64,000 bases of DNA from an uncultured Planctomycetaceae bacterium (lineage in GTDB: Bacteria > Planctomycetota > Planctomycetia > Pirellulales > UBA1268): NCBI GenBank assembly GCA_903885565.1, contig CAISJI010000040.1, positions 1-64,000 of the forward strand, given 5' to 3'. Shown here piece by piece: positions 1 through 64,000 of the stretch. A model generated the notes under the pieces. The model worked only from the letters and a program-made list of their open reading frames with translations, ran no database searches and was not told the origin of the DNA. The translations under genes were made by a program, and so were the position numbers. Position 1 is the stretch's first letter. Every line of letters starts with the position of its first letter.

Positions 1-19
1 CATCCGACTTACGTGTAGC

Positions 20-90
20 GTCGGCTTCGGGACGGCAAAAGTCTCGTCGCTTACGCTCCTCGAGCGTTCGCCGACCCCTCCGCCTCCATC
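20..90 (+). repeat. Intergenic repeat, A unit
   Basis: This is a copy of a short intergenic unit that recurs in this window near 21840, 22117, 28802 and 29090 on the same strand, and near 15933 and 16091 inverted. Its two conserved cores are GACGGCAAAAGTCTCGTC and TTCGCCGA-CCCCTCCGCC. The first core can fold as GACGG/TCGTC and the segment between them as CGCTC/GAGCG. It encodes no convincing protein. It lies downstream of the FkbM gene that ends at 168. Confidence 0.7.
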
Positions 91-167
91 GCTCGATCTA
101 TTTGCCCAGTCGTCGCTACAGCTATCCCGGATGCGCTCTAGGGCGCAGCGATCGTTCCGCTTGCGCG

Positions 168-1118
168 TCAGCCCCAGGGATCGTTTTCCCGGGCCACCCA
201 GACGTAATCTCCATGGATCGCCTGCCCTGTCATCGCCTCGAGCGAGAGCGGCGGGGAGAGGAAGATGCTGCCGTTGTCGGCCAGCCGCGGCTCCACGTGA
301 CGAACGGAATAGCCGCGGCCGTTCATTTCGTTCCAGAATGCCAGGAACAGATCCTTCACCGGCTTTGGCGCCTGCAGGAAATGTTCATCGGCGCTCCACT
401 CGGTGATGAGGCGGATGCGGGGCGAGCGGCGGATCGTGTTCATGGCGCCGGCCAAGGCGAATGGTTCTGCGCCCTCGATGTCGAGGTGGATCAGCGCGAC
501 CTTGTTCTCCGTGGCGAGAATCTGGTCGATCGTCGTAGTGACGGCATTGAACCCGACCATCAGTCGCTTGGTTTCGACCATCAGGCCCTCGGCGTCGAGC
601 AGATGGTCGATGTTTTCCGCGTTCCAGAGCGCTTCGGGCAACGTGCCGAAGCGGACTGCCGGCACCGCAGCAGCGCCACCGGCGTAGTGCTGGTGCTCGG
701 CTTTGCCGTTCCCAAGAAACTGCGGATCGAATTGGAAGCTGAGGGTGGTTCCCTCGGTGTTGGAAAGGGCCCGCCGGTAGAGCCGTGACTGCTTGGGGGA
801 GCCGTTCCAATACACCGTCTTCAGCAGGAATGGAAAAATATGAGGATTGGGTTCGACCCCATACACACGGCCGTTAACCCCGACAATTCCTCCGCCGAGC
901 GCCACGTAATAGCCGAAGTTGGCACCCGCATTGAGATAGACATCTCCCGGGCGGAGCAACTCTTGGACCAGCCGTGTGGTCCAGGGTTCAATGATTCGAT
1001 CGCGGACCACACCCAAAGCGACATCGATATTGAACGCCGGCACAACGACATGGCCACCCCAGACGGTCTTCACCACCACTTGGTGGTCGCCCAGATAGGC
1101 AGAAGGTGCTGGCTGCAT
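168..1118 (-). CDS. FkbM family SAM-dependent methyltransferase
   Basis: Predicted 316-residue methyltransferase of the FkbM family, which usually O-methylates sugars or small molecules. The SAM-binding region reads NAGANFGYYVALGG followed by GRVYGVEPNP, and the family signature HLDIEGAE lies in the second half. An upstream in-frame ATG at 1283 would add 55 residues with no family similarity, so I chose the ATG at 1118; the ribosome binding site there is weak. In the first motif the usual VDIGAN is LNAGAN, a mild divergence. The substrate cannot be told from the sequence. Downstream lies an intergenic repeat; upstream is 380 bp of non-coding DNA before the sulfatase. A second FkbM gene lies at 18294. 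Confidence 0.85.
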   Translation of the reverse strand: MQPAPSAYLGDHQVVVKTVWGGHVVVPAFNIDVALGVVRDRIIEPWTTRLVQELLRPGDVYLNAGANFGYYVALGGGIVGVNGRVYGVEPNPHIFPFLLKTVYWNGSPKQSRLYRRALSNTEGTTLSFQFDPQFLGNGKAEHQHYAGGAAAVPAVRFGTLPEALWNAENIDHLLDAEGLMVETKRLMVGFNAVTTTIDQILATENKVALIHLDIEGAEPFALAGAMNTIRRSPRIRLITEWSADEHFLQAPKPVKDLFLAFWNEMNGRGYSVRHVEPRLADNGSIFLSPPLSLEAMTGQAIHGDYVWVARENDPWG

Positions 1119-1498
1119 GCTGGGAATCTCTGAGCAGGCAAGAGGGCGGAGCGGCGTCGACTCTTGCGTGGCAGGGTTTTTTTCAATCCGCCGATCGAGA
1201 GGGAAAGACCGTTCCGACCGACCGCCGGGAGGCAGTATACCTATCGGGATGCCGGTAGGCATGTGGACTCGCGTGGCTGCCATGGCGGATGTTTCTCACC
1301 GAGGGCGGACGGAGACGCCTGCTGGAAGCCCCGGCTCTGTCGAGGCATTCACAGCCAGCCACGAACCCCTGCAGGGCCGAGGGATCTGCAGACCGGCCAC
1401 TATCCGCTTCGGCGCAGAAGCGGGGCCGCCGTGAGCAGATTCTGTGCAGCCTGCATAGGCGGCGCGAGCGGCATCGGCCCGCCCGCGGCGGGGAAGCC
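1119..1498. other. Intergenic gap, nothing recognised
   Basis: This 380-bp stretch lies between the sulfatase stop and the FkbM start. Short ORFs occur on both strands but none has a ribosome binding site or a recognisable protein. It should hold the FkbM promoter; I see no convincing -35/-10 pair or strong terminator. Confidence 0.5.
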
Positions 1499-3442
1499 TC
1501 AATCGATCCGCTCGAGGCTCACCCGGCGCAGGTCCATCACGGCCCCCCCCTGCTTGTGAAGTGCCCGCACGCGAATCTGATTGGGACCGGCCTGCAGATC
1601 GATCTCGCCTACGTTCCGGGGGACGAAGGCCTGGAAATGCCCAGTCGCCTCCACGATGAATGTCAGTGCACTCGCGCCGGCCGAAATCTCCACTGTGGAG
1701 CCGCCATTTCCAGAGCCACAGCCCTGCAGCACACCGACGCGGTAGCGGCCCGCCGTCGTCGTGCTCAGGTCCCAGTGGGCTGAATCGGCGGCATCGACCC
1801 AAAACCCGAGCGTGTCTTTTTCGGGCGGTGTCTCGTAGTGCAGTTTGCGCCCCTCAACCTTCGCGTCCCGCGCCTCAAGCACGAAAAAGTGATCGCCGCT
1901 GCGGGGGCCCTCGTTGGCTGCCGCCTGCATGGCACTGCGCCAGGCCTCAAGGCCCGCTGCCATCTCGATGGCGGTGGGAGCGGCACGCAGTGTGGAGACA
2001 TCGGTGTCGACGTAACAGGCCCGCCACGCCTGGGGGGAGAATTGGCCATTGGCCTCCATGCCTCGGGCACCCACGTCGCGCCGCCAGGCCTCCAGGCGGC
2101 CACGCAGCGCCGCGACCCTGGACGGTTCATCAGCCCGGCGATCGGCCTGCTCACCGGGGTCGATCGCCAGATTGAACAGTTCCAGCCGGCCGTCTTCATA
2201 GTGTTCGATCAGTTTCCAGTCTCCCATGCGGATCGCGCCCGCCGGGCGGCCCCCCTGGTTGGTCGCGTGGGGCTGGTGCCAGAAGAGCGGGCGCTCGGGC
2301 CCTTCGGCAGCCTCCTCCACCGAGAGGAGCGGGAGGAACGAGAGAAAGTCGCAGGGGGCCGGCTGGGCCGCCCCGGAGAGGTGGCAGATGGTGGGCAGGA
2401 TGTCCCCCGTGGAGACTGGTGAATCGACCGTACGCCCCGGTGTCGATCTCCCCGGTAGACGCACAATCAGCGGCACGCGCAGGCCTCCCTCATAGAGAAA
2501 TCCCTTGCCCGCCCGGAATGGCGTGTTGTGGGTGGCGGGCAGCGGGCTCCCCTCCGGCACATGCAGGCCGCCGTTGTCGGAGGTAAACACAACGAGCGTC
2601 GTGTCTGCCAGTCCGTGCCGGTCGAGTGCGGCGAGAATCTTTCCCACTGCCGTATCCAGCCCCTCCACAACGGCGGCATAGAGGGGATTGAAGGATGTGC
2701 TGTTGGCGTCGATCAGCCGCTGCGGCGCCGACAGGGGGATATGCGGGCTGTTGAAGCCGATCGTAAGCAGGAACGGCTCCGCCGCGTGGGAGGCTTGGTG
2801 GGCGTCGATGAAATCGACCGCCGCCTGGGCATTCCCAAGCTCCCCCTTGCCCCCTTCCGGCGACTCGGGGCCGGGATTCGCGCTCCCCGCAATTGCGGCA
2901 TCAAAGCCTCTGGTGAGCGGCCCCTGCCCCGCCCCTCCCAGATGCCATTTTCCCAGGAAAACACTTCTGTATCCGAGGGATTTTAGCTGGTCGGCCAGTG
3001 TGGCAACGCCCTCCGGTAGATGTTGATTGATGGTGGGGGAGAGCAGGCGATCGGCATGCCCGGGTGGCCGCCCGGGCAGAAAGGTGGTGAGGTTGAGCCG
3101 GGCGGGATGCTGGCCGGTGAGCATGGCGGCTCGGGAGGGAGAACAGACCGAACCGGCGCTGGTGGCGGCGGTGAATCGAACTCCCTGGGCCGCCAGAGCA
3201 TCCAATTGCGGCGTGCGCTGGTCGGTCCGGCCGTAGCAGCCCAGATCGTTCCAGCCCAGATCGTCTGCCACCAGCAGCACGACATTGGGCGGGCGTGTGG
3301 CGGGGGGAGCCCCTGTGGCGGAGAACGGCTGGCAGGCCAGCAGCAGCCAGAGAGCCATGAGCCAGCAGAACGCCACCGAGGGGCGCCTCAGGCCGCCTGC
3401 ATGCAAGCGACGGACCCGAAGGAGGGAGAGTGTGATCAGCAT
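1499..3442 (-). CDS. Secreted type I sulfatase (arylsulfatase A-like)
   Basis: A 647-residue sulfatase that would hydrolyse sulfate esters, probably of polysaccharides, outside the cytoplasm. A cationic N-terminus and hydrophobic stretch (about 22-42) form a signal peptide. The catalytic domain starts at NVVLLVADDLGW (Asp metal ligands) and the formylglycine site is CSPSR with Cys100; TSDNGG supplies the second metal-binding Asp/Asn. After about residue 480 comes a beta-rich C-terminal region resembling a carbohydrate-binding or DUF5077-like module, so the protein is longer than a minimal sulfatase. AAGGAG stands 7 nt before the ATG. Such genes are very numerous in planctomycetes. No dedicated maturase gene is nearby. 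Confidence 0.93.
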   Translation of the reverse strand: MLITLSLLRVRRLHAGGLRRPSVAFCWLMALWLLLACQPFSATGAPPATRPPNVVLLVADDLGWNDLGCYGRTDQRTPQLDALAAQGVRFTAATSAGSVCSPSRAAMLTGQHPARLNLTTFLPGRPPGHADRLLSPTINQHLPEGVATLADQLKSLGYRSVFLGKWHLGGAGQGPLTRGFDAAIAGSANPGPESPEGGKGELGNAQAAVDFIDAHQASHAAEPFLLTIGFNSPHIPLSAPQRLIDANSTSFNPLYAAVVEGLDTAVGKILAALDRHGLADTTLVVFTSDNGGLHVPEGSPLPATHNTPFRAGKGFLYEGGLRVPLIVRLPGRSTPGRTVDSPVSTGDILPTICHLSGAAQPAPCDFLSFLPLLSVEEAAEGPERPLFWHQPHATNQGGRPAGAIRMGDWKLIEHYEDGRLELFNLAIDPGEQADRRADEPSRVAALRGRLEAWRRDVGARGMEANGQFSPQAWRACYVDTDVSTLRAAPTAIEMAAGLEAWRSAMQAAANEGPRSGDHFFVLEARDAKVEGRKLHYETPPEKDTLGFWVDAADSAHWDLSTTTAGRYRVGVLQGCGSGNGGSTVEISAGASALTFIVEATGHFQAFVPRNVGEIDLQAGPNQIRVRALHKQGGAVMDLRRVSLERID

Positions 3443-3503
3443 CGGACAACTCCTTGCAGACGGATAGCCTCGTATCGCCGCCGGCTCCGCCCCCCAGCCA
3501 GCT

Positions 3504-4754
3504 TCACCGCGGTTCCCGGCTCACCAGTTCACCATTGACAACCGTGCCGATGCAATGGGTGGTGTATTCAAAGGGATCACCGTCAAACAAAGCCACGTCC
3601 CCGTCGCGGCCAGGCTGCAGCGAGCCGACCCGCTCCTCAATGCCCAGAATCCGGGCGGCATCGATCGTGATCGCCGCCAGAGCCTCTTCCAATGAAAGGC
3701 CGTTGGCTGCCGCCACCCCAGCCTCAAACAGCACCACCCGCGCCTTGGGCACATAGCTCTCATAGCCGCTTTGCAGTGCCACCGGAATGCCTGCGGCGCG
3801 GAGTTTGGCGGCGGTTTCAAAACTCAGGTTCTCGGTCTCCCCCATGCCGGAGCGGCGCATGGTGGGGTGCACAATCACCGGCACCTTCGCCCCCTTCAAC
3901 TGCTCGATGAGCAGATAGGACTCAGCCCCCGAATCGAGCACGATCCGAATCCCGAATTCCTCCGCGATGCGCAGAGCCGAGGCGATGTCGGCGGCCCGAT
4001 CGGCGGTGACCAACAGCGGCCAGTGGCCCTCGAGCACCGCGCCGATCGCCTCCAGATGCAGATCCTTGTCGGGATGTTTGGAGGCATCGGCCAGATGCCG
4101 TTTTCGCAGGTATTCCCTCCCCTTCACCAGTTCGCCCCGGAGCATTGCCACCGCCTTGCTGCGGGTGCCCGGGGATTTCTTCTCCGCATCCTTGCCGGCT
4201 GCGCGCCCCGCATCGCCGAGCGTCACGGCCACCATGGCCGTGGGACGAACCGTCGCTTCTTCAACCGTTTTTCCGGAGGTCTTGACGATCATTGTCTGAC
4301 CGGAGATGAGGGCGCCGGGGGCGTGGCCGGTGTGCAGCGTGGTGACACCAAAGCCCCGCACCCATTCGATCAGCCGTTCCTGCGGGTTGTAGGCATCGAT
4401 GGCCCGAAGTTCGGGTTGCATGGCCGTCGAGGTGTCGAGCTGATCCTGGTCCTGCTTCTGGTTGAGATGGCCGCTGAGCCCGATGGCGCAGTGGGCGTCG
4501 ATCAGCCCGGGGGTGACGACGGCTGCCTTGAGCACCGTGGCCCCGGCGGGAATCGGCACCACCCCGGCAGGACCCACGGCCTCCACCTTGCCATCAACCA
4601 GCAGCACAACTCCATCGAAGAGCGGCGGTCCGTTCATGGTGTGGATCGTGCCCCCCAGAATCGCCAGCGGCGGTGCCGCTGCAAGCTCTTCTGCAGGCAG
4701 AAGGGCCACGCAGATCGCCAGTGTCGCCAGTCGGGAGAGCGTGCTAGCCATCAT
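3504..4754 (-). CDS. Amidohydrolase-fold protein, probably a pseudoenzyme
   Basis: A 416-residue paralogue of the amidohydrolase encoded just upstream (4751-6067), with a signal peptide. Both share the order N-terminal beta sandwich, PGLIDAH, GHAPGALISGQT and a closing 'GRDGDVALFDGDP' strand. Metal ligands seen in the neighbour are missing here: HxH in VDTHSH is DAHCAI, HHAHR is VTADR, the LHH strand is LDS, and HTDD is QSGYE. It is therefore unlikely to hydrolyse anything by the usual mechanism and may be a structural partner of the neighbour. The ATG at 4754 overlaps the upstream stop as ATGA, which indicates translational coupling; an ATG 21 nt further upstream is less likely. Confidence 0.85.
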   Translation of the reverse strand: MMASTLSRLATLAICVALLPAEELAAAPPLAILGGTIHTMNGPPLFDGVVLLVDGKVEAVGPAGVVPIPAGATVLKAAVVTPGLIDAHCAIGLSGHLNQKQDQDQLDTSTAMQPELRAIDAYNPQERLIEWVRGFGVTTLHTGHAPGALISGQTMIVKTSGKTVEEATVRPTAMVAVTLGDAGRAAGKDAEKKSPGTRSKAVAMLRGELVKGREYLRKRHLADASKHPDKDLHLEAIGAVLEGHWPLLVTADRAADIASALRIAEEFGIRIVLDSGAESYLLIEQLKGAKVPVIVHPTMRRSGMGETENLSFETAAKLRAAGIPVALQSGYESYVPKARVVLFEAGVAAANGLSLEEALAAITIDAARILGIEERVGSLQPGRDGDVALFDGDPFEYTTHCIGTVVNGELVSREPR

Positions 4755-6067
4755 TGTGCTGGCCCTCCGCAGCACATTTCTGCCTGTTGATCGCGGCTGG
4801 CTCCATAGCCGCCGACGGCATAGAGGCGGTCGTCGGGATCGTCGCGGTCAAACACCTTGCGCCCCTCCACAAACGTCTGCAGAACTTTCGTGCGGAGGGC
4901 CAGCGGATCGCCGGAGAGCACGACCATGTCGGCGTCTTTGCCCACTTCCAGCGAACCGATCCTCCGGTCGAGTTCGAGCATCCGCGCCCCGGCGAGCGTG
5001 AGGGCCTCGAGCGCTTTCTCCCGCGACATTCCGGCCCGTACGGCAAGCGCCGCTGTGCGCAGAAAGAGTCGGGAGTCGGTGACGGGATCGTCGGTGTGAA
5101 ACGCGCATGGCACCCCCGCCTTTTCCAGCACGGCGCCGGTCGCCAGCGACAGGTCCATCGCCTCAATTTTCCCGCCGGGGGAATCGACGACGATCACCGA
5201 GCAGGGAACCTCCGCCTTGGACAGCTGCTCCGCAACCTTCCAGGCCTCGCTGACATGGTGCAGAACCACCTTGAAACCAAATTCTTCCTTGAGCCGAATG
5301 ACGGTCATGATGTCGTCGGCCCGATGGGCATGATGGTGGACCACGCGACGGCCCTCGAGCACCTCGATGAGACCCTCCATCTCCAGATCGCGGTCGGGCA
5401 CCTTTTGCGGGTCTCCCGCCGCAGCGCGGAGTTTGTCGCGATATCCTTGCGCGGCGGTGAGTTTCTGCCTGACGATGGCCGCCGATTTGGCGCGGGTGCC
5501 AGGAAACGGGGCGTCTCCCTGTGAGTTGGTGCCGTTGGCCATCTTCATGCCACACAGAATGGTTCCGGAAGCATCGCGGTAGAGAAGGTCTTCGATCGTG
5601 TTGGCGGGGCGGAGTTTGGCGTAGACAGTCTGCCCGCTGAGCAGGTGCCCTGATCCCGGCATGATATTGAGCGTGGTGATGCCGCCAGCGCGGCATTTTC
5701 TCAGGCCAGAATCGCGCACATTGATCGAGTCGAGGATCCGCACATCGGGCTGCACCGGGGCGCTCCCATCAGCTCCGCTGCCACCACCGACATGACTGTG
5801 CGTGTCGACAAGCCCAGGGAGGATCACCTTTCCAGTCAGGTCGATTCGTTCCGCGCCTGAAGGAATCGGCGTGCTGGCTGCGGGCCCCACGGCAGCGATC
5901 GTGCCCCCGGAAACGATCACCACGCCGCCGGGAATGGGGGGGCCAGAGATCGGGATCAGATCGGCCCCCACAAAGGCGGTGAGCCGGTCCTGGGCAGCGG
6001 CCTGGCCTGCCTGTAAGACGGCCAGCAGCACAAGCAGCCTCCGGGCGATCCTGCGGAGGGCACTCAC
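4751..6067 (-). CDS. Secreted metal-dependent amidohydrolase (imidazolonepropionase-like)
   Basis: A 438-residue amidohydrolase superfamily enzyme with a signal peptide (hydrophobic 10-25, AQA-like cleavage site). Probable metal ligands are H90 and H92 in VDTHSH, H246/H248 in VHHHAHR, H270/H271 in VLHH and D326/D327 in HTDD. The family hydrolyses cyclic amides or related C-N bonds; the substrate is unknown. It begins with GTG at 6067, overlapping the atpC stop codon as GTGA, so it appears co-translated with the last ATP synthase gene. It overlaps the next gene as ATGA. The exported location and the ATP synthase operon seem functionally unrelated. Confidence 0.88.
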   Translation of the reverse strand: MSALRRIARRLLVLLAVLQAGQAAAQDRLTAFVGADLIPISGPPIPGGVVIVSGGTIAAVGPAASTPIPSGAERIDLTGKVILPGLVDTHSHVGGGSGADGSAPVQPDVRILDSINVRDSGLRKCRAGGITTLNIMPGSGHLLSGQTVYAKLRPANTIEDLLYRDASGTILCGMKMANGTNSQGDAPFPGTRAKSAAIVRQKLTAAQGYRDKLRAAAGDPQKVPDRDLEMEGLIEVLEGRRVVHHHAHRADDIMTVIRLKEEFGFKVVLHHVSEAWKVAEQLSKAEVPCSVIVVDSPGGKIEAMDLSLATGAVLEKAGVPCAFHTDDPVTDSRLFLRTAALAVRAGMSREKALEALTLAGARMLELDRRIGSLEVGKDADMVVLSGDPLALRTKVLQTFVEGRKVFDRDDPDDRLYAVGGYGASRDQQAEMCCGGPAQ

Positions 6068-6516
6068 GAGGCTCGTTCGGCGACCCGGACCATGGCCCGC
6101 GCCGCCTCTTCTGCCTGCAGGCGGGCGGCAATCGCCTCGTCGCCAGTGGCTTTCTGCGTGCGCAAGGCCTCCAGATTGGCCCGGGCAGCTTTGGCGTCGA
6201 GCGTGGCTGCCGAGATGGCCCGCTGTGTGATGATCGTCACAGTATCTTGGCCGACCTCGACGAATCCACCCTCGATGAACGAGGAGCGCACCTGCTCAGC
6301 CCCGCTCCCCTGCTCTCCCGTGATCCGCACCTCGCCCACGCCAAGCCTGCCAATGAAGGGAGCATGGCCGCGGCCCACGCCGCGCTGGCCGTCGAACAGC
6401 GGCAGCGACACAAACCGGCCGCGGGTGTCGAGCACCGTTGTCTCCGGAGTGACGATGATGCACCGCACGCCGATGGTGGAGCGGGCCGAGGAAGCAGAGG
6501 TGGTTGTGCCTGCCAT
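6064..6516 (-). CDS. atpC: F1Fo ATP synthase epsilon subunit
   Basis: A 150-residue epsilon subunit of the F1 central stalk, which couples rotation to catalysis and can inhibit ATP hydrolysis. The N-terminal beta-barrel (CIIVTPETTVLDTRGRFV, then GHAPFIGRLGVGEVRI) and the C-terminal helical hairpin rich in Ala, Glu and Arg are both present. It follows atpD after 29 nt and is the last ATP synthase gene of the operon. Its stop codon overlaps the GTG start of an exported amidohydrolase, an odd link that suggests a longer transcript. Confidence 0.95.
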   Translation of the reverse strand: MAGTTTSASSARSTIGVRCIIVTPETTVLDTRGRFVSLPLFDGQRGVGRGHAPFIGRLGVGEVRITGEQGSGAEQVRSSFIEGGFVEVGQDTVTIITQRAISAATLDAKAARANLEALRTQKATGDEAIAARLQAEEAARAMVRVAERAS

Positions 6517-6545
6517 GGAAAGTCAGTCCTGGGGAAGTGTTCGGG

Positions 6546-8033
<1,488 letters not shown>

Positions 8034-8081
8034 CTATGGAAGCTTTGGGGAAAGGGACGTGGATGAGTTGCGAAACGGGCG

Positions 8082-8981
8082 TTACTTTTTGAGGGCCTCG
8101 ACGCCGCCGAGGATCTCCATGATTTCGCCGGTGATCTGCGACTGGCGGGCGCGGTTGTAGCGCCGCGAGAGGTCCTTGATCAGGCTGCCGGCATTCTCGC
8201 TGGCCGCCTTCATGGCCACCATCCGCGCCACCTGCTCGCTGACCGCCGCATCGAGGAAGCACTTGAACAGTCGGGAGAGAAAACTGGCCGGCAGAATCTC
8301 CTCGAGAATGCTCTCGGCGGAGGGGTAGAAGTCGTATTCCTGCGAGGCAGATGAGGGTGCGGCCGCAGCCTGCTGGCCACCGCGGGGAGCCTCTGGTGGC
8401 TTCAGTGGCAGCAGCGTTTCTGTTACGGCCGACTGCCTGGCGATGCTATCGAACTTGGTGTACACGACGTCGAGGCGGTCGATCTCGCCGGCCTGATAGG
8501 CTGCCAGATAGGCCCGCCCGATCGGGGCGACCGCGGCGAATTCCGGCTTGTCTTCGAAGGTCGTGTAACGCTCGTCCATCGGCACGCCGCGGAACTTGAG
8601 GGCCGAGATCCCGCGCTTTCCCGAAACGGCGGTGTGGAGGCCAACATTTTCGCTCCGCCACTGGCCAAGGATCGCCTGCGCCTGCCGCACGATGTTGGAG
8701 TTGTAGCCGCCACAGAGGCCACGGTTCCCGGTGAGAACCAACACGGCCGATCGCTTTGTGGGACGCACCTCCAGCAGCGGATGCTCTAAGCCTGTGCCCG
8801 TGCCGATGCTGGCGATGTTTTCCAGGATCTTGGTCAGACGCAACGTGTAATCGCGGGCAGAGAGGGAGCGATCCATCGCCTTTTTGAATCGGGCGGTGGC
8901 AATCAGTTCCATCGTGCGCGTGATCTTGCGGATGTTCTTGACAGAACGCCGACGTCGATCGAGTGCTCGTGCTTTGGCCAT
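8082..8981 (-). CDS. atpG: F1Fo ATP synthase gamma subunit
   Basis: A 299-residue gamma subunit forming the rotating shaft. The N-terminal helix carries the family pattern RRRSVKNIRKITRTMELIA and the C-terminal helix ends SRRYNRARQSQITGEIMEI. The central GNRGLCGGYN segment is typical. An Ala/Gln-rich insert around residues 205-220 (RGGQQAAAAPSS) lengthens the protein slightly. The gene follows atpA with a 27-nt gap. Confidence 0.97.
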   Translation of the reverse strand: MAKARALDRRRRSVKNIRKITRTMELIATARFKKAMDRSLSARDYTLRLTKILENIASIGTGTGLEHPLLEVRPTKRSAVLVLTGNRGLCGGYNSNIVRQAQAILGQWRSENVGLHTAVSGKRGISALKFRGVPMDERYTTFEDKPEFAAVAPIGRAYLAAYQAGEIDRLDVVYTKFDSIARQSAVTETLLPLKPPEAPRGGQQAAAAPSSASQEYDFYPSAESILEEILPASFLSRLFKCFLDAAVSEQVARMVAMKAASENAGSLIKDLSRRYNRARQSQITGEIMEILGGVEALKK

Positions 8982-9008
8982 GGGCGGGGGTGTCCGTGGT
9001 GGGGTGGA

Positions 9009-10559
9009 TTAGCGGGCGCTGGCGAGGGCGGGCCGCTGGGGGGCGGACCCCTTGTTCTTCCATTGCCGCTTGAATTCGGCGATTGAAGCCTCGAGTTGGC
9101 GTTCCGATTCCCCGTCAAGTTCGCGGGATGTTTCGATCTTCTTCCGCAGTTCGGGCACCTGATCGCGGATGAACGTCAGGAATTCCTTCTCCCATGCCGC
9201 CACCTCTTCGCGTTTCACTTCGTCGAGATGGCCGCGGGTGCCGGCGTATATGCTCAGCGACTGATCGACCACATCCATCGGTGCATACTGCCCCTGCTTG
9301 AGCAGTTCCACCATCCGGTAGCCGCGGTCGAGCCGCTGCTGCGTGGCGGCGTCAAGATCTGTGCCAAGCTGGGCAAACGCCTCCAGTTCACGGAAGCTGG
9401 CCAGATCGAGTCGCAGGCCGCCAGCCACCTTCTTCATGGCCTTGGTCTGGGCGGCTCCACCCACACGCGACACCGAGATGCCGACGTTCATGGCCGGACG
9501 CTGGCCGGCGAAGAAGAGATCGGGCTGGAGGTAGATCTGGCCGTCGGTGATCGAGATCACGTTGGTTGGAATGTAGGCCGAGACCTCCCCTTCGAGAGTC
9601 TCGATGATCGGCAGCGAGGTGAGCGAGCCGCTCCCCTTCTCCGCCGAGAGCTTGGCCGAGCGCTCGAGCAGACGGCTGTGGGCATAGAACACGTCGCCGG
9701 GGTAGGCCTCGCGGCCCGGCGGACGCCGCATCAACAGCGACAGCTGCCGGTAGGCGGCGGCCTGCTTGGAAAGATCGTCGTACACGATCAGGGCATGCTC
9801 GCCGTTGTACATGAAGTATTCGGCCATCGCCGTGCCGGAATAGGGGGCGATGTACTGCAGCGGAGCGGCGGTGCTCGCTCCGGAAACGATCACCGTGGTG
9901 TAGTCCATGGCACCGTGGCGCTGCAGGATGTCGATGGCCACGGCCACTGACGAATCCTTCTGGCCCACCGCCACGTAAAAGCACTTCACGCCGCTGTTTT
10001 TCTGATTGATGATCGCATCGATGCCGATGGCGGTCTTGCCCGTCTTGCGGTCGCCGATGATCAGTTCGCGCTGGCCGCGGCCGATCGGCGTCATCGCGTC
10101 GATCGCCTTGATGCCGGTCTGCAGCGGTTCGCGAACGGGCGATCGCTCGGCCACGCCGGGGGCGAGCGTCTCTACCGGGCGGCGGTGGGTGGTCACCACC
10201 GGCCCCTTGCCGTCGAGCGGATTGCCGAGCGGATCGAGCACGCGGCCGATCACGGCCTCGCCGACCGGCACGCTGAGCAGTTTGCCGGTGCTGCGCACCT
10301 CGTCTCCCTCGGTGACCTTCAGATAGTCGCCGAGGATGATCACGCCGACGGAGTTTTCCTCGAGATTGAACGCCAAGCCGGTGATGCCGCCGGGGAACTC
10401 GACCATTTCGCCGGCCATCACGCCAGACAGGCCCCACACGCGCGCAATGCCGTCGCCCACTTCGAGCACGCGGCCGACTTCGCGGACGTCAATGCCCGAT
10501 TCGTAGCGGCCGATCTCCTCACGGAGTACCGAGGCGATCTCGTCTGTATTGAATTTCAT
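9009..10559 (-). CDS. atpA: F1Fo ATP synthase alpha subunit
   Basis: A 516-residue alpha subunit, the regulatory nucleotide-binding partner of beta. It has the P-loop [13 protein letters not shown] (a Lys where Gln is usual) and [34 protein letters not shown]-type sequence around the conserved alpha region. The C-terminus is extended by a basic, Pro-rich tail. Its start overlaps the atpH 3' end by 41 bp, unusually long for this operon and suggesting tight translational coupling. Confidence 0.98.
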
Positions 10560-11157
10560 GGATGCTCCTCTGCTTCAGGCGGCTCCCGAGCCGAACAAGG
10601 CTCGTGGCAATGGACTGGTCGTAGACAGTGTCACCGACGCGGACGATGAGTCCGCCGATGACGTTTGGATCGACAGTGAACGTGGGGGCGAGCGACATGC
10701 CGAGTGCCCCGGCGAGATCGGCGGTGAGGCTGGCCTGGGCTGCGGTGTCGAGCGGGATTGCAGTGGTGATCTCTGCCTGACGGCGGCCGTCGCGCTCGTC
10801 GGCGAGTCGCTTTGCCGCCGCCACAATCTCGCCCAGAATACCGAGCCGATCGTGCTCGGCGAGCACATGCAGGGAGTGGAGCGTGGTGGGCAACACCTTC
10901 CCGGCGAAGAGCCGCTCGACGATTTTCGACTTCTCCTCGGCCGGAATGCGGGGGGAGGCAAACACTGCCTGAGCGGCCGGTGCCTTGGGCAGCACGTCGT
11001 GGGCGATCTGCGTCAATTCACCGAGCACCTCAGCCCGGCAGCCTTGGGCGTCGGCCGAGTCGAGCACCGCCTGGGCATAAACCTTCGCCAGCCGCAATCT
11101 GCCGATGTCGGTCGGCAGGCGGGAGGCGGCGGGGGGCATGTCGGGTGGTGGATTCAT
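10519..11157 (-). CDS. atpH: F1Fo ATP synthase delta subunit
   Basis: A 212-residue delta (OSCP) subunit of the peripheral stalk. The pattern [12 protein letters not shown] near the N-terminus and the C-terminal motif [21 protein letters not shown] are characteristic. About 20 Pro-rich residues precede the conserved start. It lies between atpF and atpA and its last 41 bp overlap atpA in a different frame. Confidence 0.95.
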
Positions 11158-11200
11158 GGTATCGATGGCTGAGAAGGAGGAGGGACTGCCTGCGGTTGGA

Positions 11201-11989
11201 TCAGTTCATGCTCGGCTTGGTGAGATTGGGCGCCGTGGCGGAGGCGAGGCCGGCCACTGATTCTCTGATCATCCGGGCGTGTTCATCGCCGCCGATCTTT
11301 TCCCGCAAAAACTTCCCCGCCACCTCAACAGCCAGATCCCCCGCCTTCTGGGCGATCGAGGAGAGAGCCTCATCGCGGGCCAAGCCGATCTCGTGGCGGG
11401 CCCGATTCTGTTCTTCCTCAGCTGCCTTGCGGGCTTCGGCAACAATTGTCTGCCGAGTGGCATCTGAATCGCGGCGGGCCTCTTCAAGCATCGTGCGGAC
11501 CTCATCAGAGGCCTCGGCGAGCCTGCGCTCGTAGGAGGCGAGCATCTGCTTGGCCTCAACCTGAGCGGCTTGGGTGGCGGCGATCGTGTCGGCGATGCCC
11601 TGCTCACGCTTGTCGAGTCCTTCCATGATCGGCTTCCAGGCAAACTTCGACAGCAGGGCAAAGAGGCCAAGAAAGACCGCAAACGACCAAATCGCGAGAT
11701 CTTTCTGGAACCAGGCTGGGCTTTCAAACTCTTTCAGAGTCGTGTTTGCCGGCGGATTGTGGCCGATCTCCGGGCCATGGCCGTGGTGTTCGCCATCATG
11801 TCCAGCGCCACTTCCATGGGCCTCGTCGGTCTGGGCAGCCTCCGCCGCGAGGGGCTCAGCCGCCAGCACGCCACCGCAGGCTGCGGCCAGACAGAATCCG
11901 CTGATGACAAGGCCTGCTGCGACAAGCGTGCGCAGCCGAGGCAGAAAGCGAGCCGGAATGGAGGCAGCCGGGCAATGGATTGCGTTCAA
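11201..11989 (-). CDS. atpF: F1Fo ATP synthase b subunit, with signal-like and His-rich N-terminal extension
   Basis: A 262-residue b subunit of the peripheral stalk, roughly 100 residues longer than the usual 156-170. A hydrophobic signal-like stretch (about 20-44) is followed by a His/Gly-rich linker (58-77), then the canonical membrane helix (98-118, LAIWSFAVFLGLFALLSKFAW) and a long charged coiled coil. The extension implies a second membrane segment or a cleaved leader, leaving the linker outside the cytoplasm. AtpB of the same operon also has a His-rich insert, suggesting a shared structural or metal-related role. Only one b-type gene is present. Confidence 0.93.
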   Translation of the reverse strand: MNAIHCPAASIPARFLPRLRTLVAAGLVISGFCLAAACGGVLAAEPLAAEAAQTDEAHGSGAGHDGEHHGHGPEIGHNPPANTTLKEFESPAWFQKDLAIWSFAVFLGLFALLSKFAWKPIMEGLDKREQGIADTIAATQAAQVEAKQMLASYERRLAEASDEVRTMLEEARRDSDATRQTIVAEARKAAEEEQNRARHEIGLARDEALSSIAQKAGDLAVEVAGKFLREKIGGDEHARMIRESVAGLASATAPNLTKPSMN

Positions 11990-12004
11990 GACCTATCTCC
12001 GCGA

Positions 12005-12070
12005 ATGGTGAACAGCAGCACAAACCAACGGGCACAAACCAAAGGACACAAACCAACGGGCACAGGAACC
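12005..12070 (+). repeat. Imperfect tandem repeat in the atpE-atpF gap
   Basis: The gap between atpE and atpF contains three imperfect 14-nt repeats built on CACAAACCAACGGG, with one variant copy CACAAACCAAAGGA. They stand out as AC-rich, G-poor DNA on the plus strand (GT-rich in the transcript). They lie in the leader of atpF. The role is unknown; they could be slippage-prone filler or space out translation of two subunits needed in different amounts. Confidence 0.6.
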
Positions 12071-12193
12071 ATGCAGGCTGCACCGGGCAGGGGCGGGCGC
12101 GAATCGCAATGCGTCCCGCGCCCCGCCCTCGTGCCGATGCTTGTGTCGCGCGGTGGCCGCACGACGAACGCCTCAGAACCGGTGCATCGGCCG

Positions 12194-12508
12194 TTAGGCC
12201 TTCTGCGAGCAGATGAACAGCGCGTAGAACGTGAAGCCTTCGATGAGGGCCGCTGCGATGATCATCGCCGTCTGGATGCTGCCGGAAACCTCAGGCTGGC
12301 GGGCCATGCTCTCGTAGGCTGCCGAAGCCAACTTGCTGATGCCGTAGGCGGCACCGATGACCACCATCGCCACGCTGAAGGCCGAGGTCAGGTCGACGAG
12401 CGAGCGGCCGCCGACGGCGTCCGCGGCGCTGGCCATGTCGGCGAGCAACAGGGTCGCAATCACGGCCAACAGGGTCACGAGGGGACGGGAGAAGAGGGAG
12501 CGAATCAT
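12194..12508 (-). CDS. atpE: F1Fo ATP synthase c subunit with N-terminal signal sequence
   Basis: A 104-residue c subunit, the proton-carrying ring component. A signal-like N-terminus (1-28, cleavage after ASA) precedes two membrane helices with the polar loop ARQPE (R70-P72) and the ion-binding Glu90 in AALIEGFTFYALF. There is no obvious sodium-binding signature, so it is probably proton-coupled. The ATG at 12508 is preceded by AAGGAG; an ATG 39 nt upstream is less likely. Long gaps on both sides (about 200 nt) suggest separate translation control, consistent with high c-subunit stoichiometry. Confidence 0.95.
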   Translation of the reverse strand: MIRSLFSRPLVTLLAVIATLLLADMASAADAVGGRSLVDLTSAFSVAMVVIGAAYGISKLASAAYESMARQPEVSGSIQTAMIIAAALIEGFTFYALFICSQKA

Positions 12509-12726
12509 GACGGGGTCGAACTCCTTGGAACACGAGGAACCGGACATCTGTCCAGCGGAAAAGTGAAAAACCTGAAAACGATCGCTACGGGCGGAAAACG
12601 GTGATCTGTCGCGGCGACAGGATCGCTTGTTCTAGGGGAAAACGTACAAATTTGAAGAGCAGTTTCCGGCAGACGGCTTTTTCGGCAGGCGCCGGCCACT
12701 TCACGGGGAAAAACAGGGGAAAAAGA

Positions 12727-13776
12727 TTAGTGCTGGTGGACGGAAGCCCCGATGAAGAGGGCCGAGAGGAACGTGAAGATATAGGCCTGCAGGAAGGCGA
12801 CGAACAGTTCCAGCACGCTGAACAGCGTGCAACTCAGCACGCTGATCCCGGTGACAGTGGCCCACATCCCCAGGGAGTAACTCGCAGCAGCGCTGATCAG
12901 CCCCATGATGCCGAGCATCACAAGATGCCCGGCGACCATGTTGGCCAGCAAGCGCACGGCGAGAATCAGATGCTTGATGCACAGCCCCAGGATTTCGATG
13001 GCGAAAATCATCGGCTTGAGCAAGATCGCCAGTGGCAACGGCAGATCCATCGAAGGCACCTGATTGGCGAAGAAGCCCAGGAAGCCAAATTTCAGCATGC
13101 CAGCCACGATGACTGTGAGCATCGTCACGCCGGCCAGCGCGAGGGTCACAGAGAACGATGCGGTCGGCGATCCGGCCCACGGGACCATGCCGAGCAGATT
13201 GCAGCCGAGCACAAAGAAAAAGAGCGTCAGCAGCAGCGGCACGAAGCGGTCACCGTCGTGCTTGGCCAGCAGCGCGTGGGCTTTGTGTCCATCGTGTCCA
13301 TGGGCAGCATGCCCCCCGCCATGGGCGTTGTCGCCATGGTCGCCATGGTCGCCATGGTCGTGATCGTGGCTGTCGATGGCGGGGCGGGCGATCTGATCCC
13401 GGACAAACAGAATCATCGATTCAAACAGGTTGGCAAAGCGGCCGCGGGGAGCGGCGCCCGAGCGGAGTTGGGCCGCCAGCTTGGTAAACACCCAGAACAT
13501 GAGCGCCGCCAGCAGCAGTTCCAGCAGCATGTATTTGGAAATACCAAAGCCCGATTTCACCTCATAGAGGCTGTCGAGCTTGGCAAAGGGCTGCGGAATC
13601 AGAACCTTACCATCCATGGCCTCGGTGAAGACCCTCACATCGGTCACGTCGGGATGCCCCTCGCGCAAAAACGCCGGCACATCGTCGAGATTCTTCCAGC
13701 CCTGGCGCCACATCGCCTTGGGCACCTCAAAGAAGTAGCTGTCCTTCAGGTGGTAGATCGGGTTGTGATCAGACAT
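12727..13776 (-). CDS. atpB: F1Fo ATP synthase a subunit with His-rich insert
   Basis: A 349-residue a subunit forming the proton half-channels. The essential Arg is R275 in LILAVRLLANMVAGH. About 80 residues precede the first membrane helix, and a strikingly His/Asp/Gly-rich segment fills residues 137-173, between the first helix and the rest of the channel domain. The protein is much longer than the ~270 residues of the E. coli subunit. It is preceded in the operon by two small membrane-protein genes and followed by atpE. Confidence 0.95.
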   Translation of the reverse strand: MSDHNPIYHLKDSYFFEVPKAMWRQGWKNLDDVPAFLREGHPDVTDVRVFTEAMDGKVLIPQPFAKLDSLYEVKSGFGISKYMLLELLLAALMFWVFTKLAAQLRSGAAPRGRFANLFESMILFVRDQIARPAIDSHDHDHGDHGDHGDNAHGGGHAAHGHDGHKAHALLAKHDGDRFVPLLLTLFFFVLGCNLLGMVPWAGSPTASFSVTLALAGVTMLTVIVAGMLKFGFLGFFANQVPSMDLPLPLAILLKPMIFAIEILGLCIKHLILAVRLLANMVAGHLVMLGIMGLISAAASYSLGMWATVTGISVLSCTLFSVLELFVAFLQAYIFTFLSALFIGASVHQH

Positions 13777-13912
13777 CGGCGGTGTTCCTCGGGCGGGCGG
13801 ACTGGCGGGGGCGACAGCGGGGGCGGGCTGGCGTCACGGCACAACCAGATTTGGAAAGCGGAAGTGTGCTTGATGGGTGGGCTGGCGGTCAATCCGGAGC
13901 CGGAAGATCGCT

Positions 13913-14335
13913 TCATTTCGGCCGAATCGACCCCCACATGATGTGCAGCCCAAGCGCGATGGCAAGCAGCAGCAGATAAAAAAGCACCAGCAGGCCGTCG
14001 GCCCCTGCCTCCCGCAGGGGGGTGCCTGGGCCCTGAAGCCATGCCAAAGCACCCAGCGGCACGAAAATTCGCAGGGCGCTGGAGGCCATCGCGCCGGCCA
14101 CGGCGAGAGCCGGATTGCTGGAGGGCTGGCGGGCGATGAGCCAAGCCCCCACAGCGCTTGAGCCGCTGAGAGTGGCGGCAAAGGCCACGGCCTGCGGCCA
14201 CCCGGGGCGGTTCTCACCGCGGACCAAGGCCAGGCCGGTCGCGCCGGCCACGGCGCCCCCAAGGATCAGCACCCCCAGACGGGTCTGCCGGAGGGCGAGG
14301 TTTGCGGCGAGAGTCTGTGCGCGGCTCTTCAGCAT
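13913..14335 (-). CDS. AtpI-like small membrane protein of the ATP synthase operon
   Basis: A 140-residue protein with about four hydrophobic segments and a basic N-terminus. It sits immediately upstream of atpB, where AtpI (ATP synthase assembly or c-ring chaperone) is normally encoded, and its size and topology fit. Sequence similarity to AtpI is weak by eye, so the call rests mainly on context. It starts 15 nt after the stop of the AtpZ-like gene. Confidence 0.7.
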   Translation of the reverse strand: MLKSRAQTLAANLALRQTRLGVLILGGAVAGATGLALVRGENRPGWPQAVAFAATLSGSSAVGAWLIARQPSSNPALAVAGAMASSALRIFVPLGALAWLQGPGTPLREAGADGLLVLFYLLLLAIALGLHIMWGSIRPK

Positions 14336-14350
14336 GGGGCGGACTGCATT

Positions 14351-14569
14351 TCAGGGACGTTTTTTGGGGGTGGACATCTGTATCAGCCAGTACAGCCCGG
14401 CCGTAAAGCCGAGTCCCAGCCCAATCAGCCCCAGAAAAGCGGTTTTCAAGCGGGCGTCGAGCCAGTTGCCGGCCAGTGCCGGCAGAAACATGACCAACCC
14501 CACGGCCATGATCCGGGAGGCCCAGACCATCGCTTCACCGATCGGAGACTGATCGTTGGCACGCGGCAT
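14351..14569 (-). CDS. AtpZ/AtpI-family small membrane protein
   Basis: A 72-residue protein with two membrane helices and the pattern GNWLDARLKTAFLGLIGLGLG, typical of the AtpZ family found at the head of F1Fo operons and linked to Mg/Ca transport or assembly. Longer in-frame extensions upstream are Arg/Ser-rich and antisense to corA, so I chose the ATG at 14569. It is the first gene of the ATP synthase operon, so the promoter should lie in the gap shared with divergent corA. Confidence 0.8.
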   Translation of the reverse strand: MPRANDQSPIGEAMVWASRIMAVGLVMFLPALAGNWLDARLKTAFLGLIGLGLGFTAGLYWLIQMSTPKKRP

Positions 14570-14690
14570 GGCGATATAGGATAGTCGAACTCTACGCCGC
14601 CGGGCCCCCCGCCCTGCGGAAAGAGATTCCTGAGCCGCCGGGGTTTCCACGCTGCGGCCGATGCGTCTGAGTGATCCGAGAGGGCTTGCC

Positions 14691-15821
14691 ATGGCTTCCC
14701 GTAAACACCGCCGCCGCCGCCGCCATCGGCGGGCCGATCTGAGCCCGGAACTGGGGCCTGAGGCGGGCTTTTCCAGCTTGGAAACTGGCAGTGGAGCGCC
14801 GGTCTCGGCAGGATCCCCCGCCGTGCTGCGCATGCTGGCCTGCGCTGGCCAGATCTGCGAAGAGACGGCTGTGTTGCGGGCCGATGAACTGACTGTGGCC
14901 CGGGAGAAATGGCCCGTGGTCTGGATCGATGTGGAGGGGCTCGATGATCCAGAGACCACCCGCATGGTGGGGGCCGTGTTCGACATCGGCGAACTGGCCC
15001 TGGAAGATGCCGTCACGCCCGATGAGCGGCCGAAAGTGGAGATTTTCGGCCATCAGGTGCTGATTGCCGCCAGAACGGTTCGCTACGAGGGGGATGCGGT
15101 CGTCACTGATCCGGTCTGCCTCTTTCTGGGGGATCGCTATGTCATCACGTTTCGGGAGCGGCAGGCCCGCGATCCCTTCGAGGGAGTGCGCCGGCGGATT
15201 CACCATGGCCGCACCCGCATTGGCCACGAGGGGGCCGATGCCCTCTGCGCCCTGCTGCTCGACGTCATAATTGACGGTTATTTTCCGGTGCTGGAGCAGT
15301 TTGGCGACCGGCTGGAAACCCTCGAGGACGAGGCCCTCAACCGCCCCACGCGGAAGGTGCTCGTCGACATCCACGACGTGCGAAACGACCTCATGACGCT
15401 CAGACGCGCCCTCTGGCCCACCCGCGATCTGCTCCACAGCCTCGGTCGTGAGCCGACGCCGCTGGTGGGGGATCATGCCCGCGCCCATTTCCGCGACTGC
15501 TACGACCACACCATGGAACTGCTCGACCTGATGGAGAGCTTCCGGGAAATTGGCAGCGACCTGCGCGACATTTATCTGGCGAGCATCAACAACCGCATGA
15601 ATGACGTGATGAAAGTGCTGACGGTGATCGCCACGCTCTTCATGCCACTGACGTTCATCACCGGTTACTACGGAATGAACTTCGACACCGATTCTCCGTG
15701 GAACATGCCCCTGCTCTCCTACCGCTACGGCAGCATCGTGGCGATCCTGATGATGCTGGCGACCACGGCGGGGCTGGTGTTTTTCTTCTGGCGGCGGGGG
15801 TGGCTGAGACGCTGGCACTAG
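14691..15821 (+). CDS. corA: Magnesium/cobalt transporter CorA
   Basis: A 376-residue CorA-type pentameric divalent-cation channel. It has the large cytoplasmic alpha/beta domain, a long stalk helix and two C-terminal membrane helices with the selectivity motif YYGMNFD between them, ending in a basic tail. The N-terminus is Arg/His-rich (RKHRRRRRHRR). The ATG at 14691 follows a GAGAGG-like site; an ATG 30 nt upstream is possible. It is divergent from the ATP synthase operon and followed by a terminator. Confidence 0.95.
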   Translation: MASRKHRRRRRHRRADLSPELGPEAGFSSLETGSGAPVSAGSPAVLRMLACAGQICEETAVLRADELTVAREKWPVVWIDVEGLDDPETTRMVGAVFDIGELALEDAVTPDERPKVEIFGHQVLIAARTVRYEGDAVVTDPVCLFLGDRYVITFRERQARDPFEGVRRRIHHGRTRIGHEGADALCALLLDVIIDGYFPVLEQFGDRLETLEDEALNRPTRKVLVDIHDVRNDLMTLRRALWPTRDLLHSLGREPTPLVGDHARAHFRDCYDHTMELLDLMESFREIGSDLRDIYLASINNRMNDVMKVLTVIATLFMPLTFITGYYGMNFDTDSPWNMPLLSYRYGSIVAILMMLATTAGLVFFFWRRGWLRRWH

Positions 15822-15827
15822 CTTTAC

Positions 15828-15857
15828 GGGAAAAAAGCCATCCTGGCCTTTTTTCCC
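15828..15857 (+). terminator. Rho-independent terminator after corA
   Basis: Six bases after the corA stop, GGGAAAAAAGCCA pairs with TGGCCTTTTTTCCC around a TCC loop with one bulged base. The T-run lies in the 3' arm of the stem, and the symmetric A/T runs would make it work in both directions. Confidence 0.75.
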
Positions 15858-16165
15858 TTGGAAACCTCCGGTTTCCGGCGGCCGCATCCCTGCGGCCGGG
15901 GCGCGGGTTGGTGCGGTGGGAGCGCAACGGAAGGCGAGCCGGAGGGATCGGCGAACTTTTCGTGCGTAAGCGACGAGACTTTTGCCGTCCCGCAGGCGGC
16001 CGGTTCGCGTGCTTGGGAAACCTCCGGTTTCTGGCGGCCGCATCCCTGCGGCCGGTTCGCGAACTGGTGCGGTGAGCCGCGCAACAGAAGGCGAGCCGGA
16101 GGGATCGGCGAACGCTGGAGGAGCGATAGCGACGAGACTTTTGCCGTCCCGCAGGCGGTCGGAAT
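15858..16165. repeat. Two tandem ~156-bp repeat units containing inverted A repeats
   Basis: Two tandem units start at about 15860 and 16016. Each opens with a GGAAACC-TCC-GGTTTCC hairpin, then a perfect CGGCCGCA-TCCC-TGCGGCCG hairpin, then an A unit in inverted orientation (15933-16003 and 16091-16162) with the GACGAGACTTTTGCCGTC core. The units differ at scattered positions, so the duplication is not brand new. The stretch fills the convergent gap between corA and the cyclase gene and has no protein-coding character. Confidence 0.8.
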
Positions 16166-16236
16166 TCATGCGCATTCGGTCCGGCTGTCCCCGTAGGCGG
16201 CCGGAATTCGTGCGTAATCGATGGGCCTCCCGTCAG

Positions 16237-17382
<1,146 letters not shown>

Positions 17383-17711
17383 GAAGATTCCCTTGCAAAA
17401 GGCAATGGTGGCGGCCAAGGTGCGGCGCACTGCAGCAGTTTAGGGTAGGGAAAGGCGGTCAGAGCTAGGGCCAGAGGGCGGGAAATGGCGTAGGCCGGGG
17501 CGACCGTGACGCTCGGCCAATGTAGGGAGGCTGAGGCGGGGGGAACGGGGCCGGAGCGGAAAGGGGTGGCAACTGGCGGCGACTGCGCGGGGGTGGCGGA
17601 TGCAGCAAAGGGTGGTGGGGATCGCTCCATCCGGCTGCCGATGGGAAGAGGTGTGGAGGTTGAGAGGGCTGGAGGGCCAGCCACCCACACGCTGCAGAGG
17701 AGGAGCCCCCG
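17383..17711. other. Divergent promoter gap
   Basis: This 329-bp gap separates the divergent cyclase gene and the unknown gene at 17712. It is rich in G-runs on the plus strand and should hold both promoters. I find no clear -35/-10 pair or operator palindrome and no plausible small ORF. Confidence 0.4.
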
Positions 17712-18281
17712 ATGTTTTCCCCAGAACGATCCATCCCTGAGCATGGCCTGCTCACCCGGCTTGGGATGTTTGGTTACAACGTGCTCTGTGGGCTTCCGGG
17801 AGGCACCGATCTGGCCCGCAGGCTGCGGCTGCGCACGAGCAATTTGGTGCGCACCGTGTCGCTGATCCACGCCTCGCACAAGGCGGCGGTGGCCTCGGAA
17901 GCGGCCCGGCGGATGGCGGCGGTGCGGCAGCAGGAAACGCTGGGACTGGCGGGAGCAGGCCGAAGCGAAGCCGGTCGAAGCGAAACGATTCCGCTGGTGA
18001 TTGATGCCGGGGAGGCGGCCCGGCCGGCAACCTCCTCCTGGCTGGAGGCCTGTGCGGGCGGCCCGCTCAATCTGGGGCGCGGCATCCGCACCGAGCATGT
18101 GCTGCGGCTCAACATCGAGAATATCGGCACCGTCGATCTGGTGGCCGATGACGGGTTGCCGATCATGACGGAGGAACAGGCCCGCGACTGCGTGCTCACC
18201 CATCTGGCCCGGGCCCAGCGGCGGGAGCAGGCCCGCGCCCGCCGTCGCGAGAAGCGCCAGGGGCGGCAGGACGCCGCGTAG
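17712..18281 (+). CDS. Hypothetical protein, soluble, basic C-terminus
   Basis: A 189-residue protein I do not recognise. The ATG has a strong GAGGAGGAG site 6 nt upstream. It has no signal peptide or membrane helix, a mixed N-terminal region (1-75), an Ala/Glu/Arg linker, a segment NIENIGTVDLVADDGLPIMTEEQARD (split here only descriptively) and a C-terminal helix very rich in Arg and Gln that could bind nucleic acid. It is convergent with the FkbM gene and only 12 nt separate their stops. Coding is supported by the ribosome binding site and codon pattern, not by homology. Confidence 0.65.
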   Translation: MFSPERSIPEHGLLTRLGMFGYNVLCGLPGGTDLARRLRLRTSNLVRTVSLIHASHKAAVASEAARRMAAVRQQETLGLAGAGRSEAGRSETIPLVIDAGEAARPATSSWLEACAGGPLNLGRGIRTEHVLRLNIENIGTVDLVADDGLPIMTEEQARDCVLTHLARAQRREQARARRREKRQGRQDAA

Positions 18282-18293
18282 GCAACGGCGGGG

Positions 18294-19208
18294 CTACGTC
18301 TTGTCGGAGAGCACCGAGTGTTCGAAGAGCAGGTTCAGAATTTCGCCCTTTGGCGAATAGGTGCCGCGGCGGGCACTCTCAACCTTCTCCATCGACAGAC
18401 GGCATGGTCGAAATCCGAGACGCTCAAAGGCAGCGATGAAATCGGCCAGAGTCGTATTTCGCTTTTCCATGTGGTAGCCGCAGAACTCGACAAGGGCGCG
18501 TTTGACAACGCCGCTCCCGAGCGTGTTTTGGCCGCCTTCAAGCAGGCTGAGTTCGTGTCCTTCGATATCCACCTTGAGAAAATCGACGGAGCGAATGCCT
18601 TGTGTGCTGACGAAGTGGTCGAAGGTCATTCCGTCGAGAGAAATGATTTCGCGACCAGTATCTCCACCGGCAATCCTGCCCCAGCCTGAATTCGTCTCAG
18701 GGGACGTGAGAAATGACACGGCACCGTTCTTGGCGGTGATCGCCACGGAAGTCAACACGCATTGGGTGAGGCCGTTGAGGGCGACATTGCGCGAGAGTTT
18801 GGTGAAATTCTTTGGCGATGCCTCGATCGCATAGACACGCCCGGACGGTCCTGCGAGCGTCGCGAGCAGCAGGGTGTAGAACCCGATGTTTGCGCCGATA
18901 TCCACGCATGTCCAGCCGGGTTGGACATAGCTCCGCAGGAACTCCCGTTCGTGTTGCTCGTAAACGCCCAGATAGATGTCGCGCTGAATCTGATCGGCAA
19001 GATCAACGTCATACATCAGGCCGTTGCAGCGATGGATTCCGCTCGCGACAGGAAGGGCTTCGGGGAGGCTTCCCGCAATCAGATGCTTACCCCGGAAATT
19101 GCGATTGCGAAAGAGTTCAAGCAGGGCTGGTGAGAGTCCTAGGCAAGCCCCCGTCATTTTCGCGAACGGAGTGGCGAAGGCCTTGAGCGACATCTTGAGC
19201 GACATCAT
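18294..19208 (-). CDS. FkbM family methyltransferase
   Basis: A 304-residue SAM-dependent methyltransferase of the FkbM family. The SAM motif is VDIGANIGFYTLLLATLAG with GRVYAIEASPKNF, and the family signature is FLKVDIEGHELSLLEGG. It is better conserved than the FkbM protein at 168-1118. The start is ambiguous because a 12-bp tandem duplication (ATGTCGCTCAAG twice) offers ATGs at 19208, 19205 and 19193, none with a good ribosome binding site. The substrate is unknown. Confidence 0.87.
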   Translation of the reverse strand: MMSLKMSLKAFATPFAKMTGACLGLSPALLELFRNRNFRGKHLIAGSLPEALPVASGIHRCNGLMYDVDLADQIQRDIYLGVYEQHEREFLRSYVQPGWTCVDIGANIGFYTLLLATLAGPSGRVYAIEASPKNFTKLSRNVALNGLTQCVLTSVAITAKNGAVSFLTSPETNSGWGRIAGGDTGREIISLDGMTFDHFVSTQGIRSVDFLKVDIEGHELSLLEGGQNTLGSGVVKRALVEFCGYHMEKRNTTLADFIAAFERLGFRPCRLSMEKVESARRGTYSPKGEILNLLFEHSVLSDKT

Positions 19209-19284
19209 GTGGAATCACTGCCGGATGGTGGTAGGAAACGCGGACGGTTTCCCGCGGCTTCGGCCTGTGAAACAGCACCCGCAG

Positions 19285-19437
19285 GGCAAGCCCCCCGGCG
19301 CGTGAGGGGATCGGGCAAGGTCCGGAGTTCATGCCGGTTCAACCGCTTGGCAAACCGCCCAACTCGTGCCCGGCAAGCCCCCCGGCGCGTGTCGGGTAAG
19401 CTCCCCAACTCGTGCCCGGCAAGCCCCCCGGCGCGTG
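19285..19437 (+). repeat. 46-bp-spaced direct repeats beside tRNA-Gln
   Basis: The 32-nt sequence at 19360-19391, beginning CAACTCGTGCCCGGCAAG and ending GGCGCGTG, is repeated exactly at 19406-19437. A third partial copy of its second half stands at 19285-19304. The arrangement ends 11 bp before the 3' end of tRNA-Gln. The repeats contain CCGG-centred short palindromes but no ORF. Confidence 0.8.
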
Positions 19438-19448
19438 AGGGAAAAAAA

Positions 19449-19519
19449 CTGGGGAACATGGATTCGAACCATGACTAACTGGTTCAGAGCCAGTCGTGCT
19501 ACCGTTACACCATTCCCCA
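19449..19519 (-). tRNA. tRNA-Gln (anticodon CTG)
   Basis: The minus strand folds into a cloverleaf with acceptor stem TGGGGAA/TTCCCCA, a short D-arm, anticodon stem ACTGG/CCAGT with loop CTCTGAA (anticodon CTG, reading CAG), and T-arm CATGG/CCATG with TTCGAAT. CCA is not encoded. A T-run follows the 3' end and may terminate transcription. Confidence 0.95.
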
Positions 19520-20110
19520 AAAAATCAGCCGCACCGCTTTCTCATTCCCATTCAAGACTCGGCCCTTCTGCCGCCAAACCGCTTCAAGAATTCTCCCGAT
19601 CGCCGCCCGCCGGTCAATCGCGACTGCTCAAGAACCTTTCTCAGCAGCCTCACGCTGGCCACAGCCGCTCCAATTGGCCCCGCTGCGGGGCCGCACGTCG
19701 CGTGTGGGGCCACACGGGCAGTATGATTAACCCCGGCCGCCCATGCCGCCGAAATCTGATCTCATCGCCTGCATCAGGGGACAGACTAGCTTTTGCCGGT
19801 CGAGGAGGCAATTGTGACGCACCGGTCAGCCGCGCGGGCCTCGGGAGGCGGGATCGGCGGCCTGTGTGGCGACTGAAAAATGGGGCAGGCCGGTGGCACA
19901 GGCGACCCTCCGACCGGAACCAAGGCTGACAACACGAGACGGCTACGGATACATTGATTCACCGGCCGATGCGGCGGCTGACACCCCCCAAAAAAACTGG
20001 CTTTTGCGGGGCATTTCGGGTGGAAAAAGGCGGGGACGACTTTTCCACGGACAGCTCAGGAAACAGCGGGCCACCGCCGTGATGCAGTACGCGCCACCGG
20101 AGCAACGACC
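19520..20110. other. Gap upstream of the FHA-phosphatase gene
   Basis: This stretch of 590 bp has no credible gene; ORFs here lack ribosome binding sites and are out of character. It contains a run CCCCCCAAAAAAAC at 19983 and one H0-type hairpin (20020-20048). The phosphatase promoter should lie here. Confidence 0.4.
20020..20048 (+). repeat. H0-type hairpin of a dispersed repeat family
   Basis: GTGGAAAAAG and CTTTTCCAC form a 9-bp stem with one bulge around the loop GCGGGGACGA. Very similar hairpins occur at 37037-37067 (arms GTGGAAAAAG/CTTTTTCCAC, loop also ending GGACGA) and 40812-40842. It lies 62 bp upstream of the FHA-phosphatase start. Confidence 0.6.
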
Positions 20111-21820
20111 ATGGCTGAAAGTTTTCTGGAGATGAAGTCGGGGCCGCACGACGGCGAGAGGTTTCCGCTCGTCAAGGAACGGACGGTCATCGGTCGGCAT
20201 CCCTCCTGCGACATCGTGATCGAGGAATCGGCCGCCAGCCGCCACCATGCCGCCGTGACGTTCACCGGCACAGGCTTTGCGATTGAGGATCTCGGCAGTC
20301 GTAACGGCACCCTCCTCAACGGCCGTCGCCTTGTCGGCACGCATGAGCTCGAGCTCGGAGATGAATTGGTCATCAGTGGCCAACAGATGGCGTTTGTCTC
20401 CGATAGCCCCGCCATCATCGGCTCGGCCCGCGTCTCCGGAACCATTCAGGAAGAGATTCTGGAGGCTTCCGGCGGAGAAGCGATGATCGTGTCGCAGGTC
20501 GACCTGCCGCGTCCCTCGCCCCACAATCCTGCTGGTGGGCAGGCTGAGGCGAAATTGAGGGCTGTGCTGGGATTCAATCGGGCCATTGGGGCTTCGCTCT
20601 CGCTGGAGGATGTGCTGCCCCGCCTGCTGGAGGGCGTCTTCGGAATCTATCATCAAGCCGACCGGGCCTTTGTGCTGTTGGCCGATAAAGAATCGAAACG
20701 GCTGGTGCTGCGGGCCCGCAAGATCAAGGGAGCGCCTGAGCCGGGCCCGCTCCGGCTGAGTCTGTCGCTCATCGACCGGGTGGTGCGGTCGGGAAAGGCG
20801 ATCCTCTCGGCTGATGCCCTCACCGACAGCCGGTTCAACGCCAGTGAGAGCATCCACGATTGCCGGATCAGGTCGGTGATGTGCGTGCCAGTCCTCCATG
20901 CCGATGGCAGCGTGCTGGGCGTGATCCATGTCGATTCGCTCGGGGCGGTGGGGGGGTTCACGCAGGAGGATCTTGAGGTGCTCGCCGGCGTGGCCGGGCA
21001 GGCAGCCCAGGCGATCGAGCAGGCGCTGGCCCACGACGAGCAGGTCGGCCGTGCGAAGCTCAAACGCGATCTCGAGATCGCCCATCGGGTGCAGCAGGGG
21101 CTGCTCCCCTCGCAGCCTCCCGATATCCCGGGCTACGAGGTTTTCGACTACTACGAGTCGGCGCAGCAGGTGGGGGGTGATTTCTTCGGATATGTGCCGC
21201 TGGCGGAGGGCCGGATCGCCGTCGTGCTGGCCGATGTGTCGGGCAAGGGAGTGTCGGCGGCGCTGGTGATGGCGGCGCTCTCCGCCGATGTGCGCTACTG
21301 CCTGGCGAGCGAGCGTGATGTGCCCAAGGCTGTGGCGCGGATCAACGAGAGCTTCTGCCGTAGCGGCTGGGATGAGCGGTTTGCCACGGCAGTTGTGGCG
21401 GTGCTCGATCCGGCCACCCACCGGGCCGAGCTTGTCTGTGCCGGCCACCTGCCGGTTTACCTCAGGCACGCCGATGGCACGGTGCAGGCGGTGGGGCCGG
21501 AACAGGGGGGGCTGCCGCTGGGGATGGATCCCCAGGCGGTCTATTCCTGCTCCGAACTGGAATTTGCCCCCGGCACGATCATGGTGTTCTACACCGACGG
21601 GATCAGCGAGGCGATGGACCACGAAGACAATCTCTACGGACTCGAGCGGCTGCTGAGTGTGGTGGAGGGGACGGCGGCTTCGGCCGGAGAGCTCGGCCGC
21701 CGGATTCTCGCTGACGTCGAACGGCATGCCGCCGGTCAGGTGCGCAGCGACGACATCTGCCTCGTCTGCGTCGGCCGGCCGCTTCCGGGGTCTGCCAGCA
21801 CGCCAATCCCTTCGTCATAA
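20111..21820 (+). CDS. FHA-GAF-PP2C (SpoIIE/RsbU-type) protein phosphatase
   Basis: A 569-residue cytoplasmic regulator. An N-terminal FHA domain (about 5-95) has the phosphothreonine-binding pattern IGRHPSCDIVI and SRHHA and SRNGT. A GAF sensor domain (about 145-320) follows, then a PP2C/SpoIIE-type serine phosphatase domain (about 335-560) with metal-binding acids in GGDFFGYV, LADVSGKGVSAALVM and FYTDGISEAMD. It probably binds a phosphorylated partner, senses a ligand and dephosphorylates an anti-sigma antagonist or another protein. GGAG stands 8 nt before the ATG. It is a single gene; no STAS or anti-sigma partner is adjacent. Confidence 0.93.
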   Translation: MAESFLEMKSGPHDGERFPLVKERTVIGRHPSCDIVIEESAASRHHAAVTFTGTGFAIEDLGSRNGTLLNGRRLVGTHELELGDELVISGQQMAFVSDSPAIIGSARVSGTIQEEILEASGGEAMIVSQVDLPRPSPHNPAGGQAEAKLRAVLGFNRAIGASLSLEDVLPRLLEGVFGIYHQADRAFVLLADKESKRLVLRARKIKGAPEPGPLRLSLSLIDRVVRSGKAILSADALTDSRFNASESIHDCRIRSVMCVPVLHADGSVLGVIHVDSLGAVGGFTQEDLEVLAGVAGQAAQAIEQALAHDEQVGRAKLKRDLEIAHRVQQGLLPSQPPDIPGYEVFDYYESAQQVGGDFFGYVPLAEGRIAVVLADVSGKGVSAALVMAALSADVRYCLASERDVPKAVARINESFCRSGWDERFATAVVAVLDPATHRAELVCAGHLPVYLRHADGTVQAVGPEQGGLPLGMDPQAVYSCSELEFAPGTIMVFYTDGISEAMDHEDNLYGLERLLSVVEGTAASAGELGRRILADVERHAAGQVRSDDICLVCVGRPLPGSASTPIPSS

Positions 21821-21831
21821 GGCGAGAGCGC

Positions 21832-22200
21832 ATTCGGCGTCCGTGGCGCATCGGCTGCGGGACGGCGCCGGTTTCGTCACTTGGGCCGAGGCGGCTCGGT
21901 ACGCACAAAAAGTTCGCCGATCCCGCCGCCTCATCATCCTTCCTGACCGATGTTCGGGGAGGGGGTGCCCGTGCCCCAGGAGCCGGCGTAGGCGGCCAGC
22001 GGAGCCATGGATGGCGGGAGCGCAGCCGACTTTCGAGTGAGCGAAAGGCCCTGGAGGGCCGCAGCGAACGTCCGGCGATGGGGCGCGGGCATCCCCGGAC
22101 CTGGAGCGGCTTCGACTTCCGTGGCGCCTCGGCTGCGGGACGGCAAAAGTCTCGTCGCATGCGCTCCTCGAGCGTTCGCCGATCCCTCCGCCTCTGTCCT
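21832..22200 (+). repeat. Composite A-B-A intergenic repeat, copy 1
   Basis: This is a three-part element: an A unit (about 21839-21932), a B unit (about 21951-22107) and a second A unit (about 22117-22197), all in direct orientation. B contains GTTCGGGGAGGGGGTG, GGCGTAGGCGGCCAGCGGAG and TTTCGAGTGAGCGAAAGGCC. A nearly identical A-B-A element lies at 28801-29186. It fills the whole convergent gap between the phosphatase and uvrB genes. No ORF is conserved between copies well enough to be convincing. Confidence 0.85.
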
Positions 22201-22234
22201 TCGATGTGCCATGGATGGCTTTGTCCGCGTAAAG

Positions 22235-24310
22235 CTAGCGTTTCGGCCGGGGAATTCGGCTCGCCGATCCCCCCTTGGGCCCGCCGCGGCCCCGCCCGCC
22301 GGCCCGCCCCCTGCCCCCGCCGGCGCTGCCTCCCCCCGACCGCATGCCGGCGATCCGGTCGCGGATCCGGGCCGCCCGTTCAAAGTCGAGTTCGGCTGCG
22401 GCCTGCATCATGTCGGCCTCGAGCTGCTCGAGCACTTCGGCGGCCTCCTGCTGCGCTGCCTCCCCCTGCCCCACGGCGGCGAATGCCACGGCGCGGGACG
22501 TGGCTTCTGATTCAATACCCGAGCGGATCTCTTTGCGGATTGTTTCGGGAGTGATGCCGTGGGCGATGTTGTAGGCCTGCTGGATTTCCCGGCGGCGGCG
22601 GGTTTCGTCGATCGCCTGCTGCATCGAGCCGGTGATGGTGTCGGCATAGAGGATCACCCTGGCATCGACGTTGCGGGCGGAGCGGCCGATCGTTTGCATC
22701 AGCGAGGTTTCGCTGCGCAGAAAACCCTCCTTGTCGGCATCCAGAATGGCCACCAGGGAGACCTCCGGCAGATCGAGGCCCTCACGCAGCAAATTCACCC
22801 CCACGAGCACGTCAAACTTCCCCTCGCGGAGTTGCTTGAGCAGATCGACCCGCTCAAAGGCGTCGAGTTCGCTGTGCAGCCAGCGGCAGCGGACATTGCG
22901 CTCCTGGAAATAGGTGGTCAGATCTTCGGAGAGCTTTTTGGTCAGCGCGGTGACGAGCACGCGATTGCCTGCTGCCACGGTCTTGGCAATCTCGCCGGTG
23001 AGATGCAGAACCTGATTTTTGGCCGGCACGATCTCGATCACCGGATCGAGCAGTCCAGTGGGGCGAATCACCTGCTCCACCACCTCGCCACCAGTGCGGC
23101 CAAGCTCCCATTCCCCCGGTGTGGCCGACACATGCACCGTCTGATGGAGCTTTGCCTCCCATTCATCGAATTTCAGCGGCCGGTTGTCCATGGCACTCGG
23201 CAGCCGGAAGCCGTGGTCGACGAGCGTCAGCTTGCGGCTGCGATCGCCGGCATACATCCCCCGCACCTGCGGCACCGTGACATGCGATTCATCCACAAAG
23301 AAAAGGAAATCGGGTGGAAAATAGTTGAACAGCGTGTCGGGGGTGCTGTCCGGCGCCCGGCCGCTCAAGGGGCGGGAATAGTTTTCAATGCCCGGGCAGA
23401 ATCCCGCCTCCAGCAGCATCTCGATGTCGAAGCGGGTCCGCGCGGCCAGCCGCTGCGCTTCCAGGAGCTTGCCCTGGCTCTTGAGCTCCTCCAGCCGCGC
23501 CTCCAGTTCCGCCTTGATCGTCGAAACGGCTGCCCGCACACGATCTTCCGGCATCACAAAATGGCGGCCGGGGTAGAAATACATCTCGTCCTTGCGGGCC
23601 GCCACCTCGCCGCTGGTGGGATGGATCACGGCGATCGATTCGAGCGTATTGCCCCAGAATTCGACCCGGGCCGCCAGCTCGTCGTAGGGGGGCCAGATGT
23701 CGATCGAGTCGCCACGCACCCGGAATTTCCCGCGCTCAAGCGCCATGTCGCTGCGCTCGTAGTGGATCGAGATCAGCTGCTCGAGCAGCTTTTCTCGCGA
23801 CAGTGCCATGCCGCTGGCGAGCCGGATCACCATCGCCTTGTAGTCTTCCGGCGAACCGAGGCCGTAGATGCACGAGACGCTGGCCACCACGATCACATCA
23901 CGCCGGCTCACCAGAGCGCTGGTGGCGGCCAGCCGCAGCCGGTCGATCTCCTTGTTGATCGCCGCATCCTTCTCGATGTAGATGTCGCGCTGCGGAATGT
24001 AGGCTTCGGGCTGGTAGTAGTCGTAGTAGCTGACGAAATAGTGGACGGCGTTGTGGGGGAAAAAATCGCGGAACTCCGCGTAGAGCTGCGCTGCCAGGGT
24101 TTTGTTGTGGGAGAGCACCAGTGTCGGCCGGCCGACCCGCGCAATCACATTGGCCATCGTGAATGTCTTGCCGGAGCCGGTCACGCCCATCAGCACCTGC
24201 GCAGCGCGGCCATCCTCGATTCCCCGCACGAGCGCCGCAATGGCCTCCGGCTGATCCCCTGCCGGCTGATAGGGGCTCACCAGCTCAAACACATCAGGAT
24301 TGAGTGTCAT
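22235..24310 (-). CDS. uvrB: UvrABC system protein B, excision-repair helicase
   Basis: A 691-residue UvrB, the damage-verification subunit of nucleotide excision repair. It shows the P-loop GVTGSGKTFTMANV, the damage-sensing beta-hairpin YYDYYQPEAYIP, the DEAD-like DESHVT box, helicase motifs V and VI (GRSARNVDARVILYAD) and a C-terminal UVR domain (LEADMMQAAAELDFERAARIRDRI) for UvrC contact. A Gly/Arg-rich tail follows. The ATG at 24310 overlaps the upstream ComEA-like stop as ATGA; a longer in-frame extension upstream is not homologous and is rejected. Confidence 0.97.
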   Translation of the reverse strand: MTLNPDVFELVSPYQPAGDQPEAIAALVRGIEDGRAAQVLMGVTGSGKTFTMANVIARVGRPTLVLSHNKTLAAQLYAEFRDFFPHNAVHYFVSYYDYYQPEAYIPQRDIYIEKDAAINKEIDRLRLAATSALVSRRDVIVVASVSCIYGLGSPEDYKAMVIRLASGMALSREKLLEQLISIHYERSDMALERGKFRVRGDSIDIWPPYDELAARVEFWGNTLESIAVIHPTSGEVAARKDEMYFYPGRHFVMPEDRVRAAVSTIKAELEARLEELKSQGKLLEAQRLAARTRFDIEMLLEAGFCPGIENYSRPLSGRAPDSTPDTLFNYFPPDFLFFVDESHVTVPQVRGMYAGDRSRKLTLVDHGFRLPSAMDNRPLKFDEWEAKLHQTVHVSATPGEWELGRTGGEVVEQVIRPTGLLDPVIEIVPAKNQVLHLTGEIAKTVAAGNRVLVTALTKKLSEDLTTYFQERNVRCRWLHSELDAFERVDLLKQLREGKFDVLVGVNLLREGLDLPEVSLVAILDADKEGFLRSETSLMQTIGRSARNVDARVILYADTITGSMQQAIDETRRRREIQQAYNIAHGITPETIRKEIRSGIESEATSRAVAFAAVGQGEAAQQEAAEVLEQLEADMMQAAAELDFERAARIRDRIAGMRSGGGSAGGGRGRAGGRGRGGPKGGSASRIPRPKR

Positions 24311-24699
24311 GGGGCGGCTCCTGGTGCGAGATTGAGGGTCAGCGGTCGGAGGTGGGGGCGGATGCGGTCGAGCGTGGCTTCCCCGATTCCAGGCACGTCG
24401 AGGATCGCCTCGGGCGTGAGGAATGGGCCGTGGGCCTGGCGATGGTCGATCACGCGGCGGGCCAGCGCCGGGCCGACGCCGGGGAGTTGCGACAGTTCGG
24501 CGGCCTCGGCAGAGTTGATGTCGAGCGTGAATGGTATGGCCACTCTCGGCGGATGGTCGTGCTCCACGAGGCCGCCGGAGAAGCCCCCGGCACGCGCCAT
24601 CCAAATGGCTGCCGCAACGAGCCCGATGGTCAGGGCCGTGGCGATCAGCGGTTGGCTTCGCGCCGGCAACATTCGCTCAAAAAAAGGGCTGGGATTCAT
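24307..24699 (-). CDS. ComEA-like helix-hairpin-helix DNA-binding membrane protein
   Basis: A 130-residue protein with one N-terminal membrane helix (about 17-37) and a C-terminal ComEA-type domain. The motif LDINSAEAAELSQLPGVG and a second DVPGIGEATLDRI form two helix-hairpin-helix units that bind DNA without sequence specificity. ComEA proteins receive DNA at the cell surface during natural transformation; a short ComEA-like protein could also act elsewhere. The gene overlaps uvrB by 4 bp, linking it to a repair gene. I chose the ATG at 24699 because the longer upstream frame is antisense to nadC. Confidence 0.85.
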   Translation of the reverse strand: MNPSPFFERMLPARSQPLIATALTIGLVAAAIWMARAGGFSGGLVEHDHPPRVAIPFTLDINSAEAAELSQLPGVGPALARRVIDHRQAHGPFLTPEAILDVPGIGEATLDRIRPHLRPLTLNLAPGAAP

Positions 24700-24831
24700 G
24701 AATGCATGGTAGCTTCTCCCCCCGCCGCTGCCTGTAGGCTGCCGTGCCTGAAGGCTCCCGCTACGATAGGGCCTGTGCGGATCGGCTCGGAGGGTCCGCG
24801 GGATTCCCTTTTTCGCCCAGGCTGACCCCTC

Positions 24832-25857
24832 ATGCCCACCACCGCCAGTTCCTCTCTCCCCCCTTCCGTCCGCGACCACTTCCAAACGCAGTGGAACACC
24901 CATCTGGCCGAGCATGTGGCGGAGTTGGCTCGGGGCTGGTTTGCCGAGGATCTTGGTCAGGAGTGCGATTGGACCAGCGTGGCGCTGGTGGAGGCGGATG
25001 CCGGGGCGACGCTTGACGTGGTGGCGCGGAAGCCGGGGGTGATCGCAGGACTCGAGGCGGCAGGAATAGTGGCGCGGACGGCCGATCCTCGGTTGGAGTG
25101 GCGGCCCCGCTTGGCCGACGGCTCCACTGTCGCGGCTGGCGAGGTGGTGGCCACGCTCGGGGGGGCGACCCGCAGTGTGCTGGCGGCGGAGCGGGTTGTG
25201 CTCAACGTGGTCGGCCGGATGTCGGGAGTGGCGACCGCCACGCGGCGGCTGGTCGATGCGGTTGCCGGCACCCCCTGCCGCGTCTACGACACTCGGAAAA
25301 CGGTGCCGGGCTGGCGGTTGCTCGACAAGCTGGCGGTGCGGCTGGGGGGAGGCTGGAACCACCGCCTCGGACTCTTCGACGCAATCCTCATCAAAGACAA
25401 CCATCTGGCCGCCGTGGCGACGCAGGGGGGGCCTGCCGGTCCGATCGCAGGAATGTCAGCCGCCGGTCAACCGGGCGGGGAAGCTGCCTCTCCCGCGGCA
25501 GCCGTCCGGCGGGCCCGTGCTTTTCTGGCGGCGACGTTTCCCCCGGCACGGGCCGAGGGGATGGTGGTGGAAATTGAGTTGGACAGCCTCGATGCACTGG
25601 CCGCTGTGCTCGAGGCCGGCCCCGACATCGTGTTGCTCGACAACATGGCCCGGGCGCAGCTCGCCGAGGCTGTCGCCCTGCGGAACCGACTCAAGTCGCG
25701 GGTGATTCTCGAAGCTTCAGGGGGCATCCGCCCAGAGACGGTGGCCGCAATTGCCGCCACGGGCGTCGATCGGGTGAGCACCGGATGGCCCACGCACGAT
25801 GCGCCCTGGCTCGATGTGGCGCTCGACTGGGCGGCGGTGGGCGGGGGTAGACCGTAG
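24832..25857 (+). CDS. nadC: Nicotinate-nucleotide diphosphorylase (carboxylating)
   Basis: A 341-residue quinolinate phosphoribosyltransferase that makes nicotinate mononucleotide in de novo NAD synthesis. Conserved features include ERVVLNVVGRMSGVAT, the phosphate-binding DTRKTVPGWRLLDK, GGGWNHRLGLFDAILIKDNH, EIELDSLD, DIVLLDNM and LEASGGI. A Gly/Pro/Ala-rich insert (about 196-225) makes it longer than the typical 280-300. No nadA or nadB is adjacent. It is divergent from the comEA-like gene. Confidence 0.95.
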   Translation: MPTTASSSLPPSVRDHFQTQWNTHLAEHVAELARGWFAEDLGQECDWTSVALVEADAGATLDVVARKPGVIAGLEAAGIVARTADPRLEWRPRLADGSTVAAGEVVATLGGATRSVLAAERVVLNVVGRMSGVATATRRLVDAVAGTPCRVYDTRKTVPGWRLLDKLAVRLGGGWNHRLGLFDAILIKDNHLAAVATQGGPAGPIAGMSAAGQPGGEAASPAAAVRRARAFLAATFPPARAEGMVVEIELDSLDALAAVLEAGPDIVLLDNMARAQLAEAVALRNRLKSRVILEASGGIRPETVAAIAATGVDRVSTGWPTHDAPWLDVALDWAAVGGGRP

Positions 25858-25925
25858 ACCCGGAGACCTCGCGGGGAAACGTTGCTCAGAGAACGTTGCC
25901 CACCGATCATCACCCGATAAGCAGG

Positions 25926-25947
25926 ATTTCTGCACCTGCGCAGAAAT
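25926..25947. terminator. Hairpin between convergent nadC and rpsU
   Basis: ATTTCTGC and GCAGAAAT form a perfect 8-bp stem around ACCTGC in the gap between the two convergent genes. There is no T-run, so it is a weak candidate for a bidirectional terminator. Confidence 0.35.
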
Positions 25948-25995
25948 ACCACGAATACACGAATGTATCCTTGGGCAAGCAAGCGGAGGGCTGGT

Positions 25996-26190
25996 TCAGA
26001 CGCCCAGCAGGCGATTCCGCTTGGTGCGGCGTTCGGCGCGGAGGCGGGCGCGGCGCTTCGTTTCGCTCGGCTTTTCGAAGAACTCGCGGCGACGCATTTC
26101 TTTTTTGATGCCGCTGCGCTCGACCAGTTTACGGAAGCGGCGAACCGCTTCCTGAATGCTTTCCCTCTCGCGGACAGTGAGCTTGACCAT
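25996..26190 (-). CDS. rpsU: 30S ribosomal protein bS21
   Basis: A 64-residue small-subunit ribosomal protein involved in translation initiation. It matches the family pattern [22 protein letters not shown] followed by [13 protein letters not shown] and a very basic tail. The ATG at 26190 follows an AGGA; an in-frame start 27 nt upstream is not homologous. It stands alone, convergent with nadC. Confidence 0.95.
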
Positions 26191-26257
26191 ACGTTTCCTG
26201 AAACCTGAAGGTACCAAAACAGCTTCGGAGCCTAGCCGGTTTGGCAGGAAAAGTCCA

Positions 26258-26300
26258 TGCCGGGGCCTGAGCCCGCAGGAGCGGGCCTAAAGCCCGAGGC
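26258..26300 (+). repeat. REP-like short palindromic sequence
   Basis: The segment GGGCCTGAGCCCGC-AGGA-GCGGGCCTAAAGCCCG contains a 6-bp stem GCCCGC/GCGGGC with a 4-nt loop, flanked by further short GGGC/GCCC complements. It resembles REP elements, but only this copy was seen in the window. Confidence 0.35.
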
Positions 26301-26433
26301 GATTCCGATTGCAGTGGAGAACCCGAGGGCCCACAATTCTCACGTTTGGCCCACAGCCCAGTTCGGTCTGCGGAGAATTTCTCCCCGGGCGTGGGGCCAC
26401 TTGGAGCGGGAGTGGATCGTGCCGAATGCCGAT

Positions 26434-27960
26434 ATGCCGAGCGATTTTCTCGGCCAATTCCTCTATTCCCTGACCGGTCTGGCCGATGTGGTGGCCGCCC
26501 GCGAAATGCTGCTGGCGTTGGCGGCACTGGTGATGTATCTGGCCACGGCCCCCAAGGGCAGACGCTGGCTTTCGTGGGTGTCGATCGTGCTGCTGGGACT
26601 GGGGCTGGTGGCGCTGCTGGCCAAGGTTCTGTTTCCGGCCGGCGCAGCGGCAGAAGCCCGCCCGCATGCCCATCACATGCTGCAGTTTTTTCTGGTGGCC
26701 TCGCTGCTGCAGTCGCTGCTGTTGATCGGGGCAGTGTCGGTGTGGGAGCGGGTGTCGGCTCCGATGCCCAAGATCTTTCTCGATGTGCTCCGCTGTCTGA
26801 TGTTTGCGCTGGCCCTGTTGATGGTGTTGTGGGAGGCGGGGATCAACGCTGGGGAGCTGATAACGGGATCGGCGCTGGTCACGGCAGTGCTGGGATTTGC
26901 CCTGAAAGACACGCTGGGCAATGTCTTTGCCGGCTTGGCGATCCATGCCGAGCATCCCTTTGAGGTAGGCGACTGGATCCAATACGACGCCATTTCCGCC
27001 CACATTGGCAAAGTGGTGGAGATCAACTGGCGGGCCACCAAAGTGATCACGCTCGACGAGGCCTATGTCATCATTCCCAACGGCCAACTGGCGCAGGCTT
27101 CCATCCGTAATTTCACCAAACCAGAGCCCTGGTCCCGCCGCAGCCTGTTTGTGGTGACTCCCTACGATGTCTCGCCGCAGCGGGTGCAGCGCATCATCCT
27201 CGACGCCATTCGCGGGAGTTTTGGCGTGCTCGAGCATCCGGCGCCGTCGGTCGTCACCAACGACTTCAAGGAACGCGGGGTCGAACACTGGGTGCGGCTG
27301 TTCACGACCGATTTTGACAAACGCGACCGGGTTGATGGGATGGCCCGCGACAGAATCTGGTTTGCGCTGGCCCGCAACGGCATCGACATCCCCGTCGCCA
27401 CGCAGGCGATCCGGCTCACCCCCCTGCCCCCCCCTGCCCCTCCCGACCCGCCCGAAATCGCCCTCCACCGCCGCTTGCAGTCGCTGGAGCAGGTGGGACT
27501 GCTCGACGTCCTGGGCAAGGATCATCTGGAGAATCTCGCCATGCAGAGCCGCGAACTGCGGTTCGCTGGCGGCGAACCGATCATCCGGCAGGGGGATCCG
27601 GGGGAGAGCATGTTCGTGGTCTTGAGCGGCACCGTGGAGGTGACGGCTGCGGAGGATGGCTTGGGCCCGGTGGCGCTGGCCCACCTCGGCCCAGGCGATT
27701 TCTTTGGAGAAATGTCGCTGATGACCGGCGCCGCCCGGTCGGCCACCGTGACGGCTGTTACGGAGACGCAGGTGGTGGAGGTGGACAAGGTTGCGTTCCG
27801 CGGCATTCTGGCGGCGGAGCCGTCGCTGGTGGCGAAAATCAGTGATTCGCTCAGCACGAGGCTCGGCGAACGCTCTCGGGCCCTCGCGGCGAGCGGGCGG
27901 CCCGCTGCTGTGGCCCCCCAGGATCTCTTTCAGAAAGTGCGCGATTTTTTCGCGATGTGA
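26434..27960 (+). CDS. MscS-type mechanosensitive channel with C-terminal cyclic-nucleotide-binding domain
   Basis: A 508-residue membrane channel. Four or five membrane helices (about 25-180) lead to the MscS pore helix and beta domain (GSALVTAVLGFALKDTLGNVF, then PFEVGDWIQY and VIIPNGQL). After a Pro-rich linker (about 330-345) comes a cNMP-binding domain (about 360-490) with the phosphate-binding cassette FFGEMSLMTGAARSATV, where the Glu and Arg needed for cAMP or cGMP are kept. It probably gates ions or osmolytes in response to nucleotide. The ATG at 26434 suits the family; in-frame codons further upstream are less likely. A cyclic nucleotide phosphodiesterase gene follows after 54 bp. 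Confidence 0.92.
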   Translation: MPSDFLGQFLYSLTGLADVVAAREMLLALAALVMYLATAPKGRRWLSWVSIVLLGLGLVALLAKVLFPAGAAAEARPHAHHMLQFFLVASLLQSLLLIGAVSVWERVSAPMPKIFLDVLRCLMFALALLMVLWEAGINAGELITGSALVTAVLGFALKDTLGNVFAGLAIHAEHPFEVGDWIQYDAISAHIGKVVEINWRATKVITLDEAYVIIPNGQLAQASIRNFTKPEPWSRRSLFVVTPYDVSPQRVQRIILDAIRGSFGVLEHPAPSVVTNDFKERGVEHWVRLFTTDFDKRDRVDGMARDRIWFALARNGIDIPVATQAIRLTPLPPPAPPDPPEIALHRRLQSLEQVGLLDVLGKDHLENLAMQSRELRFAGGEPIIRQGDPGESMFVVLSGTVEVTAAEDGLGPVALAHLGPGDFFGEMSLMTGAARSATVTAVTETQVVEVDKVAFRGILAAEPSLVAKISDSLSTRLGERSRALAASGRPAAVAPQDLFQKVRDFFAM

Positions 27961-28014
27961 CGCTGCTGCCCGTCGGCCTAACGACTACGCCCTCATCCAG
28001 AGAACCCTCCAGCC

Positions 28015-28776
28015 ATGCGTGTGGAACTGATCCCCTCGAGCATTCCGGCCAGCGACACGCAATTCCTGGTTTCGTTTTTGGTCAACGACGCCGTGGCCAT
28101 CGATGCTGGTGCCCTGGGCCTGCTTGCCGATCTCGACCGTCAGGAGAAGGTGCAGCATGTCTTTATCACCCATGAGCATCTCGACCACATCGCCTCGCTG
28201 GCGATCTTTCTGGAGAATGTCTATCGGCCGGGCCCAGACTGCGTGGAGGTGCTCGGCTCCCAGAACGTGCTCGACTTTCTCCATCGCGACATCTTCAATG
28301 GCCGTGTCTGGCCCGATTTTTTCGAGCTTTCCCAGCCGGGCAATACGTTTGTGTCGACCACCGTGCTCAAGCCCTGGCGGCCAGTGCGGCGGGCGGGTCT
28401 GACGATCACGCCGGTGCCGGTATCCCATTCGGTCGAGACCCTCGGGTTGGTTGTGGACGACGGCGCTGCGGCGGTCGGCTTTCCCTCCGACACCGGCCCC
28501 ACGGAGGAATTCTGGCGCTCTCTCGCGACGCTGCCCCACCTCAAGGCGGTCTTTCTGGAGGCGAGTTTTCCGGCCAGCCACAGCGATCTAGCCGCCCTCA
28601 CCGGCCACCTCTGCACGCAGACATTCGCTGCCGAGCACGCCAAGGTGCCCCATCACGCCCGCAGCATTGTGGTCCACCGCAAGGCTCGGTATGCGGCTGA
28701 GATCGCCCGCGAAATTGCCGCCCACGGCCTCAGCGGCGTGGAGATGGTGCGGGCCGGCTTTGGCTACGAATTCTGA
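28015..28776 (+). CDS. Class II cyclic nucleotide phosphodiesterase (metallo-beta-lactamase fold)
   Basis: A 253-residue MBL-fold hydrolase. The motif THEHLDHIASL matches the class II PDE variant of the MBL signature (HxHLDH); later elements include PVSHSVETLGLVVDD, PSDTGPTEEFW, FLEASFP and H-rich SIVVHRKARYA. The class hydrolyses 3',5'-cAMP or cGMP and is often periplasmic, but no signal peptide is seen here, so it should be cytoplasmic. It directly follows a channel gene with a cNMP-binding domain, which supports the activity call. General MBL hydrolase is the alternative. Confidence 0.8.
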   Translation: MRVELIPSSIPASDTQFLVSFLVNDAVAIDAGALGLLADLDRQEKVQHVFITHEHLDHIASLAIFLENVYRPGPDCVEVLGSQNVLDFLHRDIFNGRVWPDFFELSQPGNTFVSTTVLKPWRPVRRAGLTITPVPVSHSVETLGLVVDDGAAAVGFPSDTGPTEEFWRSLATLPHLKAVFLEASFPASHSDLAALTGHLCTQTFAAEHAKVPHHARSIVVHRKARYAAEIAREIAAHGLSGVEMVRAGFGYEF

Positions 28777-28800
28777 GGCAGGTCTCGAGAGAGTATTCGC

Positions 28801-29186
28801 CTTCCGTGGCGCATCGGCTGCGGGACGGCACTGGTTTCGTCACTTGACCGCAGCTGCTCGGTGCGCACAAAAAGTTCGCCGATCCCTCCGCCTCCGTCGC
28901 TCTTCCTCCGTCCCCTTCTTGATCGATGTTCGGGGAGGGGGTGTCCGTGCCCCGTGAGCCGGCGTAGGCGGCCAGCGGAGCCATGGATGGCGAAGAGCAG
29001 CCGACTTTCGAGTGAGCGAAAGGCCCGGAGGGCCGCAGCGAACGTCCGGCGATGGGGCATGGGCAGCCCCGGACCTAGAGCGGCTTCGACTTCCGTGGTG
29101 CGCCGGCTGCGGGACGGCACTGGTTTCGTCACTTGACCGCAACTGCTCAGTGCTCACAAAAAGTTCGCCGATCACTCCGCCTCCGT
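28801..29186 (+). repeat. Composite A-B-A intergenic repeat, copy 2
   Basis: This is the same A-B-A arrangement as 21832-22200: A at 28801-28897, B at 28920-29086, A at 29090-29186. The two A units here are the variant with GACGGCACTGGTTTCGTCAC. It fills the convergent gap between the phosphodiesterase and typA genes, as copy 1 does between two other convergent genes. Confidence 0.85.
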
Positions 29187-29228
29187 CACCCGATGAGCCC
29201 ATCGGCAATCGCGTTATCCTGGCTGAGC

Positions 29229-31085
29229 TCAGCCCTTACCCCGGCCCTGCCGCTTGCGGTCGTGCTCGGAGAGGAGCATTTTCCGCAGGCGGATGACATC
29301 GGGGGTGACCTCAACGAGTTCGTCGTCCTCGATGTATTCAAGCGCCTCTTCCAATGACATCCGGCGTGGCGGCTTGAGGAGGATGTTGCGGTCGCTGCCG
29401 GAGGCCCGCATGTTGGTGAGCTTCTTTTCCTTGGTCGGGTTGACGTTCATGTCGTCGCTGCGGGCATTTTCCCCCACCACCATCCCCTCGTAGACCTCAT
29501 CACCCGGCTGGATGAACAGATCGGCACGTTCCTGCAGGCCGTCGAGCCCAAAGGCCACCGCCTTGCCCGGCACCATCGAGATCAGCACGCCGTTGGCCCG
29601 GCCTGCAACCTCACCTTCCATTGGCCGCCAGTCTTCAAAGCGGTGGTGCATGATGGCGGTGCCTTGGGTGGCATTGAGCACCCGGGTACGCAGGCCGATC
29701 AGTCCGCGGGCAGGGATCGAAAACACGGCGTGGGCGAATTCGCCCCGGTTTCCCATGTGAACGAGCTGGCCACGGCGGGAGCCGGTCAATTCCATCACGG
29801 GGCCGAGTTTGTCGTGGGGCACCTCAACCACGAGCGTTTCAAACGGCTCCAGGGTCGTGTTTCCTTCGCGATGCAGAATCACGCGTGGCTTGCCGACCGA
29901 CATTTCGTAGCCCTCGCGCCGCATCGTCTCGATCAGCACCGAGAGATGGAGCAGGCCGCGGCCCGACACCGAGAAGTTGTCGGAGCCTTCGATCGGCTCC
30001 ACCCGCAACGCGACATTTTTTTCCAGTTCTTTCATCAGCCGGTCGCGGAGATGCCGCGTGGTGAGGTATTTGCCGGAACGTCCTGCCAACGGGGAGGAAT
30101 TCACGCCAAACACCATGTTCAACGTCGGCTCGTCGACGGAGAGCCGCTCGAGCGGCCGGGGATCGGCGGGATCGCAGATCGTGTCGCCGATCTCCACATC
30201 CTCCAGACCGCTGACGGCGCAGATGTCGCCGGCGGTTGCCTCCTCGGCGTCGATCTTTCCCAGCTTGTCGAACACCTGCAGGGCGACCACCTTCCCCGTC
30301 ACGAATGTGCCTTTGGAGGTCGAACGGACGATCTGCTGCCCCTTGGTGATCTTGCCCGATTCGATGCGGCCCACCGCGATGCGGCCGACGTAGTCAGACC
30401 AGTCGAGTGTGGTAACGAGCATCTGCAGGGGGTCGGTGGGAGCGACCATCGGGCCGGGGATCTTCTCCAGCACGAGGTCGAGCAGAGCCGCCATGGTGCC
30501 GGTGCGGACGGTGGGGTCGTGGGTGGCGAATCCTTCCCGAGAAGAGGCATAGAGAAACGGGAAGTCGGCCAGTTCGTCGTCGGCGCCGAGTTCCAGGAAC
30601 AGTCCCAAGACCTCATCGAGCACTTCCAGCGGGCGGGCGTCGGGACGGTCGATCTTGTTGACCACCACCACCGGTTGCAACCGCGACTCCAGAGCCTTGC
30701 CCAACACGAAGCGGGTCTGCGGCATCGGGCCTTCGGCCGCGTCGACGAGCACCAGGGCCCCGTCGGCCATGCGCAGAACCCGCTCCACCTCGCCGCCGAA
30801 ATCGGCATGGCCCGGGGTGTCGATGATGTTGATCTTCACGCCCTTCCATTCCACCGCGATGTTCTTGGCAAGAATGGTGATGCCGCGTTCTTTTTCCAGA
30901 TCGTTGGAATCCAGAATGCGTTCGCCGGAGAGTTGGCTGGCGCGAAACTGCCCGCTCTGCCGGAGGAGACAGTCAACCAGAGTCGTCTTGCCATGATCGA
31001 CGTGGGCGATGATGGCGATATTGCGAATGTCGTTGCGACGGATCAGGTTGGCCGGGGGGGCATCGGCGACGGGATTGAGGGGCAT
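29229..31085 (-). CDS. typA: Translational GTPase TypA/BipA
   Basis: A 618-residue ribosome-binding GTPase active in large-subunit assembly and stress growth. It has the P-loop HVDHGKTTLVD, RERGITI-like ERGITILAKN, DTPGHADFGGEVER, NKIDRPDARP, the EF-G-like domains II, III and V, and the family-specific C-terminal domain containing VVGENARSDDMNVNP and KKLTNMRASGSDRN. Length is normal. It is a monocistronic-looking gene between a repeat and the GGDEF-like gene, on the same strand as the latter. Confidence 0.97.
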   Translation of the reverse strand: MPLNPVADAPPANLIRRNDIRNIAIIAHVDHGKTTLVDCLLRQSGQFRASQLSGERILDSNDLEKERGITILAKNIAVEWKGVKINIIDTPGHADFGGEVERVLRMADGALVLVDAAEGPMPQTRFVLGKALESRLQPVVVVNKIDRPDARPLEVLDEVLGLFLELGADDELADFPFLYASSREGFATHDPTVRTGTMAALLDLVLEKIPGPMVAPTDPLQMLVTTLDWSDYVGRIAVGRIESGKITKGQQIVRSTSKGTFVTGKVVALQVFDKLGKIDAEEATAGDICAVSGLEDVEIGDTICDPADPRPLERLSVDEPTLNMVFGVNSSPLAGRSGKYLTTRHLRDRLMKELEKNVALRVEPIEGSDNFSVSGRGLLHLSVLIETMRREGYEMSVGKPRVILHREGNTTLEPFETLVVEVPHDKLGPVMELTGSRRGQLVHMGNRGEFAHAVFSIPARGLIGLRTRVLNATQGTAIMHHRFEDWRPMEGEVAGRANGVLISMVPGKAVAFGLDGLQERADLFIQPGDEVYEGMVVGENARSDDMNVNPTKEKKLTNMRASGSDRNILLKPPRRMSLEEALEYIEDDELVEVTPDVIRLRKMLLSEHDRKRQGRGKG

Positions 31086-31151
31086 GGGGATTCCAGACCG
31101 CTGCGGGATCGCAGCCGGCGCATGAGGGGCGGGGTTGGAGGCAGACCGGCA

Positions 31152-31778
31152 TTATTCCGCAGCGGGGTCAATTCCGTCCAGTGAAGATGCTGCAGGACGC
31201 CCGGGGAGCGCTTTCGCCCCCCCCGCGCGATCCGCCTGGGAGCGGGCGTGGCGATAGAGCCTGTCGAGGAGGTGTGCGGGGGGCTCGGCGGCCTCTGCCA
31301 CGATCCAGCCCGCCCGCAGGAGCGGAAGGGCAGCCGACTGCCGGAGGCAGTGGGCTGCGGCTTGGGCGCGTTGGCCGGCCTGTGGGCCAGTGAACAGGGC
31401 GACGAGTTCATCTCCTCCCAACCGCGCCACGCACCCGGCACTCCTGGCGGCGGTGAGAAGGCGCTCGGCAGCAGCGCGGATCAGGGCATCACCCGCGGAA
31501 AAGCCCAGCTCTTCGTTGGCGATTGTCAGGCCGATGACGTCGACGAGCACCAGGGCTGGTGGGCTGCCAGGCTGCCGGCCGGCCCCTTGCGAGTGGCGTT
31601 GCCAGGCGCGGAGCCTGTTTTCCAAGTGCGCCCGGGGAGCCAGACCGGTGAGGTGGTCTGGGGGTTCTGGGGCGGCAAAGATGCGTCGCCGGTAGGCTGC
31701 CCGACCATGGGCCGGGACTGGATGTGCCAGCGGGGCGGATGGCCGAAGGGGCCGAGAAACGTTGCCGAGGCCCCTCAA
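31152..31778 (-). CDS. GGDEF-like (diguanylate cyclase domain) protein, short
   Basis: A 208-residue protein with a GGDEF domain at about 40-170: DHLTGLAPRAHLENRL, VLVDVIGLTIANEELGFSAGDALI and the active-site loop RLGGDELVALF. The GGDEL loop could still make c-di-GMP, but the C-terminal half is shortened and lacks the usual ASIGIA strand (LLRAGWIVAEAAE instead), and no sensor domain is present. It may be inactive or c-di-GMP binding. The start is uncertain because the first 35 residues are Pro/Arg-rich. tRNA-Ala lies just upstream on the same strand. Confidence 0.7.
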   Translation of the reverse strand: MRGLGNVSRPLRPSAPLAHPVPAHGRAAYRRRIFAAPEPPDHLTGLAPRAHLENRLRAWQRHSQGAGRQPGSPPALVLVDVIGLTIANEELGFSAGDALIRAAAERLLTAARSAGCVARLGGDELVALFTGPQAGQRAQAAAHCLRQSAALPLLRAGWIVAEAAEPPAHLLDRLYRHARSQADRAGGAKALPGRPAASSLDGIDPAAE

Positions 31779-31850
31779 GGCTGCAGCGGAATGTGGGGGG
31801 CCTTGGGGTGGCAGGGCGACCCTCCGCGGCTAGGAAAGTCGGGAAGAAAA

Positions 31851-31924
<74 letters not shown>

Positions 31925-31970
31925 ACAACTGCCTGCCGCCGCGGCTTGGACTTCCGCGGCCTCAATCTCC

Positions 31971-32070
31971 GTCTGACGCGGCCGGGACCGCGTCGTAAGG
32001 TCTCTGTCTGACGCGGCCGGGACCGCGTCGTAAGGTCTCTGTCTGACGCGGCCGGGACCGCGTCCTCAGG
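31971..32070 (+). repeat. Three tandem 35-bp hairpin repeats between two tRNA genes
   Basis: Units at 31971-32005 and 32006-32040 are identical, and a third at 32041-32070 shares the first 24 nt. Each holds a perfect 7-bp hairpin, GACGCGG-CCGGGA-CCGCGTC, followed by GTAAGGTCTCT in the full copies. They lie between tRNA-Ile and tRNA-Ala, both on the minus strand, so they would fall in any joint precursor. Only three copies without variable spacers argue against a CRISPR array. Confidence 0.9.
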
Positions 32071-32071
32071 A

Positions 32072-32145
32072 TGCGCGCGCCAAGATTCGAACTTGGGACC
32101 TCTACCTTATCAGGGTAGCGCTCTAACCAACTGAGCTACGCGCGC
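32072..32145 (-). tRNA. tRNA-Ile (anticodon GAT)
   Basis: A 74-nt cloverleaf on the minus strand: acceptor GCGCGCG/CGCGCGC with discriminator A, D-arm GCTCAGTTGGTTAGAGC, anticodon stem CTACC/GGTAG with loop CTGATAA (anticodon GAT), T-arm CCAAG/CTTGG with TTCGAAT. CCA is not encoded. This tRNA is often in the rRNA spacer, but no rRNA is present here. Confidence 0.95.
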
Positions 32146-32335
32146 GGGGTCTTGCCGGCGGGGCGAACCTCCCGGCGAACCACCGATTGTAGGTGTGCGA
32201 AGGGGGAATTCAATGGGTTGGTCTGGCGATTCGCCCCCGAAAATGGGATCGGAAATATGGCCAAAAAATGGGGCTGGCGCAGCGGCTGGTTCTCGCTACG
32301 TTTCCGGGGTTCACGAACCCGAAGGAAAACCCACG

Positions 32336-34273
32336 ATGTTCTCACGCCTCCATTTTCGCTCCATGTGCCTCTGTTTTCGTCCTCTGCGGCAGGTGTCGGT
32401 CGCCGGCTTGGCCTGTCTGGGGCTGGGCACCGTTGCCGTCGCCGCCCAACCCTCGGTGGAATATGCCTTGGGTCTGGTGCCGTTCCAAAAGGAGGTCGAT
32501 TGCGACCGCCCCACCGCCGAAGAGGCGAAGAACGCCACGATCAAGATGGAGAAGGAAGGCGGCCTCAATGCGTGGGTGGTGCGCGGGCCCCGGGGGGAGG
32601 TGCTGCGCTCCTTCGCCGACACCAACGGCGATCGGGTTGTCGATCGCTGGAGCTATTACAAGGATGGCGTCGAGGTCTATCGCGACATCGATTCAAATCA
32701 CAACGCCAAGGCCGATCAGGCCCGCTGGCTCAATTCTGCCGGCACCCGCTGGGGCATTGACGAAGACGAAAACGGGACCATCGACACCTGGAAAATGCTC
32801 TCTGCCGAGGAGGCCACTGCTCAGGTGGTGGCGGCCATCGCCACGCGCGATCCGGCGGTGTTCACTCGCTTGCTTCCCACCCGGGAGGAGCTTGAGGCTG
32901 CCGGGTTTGAAGACCCGCTGCTGACAGAGTTGGTGGGGCGGATCGCTGCTTCAGCCAAGGGATTTCCCGCTCTGGCCAAGGGCTCGGCGGTGGGGGCGGC
33001 CGTTTGGAACAACATGCTGGCCGCGCAACCGGGCGTGCTGCCGGCCGGTGCTGTCGGTGTGACCAAGGATGTCGCTGCCTACGACAATGTCGTTGTGCTC
33101 GTCGATGTTGGTGGGGATGCCAAGGGGGGCGGCCGCAGCGGGCAGATCTATGTCGGCTCGCTGGTGCGGTGTGGCGATGTGTGGCGGCCGCTCGACCTCC
33201 CGCAGGTGCCGGGTGCCCAAGGTGAAATCAGCGAACCGCAGGGCTTCTTCACGCCCCGCGCCTCCAGCGGCAGCGCCATTGAGGCTGGATCGCAGGAGAA
33301 TGAGCGCATGAAGCCGCTGCTGGCCAAGCTGCGTGAGGTCGAGGGCAAGCTCACCGCTGCCGCCGGCGAGGCCCGCCTGCCTCTGGCGCAGGAGCAGGCT
33401 GCAATACTCGAGCAGGTGGTGGCTGCCGCCGATCCGGAACAGAAGGGATTTTGGGTCAGGCAGCTGGCCGAAACGATCGCTGCCGCGGTGCAGGATGAAA
33501 CGCTCCCCGACGGCATTGACCGGCTGGAAAAGCTGGGGGCGGCTGTCAGCACCGATGAGTCGCTGCAGGCATTCGTTTCGTTTCGGCTGGCTTCGGCCCG
33601 CTATGCCGCCAGCATGCAACTGCCTGGTGCGGATGTCACGAAGGTACAGGCCAAGTGGCTGGAAGAGCTGGATGCGTTTGTGAAGGCGCATCCCACCGCC
33701 CCCGATGCCGCCGAGGCCCTGTTGCAGATGGGGATCGCCGATGAATTCGGCGGCAGCGAGAAGGAAGCTCTCGACCGCTACGAGATGATCGTAAAAAACT
33801 TCCCCGACTCGATTTCAGCCAAGAAAGCCCGGGGCGCCGCCCGGCGGTTGCAGAGCGTGGGGAAGGTGCTGAGCCTTTCGGGCACGGGTCTGGATGGAAC
33901 AGCAGTGACGCTTGAATCGCTCCGTGGCAGGCCTGTGCTGGTGCATTACTGGGCAACCTGGTGCGAGCCTTGCAAGGTGGATATCGCCCAGATCCGCGAG
34001 CTCTATGCCAAGTACGGTCCCAAGAAATTTGCCGTCGTGGGCATTGCGCTTGATTCCGACAAGGGGCAGCTGACCAAGTATCTGGCCGGCAAGCCGATCC
34101 CCTGGCCGCAGTTGCATGAGGCGGGAGGCCTCGATGGCCGGTTGGCCGAGGAGCTCGGCGTGTTGACGCTGCCGACAATGTTTCTCCTCGATGCCGAAGG
34201 GAAGGTGGTCGACCGCAATCTGGTCATCGCCGACCTGGAAAAGAAGCTGGAAACGCAGCTTGGCGGCCAGTGA
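32336..34273 (+). CDS. Secreted TlpA-like thioredoxin protein with Asp-rich N-terminal repeats
   Basis: A 645-residue exported protein. A signal peptide (about 1-36) is followed by Asp-rich repeats resembling calcium-binding loops (DTNGDRVVDRW, DIDSNHNAKADQ, DEDENGTIDTW), a long helical middle with a tetratricopeptide-like stretch before the C-terminus, and a TlpA/ResA thioredoxin domain (about 510-645) with the redox pair WATWCEPCKVD. It probably reduces or oxidises disulfides or haem-binding Cys outside the cytoplasm. AAGGAAAA precedes the ATG at 32336. No cytochrome c maturation genes are adjacent. Confidence 0.87.
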   Translation: MFSRLHFRSMCLCFRPLRQVSVAGLACLGLGTVAVAAQPSVEYALGLVPFQKEVDCDRPTAEEAKNATIKMEKEGGLNAWVVRGPRGEVLRSFADTNGDRVVDRWSYYKDGVEVYRDIDSNHNAKADQARWLNSAGTRWGIDEDENGTIDTWKMLSAEEATAQVVAAIATRDPAVFTRLLPTREELEAAGFEDPLLTELVGRIAASAKGFPALAKGSAVGAAVWNNMLAAQPGVLPAGAVGVTKDVAAYDNVVVLVDVGGDAKGGGRSGQIYVGSLVRCGDVWRPLDLPQVPGAQGEISEPQGFFTPRASSGSAIEAGSQENERMKPLLAKLREVEGKLTAAAGEARLPLAQEQAAILEQVVAAADPEQKGFWVRQLAETIAAAVQDETLPDGIDRLEKLGAAVSTDESLQAFVSFRLASARYAASMQLPGADVTKVQAKWLEELDAFVKAHPTAPDAAEALLQMGIADEFGGSEKEALDRYEMIVKNFPDSISAKKARGAARRLQSVGKVLSLSGTGLDGTAVTLESLRGRPVLVHYWATWCEPCKVDIAQIRELYAKYGPKKFAVVGIALDSDKGQLTKYLAGKPIPWPQLHEAGGLDGRLAEELGVLTLPTMFLLDAEGKVVDRNLVIADLEKKLETQLGGQ

Positions 34274-34331
34274 TGGCTGGCGCGTGATGCACGCGTGAGG
34301 AGCAGGATCGAGGTGGCCGGGAGGATGTGGA

Positions 34332-34601
34332 ATGGTGTTGCTGGCTGTGGCGGTGAATCAGGTGCTCTGCGCTGTCGGAGCGGTGCAGGTGCTCGGGCTG
34401 ATCGCTGCGGCAGTGGCGCGCCTGGCGGAGGGCACCCGGCATGAGCGCGGCTGCCAGTGGCTATGCATCCTGGCCCTGGGTGTCGTGGGAATGCTCTGTG
34501 GCTTTGCGATTCAATTTGGGCCCGACGCGGCAGCCGCCTGCGCCGTCACGCTGATGTTGATGACGATGATCTCCGTCGTCGACTTTCGTTCGGGGGGGTG
34601 A
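34332..34601 (+). CDS. Small hypothetical membrane protein
   Basis: An 89-residue protein with three hydrophobic segments (about 2-28, 42-62, 68-84) and a short charged loop (ARLAEGTRHERG). A GGGAGGA site stands 7 nt before the ATG. It resembles generic two- or three-helix proteins of unknown function. It lies 58 bp after the TlpA-like gene on the same strand and may be co-transcribed with it. Confidence 0.55.
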   Translation: MVLLAVAVNQVLCAVGAVQVLGLIAAAVARLAEGTRHERGCQWLCILALGVVGMLCGFAIQFGPDAAAACAVTLMLMTMISVVDFRSGG

Positions 34602-34783
34602 TTTTCGGCCCGTGCGATCTGCACCACCGCTGTGCAGGGCATTTTCGCGCCAGTCGGAAAAATACTCCCGTCTGATGCGACCGGCAGCCGATACCTTTCC
34701 CACGAGTGTCGAAGCGCCCCAGGCTTGAGCGGATCTTGAGCCATCGGGTGTCCGGGAAACGCTGCCGATCCAAGGAGTCATCC

Positions 34784-36001
34784 ATGTCCATTTCGAGGTT
34801 CACGTTCCTGATGGCAGCGGTGCTGTCAATTGGTGCGGCGGCCGCCCCGGGTGCCGATGACCTGGCCACCACGGTGGCAGGCAAGCTGCGGGATTCAAGC
34901 ACGCTGAAGGGCTACCGCGTCAATGTGAAGGCCAAATCGGGGACGGTTTGGCTCGAGGGCAAGGTGTCTGACGCCAACCAGATCGATGCTGCCGTGGCCG
35001 CTGCCCAAAACACCGAGGGGGTGGAGCGGGTGGTGAACCGCCTCACGATCGGCACCGAATCAGCGCAGCCTGTGTCGTCGAAGGGCTTGATGAATGGCTT
35101 CGCCCTCCCCAGTTCGATCCGGTCGCTGACGGGGAATTCCGCCAAGGCCTCGCCCAAGCCGGTGATTGTTGACCCCGCAGCGAGTGCGGCGCAGTCCGGC
35201 CCGGCTGAACCAGAAACCACGGTCGCTGAGACAGCGACGCCAGTTGCGGCGGTGCCCAAGTCGGTGCAACTCGCAGGCGCCGTTGCCCCTGCTCCCCGCA
35301 CTTCCGCCCCGGCCAAACGCGCCGCACCGGCCGCCGCCAGCCAGAATCCCCGCCCGCTGGGCCTGACTGCCGCCCGCCCGCTCCCGCCGGGACGGGCACC
35401 CAGCAGAGGGCCGGCGACTGGCCGGCACAACATGGCGATGAAGGCCAGCGCGATGGGCCAGCCGATGAGCATGCCGCTGCAGGGCGACATGGGAGGGGCT
35501 CAGGGCTATGACGAAGGCGGCTATGCCGGCAACGGCTATCCGGCCAACGGTCAGGGCCTCCGGGACGGGCAGATGGTGCCCGGCTCCATGAGAATGACTG
35601 AGGGCGGTCCGGCTGCCGGTGGCATGGCTGGCGGTCCCGGCATGGCTGGCGGCCCGGCCATGGGAGGTGGTCCAGGCATGGGAGGCGGTCCAGGCATGGG
35701 AGGCGGTCCAGGCATGGGCCCAATGCCGATGCGAGGCGCCGGAGCTGCCGGGGCCCCCATCCCGATGCGTGGGGATGGGCCAAACGTGCCCAACTACGCG
35801 TGGCCAAGCTATGCATCCCACCCCAATTACGCTGCTGTGCAGTACCCCACGCAGTATTCGCCCACCGCGTGGCCCTATATCGGCCCCTTCTATCCCTATC
35901 CGCAGGTGCCGCTGGGATGGCGGCGGGTATCGCTGGAATGGGATGACGGCTGGTGGTTCCTCGACTTCGACGATCGCCACGTCCACAGCCACCATCGGTA
36001 G
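34784..36001 (+). CDS. Secreted BON-domain protein with Gly/Met-rich repeats
   Basis: A 405-residue exported protein. After a signal peptide (1-23) comes a BON domain (about 25-85; LRDSSTLKGYRVNVKAKSG, VWLEGKVSDANQIDAA, GVERVVNRL), a fold linked to phospholipid or surface attachment. The middle is Ala/Pro-rich and low complexity, then Gly/Met repeats (MGGGPGMGG-type, DNA at 35625-35725 nearly periodic), and a Tyr/Pro-rich C-terminus ending in His/Asp residues. CAAGGAG precedes the ATG at 34784. Such proteins are common in planctomycete envelopes; the exact role is unknown. It is followed by a strong terminator. Confidence 0.85.
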   Translation: MSISRFTFLMAAVLSIGAAAAPGADDLATTVAGKLRDSSTLKGYRVNVKAKSGTVWLEGKVSDANQIDAAVAAAQNTEGVERVVNRLTIGTESAQPVSSKGLMNGFALPSSIRSLTGNSAKASPKPVIVDPAASAAQSGPAEPETTVAETATPVAAVPKSVQLAGAVAPAPRTSAPAKRAAPAAASQNPRPLGLTAARPLPPGRAPSRGPATGRHNMAMKASAMGQPMSMPLQGDMGGAQGYDEGGYAGNGYPANGQGLRDGQMVPGSMRMTEGGPAAGGMAGGPGMAGGPAMGGGPGMGGGPGMGGGPGMGPMPMRGAGAAGAPIPMRGDGPNVPNYAWPSYASHPNYAAVQYPTQYSPTAWPYIGPFYPYPQVPLGWRRVSLEWDDGWWFLDFDDRHVHSHHR

Positions 36002-36049
36002 GCCGGCTTGAGGCGGGGGCTGGCTGCCTCGCCACCACACGTTCCACAG

Positions 36050-36093
36050 ACCACCCACGCTGCCGCCTCGGGCGCAGCGTGGGTGGTTTTTTT
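36050..36093 (+). terminator. Rho-independent terminator after the BON gene
   Basis: A perfect 14-bp stem, ACCACCCACGCTGC with GCAGCGTGGGTGGT, closes a 10-nt loop and is followed by seven T residues. It lies 49 bp after the BON-protein stop codon. Confidence 0.92.
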
Positions 36094-36246
36094 GTTTCGT
36101 GTGCCTGCTGGAGGGCACCGCAGAACCGGCCCAGGCCTGCATCTTTGCCCAGAAGGAAAAATCCACAAGTTCCCCAGGCCGCATGGTCGATACCACTAGC
36201 AGGGTTTTCCCCACGGCCGTCTTCCAGACCGTTCGAGGAGTTTCTC

Positions 36247-36825
36247 ATGATGGTTCGAGCACGGTTCTTCGCGTTGGCCTGCGTCGTTGTCGCTGGCGCG
36301 GTTACGCAGAGCGGCTGCTTCTGGCTGGCGGCCCAGGGCCCCAACCTCGGCCCGCTCGCCTTTCCGATTCCGGTGCCGGTCTATGTTCAGAAGCGGAAGG
36401 AAGACCAGTTCTGGAACTACGAACGCTACGAGCGGTCGCCAGTGCTCGGCCCGCTGCAGGCGGGAGGCCCCTGCGAGGCGCTCGACGAGCCGAGCGACGA
36501 CGAGGTGATGCGGGCGCTGGAAAAGGCTCGTCCTGTGGAAGGCAACTGGCCCTTCCTCTACGAGATCCAGCGCAACCACGTGAAAATCACCAAGTGCAAG
36601 CTGGCCGATTACATCGATCCGCCCCGCCACTATCCCCTGGCTGGCCCCGCACAGCTCCACCACGCCCACTACAAGTGCACCGTCTACTTCCAAGAGGTGC
36701 GCCGCATCGGCTGGCCGGTGCCGCACACGCTCATCGACGACGATGTGCAGGAAGTGCTCTACATAGATCACGACCACCTGCACATGGTGGGCGATGTCGA
36801 CACCGGCTGCGACGCGAACTTTTAG
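36247..36825 (+). CDS. Putative lipoprotein of unknown function
   Basis: A 192-residue exported protein. The N-terminus is a short signal with a lipobox-like TQSGC (Cys24), so it is probably lipid-anchored. The mature part is rich in aromatic and charged residues with Tyr-Glu-Arg clusters (FWNYERYERSPVLG), a central NWPFLYEIQRNHVKITKCKL and a C-terminal DHDHLHMVGDVDTGCD. I recognise no family. TCGAGGAG precedes the ATG ATG start. It is a single-gene unit between a terminator and a repeat cluster. Confidence 0.8.
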   Translation: MMVRARFFALACVVVAGAVTQSGCFWLAAQGPNLGPLAFPIPVPVYVQKRKEDQFWNYERYERSPVLGPLQAGGPCEALDEPSDDEVMRALEKARPVEGNWPFLYEIQRNHVKITKCKLADYIDPPRHYPLAGPAQLHHAHYKCTVYFQEVRRIGWPVPHTLIDDDVQEVLYIDHDHLHMVGDVDTGCDANF

Positions 36826-36827
36826 TT

Positions 36828-37158
36828 GTACGCGGACGAGGCCATCCATGGCCCCGGCCGGTTGCCCCATCAACCGGGAAAGCCGGCCGCTGAGGTCGAC
36901 CGGTGGACACGCCAAGGGTGTCCACGGTCGCCGGGCATCGCTTCCGGCGATGCACAGGTTTTGCATGCAGCGGTCCGCCGCTGGAGGCGGCGGCGGGCGA
37001 GCCAGGAAACCCTCAGCGTTTCCTGCGGTCGCCCGAGTGGAAAAAGGTCATGGACGACTTTTTCCACGTACAACGAGCGTCGACCGGTGGACATGCCAAG
37101 GATGTCCACGGTCGCCGGGCATCGCTTCCGGCGATGCACAGGTACGCGGACGAGGCCA
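36828..37158 (+). repeat. Cluster of structured hairpin repeats
   Basis: The segment is bounded by direct repeats GTACGCGGACGAGGCCA at 36828-36844 and 37142-37158. Inside are two copies of a two-hairpin module. H1 (36897-36930 and 37081-37114) has outer stem CGACC/GGTCG, a bulged G, inner stem GTGGACAC/GTGTCCAC or GTGGACAT/ATGTCCAC, and a 7-nt loop GCCAAGG. H2 (36935-36953, 37119-37137) is GCATCGC-TTCCG-GCGATGC. A diverged H1-like hairpin stands at 36996-37033 (AGGAAAC/GTTTCCT) and an H0 hairpin at 37037-37067. The inner stem changes keep base pairing. Confidence 0.85.
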
Positions 37159-37385
37159 ATCGTCGCCTCGGGCGTGCCGCAATTCGTTCACAGGCTGATC
37201 TTTGTTGGCTGGGGGTGGCCGGCCGGAGTCGTTCGATTCCGAGCCGGCCCGCCCTGCCGCCACCTTCTGCCGCCCCCTGCTGCTGCGGCGTACCGGCGAT
37301 TTGACCCCCTTTCCACCGGGGTTAGACTGAAGGTTTCCGGCTCCCTGCCGGCCACTTTCTGCGGGAAGGCCACAGGTACATAAAG

Positions 37386-37574
37386 ATGTTCGCGTTCATG
37401 GGATTGGGCACGGTCGAGCTCATCATCGTTGCAGCTGTGATCCTGCTGCTGTTTGGGTCCCGTCTGCCGAGCGTGATGCGTTCGCTCGGTCAGGGGATCG
37501 TCGAATTCAAGCGGGGAGTGCAGGGGATCGAGGACGATGGCCCCACCAGTGGTCGGGGAGATGGGGCCCGCTGA
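37386..37574 (+). CDS. tatA: TatA/E-family twin-arginine translocase protein
   Basis: A 62-residue component of the Tat pathway that exports folded proteins. It shows the family layout: one N-terminal membrane helix (GLGTVELIIVAAVILLLFG), the hinge FGSRLP and an amphipathic helix SVMRSLGQGIVEFKRGVQG, followed by a short acidic tail. A second TatA-type gene follows after 95 bp. No tatC is present nearby. An internal ATG (codon 5) could be the true start. Confidence 0.88.
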   Translation: MFAFMGLGTVELIIVAAVILLLFGSRLPSVMRSLGQGIVEFKRGVQGIEDDGPTSGRGDGAR

Positions 37575-37669
37575 ATCGGTCTGTTTAGGCCGCTGAAAAC
37601 GCCGGCGTTGGGCTGCCGCGGACTGCGGGCCGGGCCGAGCTGTTCCTGGGAAGATATAAAGGTCTAGGC

Positions 37670-37990
37670 ATGTTTGGACTCGGGCCGGTTGAGATTGTCA
37701 TCCTGGGTGCGATCGCGGTGATGCTCTACGGCAAGCGGCTGCCCGAAGTGGGGCGGTCAGTGGGGCAGACGATCGGCGAACTCCGGCGGCAGTTTTCCAC
37801 GCTTTCGCGGGAAATGGATGTGGCCACGCAGGTCGATACGGCCAGTTCGGCGGTCCGGCGCGTGGGGCGGCGGGTGGACGAGGCAGTGACCGGCCCGGCA
37901 GTGGCGGCGCCCCGATTTGATCCGCCGATCGAACCGGCCGCGGAAGAATCTTCGGCTGCCGGCAGCCAATCGCCCGGTGCCGTGGGCTAG
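37670..37990 (+). CDS. TatA/B-family twin-arginine translocase protein
   Basis: A 106-residue Tat component with the membrane helix FGLGPVEIVILGAIAVMLYG, hinge YGKRLPEVG and amphipathic helix RSVGQTIGELRRQF, then a longer polar, Pro/Ala-rich tail. The length lies between typical TatA and TatB; a Phe-Gly hinge replaced by Tyr-Gly and the lack of TatB hallmarks favour TatA-like. Two such genes in tandem may be specialised subunits. Confidence 0.85.
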   Translation: MFGLGPVEIVILGAIAVMLYGKRLPEVGRSVGQTIGELRRQFSTLSREMDVATQVDTASSAVRRVGRRVDEAVTGPAVAAPRFDPPIEPAAEESSAAGSQSPGAVG

Positions 37991-38089
37991 TGGAGGGCCC
38001 TCTCTGGGCTGTGGGCCGGTGTCAGCCGGGGCAGACCTTGGCAGGTCTGGGCAGAAAATGGATCAGCCACGGGATTGGCGCAATCCCGC

Positions 38090-38118
38090 GTGACGCGCGG
38101 CGGAACGGATGCTACGAT
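38090..38118 (+). promoter_or_regulatory. Possible promoter of tRNA-Val
   Basis: GTGACG and TACGAT are spaced by 17 bp, and the -10 lies 16 bp before the mature 5' end of tRNA-Val. The -35 match is partial (TGAC core), so this is a plausible but unproven housekeeping-sigma promoter. Confidence 0.4.
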
Positions 38119-38134
38119 TCTCGACGAGAGTTTC

Positions 38135-38208
38135 GGGCGGCTAGCTCAGTTGGTTAGAGCGCTACGTTCACACCGTAGAGGTCACAGGTTCGAATCCTGT
38201 GCCGCCCA
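38135..38208 (+). tRNA. tRNA-Val (anticodon CAC)
   Basis: A 74-nt cloverleaf: acceptor GGGCGGC/GCCGCCC with discriminator A, D-arm GCTCAGTTGGTTAGAGC, anticodon stem CTACG/CGTAG with loop TTCACAC (anticodon CAC), T-arm CACAG/CTGTG with TTCGAAT. CCA is not encoded. Confidence 0.95.
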
Positions 38209-38245
38209 TTCTGTTTTCGTACAAAATCTCAGTTTTTCCCGATAC

Positions 38246-38280
38246 AACCGTGTTTTTCCCTGTGGGGAGCACGGTTTTCT
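38246..38280 (+). terminator. Probable terminator after tRNA-Val
   Basis: AACCGTG pairs with CACGGTT around a 17-nt loop, followed by TTCTGCTTTT. The stem is short but lies 38 bp after the tRNA and is T-rich downstream. Confidence 0.5.
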
Positions 38281-38498
38281 GCTTTTGATCCACTTCATCC
38301 CTCACCGCGTTGCAGCGTGCCTGAGCCCCTGAGCCGTCAGCCACCCAGCGGAACAAAACTCCGTTTCTTGCCCCCTCGACTCAAGGGGATCCGCTCCAGA
38401 AACACCACTTCAGCACGCGCTTCGTCGGCACAGCCTGTGCGAAAGGTGGGTGTGAAAGAGCTCCGCCAGCCGGGTAGCCAGGTCGCCCTGATCGTCGT

Positions 38499-40454
38499 TC
38501 AGGAGCACCAGGGCCCAGCCAGTTGAAGCCGGCGGCGGGCACGCCGCTCGACGAGGCCCAGCGAGGCCATCAGCAGGGCGAAGGCACTGCCGAAGGAGCC
38601 GGGGTCGATTTCGGGTACGAGCGAGATGATCGCGATCTCATGGAGACCGAGGTAGTTGTAGTCCACAAGCCACGTTGCATCGGAGAGGCCATTGATGGTG
38701 GAGAATTGCCCTGTCAGCGTGCCGTAATGGGCGATCACATACGCCACGCCTGCTTCCTGCACCGCCAACGTCAGGTCGAGCGTGGAGCCGCCGAGCAGGA
38801 GGTTGCCCGACACATCGATGAAGTCGGAGGCGCCCCCCACATCGAGATCGATGGCCAGCGTGCCGCCACCGGTGAGATCGATGTTGCCGTCGAAAAAGAG
38901 CGAGCCGAGCGGGGAGTAAGCGCCGGGCCTTATCACGCCGCCAGCGCCAACGAACGTGTCTCCCTGAATCATGCCAAAATCGCCCCAGATCTCCCCGCCA
39001 TTCCCGACGAGCGTGCGGTTGGCGTCGACCACGCCGCCGTATGCAACGGCCAGAATATTCAAGGAACTGTCGCCTGTTGTGCCGGTGACGTTTGCCGAGA
39101 CGACGACGTCGGCGCCGGTCGCCTTCACGCTCAGTTCTCCGTTGAGCACGGCGACGATGTTGCCAGTGGCCGACTTGTCGTAGCCGACATAGAAGTTCTT
39201 GCCGGCGCCTGTGAGTGCGATTGTGCCACCCTGCACGAGATAGACAATATTGTCCGAACCCTTGTCTCCCACGCGGACGGTGCCGTTGGTCGTGAGCGTC
39301 GATTCAGCCACGATGAGTCCGTTGCCGCCTGAGCCCGCGTTGACGCCGAGCCGTACGCCGCCGCTGGTAACGGTGCTGCTGCCGCTGATCTCGAGAATGC
39401 CGCTGGTACCGTCGAGGCCGGCGATGATATTGCCTGTGGTGGAGAGCGTGCTGCCGTCGGAGACCACGACCCGGTTGTCTGTGGCCGTGCTCCCGGAGCT
39501 GATGACGAGGTCGTTCGATCCGGTCAGTTGGAGCGTGCCGCTGGTGGCGATGGAGGGGAAGTTTTCGTCGGTGTATCCCACAAACACCCGATTGCCGGAA
39601 CCGCTCACCCCGACAGTGAAGGCGCCCGAGTTGGTGAAGGTGCCGCCGGCGGTGATCACAAGGGAGTTGTCGGTGGATGACGCCAAGGCGCCGAGGGCCG
39701 TGTTGCCGATATTCCAGGTGCCGCCGTAGTTGTCGGCGCCCCCCTGACTGCCGGCGAGCCCGAGATTCAGGTTGGTTGCTGTGACGGTGTGGCCGGTGTT
39801 GTAAGTACCAATAGAGTTGTAGTTGTCGACGCCAGAGCTGGAGAGCACGCTCGCGGCAATCGTGGTGGCTGTGATTGAGGCCGAGCCGGCAGCAGTGCCA
39901 GAAAGCGGGGAAGTGTAGACGTAGTTGCCGCTGCCGTCGTAGCCGACCGTGATGGTGTCGATGGCATTGAGCGACACACTGCCGCCCGGCAGGCTGTCGA
40001 GGATGACGCCGCCCTGGGAGCCGGGGGCAGCGCCGAGCGTAACATTGTTGGCTATGACTGAGACAGGCGACGACCCGCTGTCAGAGAGCCGCAGCGGGAT
40101 GGTGGTCGCTTCCGTGGTGCCGGTGGCGACGTTGATCCAGAGCTGGTCGGAAAGCGTGAGGGTACCTGAGCTGAGCTGGCTCTGGCCGCCGCTGGGGCCT
40201 TCCACGAAAAACGACTTCGCCTGAGCGCCAGAGCCGAGGGCGATGTCGGCGCCGCTGCTGGTGGTGAGGGCGTTGGTTGTGGAGTCGGGGACGCCGCTCG
40301 ACCAGTTGCCGGCGGTGCTCCAGGCACCGGGAGTGGTGCCGGGTTGCCAGTAGGTATCGGCTGACTGAGCCGCCGAACCGGCGATCAAGAGGCCCGCTGA
40401 GAGAGCGGCGGCGGCGCAGCGGCGCAGCAGGGAAACGCGAGCGGAGGGAATCAT
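38499..40454 (-). CDS. Secreted beta-helical protein with PEP-CTERM-like PEIDPGS sorting tail
   Basis: A 651-residue surface protein. After a signal peptide (about 1-32) it is almost wholly made of Gly/Ser/Thr/Asn-rich repeats of the autotransporter-passenger type (G-T-L, G-N-N-V, V-G-x-x-G-S-G patterns) that should fold as a beta-helix. It starts with the DTYWQPGTTPGAWSTAGNWS module typical of planctomycete repeat proteins. The C-terminus VPEIDPGSFGSAFALLMASLG followed by LVERRARRR is a PEP-CTERM-type sorting signal: PEP-like motif, membrane helix, basic tail. No exosortase gene is in the window. It is divergent from the redoxin/copper protein gene. Confidence 0.9.
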   Translation of the reverse strand: MIPSARVSLLRRCAAAALSAGLLIAGSAAQSADTYWQPGTTPGAWSTAGNWSSGVPDSTTNALTTSSGADIALGSGAQAKSFFVEGPSGGQSQLSSGTLTLSDQLWINVATGTTEATTIPLRLSDSGSSPVSVIANNVTLGAAPGSQGGVILDSLPGGSVSLNAIDTITVGYDGSGNYVYTSPLSGTAAGSASITATTIAASVLSSSGVDNYNSIGTYNTGHTVTATNLNLGLAGSQGGADNYGGTWNIGNTALGALASSTDNSLVITAGGTFTNSGAFTVGVSGSGNRVFVGYTDENFPSIATSGTLQLTGSNDLVISSGSTATDNRVVVSDGSTLSTTGNIIAGLDGTSGILEISGSSTVTSGGVRLGVNAGSGGNGLIVAESTLTTNGTVRVGDKGSDNIVYLVQGGTIALTGAGKNFYVGYDKSATGNIVAVLNGELSVKATGADVVVSANVTGTTGDSSLNILAVAYGGVVDANRTLVGNGGEIWGDFGMIQGDTFVGAGGVIRPGAYSPLGSLFFDGNIDLTGGGTLAIDLDVGGASDFIDVSGNLLLGGSTLDLTLAVQEAGVAYVIAHYGTLTGQFSTINGLSDATWLVDYNYLGLHEIAIISLVPEIDPGSFGSAFALLMASLGLVERRARRRLQLAGPWCS

Positions 40455-40791
40455 CGGTGTTCCTTTATGTCTCTATGGTTGCCGCCCGGAATGGGGGCAT
40501 TTGCCGAGGCTCTGGCTGGCGTTTCCTGAGGCGCCCGCCGCCGCATCCGGCGGCGAGTCACTTTGGCCGCAGCCAGCAAGGCAAAAAATTTACCCAATAA
40601 TCAACCTGTCATAGAGGTCTCTCGGTACTTTCGTCAAACAGACTGTCGGCCGGGAGGGGGCAAGCCGCTGTCGCTGCTGGGGCTGCTGCGAAAACAGCCA
40701 TGGATCGCCTATGGGACGGTCAGTTAAACTCTCTTGGTTGCTCTTTCCGGCCGTTCTCCCCCCTGCCCTCTCTCACTCCCGGAGCCGCTTG
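40455..40791. other. Divergent gap with AT-rich promoter candidate region
   Basis: This gap separates the PEP-CTERM gene and the redoxin/copper gene. It holds a GC hairpin (CGCCGCCG/CGGCGGCG, 40536-40555) and an AT-rich stretch near 40588-40640 that stands out from the GC-rich surroundings and probably carries the promoter(s). An in-frame ATG at 40711 could extend the redoxin gene but has no ribosome binding site. Confidence 0.45.
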
Positions 40792-42924
40792 ATGCTGTTC
40801 TCTCGCTGCCCGTGGGAAAAGTCTTCCAGGCACTTTTTCCACTCGGTCGACCGGTGGAAAAGCCGAGGTTTTCCACGGTCGACGGGCATCGCATCCAGCG
40901 ATGCTGCACTGTATCCACAGCCTGCGAGCGAATACCGGGGCTCGTGGTGGGGGGGAGTCTGCCTGCTGGTTGTGGCGGGGCTGATCGGGGGGGCGGCGAC
41001 CGCTCGCTGCCCCACTGCCCGGGCCGCCGACGGGCCCGCTGCCACTCCGGCCGCCGCCGCCTTCCCCTGTGTCGCGCTCGATGGCAGCTCAATCGCGTTT
41101 GACCCCATTGCCCCCTGCCATGTGGTCGCCTTTCTGGGGGCTGGCTGCCCCGTGGCCAGGCAGTATGCCGGGCGCCTCGAAGAGATTGCGGCCCGCTATG
41201 CCGCTCAGGGCGTGCGGGTGATCGGCGTCGATGCCAACCGGCAGGATTCCCCCGCAGAGTTTTCCGCTGCAGCCCATGAGATGGGGGTGACGTTTCCGCT
41301 GGTGATGGATCCCCATCAGCAGATCGCCCGGGCTCTGGGCGCCACGCGCACTGGCGGCGTGGTGGTGCTCGATGCGCTGGGCACGATCGCCTACGCCGGG
41401 CGGATCGACGATCAATTTGCCCCGGGCGTCACCCGGCCGCTGGCCACGAGCCAAGACCTCGACGCCGCCCTCGACGACATCCTCGCCGGCCGGTCCGTGG
41501 CCACACCGCGCACGGAGCCGGTCGGCTGCCTGATCACATTCGACGAGGCAGCCACTGTGGCCGAAGCCTCCGCCCCCACGTTCCACCAGAATATTGTTCC
41601 GCTGCTGCAGAAACACTGCCTGGAATGCCACCGCACCGGGGAGATTGGGCCGTTTGAGGTTTCCACGCTCGACGAGGTGCGCGGCTGGGCGGCGATGATG
41701 CTGGAGACGATGGAGCAGAAGCGCATGCCCCCCTGGCACGCGGCGGATGGTTTTGGCGAGTTCAAAAATGCCCGCCGGCTGCCGCCGGAGGCGACGGCCC
41801 TGTTCCGGGAATGGATCGAGGCCGGGATGCCGGCCGGCGACGCGGCGCTCTCTCCCCCGGCCCCTCCGCTGATTGAGGGCTGGCGCCTGCCTCGGCAGCC
41901 CGAATTGGTGGTGCCTCTTGGACGCAAGCCCTTTGCCGTCCCTGCCGCCGGAACGGTCGACTACCAGTATTTCGTCGCCGATCCGGGCTTGGGGGAGGAG
42001 ACCTGGGTGGCGGCGGCGCAGGTTGTGCCCGGGGCGCCGTCAGTCGTCCACCATGCAATCGTATTTGTGCGTCCGGAAGAGGTCGCCGACTTCCGCGGCA
42101 TGAGCTTTGTCACCGCCTATGTGCCGGGCCAGCGGGCCACGGCATTCCCGCCGGGGTATGCGCGGCGGATCCCGGCCCGGTCGAAGTTTGTGTTCCAGAT
42201 GCATTACACCCCCGACGGTCAGCCACGGGAGGATCTCACCCGCGTCGGCGTGGTGTGCATTCCTCGGGCGGAGGTGACGCACGAGGTGGTCACCTTGGCG
42301 GCGGTCGAGCAGGACTTTGAAATTCCCCCCCACGCTGCCAACCACGAGGTGCGGGCCCAGACCAAGGGCTTCGCCAAGGGGAGCAGGCTGTTGGCGGCCT
42401 CTCCCCACATGCACCTCCGCGGCAAGGCGTTTGAGCTGCGCGCCCGCCGGGGGGAGCAGACGGAAGTGCTTCTTTCCGTGCCAGCCTACGACTTCAATTG
42501 GCAGCACACCTATGAGTTTGCCGAGCCGCTTTCGCTCGACGGCGTTGATGCCCTCGAGGTCGTGGCGGTGTTTGACAACTCCGCAGGCAATCCCGCCAAC
42601 CCCGATCCGAAGGAGACGGTGATGTGGGGGGAGCAGACATGGGAGGAGATGGCCCTGGCATTCTTTGAGGTCGCCCGACCGCTGGAGCCAACGGCGGAAG
42701 CAGCGCCAGCCCAGCCTGCCGGGCCCGCCGCACCGGAGGAGAGCGTGGCCTCCGCCCGGGCCGATTCGTTTCTGGCCCGGTTCGATGCCAACGGCGATGG
42801 TGCCGTCGTCCGCACTGAAGCTTCGCGGATTGTGCGCGACTATTCCTTTTCGATCCTCGACGCCGATGCCGACGGCCGGGTTACGCGCGACGAAGCGGTG
42901 CGGGCGATGCGGGGGCGGCGTTGA
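40792..42924 (+). CDS. Secreted redoxin-haem-copper monooxygenase-like protein with EF-hands
   Basis: A 710-residue multidomain exported protein. After an unusual N-terminal 45 residues (encoding a hairpin repeat) comes a signal-like helix (WWGGVCLLVVAGLIGGAA). Then a redoxin/AhpC-TSA domain (about 80-240; the active motif is FLGAGCPVARQ with a single Cys), a cytochrome-like haem site CLECH (CXXCH), a copper type II ascorbate-dependent monooxygenase-like region (VVHHAIVF, FQMHYTPDG, HMHLRGK) and a C-terminal EF-hand pair (DANGDGAVVRTE, DADADGRVTRDE). The start at 40792 has GGAG 7 nt upstream. It overlaps the RND gene by 4 bp. Confidence 0.85.
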   Translation: MLFSRCPWEKSSRHFFHSVDRWKSRGFPRSTGIASSDAALYPQPASEYRGSWWGGVCLLVVAGLIGGAATARCPTARAADGPAATPAAAAFPCVALDGSSIAFDPIAPCHVVAFLGAGCPVARQYAGRLEEIAARYAAQGVRVIGVDANRQDSPAEFSAAAHEMGVTFPLVMDPHQQIARALGATRTGGVVVLDALGTIAYAGRIDDQFAPGVTRPLATSQDLDAALDDILAGRSVATPRTEPVGCLITFDEAATVAEASAPTFHQNIVPLLQKHCLECHRTGEIGPFEVSTLDEVRGWAAMMLETMEQKRMPPWHAADGFGEFKNARRLPPEATALFREWIEAGMPAGDAALSPPAPPLIEGWRLPRQPELVVPLGRKPFAVPAAGTVDYQYFVADPGLGEETWVAAAQVVPGAPSVVHHAIVFVRPEEVADFRGMSFVTAYVPGQRATAFPPGYARRIPARSKFVFQMHYTPDGQPREDLTRVGVVCIPRAEVTHEVVTLAAVEQDFEIPPHAANHEVRAQTKGFAKGSRLLAASPHMHLRGKAFELRARRGEQTEVLLSVPAYDFNWQHTYEFAEPLSLDGVDALEVVAVFDNSAGNPANPDPKETVMWGEQTWEEMALAFFEVARPLEPTAEAAPAQPAGPAAPEESVASARADSFLARFDANGDGAVVRTEASRIVRDYSFSILDADADGRVTRDEAVRAMRGRR
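40812..40904 (+). repeat. Hairpin repeat module inside the 5' end of the redoxin gene
   Basis: This copy carries H0 (GTGGGAAAAGT/ACTTTTTCCAC, one G-T pair), H1 (CGACC/GGTCG outer stem, GTGGAAAA/TTTTCCAC inner stem, loop GCCGAGG) and H2 (GCATCGC/GCGATGC). Against the copies at 36897 and 37081, three inner pairs of H1 are exchanged on both sides. It lies just after the predicted start codon, in frame with the gene. Confidence 0.85.
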
Positions 42925-45404
42925 CCACTGATTTCCTGCCAGCCGGGCCCGGGCCCGGTACGAACTCCTCCCCCCACCCTGCCCCACGGCTCTCTGCCAC
43001 AGCCCGAGCCTTTGCGACGGTCATCGACCACCCCTGGCTCTGTCTTTTGTTGGCACTGGGCCTTTCGGCGCTGGCGGCCACGGGCTACCGCGATCCAGGC
43101 TGGGCCAAGGGGGCGTGGAACGGAACCTGGTGGCAGGCAGATGCCGAGGGAGATGGCGACAAGAATCAGGCCGGTGCCGCGGGAGGGCCAGCCGCGGCCC
43201 CCCGCGTCGATGCGCCACCGCGCAGGCGGGCTGGCCGCGGCCGGGGATCGGCTCTCGGGCGGGCCGATGCGATCATGGTGGTGGAATGCCCGGCAGCTTT
43301 CACGCGTGAGGGGGCTGCGGCACTGCGGCATGTCGTGGAGCGGCTCGAAACGCTCGACTCGGTGGCGGGGATCACCTGGCTCGACCGGGCCCCGCCGCTC
43401 AATATCTTCGGCCTCGACGAACCGATTCTGCCCCGCGGCCCCGCGTCGGACCAGCGCTTTGAGGTGGCCCGCGAGAAGGCCCTCAAGCACCCGCTGGTCA
43501 TTGGGCAATTGCTCTCTCCCGATGCCAAAACGCTCCTCTTCCTCATCACCTATGACTGGGCGCTGGTGCAGGAGGAGGCCGACGTCACCGAGGCCTTGGT
43601 GACCACCGCCCGGACGGCGGCGGCCGAGCATCCCGATGTGCAACTCTCCTGTGCGCTCACCGGCCCGGTGCCGATCCGGCTGGAGTGGGTGCGCAACCGC
43701 GATGCCAATGAAGGCCGCTACCAATTCGTCGGCTATGGTTTGATTCTGGCCCTCTCCGCCCTCCTCTTCCGCGGGCTCTCTGTTGTGCTCGTCACGGCGG
43801 CGGCGCCGGCGCTGGGCGTCTTTTGGACGCTCGGGCTTGTGCGCACGATCGGCCTCCAGGACAACCCCTTCGGCCATGTGATCCTGCCGGTGCTCCTGAG
43901 CCTCGTCGGGTTTGCCGACTCGGTGCACATGATGGTCGATATCCGCCGCGGGCTCGCCGCGGGGCTGGCCCCGCGCGAGGCCTGTCGGAGGGCGCTGTCC
44001 ACGGTTGGCGTCGCCTGCTTCCTGACGATGATCACGACGGCGGTCGGGATGGCGTCGCTGTCGCTGGCCCGGCATGAGGTGGTGCGCGATTTTGGCTGGT
44101 CGTGCGTGATCGGCGTGGCTTCGACCTGGGTGGCGGTGCTGACGGTGCTGCCGCTGTGCTGCGCCACCCCCTGGAGCCGGGTGCTTTCTCGCGGTGCCGG
44201 CCGCGAGCTGATCGGCGGCCAACTCCATCGCGTGGCCGCTGGGATCGACTTCACGCTCCGGCATGCCAGGGTTACCAGCGCCCTGACGATTGGTCTGTTC
44301 GCGGCGCTGGCCGTCGTGGCACTGCAGGTGGAGCCGGATGACCGCAAGGCGAATATCCTGCCGCCGGGCAGCCCTGCCCAACGTGCCCTCGCACAGATCG
44401 ACGAGGCGCTCGGCGGGCTCGATGTCTGCTCCGCCGATCTGCAGTGGACCGGTGAAAAATCACCGGAGGAGATCGCCGATATTCTTGGCGATGTCGATCA
44501 GCTCCTGAGCGATGAGCCGCTGCTGGGTCACCCGCTTTCTGTCTGCCGGCTCATCGACGCCCTGCCCGGAGAAGGGACGGCCCGCGAGCGGATGGATCTG
44601 CTCGATCTGCTGCCGCCGCCGCTGAAACACAATCTCTACGATCCGGCCAAGCAGACGGCGCGAGTCACGTTCCGCGTGCCCGACCGCGGTACGGTCGCCT
44701 GCAAGCCGACATTTGAGCGGGTCGATGCGGGGCTGCGGCGCATCGAGGCCGCCCATCCAGGTTGTGAGCTTTCCCTCTCCGGTGAGCCGATCGTGCGCTG
44801 GCGCGATCTCTATCAGGTCGTGACCGATCTGGCCCGCAGCCTCGGCACAGCAGCCGTTGAGATTCTCGTCGTGATGATGGTGGCGTTCCGGTCGCTGCGG
44901 CTGGGGCTGATCGCGATTGTGCCCAACATGCTTCCGCTGGCGGCGGCCGCCGGCTGGATGGTGGCCACAGGGCAGCCGCTCGATATCGTCTCGGTGTGTG
45001 CCCTGACGATCTGCCTGGGAATCGCTGTCGACGACACGATTCACTTTCTCTCCCGCTATCGCTTCGAGCTCGATCAGGGGCTGGAAAAGACTGCGGCGAT
45101 TCGCCAGGCCTTCGCCGAGGTGGGAACCGGCATGATCATGACGACCGTCGTGCTGCTGGCTGGCTTTTCATCGGTGCTCGCCAGTGACAGCCGCGACCAC
45201 CGCGCCTTCGCAACGCTGGGCATGGTGACGCTGGGCATCGCGCTGTTGTGCGATATTTTCTGCCTGCCGGCGTTGGTGGCGATCTTCGACCGGCCGTCGC
45301 TTCAGCCACCATCCTCGCGCCCGGCTCAATCGCGCAGCCTGGCGATCGGCGCCGAGCCGCTGCCAGCATCCCCCGCCACACAGCAGGCCGGTTCCGCAGG
45401 GTGA
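42921..45404 (+). CDS. RND/MMPL family efflux permease
   Basis: An 827-residue, roughly 12-helix permease of the RND superfamily (MMPL type), likely exporting a lipid or other hydrophobic compound. Two repeated halves each have a helix, a large extracytoplasmic loop and five more helices; conserved patterns include PVLLSLVGFADSVHMMVDIRRG in half one and ICLGIAVDDTIHFLSRYRF in half two. It begins with TTG at 42921, overlapping the upstream stop as TTGA, so it is translationally coupled to the redoxin/copper protein. The N-terminal loop holds a low-complexity Pro/Ala/Arg stretch. The cargo cannot be deduced. Confidence 0.92.
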   Translation: MTTDFLPAGPGPGTNSSPHPAPRLSATARAFATVIDHPWLCLLLALGLSALAATGYRDPGWAKGAWNGTWWQADAEGDGDKNQAGAAGGPAAAPRVDAPPRRRAGRGRGSALGRADAIMVVECPAAFTREGAAALRHVVERLETLDSVAGITWLDRAPPLNIFGLDEPILPRGPASDQRFEVAREKALKHPLVIGQLLSPDAKTLLFLITYDWALVQEEADVTEALVTTARTAAAEHPDVQLSCALTGPVPIRLEWVRNRDANEGRYQFVGYGLILALSALLFRGLSVVLVTAAAPALGVFWTLGLVRTIGLQDNPFGHVILPVLLSLVGFADSVHMMVDIRRGLAAGLAPREACRRALSTVGVACFLTMITTAVGMASLSLARHEVVRDFGWSCVIGVASTWVAVLTVLPLCCATPWSRVLSRGAGRELIGGQLHRVAAGIDFTLRHARVTSALTIGLFAALAVVALQVEPDDRKANILPPGSPAQRALAQIDEALGGLDVCSADLQWTGEKSPEEIADILGDVDQLLSDEPLLGHPLSVCRLIDALPGEGTARERMDLLDLLPPPLKHNLYDPAKQTARVTFRVPDRGTVACKPTFERVDAGLRRIEAAHPGCELSLSGEPIVRWRDLYQVVTDLARSLGTAAVEILVVMMVAFRSLRLGLIAIVPNMLPLAAAAGWMVATGQPLDIVSVCALTICLGIAVDDTIHFLSRYRFELDQGLEKTAAIRQAFAEVGTGMIMTTVVLLAGFSSVLASDSRDHRAFATLGMVTLGIALLCDIFCLPALVAIFDRPSLQPPSSRPAQSRSLAIGAEPLPASPATQQAGSAG

Positions 45405-45690
45405 TGGATGGCGGCTGAGGTCCGCGGAGGGCTGGCCGGCTCTCGGGGGAGCGGGGCCGGGAGCGAGCAGAAATCTGTAAAAAAGGCCTCGAGCTGGCCA
45501 GACGGGCTACCAATTCCGGCCGGGAATGAGCGGCGGAGTTGTCGCGCCGGGCCCAAGATGTTAGAAAAATGGGGTTCGACTGACGAGCTCCTGCACTCCA
45601 GCCCGCTAGGGAACTGCGGTTTGTGCATCTGGCAAACATCGTTCAGTCGGTTGTTTCGCGAAGCCTGTTCCCGATTCTAGAGGTTGTTTT

Positions 45691-46089
45691 ATGTCCCGGA
45701 AGATTTACGTGGGGAACCTGCCCTGGTCCACCACGTCCTCCGATCTGGAGGCGATGTTTGCTCCCCATGGTGCCGTGCGAGCTGCCGAAGTGATCTCCGA
45801 TCGCGAGACCGGCCGGTCGCGTGGTTTTGGTTTTGTCGAAATGGAGACCGACGACGGCCTCCAGGCGGCTATCGCGGCCCTCAACGGCCACGAGATGAAC
45901 GGCCGTCCCCTGACGGTGAACGAAGCCCGTGAGCGCACTCCCCGTCCAGGTGGCGGTGGTGGTGGCGGCGGTCGTTCCGGTGGCGGCGGTGGCCGCGGGT
46001 ACGGCGGCGGCGGCGGTGGTGGCGGCTACGGCGGTGGTGGCGGCGGCGGTGGCGGCCGCGGCTACGGTGGCGGCGGCGACCGCTACTAG
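45691..46089 (+). CDS. Glycine-rich RNA-binding protein (RRM)
   Basis: A 132-residue protein with one N-terminal RRM domain (1-80) carrying RNP2 KIYVGNLPW and RNP1 RSRGFGFVEM, followed by a Gly/Arg/Tyr-rich tail (about 88-132). Bacterial RRM proteins of this type often respond to cold or other stress. AGAGGT precedes the ATG. The 286-bp stretch before it (45405-45690) holds nothing I recognise. A hairpin lies 122 bp downstream, before rpsR. Confidence 0.93.
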   Translation: MSRKIYVGNLPWSTTSSDLEAMFAPHGAVRAAEVISDRETGRSRGFGFVEMETDDGLQAAIAALNGHEMNGRPLTVNEARERTPRPGGGGGGGGRSGGGGGRGYGGGGGGGGYGGGGGGGGGRGYGGGGDRY

Positions 46090-46210
46090 GCCATTGCGGT
46101 AGTTCCTTCGATTTTTCCGGGCATCCATGCCGATTCAGCTGCTCTGTGGCATTCCACTTACGGCCTGACTTTCTGCTCCTGACTGCCTGAAAAAATGTAT
46201 GTTCCATGCT

Positions 46211-46240
46211 CACAGGGGCTGGGAATCCTCAGCCCCTGTG
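46211..46240 (+). terminator. Hairpin between the RRM gene and rpsR
   Basis: CACAGGGGCTG and CAGCCCCTGTG form a perfect 11-bp stem around GGAATCCT. There is no immediate T-run (TGAGATTTGG follows, and TTGATTTTTT only 17 nt later), so it could be a terminator, a processing site or a leader structure of rpsR. Confidence 0.65.
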
Positions 46241-46342
46241 AGATTTGGAAGTCTGCTTGATTTTTTCTATCCATACATTTCCTGCCCGGACAACAGACTT
46301 GTGTCTCTGAACAACCCCTTCATTTTTTCCCTCTGAGAAGCG

Positions 46343-46621
46343 ATGCCTCCAGCCAACCCGAAGTTTGCCAAGTTTGCGAAGAAGAAGGCCAAGCCGCGTC
46401 TGAAGGTCAAGCGGCGCGACCCGATCTTCATCGACGGTGCCCGTCCACGGCCCATGTATGTCGATTACAAGGATCTCGAGTTGTTGGGCAAACTCGTGAA
46501 CCGTCAGGCCAAGATTCTCGGCCGGCGCAAGAGTGGCTGCACGGCAGCCAGCCAGCATGCAGTTTCGAGCGCGATCAAGCGGGCCCGGTTCATGGCGCTG
46601 CTCCCCTACGTCGGCGAGTGA
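46343..46621 (+). CDS. rpsR: 30S ribosomal protein bS18
   Basis: A 92-residue small-subunit protein near the platform. The conserved region PMYVDYKDLELLGKLVNRQAK and the RRKSGCTAASQHAVSSAIKRARFMALLPY end identify it; the Lys-rich N-terminus (1-25) is longer than in E. coli (75 residues). It is not next to rpsF or rplI, the usual partners. Confidence 0.96.
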   Translation: MPPANPKFAKFAKKKAKPRLKVKRRDPIFIDGARPRPMYVDYKDLELLGKLVNRQAKILGRRKSGCTAASQHAVSSAIKRARFMALLPYVGE

Positions 46622-46833
46622 TCGCCACTCTTCGACAGCCAGTGGAGCGGCTCTCATCCCCGGTGACCGGGGCAGCAGGAATGGTGCTGGAAATCCACTG
46701 GCGGTGTGAGATCTGCTCCGCGCGGCCGGGTCAGCCCGGCGGCGGCCTTCGGTATGGGGCAGGCGGTTGGAAACAATTGCCTCGGGGGCGAGGCGGGCAG
46801 CCTCAATCCTGAGGGCGGGAGGGAATTGATGCC

Positions 46834-47319
46834 ATGGAATCTTCCCCTCCAGCCGGTTTTGCAGCCCGTTCCGGAGTTCCTTTCCGCGTGCAGCGGCGGG
46901 TTGAATTCCGCGACACGGACGCCGCTGGCATTGCTCATTTCAGCGCCTTCTTCTTCTGGATGGAGTCGGCTGAACACGAGCTTCTCCGGGAACTCGCCAT
47001 CGCGGTGGTTGATGGGAAAGGCTCCGCCCGTCAGGGGAGTGATCACGGCGGCCACGAGAGTTGGCCGCGGGTGAGTGCCGGCTGCGACTATAAGGCGGCA
47101 GTGCGGTTTGGGGATGAGATCGACATTCTCGTGACCGTGGCCGAAATCGGCAGGTCGAGCGTGACATACGCTTTCCGGTTTGAGCATGCCGGGGCTTGGG
47201 TGGCGCAGGGGCGGGTGGTGGCAGTGCGCTGCCTCATGCGGGGTGACGAGCCTCCGGCAGCAGTGGCCATCCCCGCCGACATCGTCAGCCGGTTGGAGAG
47301 ACACCGGACCGGCGGCTGA
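46834..47319 (+). CDS. Acyl-CoA thioesterase, 4-hydroxybenzoyl-CoA/YbgC-like hotdog fold
   Basis: A 161-residue hotdog-fold thioesterase. The N-terminal helix region RVQRRVEFRDTDAAGIAHFSAFFFWME matches the catalytic Asp (DTD) pattern of YbgC/FcbC-type enzymes, and SAGCDYKAAVRFGDEI is the next conserved strand. It would hydrolyse a medium- or aromatic-acyl thioester. It is followed by the GTG/ATP-binding protein gene region, with no gap beyond the stop, so co-transcription is likely. Confidence 0.87.
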   Translation: MESSPPAGFAARSGVPFRVQRRVEFRDTDAAGIAHFSAFFFWMESAEHELLRELAIAVVDGKGSARQGSDHGGHESWPRVSAGCDYKAAVRFGDEIDILVTVAEIGRSSVTYAFRFEHAGAWVAQGRVVAVRCLMRGDEPPAAVAIPADIVSRLERHRTGG

Positions 47320-47376
47320 GTGGCGGTGTGGAAAGTCGCTCGTTCGCCTGAGCGACGCAGATGGCGGGAGCAAGCT

Positions 47377-48057
47377 GTGCTGGAAGTTACCGACCTCTTC
47401 AAGACATACGCCTCGGCATCCGGGCCGATCGACGTGCTGCGTGGCGTGTCGTTTCGGCTGGCGCCGGGCGGGCGCATGGTTGTCATGGGGCCGAGCGGAT
47501 CGGGAAAGAGCACGCTGCTGTCGATCCTTGGAACGCTCGATGAGCCCACCTCCGGCCGAGTGACGCTCGATGGGCACGATCCATTTGCGGCGGCAGGTGG
47601 CCCGAGTGGTCCCGCTGCGCGGGCCGCCTTCCGTCAGCGGCAGATCGGTTTTGTGTTTCAAGAACATCACCTGCTCGATGGCTGCAGCGCCCTGGACAAC
47701 GTCGTGGTGCCGGCCCTGGCTGGCGGTGGCGTTTCCGCCGCTGTGGAACAGCGCGCTCGGTGGTTGCTCGATCGAGTCGGTCTGGCCAAACGTCATGCGC
47801 ACTTTCCCGGGGCTCTCTCCGGTGGGGAACGGCAGCGGGTGGCTGTGGCGCGGGCGCTGGTGCTCTCTCCCCGGCTGATTCTGGCCGATGAGCCGACGGG
47901 CCAACTCGATGCCACCTCCGCAATGCTGGTGACAGAACTGCTGGTGGAATTGTGCGCGGAGGTGGGGGGAATGTTGCTGGTCGTCACGCACGCCGGAACG
48001 ATCGCGACGCGGATTGGGCCGATCTACACCCTCGTTGACGGTCGGCTGCAATCATGA
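47377..48057 (+). CDS. ABC transporter ATP-binding protein (LolD/MacB-like)
   Basis: A 226-residue ABC ATPase with Walker A GPSGSGKSTL, Q-loop FQEHHLL, signature LSGGERQR and Walker B LILADEPTGQ, matching the LolD/MacB exporter class. The GTG at 47377 has GGGAG 6 nt upstream and gives a family-like start (LEVTDLFKTY); another GTG at 47320 adds 19 residues and is less likely. It overlaps the permease gene as ATGA, so the two form a transporter unit. Confidence 0.93.
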   Translation: MLEVTDLFKTYASASGPIDVLRGVSFRLAPGGRMVVMGPSGSGKSTLLSILGTLDEPTSGRVTLDGHDPFAAAGGPSGPAARAAFRQRQIGFVFQEHHLLDGCSALDNVVVPALAGGGVSAAVEQRARWLLDRVGLAKRHAHFPGALSGGERQRVAVARALVLSPRLILADEPTGQLDATSAMLVTELLVELCAEVGGMLLVVTHAGTIATRIGPIYTLVDGRLQS

Positions 48058-51000
48058 CGTCGCCGACGCCTCCCGGCGCGGGAGGGCCCTGCCGAGCGGT
48101 GCGTTCCCTACCGGGCTTGGCCGGCCGCCTGACGCTCCAGTGGTGGCCGCAGGTGCTGGCGCTCGCGGCGGCCTGTGGGGTTGTCGCCGCTACGATTGCC
48201 GGTGCTTTGGGGGTGGGGGATGCGCTCCAAAGCGGGCTGCGCCGCTTGGCGGTCGATCGGTTGGGAGGCATCGACAGCGCGGTTGTGAGCGACGATTTCT
48301 TTCGGGCGTCCCTGGCCAAGGAGAGCGCCGATCGATCGACTCCCGGGGACTCACCGACCGCCGCCACGGGACGGTCGATCATTCCCGCCATCGTGCTGGA
48401 AGTCACGCTTGAGGCGGGGGGCGGCCAGTCTCGCCGCACTGCTCGGGCCACGCTGCTGGCCTGCGACGAGACCGCGGGCCTGGGGTTTTCCGCAGCCGTA
48501 GCCCCGGTGGCTTCCGGAGGCGCAGCGGCCACGGCGATCAACGGAGTGTTGGCGGAGGATTTGGGGGTGGGGGCTGGGGATGGGGTGGTTGTGCGGATCA
48601 CGAAACGGTCCGACGTTCCGGCCGACAGTCCGCTGGGGCGACGCACCGCCGAATCGGCCGGCCGGCGGCTGACGATCGGCCAGGTGCTCCCTCGGGAAGG
48701 GCTGGGACAGTTCTCGCTCCGCCCTACGCAGGTGACTGGCGGGCTGATCGTGGTGCCACTGGCGACGGCTCAGGAGATCCTCCGGCGCGGTGAGGTTGCC
48801 AATGTGCTCTTCGTGGCGTCGACTGGGGCCGACCGGCAACCTGCGGCCACCGCGGCCGACGACTCGCTGGAGTGGTTGCGCCGTCGGCTTCAGCCGACGC
48901 TGGCAGATCTGGGCCTGGGACTGGAACCGGTGGCTGCCGGCGGGGCGCTGCGATTGACCAGTCGCCGGTTGATCCTTCCAGCCGATGTCGATGCGGCAGC
49001 CGGCAGATTGCTGGCACCTCAGGGAGGGATGCCGACGCTGGTGTTTCTGGCCAATGCTCTGGCCCCGGTGTCGCCGCCGGGGGAGACACGACCGCTCGCC
49101 ACCGTGCCCTACTCCACCGTGGCGGGGGTCGATTCGATGCGGCTGCCAGTGGGCGAACTGGTCGATGCTCTCGGGGCAACCCTCGCGCTCCCCGCGCCAG
49201 AGGAGATCGTCATTGATCGCTGGATGGCGGACGATTTCGCCGCCCAGGGACGGCCCGTCGTGGAGGGTGACTGGCTTGAACTCTCCACGTTTCTTCCCGA
49301 AACGGCCGACGGCCGAGTGGAGGAGGCATCCTGTCGGCTCCGCATCAGCGGAATCGCGGCGATGCGTGGGGCTGCGGTGGCGCGGGAATTGGTGCCAGAG
49401 GTGGAAGGCGTCACCGACACTGCCTCGATCGCCGACTGGGATCCCCCCTTCCCCTTCGATCGTTCCCGGGTGCGCACCACCCCGCCCCACGATGAGGATG
49501 ATCGCTACTGGAAGAACCATGGCGCCGCACCGAAGGCGTTTGTCTCACTGGAGTGCGCCCGCCGCTTGGCGGGCAGCCGGTTTGGAGCCACGACTGCCTG
49601 GTTTGTGCCGGCGGAGCGGGTTGGGAATGCCACCCTGCTCGGTGCCGAGTTGGCTTCGGCGATTCCTCCGGAGGGGATGGGCTGGCGCCTGATGCCCCTG
49701 CGGGCCGACGCTTTGGCTGCGGCGCAGGGATCGACGCCGTTTGGCGGCCTGTTTCTTGCGCTCTCAAGCTTTATTGTGGCCTCGGGGCTCCTGCTGGAAT
49801 GGCTCCTCTTTCAGCTCCTGGTGGCAGCCCACCGCCGCGATGTGGGGTTGCTCTCCGCGCTGGGCTGGCCCGCCGGCCGCATCGCGAAAGTGCTCTGCCT
49901 GGTGGGCGTGGTGGCAGCGGTGGGCGGAATTGTGCTCGGCACCTTGTGTGGTCCGCTCTGGGCGGGAGTGTTGTTGCGGACGCTTGCCGCTTCGTGGAAT
50001 GCCGCGGTTGCGGCCGGATCGAGCCAGGCTTTTGGCGACGGAGCCACTGGCTGGAGGGCACTGGGGATAGGAGCGGTCGCCAGCACGCTCTTGTCGCTGG
50101 CGGCGATCTGGTGGGCGGCGCGCGGGGCGGCACGGCAGAAGCCGCTGCGGCTGTTGCAGGGTGGTCAGGCGGCGGACGAAACCTCTCTGTTGGCCGGTTC
50201 GCTCTGGCGGGTGGCTGCGGTGGCGGCGGGTGGTCTGGCGGTGGGAGCGGGGCTGGCATGGGGGGCCGGCCGGGCCGACGCCCAGACTGCGGTGGGACTC
50301 TTCTTTGCCAGCGGCGCCGCCCTGCTGGCCGGTTTTCTCGGAGTCGTGCGTCTGCTGCTCGCTGGCGCCGGTGGCCGGCGACCGCTCCGCACCCTGTCCG
50401 CACTCGCGTGGCGGGGACTGGCACACGCCCCCGCCCGCGCCTTCTCAGTGGCGGCGATCGTGGCTGTGGCGGAGTTTTTGATCGTGGCGGTGTCGGCCTT
50501 CTCCCTCGCCCCCCCTGCCCGGCCTCACGAACACGCCTCGCCGACTGGGGGCTGGACGTTCATTGCCACGTTTGCCGAGCCGACGAGCGTCGACCCTACG
50601 GATGCCAGCACGCGGAATAGTCTCGGGCTCTCCGACGACGCGGAGCGGGCGCTGGCCGATTGCACGTTTGCCCGCCTGCGGGCCAGCAGCGGGGATGACG
50701 CCAGTTGCACAAACCTCTATGCCGCACAGCAGCCGACGGTGCTGGGCCTGGGGCCGGGGTTCATCCAGCGTGGTGGCTTTGCCTTCACCTCCCACGCTCC
50801 GCTCCCCGCTCTCTCTGGCGATCAATCGCCCTGGCAGTTGCTCGAGAGAGTTCCCGCCGAGGGGAGCGGCCAGACGCCGATCCCCGCGATCCTCGATGAG
50901 GCGACCGCCCGCTGGGCGCTCAAGCTGGGAGGTGTGGGGGCCCGCTTTCAACTGCCCGATGGCACGGGGGGCACCGCAGAGCTGGAGATCGTCGGCCTGT

Positions 51001-51638
51001 TGCAACCGGGAATCCTGCAGGGCTATGTGCTGGTGGGCGAGCGCCATTTCCAGCGCCTCTTTCCCCGCTCCTCCGGGTACGCCATGGCGCTGGTCGACGC
51101 CGGCGCGATGGCAGCCGGCGCCAATTCCGGGAAGGCCGGTGCAGATGACGCTGCCCAGCGCCGGGTCGCCGCAGCGCTTCGCGCTGCGTGGGCCGATGCG
51201 GGAGTGACGGTGCAGCCAGCCCTGGATCGATTGCGGAGCCTCGCGGCGGTGCAGAACACATTCCTCGCCGGATTTCAGGCGCTGGGCACATTGGGACTCC
51301 TGCTCGGCACCGCAGGCGTGGGGGCAGTGCAGATCCAGGGGGTGCTCGAACGCAGACGCCTGTTCGGCCTGCTCCAGGCAGTGGGATTTTCCCGGGGGCG
51401 GCTGGCGCTGTTGGTGGTATTGGAAACGCTCTTCATGGTGGGGCTGGGATTGGCCGCCGGAGCGCTCGCCGGGGCGGCCACGCTCCCGGCCCATGCCGCC
51501 AGTGGACGGGTGGGGCTGCCACTGGGATGGATTCTGCTCACCTGCGGGCTCACGCTGGCAGTCGCCCTGCTGGCCGGTTTGGCGGCCTGTCGCGGCGTGC
51601 TCTCAGTGGAGCCCCGCGAGACGCTCTCAGACGCTTAG
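48054..51638 (+). CDS. ABC transporter permease (FtsX/MacB-like), large
   Basis: A 1194-residue permease, about twice the common size. An N-terminal membrane helix (about 30-55) and a large extracytoplasmic MacB-PCD-like domain lead to a FtsX domain with three helices (about 560-700), further helices near 715-780, a second extracytoplasmic domain and a C-terminal FtsX domain (about 1065-1190). It likely works with the coupled ATPase in extracting a lipoprotein, antibiotic or envelope lipid. Because both FtsX halves are in one chain, the complex may need only one permease gene. Overlap ATGA with the ATPase gene. Confidence 0.9.
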   Translation: MTSPTPPGAGGPCRAVRSLPGLAGRLTLQWWPQVLALAAACGVVAATIAGALGVGDALQSGLRRLAVDRLGGIDSAVVSDDFFRASLAKESADRSTPGDSPTAATGRSIIPAIVLEVTLEAGGGQSRRTARATLLACDETAGLGFSAAVAPVASGGAAATAINGVLAEDLGVGAGDGVVVRITKRSDVPADSPLGRRTAESAGRRLTIGQVLPREGLGQFSLRPTQVTGGLIVVPLATAQEILRRGEVANVLFVASTGADRQPAATAADDSLEWLRRRLQPTLADLGLGLEPVAAGGALRLTSRRLILPADVDAAAGRLLAPQGGMPTLVFLANALAPVSPPGETRPLATVPYSTVAGVDSMRLPVGELVDALGATLALPAPEEIVIDRWMADDFAAQGRPVVEGDWLELSTFLPETADGRVEEASCRLRISGIAAMRGAAVARELVPEVEGVTDTASIADWDPPFPFDRSRVRTTPPHDEDDRYWKNHGAAPKAFVSLECARRLAGSRFGATTAWFVPAERVGNATLLGAELASAIPPEGMGWRLMPLRADALAAAQGSTPFGGLFLALSSFIVASGLLLEWLLFQLLVAAHRRDVGLLSALGWPAGRIAKVLCLVGVVAAVGGIVLGTLCGPLWAGVLLRTLAASWNAAVAAGSSQAFGDGATGWRALGIGAVASTLLSLAAIWWAARGAARQKPLRLLQGGQAADETSLLAGSLWRVAAVAAGGLAVGAGLAWGAGRADAQTAVGLFFASGAALLAGFLGVVRLLLAGAGGRRPLRTLSALAWRGLAHAPARAFSVAAIVAVAEFLIVAVSAFSLAPPARPHEHASPTGGWTFIATFAEPTSVDPTDASTRNSLGLSDDAERALADCTFARLRASSGDDASCTNLYAAQQPTVLGLGPGFIQRGGFAFTSHAPLPALSGDQSPWQLLERVPAEGSGQTPIPAILDEATARWALKLGGVGARFQLPDGTGGTAELEIVGLLQPGILQGYVLVGERHFQRLFPRSSGYAMALVDAGAMAAGANSGKAGADDAAQRRVAAALRAAWADAGVTVQPALDRLRSLAAVQNTFLAGFQALGTLGLLLGTAGVGAVQIQGVLERRRLFGLLQAVGFSRGRLALLVVLETLFMVGLGLAAGALAGAATLPAHAASGRVGLPLGWILLTCGLTLAVALLAGLAACRGVLSVEPRETLSDA

Positions 51639-51757
51639 CAGGCTGTGGATAAAGGTGCTCATTCTGCCGGAAATGGGCCCGCGTTCCGCGCGGCGGGGAA
51701 CGGGCTGGTTGGGGAAACTTTTTTTGGCTTTGAAGCGGAGCCGCCGGAGCGGGTAAT

Positions 51758-52834
51758 GTGCCCCCCATGCACATTGTGGTTATTCTTCCGCGCTGGGTGG
51801 GCGACGTCGTTATGGCGACACCCATGCTGCGCGCCGTGAAGGAACACTTCGGCACTGCCGCCGAAGTCACGGGGGTGCTCAAGCCGATGTTTGCCGATCT
51901 CCTCGCCGGCACTCCCTGGCTGGACCGCATGATTTTCTACGACCGGCGGGGGAAGGATCGCAGCACTCGATTTCTGGGAGCGGTGCGGAAGCTGCGGTCG
52001 CGGCCGATCGATGTGGCGCTCATCGTGCCCAATTCGCTCTCCACTGCCGCTTTGGCGTTCGCGGGAGGCGCCCGACGGCGGGTGGGCTTTGCCCGTCACG
52101 GGCGGCGCCTGCTGCTCACAGATGCCCTGAGCGTGCCCCGCCGGGGGTGGCGCGTGGAGCCTGTGTCAACGGCCGCCCACGCCATGGATCTGGCGGAACG
52201 CATCGGCGTGCCCCGCGGCCGCTTGAACATGCAACTGGCGACACTGCCGCAGGACGAAGCCCTGGCCGATGCCGTGCTGGGCCGATTGTTTCCCGACAGT
52301 CAGGGGCCGCTGGTGGTGATCAACGACAACGGTGCGTATGGGCCGGCGAAATCCTGGGGAGGCGAAAAATGCGCTGCCCTGGCCCGGGCGGTGTTGCACC
52401 GCCGGCCGACCGCGCGCGTCTTGGTGCATTGCGGACCAGGCGACCGCGATGCCGCCCGCTCCATCGTGCGTCTGGCCGGGCATCCCGCAGTGCGGAGCCT
52501 CGCGGACGAGACCGACCTGCCCTTCGGGCTTTCCAAGGCGCTGTTGCGGCGGGCTTCCGTGGCGCTCAGTTCCGATTCAGGCCCGCGACACATCGCCGGC
52601 GCATTCGGCACCCCCACCGTGGTACTGCTGGGCCCGATGGATCCGCGCCTGAGCCGGTCCGATCAGCCCCACCTGCGCGAGATGCGGATCGATCTCGCCT
52701 GCTCCCCCTGCGGCCGCCGCACCTGTCCGCTGGTGCATCACGACTGCATGCGGTTGCTCACGGTGGAGGCGGTGGAGCGTATGATGGACGAATTGCTACA
52801 GGATGCCGAGTCGCGGCGCGACCGCGTGGCCTGA
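51758..52834 (+). CDS. ADP-heptose--LPS heptosyltransferase family (GT9)
   Basis: A 358-residue GT9-family glycosyltransferase that transfers heptose or a related sugar in LPS core or glycan assembly. The start MHIVVILPRWVGDVVMATPML with RWVGD is the family signature; the C-terminal ALSSDSGPRHIAGAFGTPTVVLLGPMDP is the nucleotide-sugar site. GGAG stands 8 nt before GTG at 51758; the ATG at 51767 is the other candidate. It stands alone, with no linked waa or rfa genes. A C-terminal CxPCGRRTC motif is typical of the family. Confidence 0.92.
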   Translation: MPPMHIVVILPRWVGDVVMATPMLRAVKEHFGTAAEVTGVLKPMFADLLAGTPWLDRMIFYDRRGKDRSTRFLGAVRKLRSRPIDVALIVPNSLSTAALAFAGGARRRVGFARHGRRLLLTDALSVPRRGWRVEPVSTAAHAMDLAERIGVPRGRLNMQLATLPQDEALADAVLGRLFPDSQGPLVVINDNGAYGPAKSWGGEKCAALARAVLHRRPTARVLVHCGPGDRDAARSIVRLAGHPAVRSLADETDLPFGLSKALLRRASVALSSDSGPRHIAGAFGTPTVVLLGPMDPRLSRSDQPHLREMRIDLACSPCGRRTCPLVHHDCMRLLTVEAVERMMDELLQDAESRRDRVA

Positions 52835-52895
52835 TTGCTCCGGCCCCGAGCCTTTCCCCGCCCCTTCCCCCGCCCCGTCTCTGGAGATCTTCATC

Positions 52896-53942
52896 ATGAT
52901 GCAGTTGCTCAGCATGCTCGCCGCGACGGCCCTGACCGCGCTCTGCTGGGGGCTGTATGGACCGGTGCTCCACTTCGGCCGGGAAGGAATGGGATCGGCC
53001 CTGCGGCCGTTCGTGTGCGTGGGCATCGCCTATTTTCTGCTGGCCGTTCTCATTCCGCTGGCGCTGCTCGCTCGCGGTGGCGAACGGGGTGGCTGGACAC
53101 GGCAGGGGGTGCTCTGGAGCCTGCTGGCCGGTTGTGCCGGTGCGCTGGGGGCGCTGGGGGTGATTCTCGCCCTGAACTTCGGCGGCAAACCGATCTATGT
53201 GATGCCACTGGTGTTTGGCGGGGCGCCGGTCGTCAACACGCTGCTCAACGCCGCCATGACCCGCTCGTTCAACCAACTCAAGGCCCCGTTTCTGGCCGGG
53301 CTGATTCTCGTGATCATGGGCGCTGTCACTGTGCTCGTTTTCAAGCCGCAGCCGCAGCCGCACGCCCCCAGCCCCGCCGCGGCCGTGGCGGGAGATGAGG
53401 CGACGCCTGAGGCAGCGCCGGCCCTCCACTCGGCAACACCGCTGGAGGCCAAGGGGGAACGCTTTCTGGAGGTGCTCCTCTCGGCCTGCATGGCGCTGGG
53501 GTGCTGGGGAGCGTATGGCCCGGTGTTGCATCGGGGGCAGGCGGCGATGGGAGGGAGCCGGTTGCGCCCCCTGATCTGCATCGGCGCCGCCTACTTTCTG
53601 ATTGCAGTGCTTGTGCCGATGCTCTTGCTGGGTCCTCTGGGCGACACAGGCCAGTGGAATTTCTCGGGGGTGGCCTGGAGTCTCGCTGCAGGGTCGCTGG
53701 GGGCCCTGGGGGCGCTGGGCACGATTCTGGCCTTTGCCTGTGGCGGCAAGCCGTTCACGGTGATGCCGGTGGTGTTTGGCTGTGCGCCGGTGATCAACAC
53801 GCTCGCCACGATGGCCCTCTCACATACTCCGCTGGCCACGCTCAGCCCGCTGTTTCTGGCCGGTCTGCTCATTGTGGCGGCGGGAGCAGCCACGGTGCTG
53901 ATCTTCGGCCCGCGCGCCCACGCCCCCGCCAAGCCGGCCTAG
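52896..53942 (+). CDS. EamA-like (DMT superfamily) transporter with internal duplication
   Basis: A 348-residue membrane protein of about ten helices. The two halves (1-150 and 180-330) are clearly homologous: W-G-x-YGPVLHxG, P(L/F)xCxGxAYFLxAVLxP, GALGALGxILAxxxGGKP, MPxVFGxAPVxNTL appear in both. This is a hallmark of the drug/metabolite transporter fold. A polar Pro/Ala linker separates them. The substrate is not predictable. GGAG precedes ATG ATG at 52896, and the in-frame ATG upstream at 52803 lies within the glycosyltransferase gene and is rejected. Confidence 0.85.
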   Translation: MMQLLSMLAATALTALCWGLYGPVLHFGREGMGSALRPFVCVGIAYFLLAVLIPLALLARGGERGGWTRQGVLWSLLAGCAGALGALGVILALNFGGKPIYVMPLVFGGAPVVNTLLNAAMTRSFNQLKAPFLAGLILVIMGAVTVLVFKPQPQPHAPSPAAAVAGDEATPEAAPALHSATPLEAKGERFLEVLLSACMALGCWGAYGPVLHRGQAAMGGSRLRPLICIGAAYFLIAVLVPMLLLGPLGDTGQWNFSGVAWSLAAGSLGALGALGTILAFACGGKPFTVMPVVFGCAPVINTLATMALSHTPLATLSPLFLAGLLIVAAGAATVLIFGPRAHAPAKPA

Positions 53943-53979
53943 GGCGCATTCGGGATGGTCTTAGCGCCGACCCCTCCGC

Positions 53980-54690
53980 CTACGTCCCCCGTGTATTGCC
54001 ATACCAGGTGATGTGGTGCCGTGGGGCGAGTTGTACTTCCGCATGGCGGCAGGCCGCGGCGAGCCAGGAGGTGGTCGCGGCCAGCGTTGCTGCGGTCACG
54101 CCCTGCGGCATGATGAAAACACTCCCCTCCTGCATCTCTCCTGCTGCACGCAGGTCATCGGTCCAACGCAGGGCCTCGTTGAGATCGGCGGGAGTGTCGA
54201 CCACAAACTTCAACTGCCACGGACAAGCGCGCATAAGCGCGAGGATCACGTCATCGCGGCGGCGGGAGGTTTCGTGACGCTGCTGCCAGTTCTGCGGCGT
54301 GTCGGCCGGCGGCGTGGAGGAGGCGAGTTTGGGGCTGATCGACATCAGGTCGGCCAGCTCCTCAGGCGCCGTGTTCGGCGGCAGCACGGTGCCGGCGGTT
54401 TCGACCGTCACATGAAATCCCCGCTGGCGCAGCGCAGTGCACAGGTCTCCGGAGTCTGCCGGCAGCAGCGGCTCCCCCCCGGTGACCACAACATGGTCCA
54501 TGCCCAGAGCCTCGACGGCGGCGCAGATCTCCTCCACCGAGCGGTCTTCGCCTCCAGGCTGCCAGGACGTGAAGGGAGTGTCGCACCAGCGGCAGCGGAG
54601 GTTGCACCCGCTGGTGCGCACGAACGTGCTCGGCGTGCCGGCCAGCAGCCCCTCCCCCTGCAGCGAGGCGTAGAGTTCAGCGATGCGCAC
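53980..54690 (-). CDS. queE: 7-carboxy-7-deazaguanine synthase
   Basis: A 236-residue radical SAM enzyme that converts 6-carboxytetrahydropterin to 7-carboxy-7-deazaguanine in queuosine synthesis. The cluster motif is CNLRCRWCDT (CX3CX2C), and QGEG near the N-terminus, VTGGEPLL and SISPKL follow. The GTG at 54690 has AGGA 8 nt upstream and gives the usual family start; a longer ATG-initiated form (54762) would overlap queC by 86 bp. It follows queC and is probably coupled to it. Confidence 0.93.
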   Translation of the reverse strand: MRIAELYASLQGEGLLAGTPSTFVRTSGCNLRCRWCDTPFTSWQPGGEDRSVEEICAAVEALGMDHVVVTGGEPLLPADSGDLCTALRQRGFHVTVETAGTVLPPNTAPEELADLMSISPKLASSTPPADTPQNWQQRHETSRRRDDVILALMRACPWQLKFVVDTPADLNEALRWTDDLRAAGEMQEGSVFIMPQGVTAATLAATTSWLAAACRHAEVQLAPRHHITWYGNTRGT

Positions 54691-55438
54691 GCGGGGAGTC
54701 CTGGCAGCGGGGGTCGACCAGGCCCGCGGCGGCAAATCCGGCAGCGCGCAGGAGGCAGGCATCGCATGTGCCGCAGGGCTCTCCTTGGGGGCCGGGATCG
54801 TAGCAGCTGCTCGTCAGCCCGTAGTCGACCCCCAGGGAAAGTCCGAGCTGAATGATCTCTGCTTTTGAGAGCGCGATGAGAGGGGCGAGGATTTCGATCG
54901 GGTGGCCGGTGGTGCCCGCCTTGGTTGCCAGTTGGGCCAGATGGGAGAAGGCGGCAATGAATTCGGGTCGGCAGTCGGGATAACCGCTGTAGTCGATCGC
55001 ATTGACGCCCAGCGCCAAAGCGCTCGCGTTACGTGTTTCCGCCATCGCCAGAGCGAGGCTCAGCAGCACCGTGTTGCGTGCCGGCACATAGGTCGTGGGC
55101 ACGCCGTGCGAGATTTCTGCGGCAGAGCGTCCCTTGGGCAGCGGCACTGTGGCATCGACCAGAGCACTTCCCCCAAAGACAGCCAGATCGACAGAGAGCA
55201 CGACATGGTCGGTGATGCCGAGCCGAGCGGCCACGGTCCGGGCCGCCTCCACCTCGCCGCTGTGCCGCTGTCCGTACTGCACCGTGAGCGCCGAGACGGC
55301 ATATCCCTGGGCTTGGGCCCAGGCAGCCACGGTGGTGGAATCGAGGCCACCGGAGAGGAGCACGACGGCCGCACGCCTCCCGGAGGGGGAAATTTTGGCG
55401 GCGGACTGCGGTCCATCTTTCGTACGGTCGTGGTTCAT
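54677..55438 (-). CDS. queC: 7-cyano-7-deazaguanine synthase
   Basis: A 253-residue ATP-dependent enzyme that makes preQ0 from carboxydeazaguanine. The PP-loop motif is [10 protein letters not shown], with [23 protein letters not shown] and the zinc-binding C-terminal region [21 protein letters not shown]. The N-terminal 20 residues look non-conserved, so the true start could be internal. Its ATG (55438) is only 18 bp from the divergent queF ATG. It overlaps queE downstream. Confidence 0.95.
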
Positions 55439-55456
55439 GGCACAATCTTTCTCATC

Positions 55457-55843
55457 ATGAGCCTAACCTTGCAACATCCATCGCGCAGTCAGCTGGAAAC
55501 CTTCGCCAACCAGTTTCCCCACCGCGATTACCTGATCGAGATCATCTGTCCCGAGTTCACCTCGATGTGCCCGAAGACCGGCCAGCCCGACTTCGGCACG
55601 CTGACGATCCGCTACATCGCGGATGCGGTCTGCGTGGAGTTGAAGAGCCTGAAATTGTATCTGCAGGCCTTTCGCAACGAGGGTATTTTCTACGAAAATG
55701 TCACCAATCGCATCCTCGACGATCTGGTGGCGGTGATGCAGCCGCGCCGCATCACGCTGGTGGCGCACTTCACGCCGCGGGGAGGCATCTCCTCCCGGAT
55801 TGCCGTGTCGCATCCCACGGGGGAACCCCTCTCCGCGTTCTGA
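55457..55843 (+). CDS. queF: NADPH-dependent 7-cyano-7-deazaguanine reductase
   Basis: A 128-residue nitrile reductase that converts preQ0 to preQ1. The unimodular form has the catalytic Cys in [19 protein letters not shown] (second Cys) and [17 protein letters not shown], plus FTPRGGI. Together with queC and queE this covers three steps of the queuosine pathway; queD (6-carboxytetrahydropterin synthase) is not in the window. The start has no ribosome binding site of note, and the gene is divergent from queC. Confidence 0.95.
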
Positions 55844-55902
55844 CCGCCGCCGCTTCCACGAGTCCCCGACCGTTAGGCCCCTTCCGTTAGGACTGTTCCA
55901 CC

Positions 55903-56925
55903 ATGGCTCCTGCCTCCCGAATTCTCCTCTCGGCGCTGGCCGACGAATCGGCCTTCGGGCTGACGGCAGTCGAACAATTCACCGCGCTGTCGGCCATTGG
56001 CTTGGAGTATTACAGCCTGCGGAATGTCGATGTGGGCAAGGGCATCAAGAACGTGATGAAACTCACGTTGCCTGAGATCCAGCGGCTGCGGCATCTGGAG
56101 GATCAGTACGGACTCAACGTCGCCTCGATCGCATCGCCCATCGGCAAGATCAAGCTGGTGGATGTGGAAGACCGCACGAAGAACCGGTTCGTGCCATTCA
56201 AGAAATATCTCACCACCGAGGTGGCAACCGCCTGCAAGCTGGCCCACGCCTTCGAAACGAAGCTGATCCGCGGATTTTCCTTCTATCATCCGCGCGGCAC
56301 TGCCCCGGAGGAGTATTTGGAGCAGGCTGTCGATCGCATCGGCCAGATCGCCGAGGCCTGCCACCGCTCCGATCTCACCTTCGGGCTGGAGGTGGAGGCC
56401 AATCTCGTCGGGCAGACGGGTGAGCTCCTGGCCGAGATCTACCGCCGCGTAAACCACCCGGGGCTGGTGCTCGTGTTCGACGCAGCCAACCTTATCGTGC
56501 AGGGATTCTCCACGGCCGAGGTCTACCGGCAGTGGGAGGCGATGAAGCCCGGCTTGGGCTGGGTGCACATCAAGGACTATGCCAAGGTGTCGGCGACGGA
56601 GCGGGGCAGGCATGTCAATGAGGATGCCTTGGCCAATTTCGTGCCAGCCGACCAAGGCGCCGCCGGGCATCAGAAGATTCTGGCCGACCTCCGCACGATG
56701 CTCCCCTCGCTCTCGAAGCGGCTGGAACGCCGGGGCATTCCGGGTGTGTTTCTCGATCTGGAGCCGCATGTGCGGGGTGGGGGCCAATTTGGTGGAACCA
56801 GCGGCCCCGACGGGATGGGGATTGCCCTGCGGGGCCTCTGCCGGGTGCTCGATAAGGCCCAGATCAGCTACCACCTCCGCGATTTCGATGACCTGCTGGC
56901 AGCGCGGGGTCTGACGACCGGGTGA
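55903..56925 (+). CDS. Sugar phosphate isomerase/epimerase (xylose-isomerase-like TIM barrel)
   Basis: A 340-residue TIM-barrel protein of the AP-endonuclease-2 / xylose isomerase-like family. Strand-end acids and His include LEVEANLVGQ, LVFDAANLIVQ, VHIKDYAKVS and FLDLEPHV, compatible with a divalent metal site. Such enzymes isomerise or epimerise sugars, keto acids or amine analogues; the substrate is not clear. It lies first in a run of four co-oriented genes that continues with a radical SAM protein after 37 bp. Confidence 0.88.
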   Translation: MAPASRILLSALADESAFGLTAVEQFTALSAIGLEYYSLRNVDVGKGIKNVMKLTLPEIQRLRHLEDQYGLNVASIASPIGKIKLVDVEDRTKNRFVPFKKYLTTEVATACKLAHAFETKLIRGFSFYHPRGTAPEEYLEQAVDRIGQIAEACHRSDLTFGLEVEANLVGQTGELLAEIYRRVNHPGLVLVFDAANLIVQGFSTAEVYRQWEAMKPGLGWVHIKDYAKVSATERGRHVNEDALANFVPADQGAAGHQKILADLRTMLPSLSKRLERRGIPGVFLDLEPHVRGGGQFGGTSGPDGMGIALRGLCRVLDKAQISYHLRDFDDLLAARGLTTG

Positions 56926-56962
56926 CCGATCTCTCCCCTCCCTTCCCCGCGAGCGTGACGCG

Positions 56963-58255
56963 ATGAGCGAGTCGACCGAGCCAGGCAGCTACTTTGTGGC
57001 GAACTATCCGCCGTTCGACCGCTGGACGGCGGCTGCGGTGCCTGCTGTGCTGGAGGCGTTTGCCGAGTCCCCCACTGCCGCGGCCCTCGGCCTCTATCTG
57101 CACGTTCCCTTCTGTCGCAAGCGGTGCAAGTTCTGCTATTTCCGTGTGTACACCGACACCTCCGCAGCGGATGTTGAGCGGTATTCCCAAGGGTTGGCCC
57201 GCGAAGCGGCGCTCGTGGCGGAGCAGCCTGCGGTAGCCGGTCGCACGTTGAAATATGTCTATTTCGGAGGGGGAACTCCTTCGTTTCTCTCCGTCAAGCA
57301 ACTGGAGAAGCTGGTCGCCGGGCTGCATGCGAGCTTTGGCTGGAACGATGCCCAAGAGGTGACATTCGAGTGCGAGCCAGGCACTCTGTCGGAGCCGAAA
57401 GTGAAGGCCCTGCGCAGCCTGGGGATGACGCGCATCTCGCTGGGAGTGGAAAATTTCGACGATTCAATTCTGGAGGCCAACGGCCGGGCCCATCTCTCCG
57501 GCGAGATCGGCCGGGCCTGGGATTGGATCAAGGCGGCCGATTTTCCCAACACGAACGTCGATCTGATCGCAGGCATGGTGGGCGAGACATTGGAGAGCTG
57601 GCAGCGCACGGTGGAGAAGACGCTGGCGCTGGAAGCCGACAGCGTCACGATCTATCAGATGGAGCTCCCCTTCAATACCACGTTCGTGCATGACGCCAAG
57701 GAGTCGGGGGCCGTTGCTCCCGTGGCCGATTGGGCGACCAAGCGTGCCTGGGTCGACTATGCCTTCAACCGCTTCACTGAGCAGGGCTATGTGGTGTCGA
57801 GTGCCTATACGCTGGTGCGCGATCCGCAGCGGGTCCATTTTCGCTACCGGGACATGCTCTGGGAGGGAAGTGATCTGCTGGCCCTCGGGGTGGCGAGCTT
57901 CGGCCACCTCTCCGGGCACCACTACCAAAACGCCACCCACTGGGATGAGTATCTGGCCGCCGTCGAGGCCGGCCGGCTGCCGGTGGTTCGCGGCCTGCGC
58001 CCCACCCCGCGGGAGTTGTTGATCCGCGAACTGGTGCTGGGGCTCAAGCGGGGATCGCTCGACGTGGAACGGCTGCGGAGCAAGTTTGGGATCGATCCGC
58101 TCAAGGAGTGGGCGGCCCAATGGCGGGCGCTTGAGCAGGAGGGATGGCTTTCGCAGGTCCACCCCGGCCCGGTGCTGTCGCGGGCCGGCCTGCTCCGGGT
58201 CGATGCCCTGTTGGCCCGGTTCTTTGAGGAACCGGGCACGCGTGTCGATGGATGA
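56963..58255 (+). CDS. HemN-like radical SAM protein (coproporphyrinogen III oxidase family)
   Basis: A 430-residue radical SAM enzyme. The SAM cluster motif is PFCRKRCKFCYF (CX3CX2C), followed by FGGGTPSFLS and FECEPGTLS, and a C-terminal HemN-like domain (ELVLGLKRGSLDVERL). Relatives act in haem synthesis, haem degradation (HutW) or cobalamin/porphyrin chemistry. The Phe after the last Cys (CYF) is typical of the HemN group. Neighbours are not haem genes, so it may be a specialised paralogue belonging to the local gene set. Confidence 0.87.
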   Translation: MSESTEPGSYFVANYPPFDRWTAAAVPAVLEAFAESPTAAALGLYLHVPFCRKRCKFCYFRVYTDTSAADVERYSQGLAREAALVAEQPAVAGRTLKYVYFGGGTPSFLSVKQLEKLVAGLHASFGWNDAQEVTFECEPGTLSEPKVKALRSLGMTRISLGVENFDDSILEANGRAHLSGEIGRAWDWIKAADFPNTNVDLIAGMVGETLESWQRTVEKTLALEADSVTIYQMELPFNTTFVHDAKESGAVAPVADWATKRAWVDYAFNRFTEQGYVVSSAYTLVRDPQRVHFRYRDMLWEGSDLLALGVASFGHLSGHHYQNATHWDEYLAAVEAGRLPVVRGLRPTPRELLIRELVLGLKRGSLDVERLRSKFGIDPLKEWAAQWRALEQEGWLSQVHPGPVLSRAGLLRVDALLARFFEEPGTRVDG

Positions 58256-58372
58256 GCCCGGCCACCCAAAAGGCCTGTCGATTTCAGGGTTACTCCCCGG
58301 AGATGCGTGCGGTTCTGATTTCAGAGGCGGCTTCCGGCCGGGCCCTGCCCCCCTTGCGAAGAGGTTCCATCT

Positions 58373-60226
58373 GTGCGTGAAACCAGCCCATCCCCCATTT
58401 CCCCGGCCCTGATGCCGGCCGCGGGGGCGGGATCCGCCGAACGCTTGGCCTGCCCGGAGTCGAAGGTTCTGCGCGAACGGCTGCGGGGCATGGCGTCCGA
58501 TACCGTCGCCGGGTGGCGGGCTGGGGAATTACCCGCCGGAGTTCGCTCCGCAGCCGGATTACGCTCCCAGGCCGTGGCACTCGTGCAGCGGGCGGGCGCG
58601 CGCCCGGAGCATGTGGGCTGGGCGATGGTGACATTGGTATCTGAATACTGGCGCGGGCGGCTGGCATCGGGGGCCTCCGGCCGCCGGCTCCTCCTGCTGC
58701 CCGATTGTCCACATGCCTCGAGCGAGGCCGCTGGGCCAGCGGTGGCGGGGAGTCAGATGCCGCGGGCATGCGGCCCCGGCTGTGGCGTGGCGAGGCTCTG
58801 GGCGGCTGCCCGCGATGGCGGGTGGGTGGTTCAGCCAACGTCAGAGGCGATTGGCGCGATCGGCAGCCTGCTCACGGGGCAGTACGACGGTATTTTGGGA
58901 GTCGCCAAGCTGGAGCATTTGCAGAAAGCCTTTGCGATGCTGCCGGCATTCTCGCTGCCAATTGCGGCGGTGCCCTTCCAGCCGGTGGGAGCGGCCGGTT
59001 CCTGTGGCAGCTGTGGCGAGGCCGCGGCTGCCGCGGCGCTCGATGTGGAATGGGTGATGGGACTGCTCGGCAGCGCTGGAGAGGCAGCGGCGGGCGCAGC
59101 AGATGAACGTCCACTGCTGAGGGAGGCAGCCGAACTGTTTGCGCCCGAGTCGCTCCAGGCTCTGGCGGAGCGGCTCGGCAGGCCGGGGGTGTTTGGCCCG
59201 ACAGCGTTGCCTGACGGCGGCCAACGGCATCCTCCGTTGGCGGCAACGGCCGGTATGGCGGGGGAATTTCTGACCCGTGGCGGCAAGTTTCTGCGCCCGT
59301 TCATCGCGCTGGCGTCGTTTGATGCGATCGTCGCCGAAGGTCCTCCCGGAAGCGTCCCGGCCCGGCGGCGGGAGGCAGTCCGGGACGCCGCCGTGGCGAT
59401 CGAGATTTTTCACAAGGCATCGCTGGTGCATGACGACATCGAAGATGCCGACGCCATGCGCTATGGCAAGCCGACGTTGCATCGGCAGCATGGTGTTCCC
59501 TCGGCGATCAATACCGGCGACTACATGCTCGGTCTGGGCTATTCGATTGTGGCCTCCCTGCCGGGTGTCGATGCCGAAACCCAGCGCGACCTGCTCGCGA
59601 TGCTGGCCGATGCCCATTTGCGTCTGGCGCAGGGACAGGGAGCGGAGTTATGGTGGCGCGATGCCAGCGACAAACGGCTCTCTCCTGAGGAGGCGCTGGC
59701 CATCTACGGTCTCAAGACATCCCCGGCGTTTGAGGTGGCTGTGGCGATGGGCATCCGGCTGGCCGGTCTGCAGCCCACTGCGGTGGGGGCAGTCGACCGC
59801 TACGCCCTCCATGTGGGCATGGGGTTTCAGGTCCTCAACGATCTCAAAGACTGGTCGGGAGATTTGGAGAACAACCGGCGGGCGGCCGGGGATCTGCTGG
59901 GAGGGCGCCCCACGCTGATGTGGGCCTTGGCCATCGAGCGGCTGCCGGCTGCAGCAGCGGAGCAGTTGTTCGAACTGGCCGCGGCGGCCGGTCGTGCGGA
60001 TGCTCCCGAGTCGCTGATCGCGGAGGCGATTGGTCAAACGCGATCCCTTTACGAAGAGGCCGGGGTGTTTGCCCGGGCGGCATCGATCGTCGAGGCCGAG
60101 CGGGCGGCGGCCCGTGCTGCGGTGGCCACCTGCCGGCAGGTTCGCCTCAGAAAGGTGCTGGAGTTCCTGCTCGATCTGGCGGTTCCGGAAAATGCTGCGG
60201 CCGAATGGACTTCGCGCCGCGGTTGA
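58373..60226 (+). CDS. Fusion: DUF116-like domain plus polyprenyl diphosphate synthase
   Basis: A 617-residue protein of two parts. Residues about 20-240 match the Cys-rich DUF116 pattern (LLLPDCPH, CGPGCGVARLW, YDGILGVAKLEHL, GSCGSCG), a putative metal-binding domain of unknown function. Residues about 270-610 are a trans-prenyl synthase: GGKFLRPFIA, first Asp-rich motif HDDIEDAD, KTSPAFEVA and GFQVLNDLKDW. In the second Asp-rich site the usual first Asp is Asn (NDLKD), which could slow or change activity. Start is GTG with GAGG 9 nt upstream. I do not know a characterised protein with this fusion. Confidence 0.85.
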   Translation: MRETSPSPISPALMPAAGAGSAERLACPESKVLRERLRGMASDTVAGWRAGELPAGVRSAAGLRSQAVALVQRAGARPEHVGWAMVTLVSEYWRGRLASGASGRRLLLLPDCPHASSEAAGPAVAGSQMPRACGPGCGVARLWAAARDGGWVVQPTSEAIGAIGSLLTGQYDGILGVAKLEHLQKAFAMLPAFSLPIAAVPFQPVGAAGSCGSCGEAAAAAALDVEWVMGLLGSAGEAAAGAADERPLLREAAELFAPESLQALAERLGRPGVFGPTALPDGGQRHPPLAATAGMAGEFLTRGGKFLRPFIALASFDAIVAEGPPGSVPARRREAVRDAAVAIEIFHKASLVHDDIEDADAMRYGKPTLHRQHGVPSAINTGDYMLGLGYSIVASLPGVDAETQRDLLAMLADAHLRLAQGQGAELWWRDASDKRLSPEEALAIYGLKTSPAFEVAVAMGIRLAGLQPTAVGAVDRYALHVGMGFQVLNDLKDWSGDLENNRRAAGDLLGGRPTLMWALAIERLPAAAAEQLFELAAAAGRADAPESLIAEAIGQTRSLYEEAGVFARAASIVEAERAAARAAVATCRQVRLRKVLEFLLDLAVPENAAAEWTSRRG

Positions 60227-60291
60227 ACCCCGCGGTGTTGTTGCCGGGCCCCGGTTGCAGCGAGGCTGCACCGCTGCGTAATCTCTTCTCT

Positions 60292-60918
60292 ATGGAATCG
60301 AATCATCCAGGCCAATCGAGCCGCGCCAAATTGCCCGGCAACCCGCCGCCAGCGGGATCGGTTGAGCGGGCGCTCCGTCTGGTGCGGCTGTTTTGTCCTG
60401 CAGTTGAGGACTTCGCGACCTTCACCGCCGCAGCCCCCGAAACAGTTCCCGCCCCTTACCGGGGACTGCTTGACCACACCAACCACATGACGGTTGTGAT
60501 GGAGCAGTTCCATGGCGAACCGCCGCACCTGCAGGTGGTGGCCCGCTGGCTGCCTGAAGCGGAGGGGCGTGGCGACTGGTATGCCCGTGAGATCCTGTTG
60601 CTTTCGGCGGCGGGAAAGGTGTGGCAGCAGGGCATCGTGCGGATCGATCTCGATCAGATCGAACCCGCCACCGCCGCCCTCATCCGCGCAGCGCACCTGC
60701 CGCTGGGACGCGTGCTCATCAACGCCGGTCTGCTCCGGGAGGTGCAGCACGTGGCGCTGGTGAAGGTGGTTCCGGGCCCCCATTTGGCAGCCCTGTTTGG
60801 CGGGGGAGAGTCGGGGGCAGTGCCCGCCGGGAATCGAGTGACGTACGGACGGGTGGCCGAGATCTCACTCGGAGGCGTGCCGGCGGTGGAGTTGCTGGAG
60901 ATCGTGGCTCCCCAGTGA
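60292..60918 (+). CDS. Chorismate pyruvate-lyase-like (UbiC/DUF98-type) protein
   Basis: A 208-residue protein resembling UbiC, which converts chorismate to 4-hydroxybenzoate. Compatible features are YRGLLDHTNHMT, ARE(I)LLLSAAGKVWQQGIVRID, HLPLGRVLINAG and the C-terminal RVAEISLGGVPAVELLEIVAP. The similarity is by pattern only. An ATG at 60205, overlapping the upstream gene by 22 bp, is an alternative start. It lies 66 bp after the DUF116-prenyl synthase gene, which suggests that an aromatic acid and a prenyl diphosphate may meet in one pathway. Confidence 0.65.
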   Translation: MESNHPGQSSRAKLPGNPPPAGSVERALRLVRLFCPAVEDFATFTAAAPETVPAPYRGLLDHTNHMTVVMEQFHGEPPHLQVVARWLPEAEGRGDWYAREILLLSAAGKVWQQGIVRIDLDQIEPATAALIRAAHLPLGRVLINAGLLREVQHVALVKVVPGPHLAALFGGGESGAVPAGNRVTYGRVAEISLGGVPAVELLEIVAPQ

Positions 60919-61516
60919 AGCGTTGCCCCTGCCGGCCGGCGGATGGAAAGACTGGCGGGGCGGCTCCGCTCCTCTGTGCCATCGCCTTCTGGAGGCCATC
61001 GCCGTGCGGGGCTGTTCGTGGTCCGTTGGCAACTGCCGCAGGGGGCAAGTGCTCTCCTCCGGGGCCCCAGAAAAATTCCGTGGGCTCCTGTAATGATTGC
61101 CCAAAGTGTTGCGCAAAAGGGGTTTGCGTTAAATGCATCGATATTGACTCACTGCGTAATCTGGCTGTACAGTTGGGCGTCAGGCAAGGATGGCAAGCAG
61201 GGTAGCGATCGTAGGGAACGGAGTTCCGGCGGTCAGAGGCCCTTGGGCTTGCCCACAGTCCGGATGTTCTGGGCTGTTTAGGGAGCCTGGATGGTTTTTT
61301 GGCGTGCCTTCCTTTTGCGGCAGTGAGACCGAGCCTTTGAGTTGGGTTGGGTTTCGGGGCTGTGGGTGGGAGTGGGCGTCTGGTTGGATTGCGGCGGTTT
61401 GGGAGTACGGCAACAAGGAGGCCTAGGTGTTCGGGGCTGTCTTTGCGGATGAGGCAAAGCCCTGGATCCCGTTTTTGACTAGCTGCACCACGGCTAGGGA
61501 GAGGGTGGTAAAGCAC
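60919..61516. other. Long leader or promoter gap before the response regulator gene
   Basis: This 598-bp gap has no credible gene. It shifts from GC-rich to more mixed composition at about 61080, contains a hairpin CGCAAA-AGGGG-TTTGCG (61112-61128) and a good promoter candidate, and then G/T-rich DNA with long unpaired runs. The response regulator mRNA would have a leader of more than 300 nt if that promoter is used. Confidence 0.45.
61144..61173 (+). promoter_or_regulatory. Candidate housekeeping promoter upstream of the response regulator gene
   Basis: TTGACT and TACAGT with an 18-bp spacer are close to sigma-70-type consensus. The next plausible gene is the HTH-response regulator at 61517, giving a leader of about 340 nt. 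The AT content here is higher than in the surrounding DNA. Confidence 0.5.
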
Positions 61517-62101
61517 ATGCAGAAAACTGTTTACACGACCGGAGAAGCAGCCAAGATTTGCAAAGTGAGTCAGCAGACGATCATTCGCTGCTTCGATTCC
61601 GGTCAGCTGAAGGGGTTTCGCGTGCCGGGCAGCCGGTTTCGTCGAATTCCCCGTGATCAGCTCTTCCTGTTCATGAGGGACAACGGCATCCCCACGGATG
61701 CTTTGGAAAGTGGTCGTCGGAAGATTCTGGTAGTCGACGACGACAACGATTTGGTCGAACTCATCACCGATGTCCTGGAGCGGGATGGTCGGTTTGAGAC
61801 TCGCAGCGTCAATAATGGATTTGATGCTGGCATGATGGTGAAGGATTATCGTCCTGATCTGATCGTGCTCGACGTCATGCTCCCCGATATCAACGGCAAG
61901 GAAGTCTGCCAGCGGGTGCGCAGCGATTCGACCATGGACGAGGTGCGTATCATCTGCATCTCCGGCATGTGCGAGCCGGACAAGATCGAGGAGCTCAAAG
62001 CCTCCGGGGCGAATGAGTTCCTGCAGAAGCCGTTTGAGGCCGAGATGCTGGTCGATCGGATCTGTGCGCTGCTGGACATCGAGTCTGTGGCGGCTGGTTG
62101 A
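61517..62101 (+). CDS. Response regulator with N-terminal excisionase-type HTH
   Basis: A 194-residue regulator with domains in the reverse of the usual order. An N-terminal MerR/excisionase-like HTH (1-60; YTTGEAAKICKVSQQTIIRC, GSRFRRIPRDQLFLFM) is followed by a REC domain (about 68-190) with acidic pair D74/D75, phospho-acceptor D119 (LIVLDVMLPDI) and Lys in EFLQKPF. The ATG at 61517 is the first start that gives the HTH intact. It overlaps the histidine kinase gene by 4 bp (TTGA), so the pair is a likely two-component system. This architecture is frequent in planctomycetes. Confidence 0.9.
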   Translation: MQKTVYTTGEAAKICKVSQQTIIRCFDSGQLKGFRVPGSRFRRIPRDQLFLFMRDNGIPTDALESGRRKILVVDDDNDLVELITDVLERDGRFETRSVNNGFDAGMMVKDYRPDLIVLDVMLPDINGKEVCQRVRSDSTMDEVRIICISGMCEPDKIEELKASGANEFLQKPFEAEMLVDRICALLDIESVAAG

Positions 62102-63408
62102 GCTCTGGTCTCGGTCGCTTGTCTCACCCGGTCGGAGGTTTTTTGGGACACTGCCAATCCTCCGGCGTGCGGCTCTTGGTGATCCCCGCGCCCTCCATAA
62201 CGCTCGCGTTGCCGGTTCCGCGCCAGGCCTGCTTAGGCCTGGCGCGGGCCGTGCTCGCCGAGGTGAGGGACGGAAGTGGGCCTGCTGGCCAGTCGGGCGA
62301 ACCGATCGCAGCGGCTTGGGCGGCACTGGCGGCTGAGTCGCCGGTGGTCGCTGTCTGGCTGGTCAGTGTCGATCCCGATGGGGCGGCAGAGGGCTCTGCC
62401 CCTGTGCGCCGTGGGGCGTTCTTTCGCAGGCTCGGCGGTGCGCTTGTCGTCGGTCAGGCTCCGCCGGAAGCGATATGCGTGGGCGAGGCTGCCTGGGAAG
62501 TGTTCGCGACTCAGTCGGCTGGGATGGGTGGTCGCAGCGTGGAGCAGACCTGCGCATCCGAGTGGCGTCAGCAGGGCTTGGAAATATGGCGCCGGATGGA
62601 GGGTGGTCAATTGCCTGTCGTGGGGCCTCCTGATCTGCCCGCCGTTTCGGTGGAAGGGAAACTGCTGGCCGACCTTCTGGCGATGGCGGCCACGCACGCC
62701 AGTCTCACGGAGAGGTTTGGCGAGTCACTCGCCGAGGCTCGCCTGGAGGCGACGAGGGAACTGGCGTATGGCGCCGGGCACGAGATCAACAATCCGCTGG
62801 CCAATATCGCCACCCGGGCCCAGTCGCTGCTGCTGGAGGAACGCGATCCTGAACGCCGCAAGCGTCTGGCCACGATTGTCGACCAGTCGTTCCGCGCGCG
62901 GGATCTGATCGGCGGCATGATGCTGTTCGCACGGCCGCCCAAGCCGCATCCGGCCGTCATCGATGTCAGCTTGATGGTGGCTGCGGTGATCGATTCACTC
63001 GCCGTTGGGGCGGCAAATCGCTCCATTCGTCTGGAATACTCTCCGCCCCCGGTTCCGCTGCCGGTCGTGGTCGATCGGGCGCAGATTGAAGAGGCGATTC
63101 GGATGGTGGTGGTCAATGCTGTTGAAGCAGTTGCGGATGGTGGCCGGGTCACGCTTCAGGCCTGCGGCCGGCAGGAGCAAGGGCGGGAGTGGTGTGCGAT
63201 CACCATTGATGACGACGGCCGGGGAATGGACCGGCAGACGGCGCAGCGGGCCTTTGATCCCTTTTTCAGTGGCCGGGAAGCCGGCCGGGGCGTGGGACTG
63301 GGGCTCTCCAAGGCCTGGGGATACGTGACCGCCGCAGGTGGCATCATCCGGATCGATTCCCGCCCCACGCAGGGAACCTGCGTGACGATTCTGGTTCCCG
63401 TTGGCTGA
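62098..63408 (+). CDS. Sensor histidine kinase, soluble
   Basis: A 436-residue kinase starting with TTG at 62098, coupled to the regulator. No membrane helix is seen; residues 1-200 may be a degenerate sensor domain. The dimerisation/phosphoacceptor region has H228 in GAGHEINNPLANI, and the ATPase domain has N-box MVVVNAVEAV, G1 IDDDGRGMD and G2 GVGLGLSKAWGYV. All catalytic boxes look intact. Its partner is probably the upstream regulator; the signal is unknown. Confidence 0.9.
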   Translation: MSSGLGRLSHPVGGFLGHCQSSGVRLLVIPAPSITLALPVPRQACLGLARAVLAEVRDGSGPAGQSGEPIAAAWAALAAESPVVAVWLVSVDPDGAAEGSAPVRRGAFFRRLGGALVVGQAPPEAICVGEAAWEVFATQSAGMGGRSVEQTCASEWRQQGLEIWRRMEGGQLPVVGPPDLPAVSVEGKLLADLLAMAATHASLTERFGESLAEARLEATRELAYGAGHEINNPLANIATRAQSLLLEERDPERRKRLATIVDQSFRARDLIGGMMLFARPPKPHPAVIDVSLMVAAVIDSLAVGAANRSIRLEYSPPPVPLPVVVDRAQIEEAIRMVVVNAVEAVADGGRVTLQACGRQEQGREWCAITIDDDGRGMDRQTAQRAFDPFFSGREAGRGVGLGLSKAWGYVTAAGGIIRIDSRPTQGTCVTILVPVG

Positions 63409-63740
63409 CCTGAGTTGTCCGTGGAAAAAGGCATCCTTGACCCTTTGGATGAAAGAGAGCCTGCTTGGTCTGCCTGCAGCAGGCTGCGCGTTAGAGTCAA
63501 CCCAAAGCCCCCGGCGTGATGAGGCCAGGGGCTAGTACGGCTGCGGCAACCAGTTTTTTACGCTTCCAAGGCGGGTGCCGGCCGTTGCCGACCTTGTCGG
63601 TACCACTGCGTTTCTCTATCCTCGCTTGGCTTCCGGTTCGCGCTCGAAGGCCCTGCCGGAAGACCCCGAGTTCAGGATGGACTTGCGGGAGCGAGACGCG
63701 GGAGTGGGTCCCGCCGGCTTGGAGCTTGGATCCGCTGTAT
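63409..63740. other. Gap before the final partial gene
   Basis: This 332-bp gap contains a short imperfect hairpin after the kinase (AGCCTGCT/AGCAGGCT, 63459-63486) and another around 63505 (AGCCCC/GGGGCT). It may hold a terminator for the kinase and the promoter of the next gene, but no strong -35/-10 pair stands out. Confidence 0.4.
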
Positions 63741-64000
63741 GACCTCCAGAGCGACCGGTATCACAGTTCACTCGACCGATGCTGGAGCGCAGGACGCCTC
63801 ATCTTCCTGCCTCGGATTGCCGGTCTCCCCCACTCCCCTGCACCACCCTGCAGCGGTTCACGAAGCCGGCCTGAGGGGCAGCGATCGTGTGGCTGATCGC
63901 CTCGGCACGGCAGGCCGGCAGGCGGCCGTCCTCGATACGGTGGGGCTCACCGCAGACTGGCTGCGACGGAACCAATACGCCGACGGCCACTGGCGCGGTC
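63741..64000 (+). CDS. Squalene cyclase/prenyltransferase-repeat protein, 5' part only
   Basis: An open frame starts at ATG 63741 and runs out of the window without a stop (86 codons seen). The first 65 residues are poorly conserved; then comes TVGLTADWLRRNQYADGHWRG, whose QYADGHW is a typical QW motif of terpene-cyclase-like (squalene-hopene cyclase, squalene oxidase repeat) proteins near their N-terminus. GGAG lies 15 nt upstream, so the start is uncertain. Full-length proteins are usually over 600 residues. It may be an isoprenoid enzyme linked to the prenyl synthase region, or a general alpha/alpha-barrel protein. Confidence 0.6.

Follow-up and report, generated by a model that had tools for sequence, protein, structure and literature searches.

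A planctomycete DUF116–prenyl synthase fusion with a degenerate DUF116 half and a predicted long-chain prenyl diphosphate synthase half

The fusion gene and its neighbours

We analysed a 64,000-nucleotide stretch of DNA (hereafter the window) from an uncultured Planctomycetaceae bacterium, in which a single gene joins a DUF116-like domain to a trans-polyprenyl diphosphate synthase (Table 1). The frame of this gene was uninterrupted, without a frameshift, and AlphaFold2 modelled its product as one two-domain chain (pLDDT 85.6, pTM 0.86). The C-terminal half matched PF00348 at approximately 149–151 bits (148.9 in the Pfam test), above the gathering cut-off of 27, and a Foldseek search with the modelled half retrieved solved prenyl synthases from the PDB (E 6e-13, TM-score (target) up to 0.86), showing the all-helical prenyl synthase fold. 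The N-terminal half, however, scored 16.9 bits (hmmscan) or 20.3 bits (genome search) against PF01976, below the cut-off of 25, whereas phylum relatives with an intact fusion reached DUF116 scores of 110–142 bits. The initial annotation had described one chain made of a Cys-rich DUF116-like domain and a prenyl synthase; the single chain and the synthase half stood, but the N-terminal half fell short of the family cut-off and is not Cys-rich in the DUF116-family sense.

Intact fusions contain seven invariant cysteine residues, arranged as LLPHC..C..C-x2-CGxC..GVAC..C in an alignment of 20 sequences, which would hold an Fe–S or other metal site. An alignment of 70 fusions revealed that the window protein lacks the family cysteine residues at positions 119, 130 and 179. 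The same three were lost at all 13 loci of the window's family, where Cys112, Cys133 and Cys137 were retained with one extra residue inserted between the last two. A second alignment placed a displaced cysteine (~213–216) at the position of the seventh. Apart from the N-terminus, the AlphaFold2 model was least confident in loops 122–125 and within 207–221 (207–210 and 216–221), which are the same loops that carried the lost cysteine residues. The window genome also encodes an intact fusion paralogue on another contig (contig C133), with a DUF116 score of 123.7 bits. As judged from the alignments, DUF116 was shown to be the degenerate, decaying half of the window protein and its family, with the synthase half under constraint. 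A PDB sequence search found no solved DUF116 relatives, and the fold search gave nothing beyond weak Rossmann-like similarities, none of them at E≤0.001. A search of the open-access literature found no paper on the fusion or on DUF116 in such a context.

In the window's family the gene order is TIM barrel, HutW-like radical SAM protein, fusion, UbiC-like protein, response regulator, histidine kinase, true squalene-hopene cyclase (SHC) and HpnH, the last lying outside the window (the SHC–HpnH stretch runs from window position 63739 to G000:C40:67076). The true SHC and HpnH genes were found 3–7 kb downstream of the fusion, on the same strand, at nearly all loci of the family. The response regulator/kinase pair ahead of them is likewise constant in the family, and two-component control of hopanoid synthesis is possible. 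A firm UbiC identity was not adopted for the product encoded after the fusion, which had no Pfam match and a homologue of which scored 17.2 bits, below the cut-off. Just upstream of the locus, window positions 53980–55843 hold queuosine/preQ0-type genes for QueC (−), a QueE-like radical SAM protein (−) and QueF (+, real start near 55480).

Table 1. Positions of the fusion gene, its domains and motifs, and the adjoining genes in the window
Feature	Position	Strand	Remarks
Xylose-isomerase-like TIM barrel	55903..56925	+	Conserved upstream of the fusion in the window's family
HutW/HemN-like radical SAM protein	56963..58255	+	CxxxCxxC intact; also in the intact module of other orders
DUF116-like/trans-polyprenyl diphosphate synthase fusion	58373..60226	+	Single ORF, 617 aa, GTG start; AlphaFold2 model
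Degenerate DUF116-like half, residues 69-200	58577..58972	+	Below PF01976 cut-off; alignment of 70 fusions
Retained Cys: C112, C133, C137	58706-58708, 58769-58771, 58781-58783	+	Alignment of 70 fusions
Candidate displaced seventh Cys (C213 and C216)	59009..59020	+	Loop holds Cys in 13/13 family members; alignment read by eye
Polyprenyl synthetase domain, residues 297-537	59261..59983	+	PF00348 match and fold match
K348-A349-S350, ahead of first Asp motif	59414..59422	+	K in 121/121; small residues at -5/-4
First Asp-rich motif DDIEDAD	59432..59452	+	DDIED is residues 354-358 (59432-59446); constant or almost constant across 70 fusions
R363-Y364 (RY)	59459..59464	+	RY in 120/121 fusions; RR in other synthases seen here
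Second Asp-rich motif NDLKD, residues 489-493	59837..59851	+	N in 89/121 fusions
Weakly chorismate-lyase-like (UbiC/Rv2949c-like) protein	60292..60918	+	Directly downstream of most A-type fusions
HTH + response regulator	61427..62101	+	Conserved in family loci
Histidine kinase	62098..63408	+	Conserved in family loci
True squalene-hopene cyclase, 5' part	63739..64000, on to contig base 65952	+	TIGR01507, 610 bits

The second Asp-rich motif and the active site of the synthase half

As the initial annotation had stated, the first Asp-rich motif is intact and the second reads NDLKD. The latter departs from the second DDxxD of PF00348, but score and fold keep the protein in the family as a variant. 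In ordinary prenyl synthases the first Asp of the second motif (SARM) is the main Mg-B ligand (PMC6214179), and its replacement by Asn had been put forward as a possible lesion, the sign of a pseudoenzyme. However, the position is N in 89 of the 121 fusions, being the rule in one large clade, and D in 31, mostly of the B/verrucomicrobial branch, which argues that NDLKD is the norm of a clade and not a lesion. Residues G304, R308, E344, H347, K348, S350, D354/D355/D358/D360, R363, K448/T449, Q486 and D490 were invariant across the 70-fusion alignment, and the signature GGK..R, HK-A-S-L-x-HDD, KT and GQG.E was kept in all or nearly all fusion copies. Mycobacterium tuberculosis Rv0989c is active despite an Arg at the same position (PMC6214179). 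The fusion is, moreover, the sole long-chain candidate in several genomes, and those with only an FPPS-type enzyme and the fusion would be left without a long-chain synthase if it were inactive. Thus, although the Asn is a real departure from the main Mg-B ligand, we consider it very improbable that it turns the synthase into a pseudoenzyme or a regulatory subunit.

Besides the Asn, the fusion family is distinguished by RY in place of RR (120/121) and by a Lys at −6 (121/121). Chain length is usually set by the residue five positions upstream of the first Asp motif (PMC6214179), and residues −5/−4 are A-S in the fusion, A-T in IspB-type and Y-S in FPPS-type enzymes; the small residue at −5 (Ala349) is thus as in IspB-type long-chain synthases. 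Counting against an active long-chain enzyme are the replacement of the canonical RR by RY and of the first SARM Asp by Asn. Compared with long-chain trans-polyprenyl diphosphate synthases of the IspB/HexPPS type (PF00348), the window protein has the fold, the first Asp motif, GGK..R, KT and the small residues before the first Asp motif in common, but differs in its N-terminal DUF116 fusion, its NDxxD SARM, RY rather than RR and the invariant Lys at −6. It was not close kin of the planctomycete IspB-type enzymes, scoring 43.8 bits against approximately 270–375 bits for most of the true members listed.

One alternative role is that the fusion feeds the downstream hopanoid genes, providing prenyl diphosphate for squalene and hopanoids, with the degenerate DUF116 half being irrelevant. 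The position of the true SHC (610 bits) and HpnH genes in nearly all family loci is in keeping with this. However, every genome examined already has an FPPS-type enzyme, residue −5 is Ala as opposed to the Tyr of FPPS-type enzymes, the two-component gene pair intervenes between the fusion and SHC, and degenerate copies of other families (G314 and G087) have no adjoining SHC. A hopanoid role is therefore improbable.

A terpenoid module beside intact fusions and the decay of DUF116

The fusion-type synthase was detected in 144 of the 199 genomes of the class, all 30 nearest relatives matched, and a scan of named genomes found the fusion in Planctomycetota, Verrucomicrobiota, Sumerlaeota and Zipacnadia. 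A sequencing error at the junction, one of two objections raised in the initial annotation, and a chance fusion are ruled out by this distribution, which argues that the fusion is real and old. The other objection, that homologues might split the two domains, was partly borne out: G465 and G332 have lost DUF116, and the domain stands alone in def-fmt-rsmB operons, but the splitting is patterned and the linkage stands. The stand-alone genes (147–165 aa; L128–L138) lie in def-fmt-DUF116-rsmB operons within a single planctomycete family (f45). This second context of DUF116 is linked to translation and was uninformative about its function. Stand-alone DUF116 (PF01976), which is also found in archaea, is homologous to the N-terminal half of the window protein. 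The window copy differs in scoring below the cut-off, in its lost cysteine residues and in being fused to a synthase, and the stand-alone copies lie in another genomic context.

Intact fusions were accompanied by a core gene set comprising an SHC-like cyclase, a ferredoxin-like protein, a GcvH-like protein and one or two radical-SAM enzymes. A-type loci add a UbiC-like protein and a GGR-like flavoprotein, and B-type loci add CobW, a small Cys protein, a toroid protein and NifS; no single locus need contain every member. The cyclase is a class II, SHC-like enzyme with a PDxDDT motif (~25% identity to true SHC and ~43–55% to the A-type reference), and the GcvH-like protein retains the lipoyl-Lys motif. 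Among loci flanked by 5 kb or more on each side, an SHC-like cyclase lay within 8 kb of the fusion at 57 of 64 intact and 0 of 12 degenerate loci (Fisher p 1.6e-9, kinship ignored; the genomes are related, so that such p-values overstate independence). The proposal that the fusion ties DUF116 to isoprenoid metabolism was supported by this proximity, and much more strongly than by a single protein. The ancestral fusion was shown to have had a seven-Cys DUF116 and to have been part of a conserved module with the SHC-like cyclase, the ferredoxin-like protein, the lipoyl GcvH-like carrier and radical-SAM enzymes. On gene content, we regard this set as an undescribed terpenoid module, widespread in Planctomycetota and Verrucomicrobiota.

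The module was seen at loci L146–L225 (e.g. L152, L163, L174 and L216), with an iron alcohol dehydrogenase and a PQQ-repeat protein also among its members. In cultured planctomycetes, Stieleria or Rhodopirellula (L171 and L176), the fusion occurs together with the cyclase. A ~125-aa protein with no significant Pfam match was found at L077:7546-7959, L079:6369-6776 and L216:8713-9084; its motif, LYCxCAxA..DLCE..ARRDP..AACxPRAVxWLF, resembles by eye the N-terminal Fe–S part of heterodisulfide reductase HdrA.

In the sesquarterpene route of Bacillus (HepS/T, YtpB and SqhC), a long-chain synthase acts together with an SHC-like cyclase. The intact module is analogous in this pairing but has additional ferredoxin-like, GcvH-like and radical-SAM partners, and the window locus is without the SHC-like enzyme. 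The Bacillus enzymes are named in PMC7839719. With sHdr-LbpA lipoate-dependent sulfur oxidation (PMC6067878), the intact module alone has a lipoyl GcvH-like carrier and Fe–S proteins in common, but it is linked to terpenoid genes, and no Hdr complex was seen in the loci examined.

At the locus in the window's family, the module's cyclase, ferredoxin-like and GcvH-like genes are gone. Further degenerate or deleted copies also had no cyclase nearby (0/6; L250 is the same contig as the already counted L194). In four genomes whose sole fusion is degenerate (G314, G087, G304 and G296), genome-wide searches found neither an SHC-like cyclase beyond true-SHC-level matches nor the module's ferredoxin-like protein. 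The decay formed a series, from the loss of three to four cysteine residues, to the loss of all of them (G105b and G367), to deletion of DUF116 (G465 and G332), and in every case the synthase remained. Parsimony on a FastTree phylogeny of the synthase half, several branches of which were weakly supported, gave five DUF116 changes, suggesting that DUF116 decayed or was deleted about five independent times, with a cyclase near none of those loci. From this pattern we infer that the Cys site works for the cyclase module and that chain elongation can do without it; the site would become dispensable once the cyclase is gone. The five natural losses thus point to a dependence of DUF116 on the terpene-cyclase module and not on the prenyl synthase.

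Because four cysteine residues are kept across the window's family, a remodelled metal site (Cys112, Cys133, Cys137 and Cys213/216) is possible. Such a site might still be in use, for instance together with two proteins whose genes are left in the operon, the UbiC-like protein and the HutW-like radical SAM enzyme. The first three residues and a cysteine in the following loop are indeed kept in 13/13 family members, and both genes are retained. However, the DUF116 score is under the family cut-off, the loops that held the lost cysteine residues (122–125 and 207–221) were modelled with low confidence, and the parallel lineages that lost all cysteine residues or the entire domain kept the synthase. 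Continued use of such a site is therefore unlikely.

For the intact fusion, the seven-Cys Fe–S (or other metal) site would work with the redox partners of the module. We tentatively propose, with somewhat less than even confidence, that Planctomycetota and Verrucomicrobiota have an undescribed terpenoid pathway with DUF116 as its redox half, in which a seven-Cys Fe–S site joined to a long-chain synthase, electrons from a dedicated ferredoxin-like protein, a lipoyl GcvH-like carrier, radical SAM chemistry and the SHC-like cyclase would yield a modified cyclic terpenoid. The window gene would then be a remnant left after loss of the pathway, its synthase recruited for quinone.

Absence of IspB-type synthases and the quinone side chain

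An IspB-type long-chain synthase was found in 175 of the 199 class genomes, and 23 of the 24 genomes without one carry the fusion. By hand count, which omits three ambiguous genomes (G465, G332 and G491) from the degenerate and intact groups, it was missing from 10/10 degenerate-fusion genomes, 12/131 intact-fusion-only genomes and 1/55 fusion-less genomes; these absences rest partly on draft genomes, which can hide genes. The two DUF116-deleted genomes differ, G465 being without IspB and G332 with it. No IspB-type synthase was found in any of the 11 tested genomes of the window's family (0/11), and the sole prenyl synthases of G296, G314 and G087 are an FPPS-type enzyme and the degenerate fusion. 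UbiA-family enzymes were present in all genomes tested. MK-6 has been reported in Gemmata (PMC10817699), implying the need for a C30 chain.

Taken together, the absence of IspB, the genomes with FPPS and the fusion only, the A-S residues, MK-6 and UbiA are best read as an active long-chain synthase replacing IspB. We lean towards the view, held at a little better than even confidence, that the window gene encodes a predicted active, Mg-dependent long-chain trans-prenyl diphosphate synthase whose DUF116 domain is either a relic or a remodelled remainder, and that the enzyme today probably makes the side chain of menaquinone. The synthase half would extend an allylic diphosphate with IPP to a predicted length of ~C30 and would stand in for the absent IspB-type enzyme; the chain would most likely go into menaquinone, which is MK-6 in planctomycetes with a reported quinone. 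Such a fusion would explain how IspB-less genomes could still make respiratory quinone.

The window genome has other long-chain candidates besides the window copy, namely the intact paralogue (contig C133) and a divergent synthase (contig C216). Either of these could supply the quinone chain, leaving the window copy to provide the prenyl part of a small meroterpenoid or lipid built with its UbiC-like and HutW-like neighbours. These two genes stay linked to the fusion through the loss of the cyclase, and the window genome has four synthases, as such a division of labour would allow; but G296 has kept its degenerate fusion with no such extra synthase, and the locus showed no UbiA gene. This makes a meroterpenoid role quite unlikely, and we retain the menaquinone side chain as the favoured product.

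An intact DUF116 fusion without an IspB-type synthase was observed in G313, G319, G350, G373, G408, G329, G379, G399, G417, G434, G451 and G469. In such genomes, which may be at an intermediate stage, the fusion could serve both pathways. The divergent polyprenyl synthase, present in part of the window's family (L004, G000:C216:6410-7117; L245), contains VIDDFEDDSLTRRG and MKNDLDEL.
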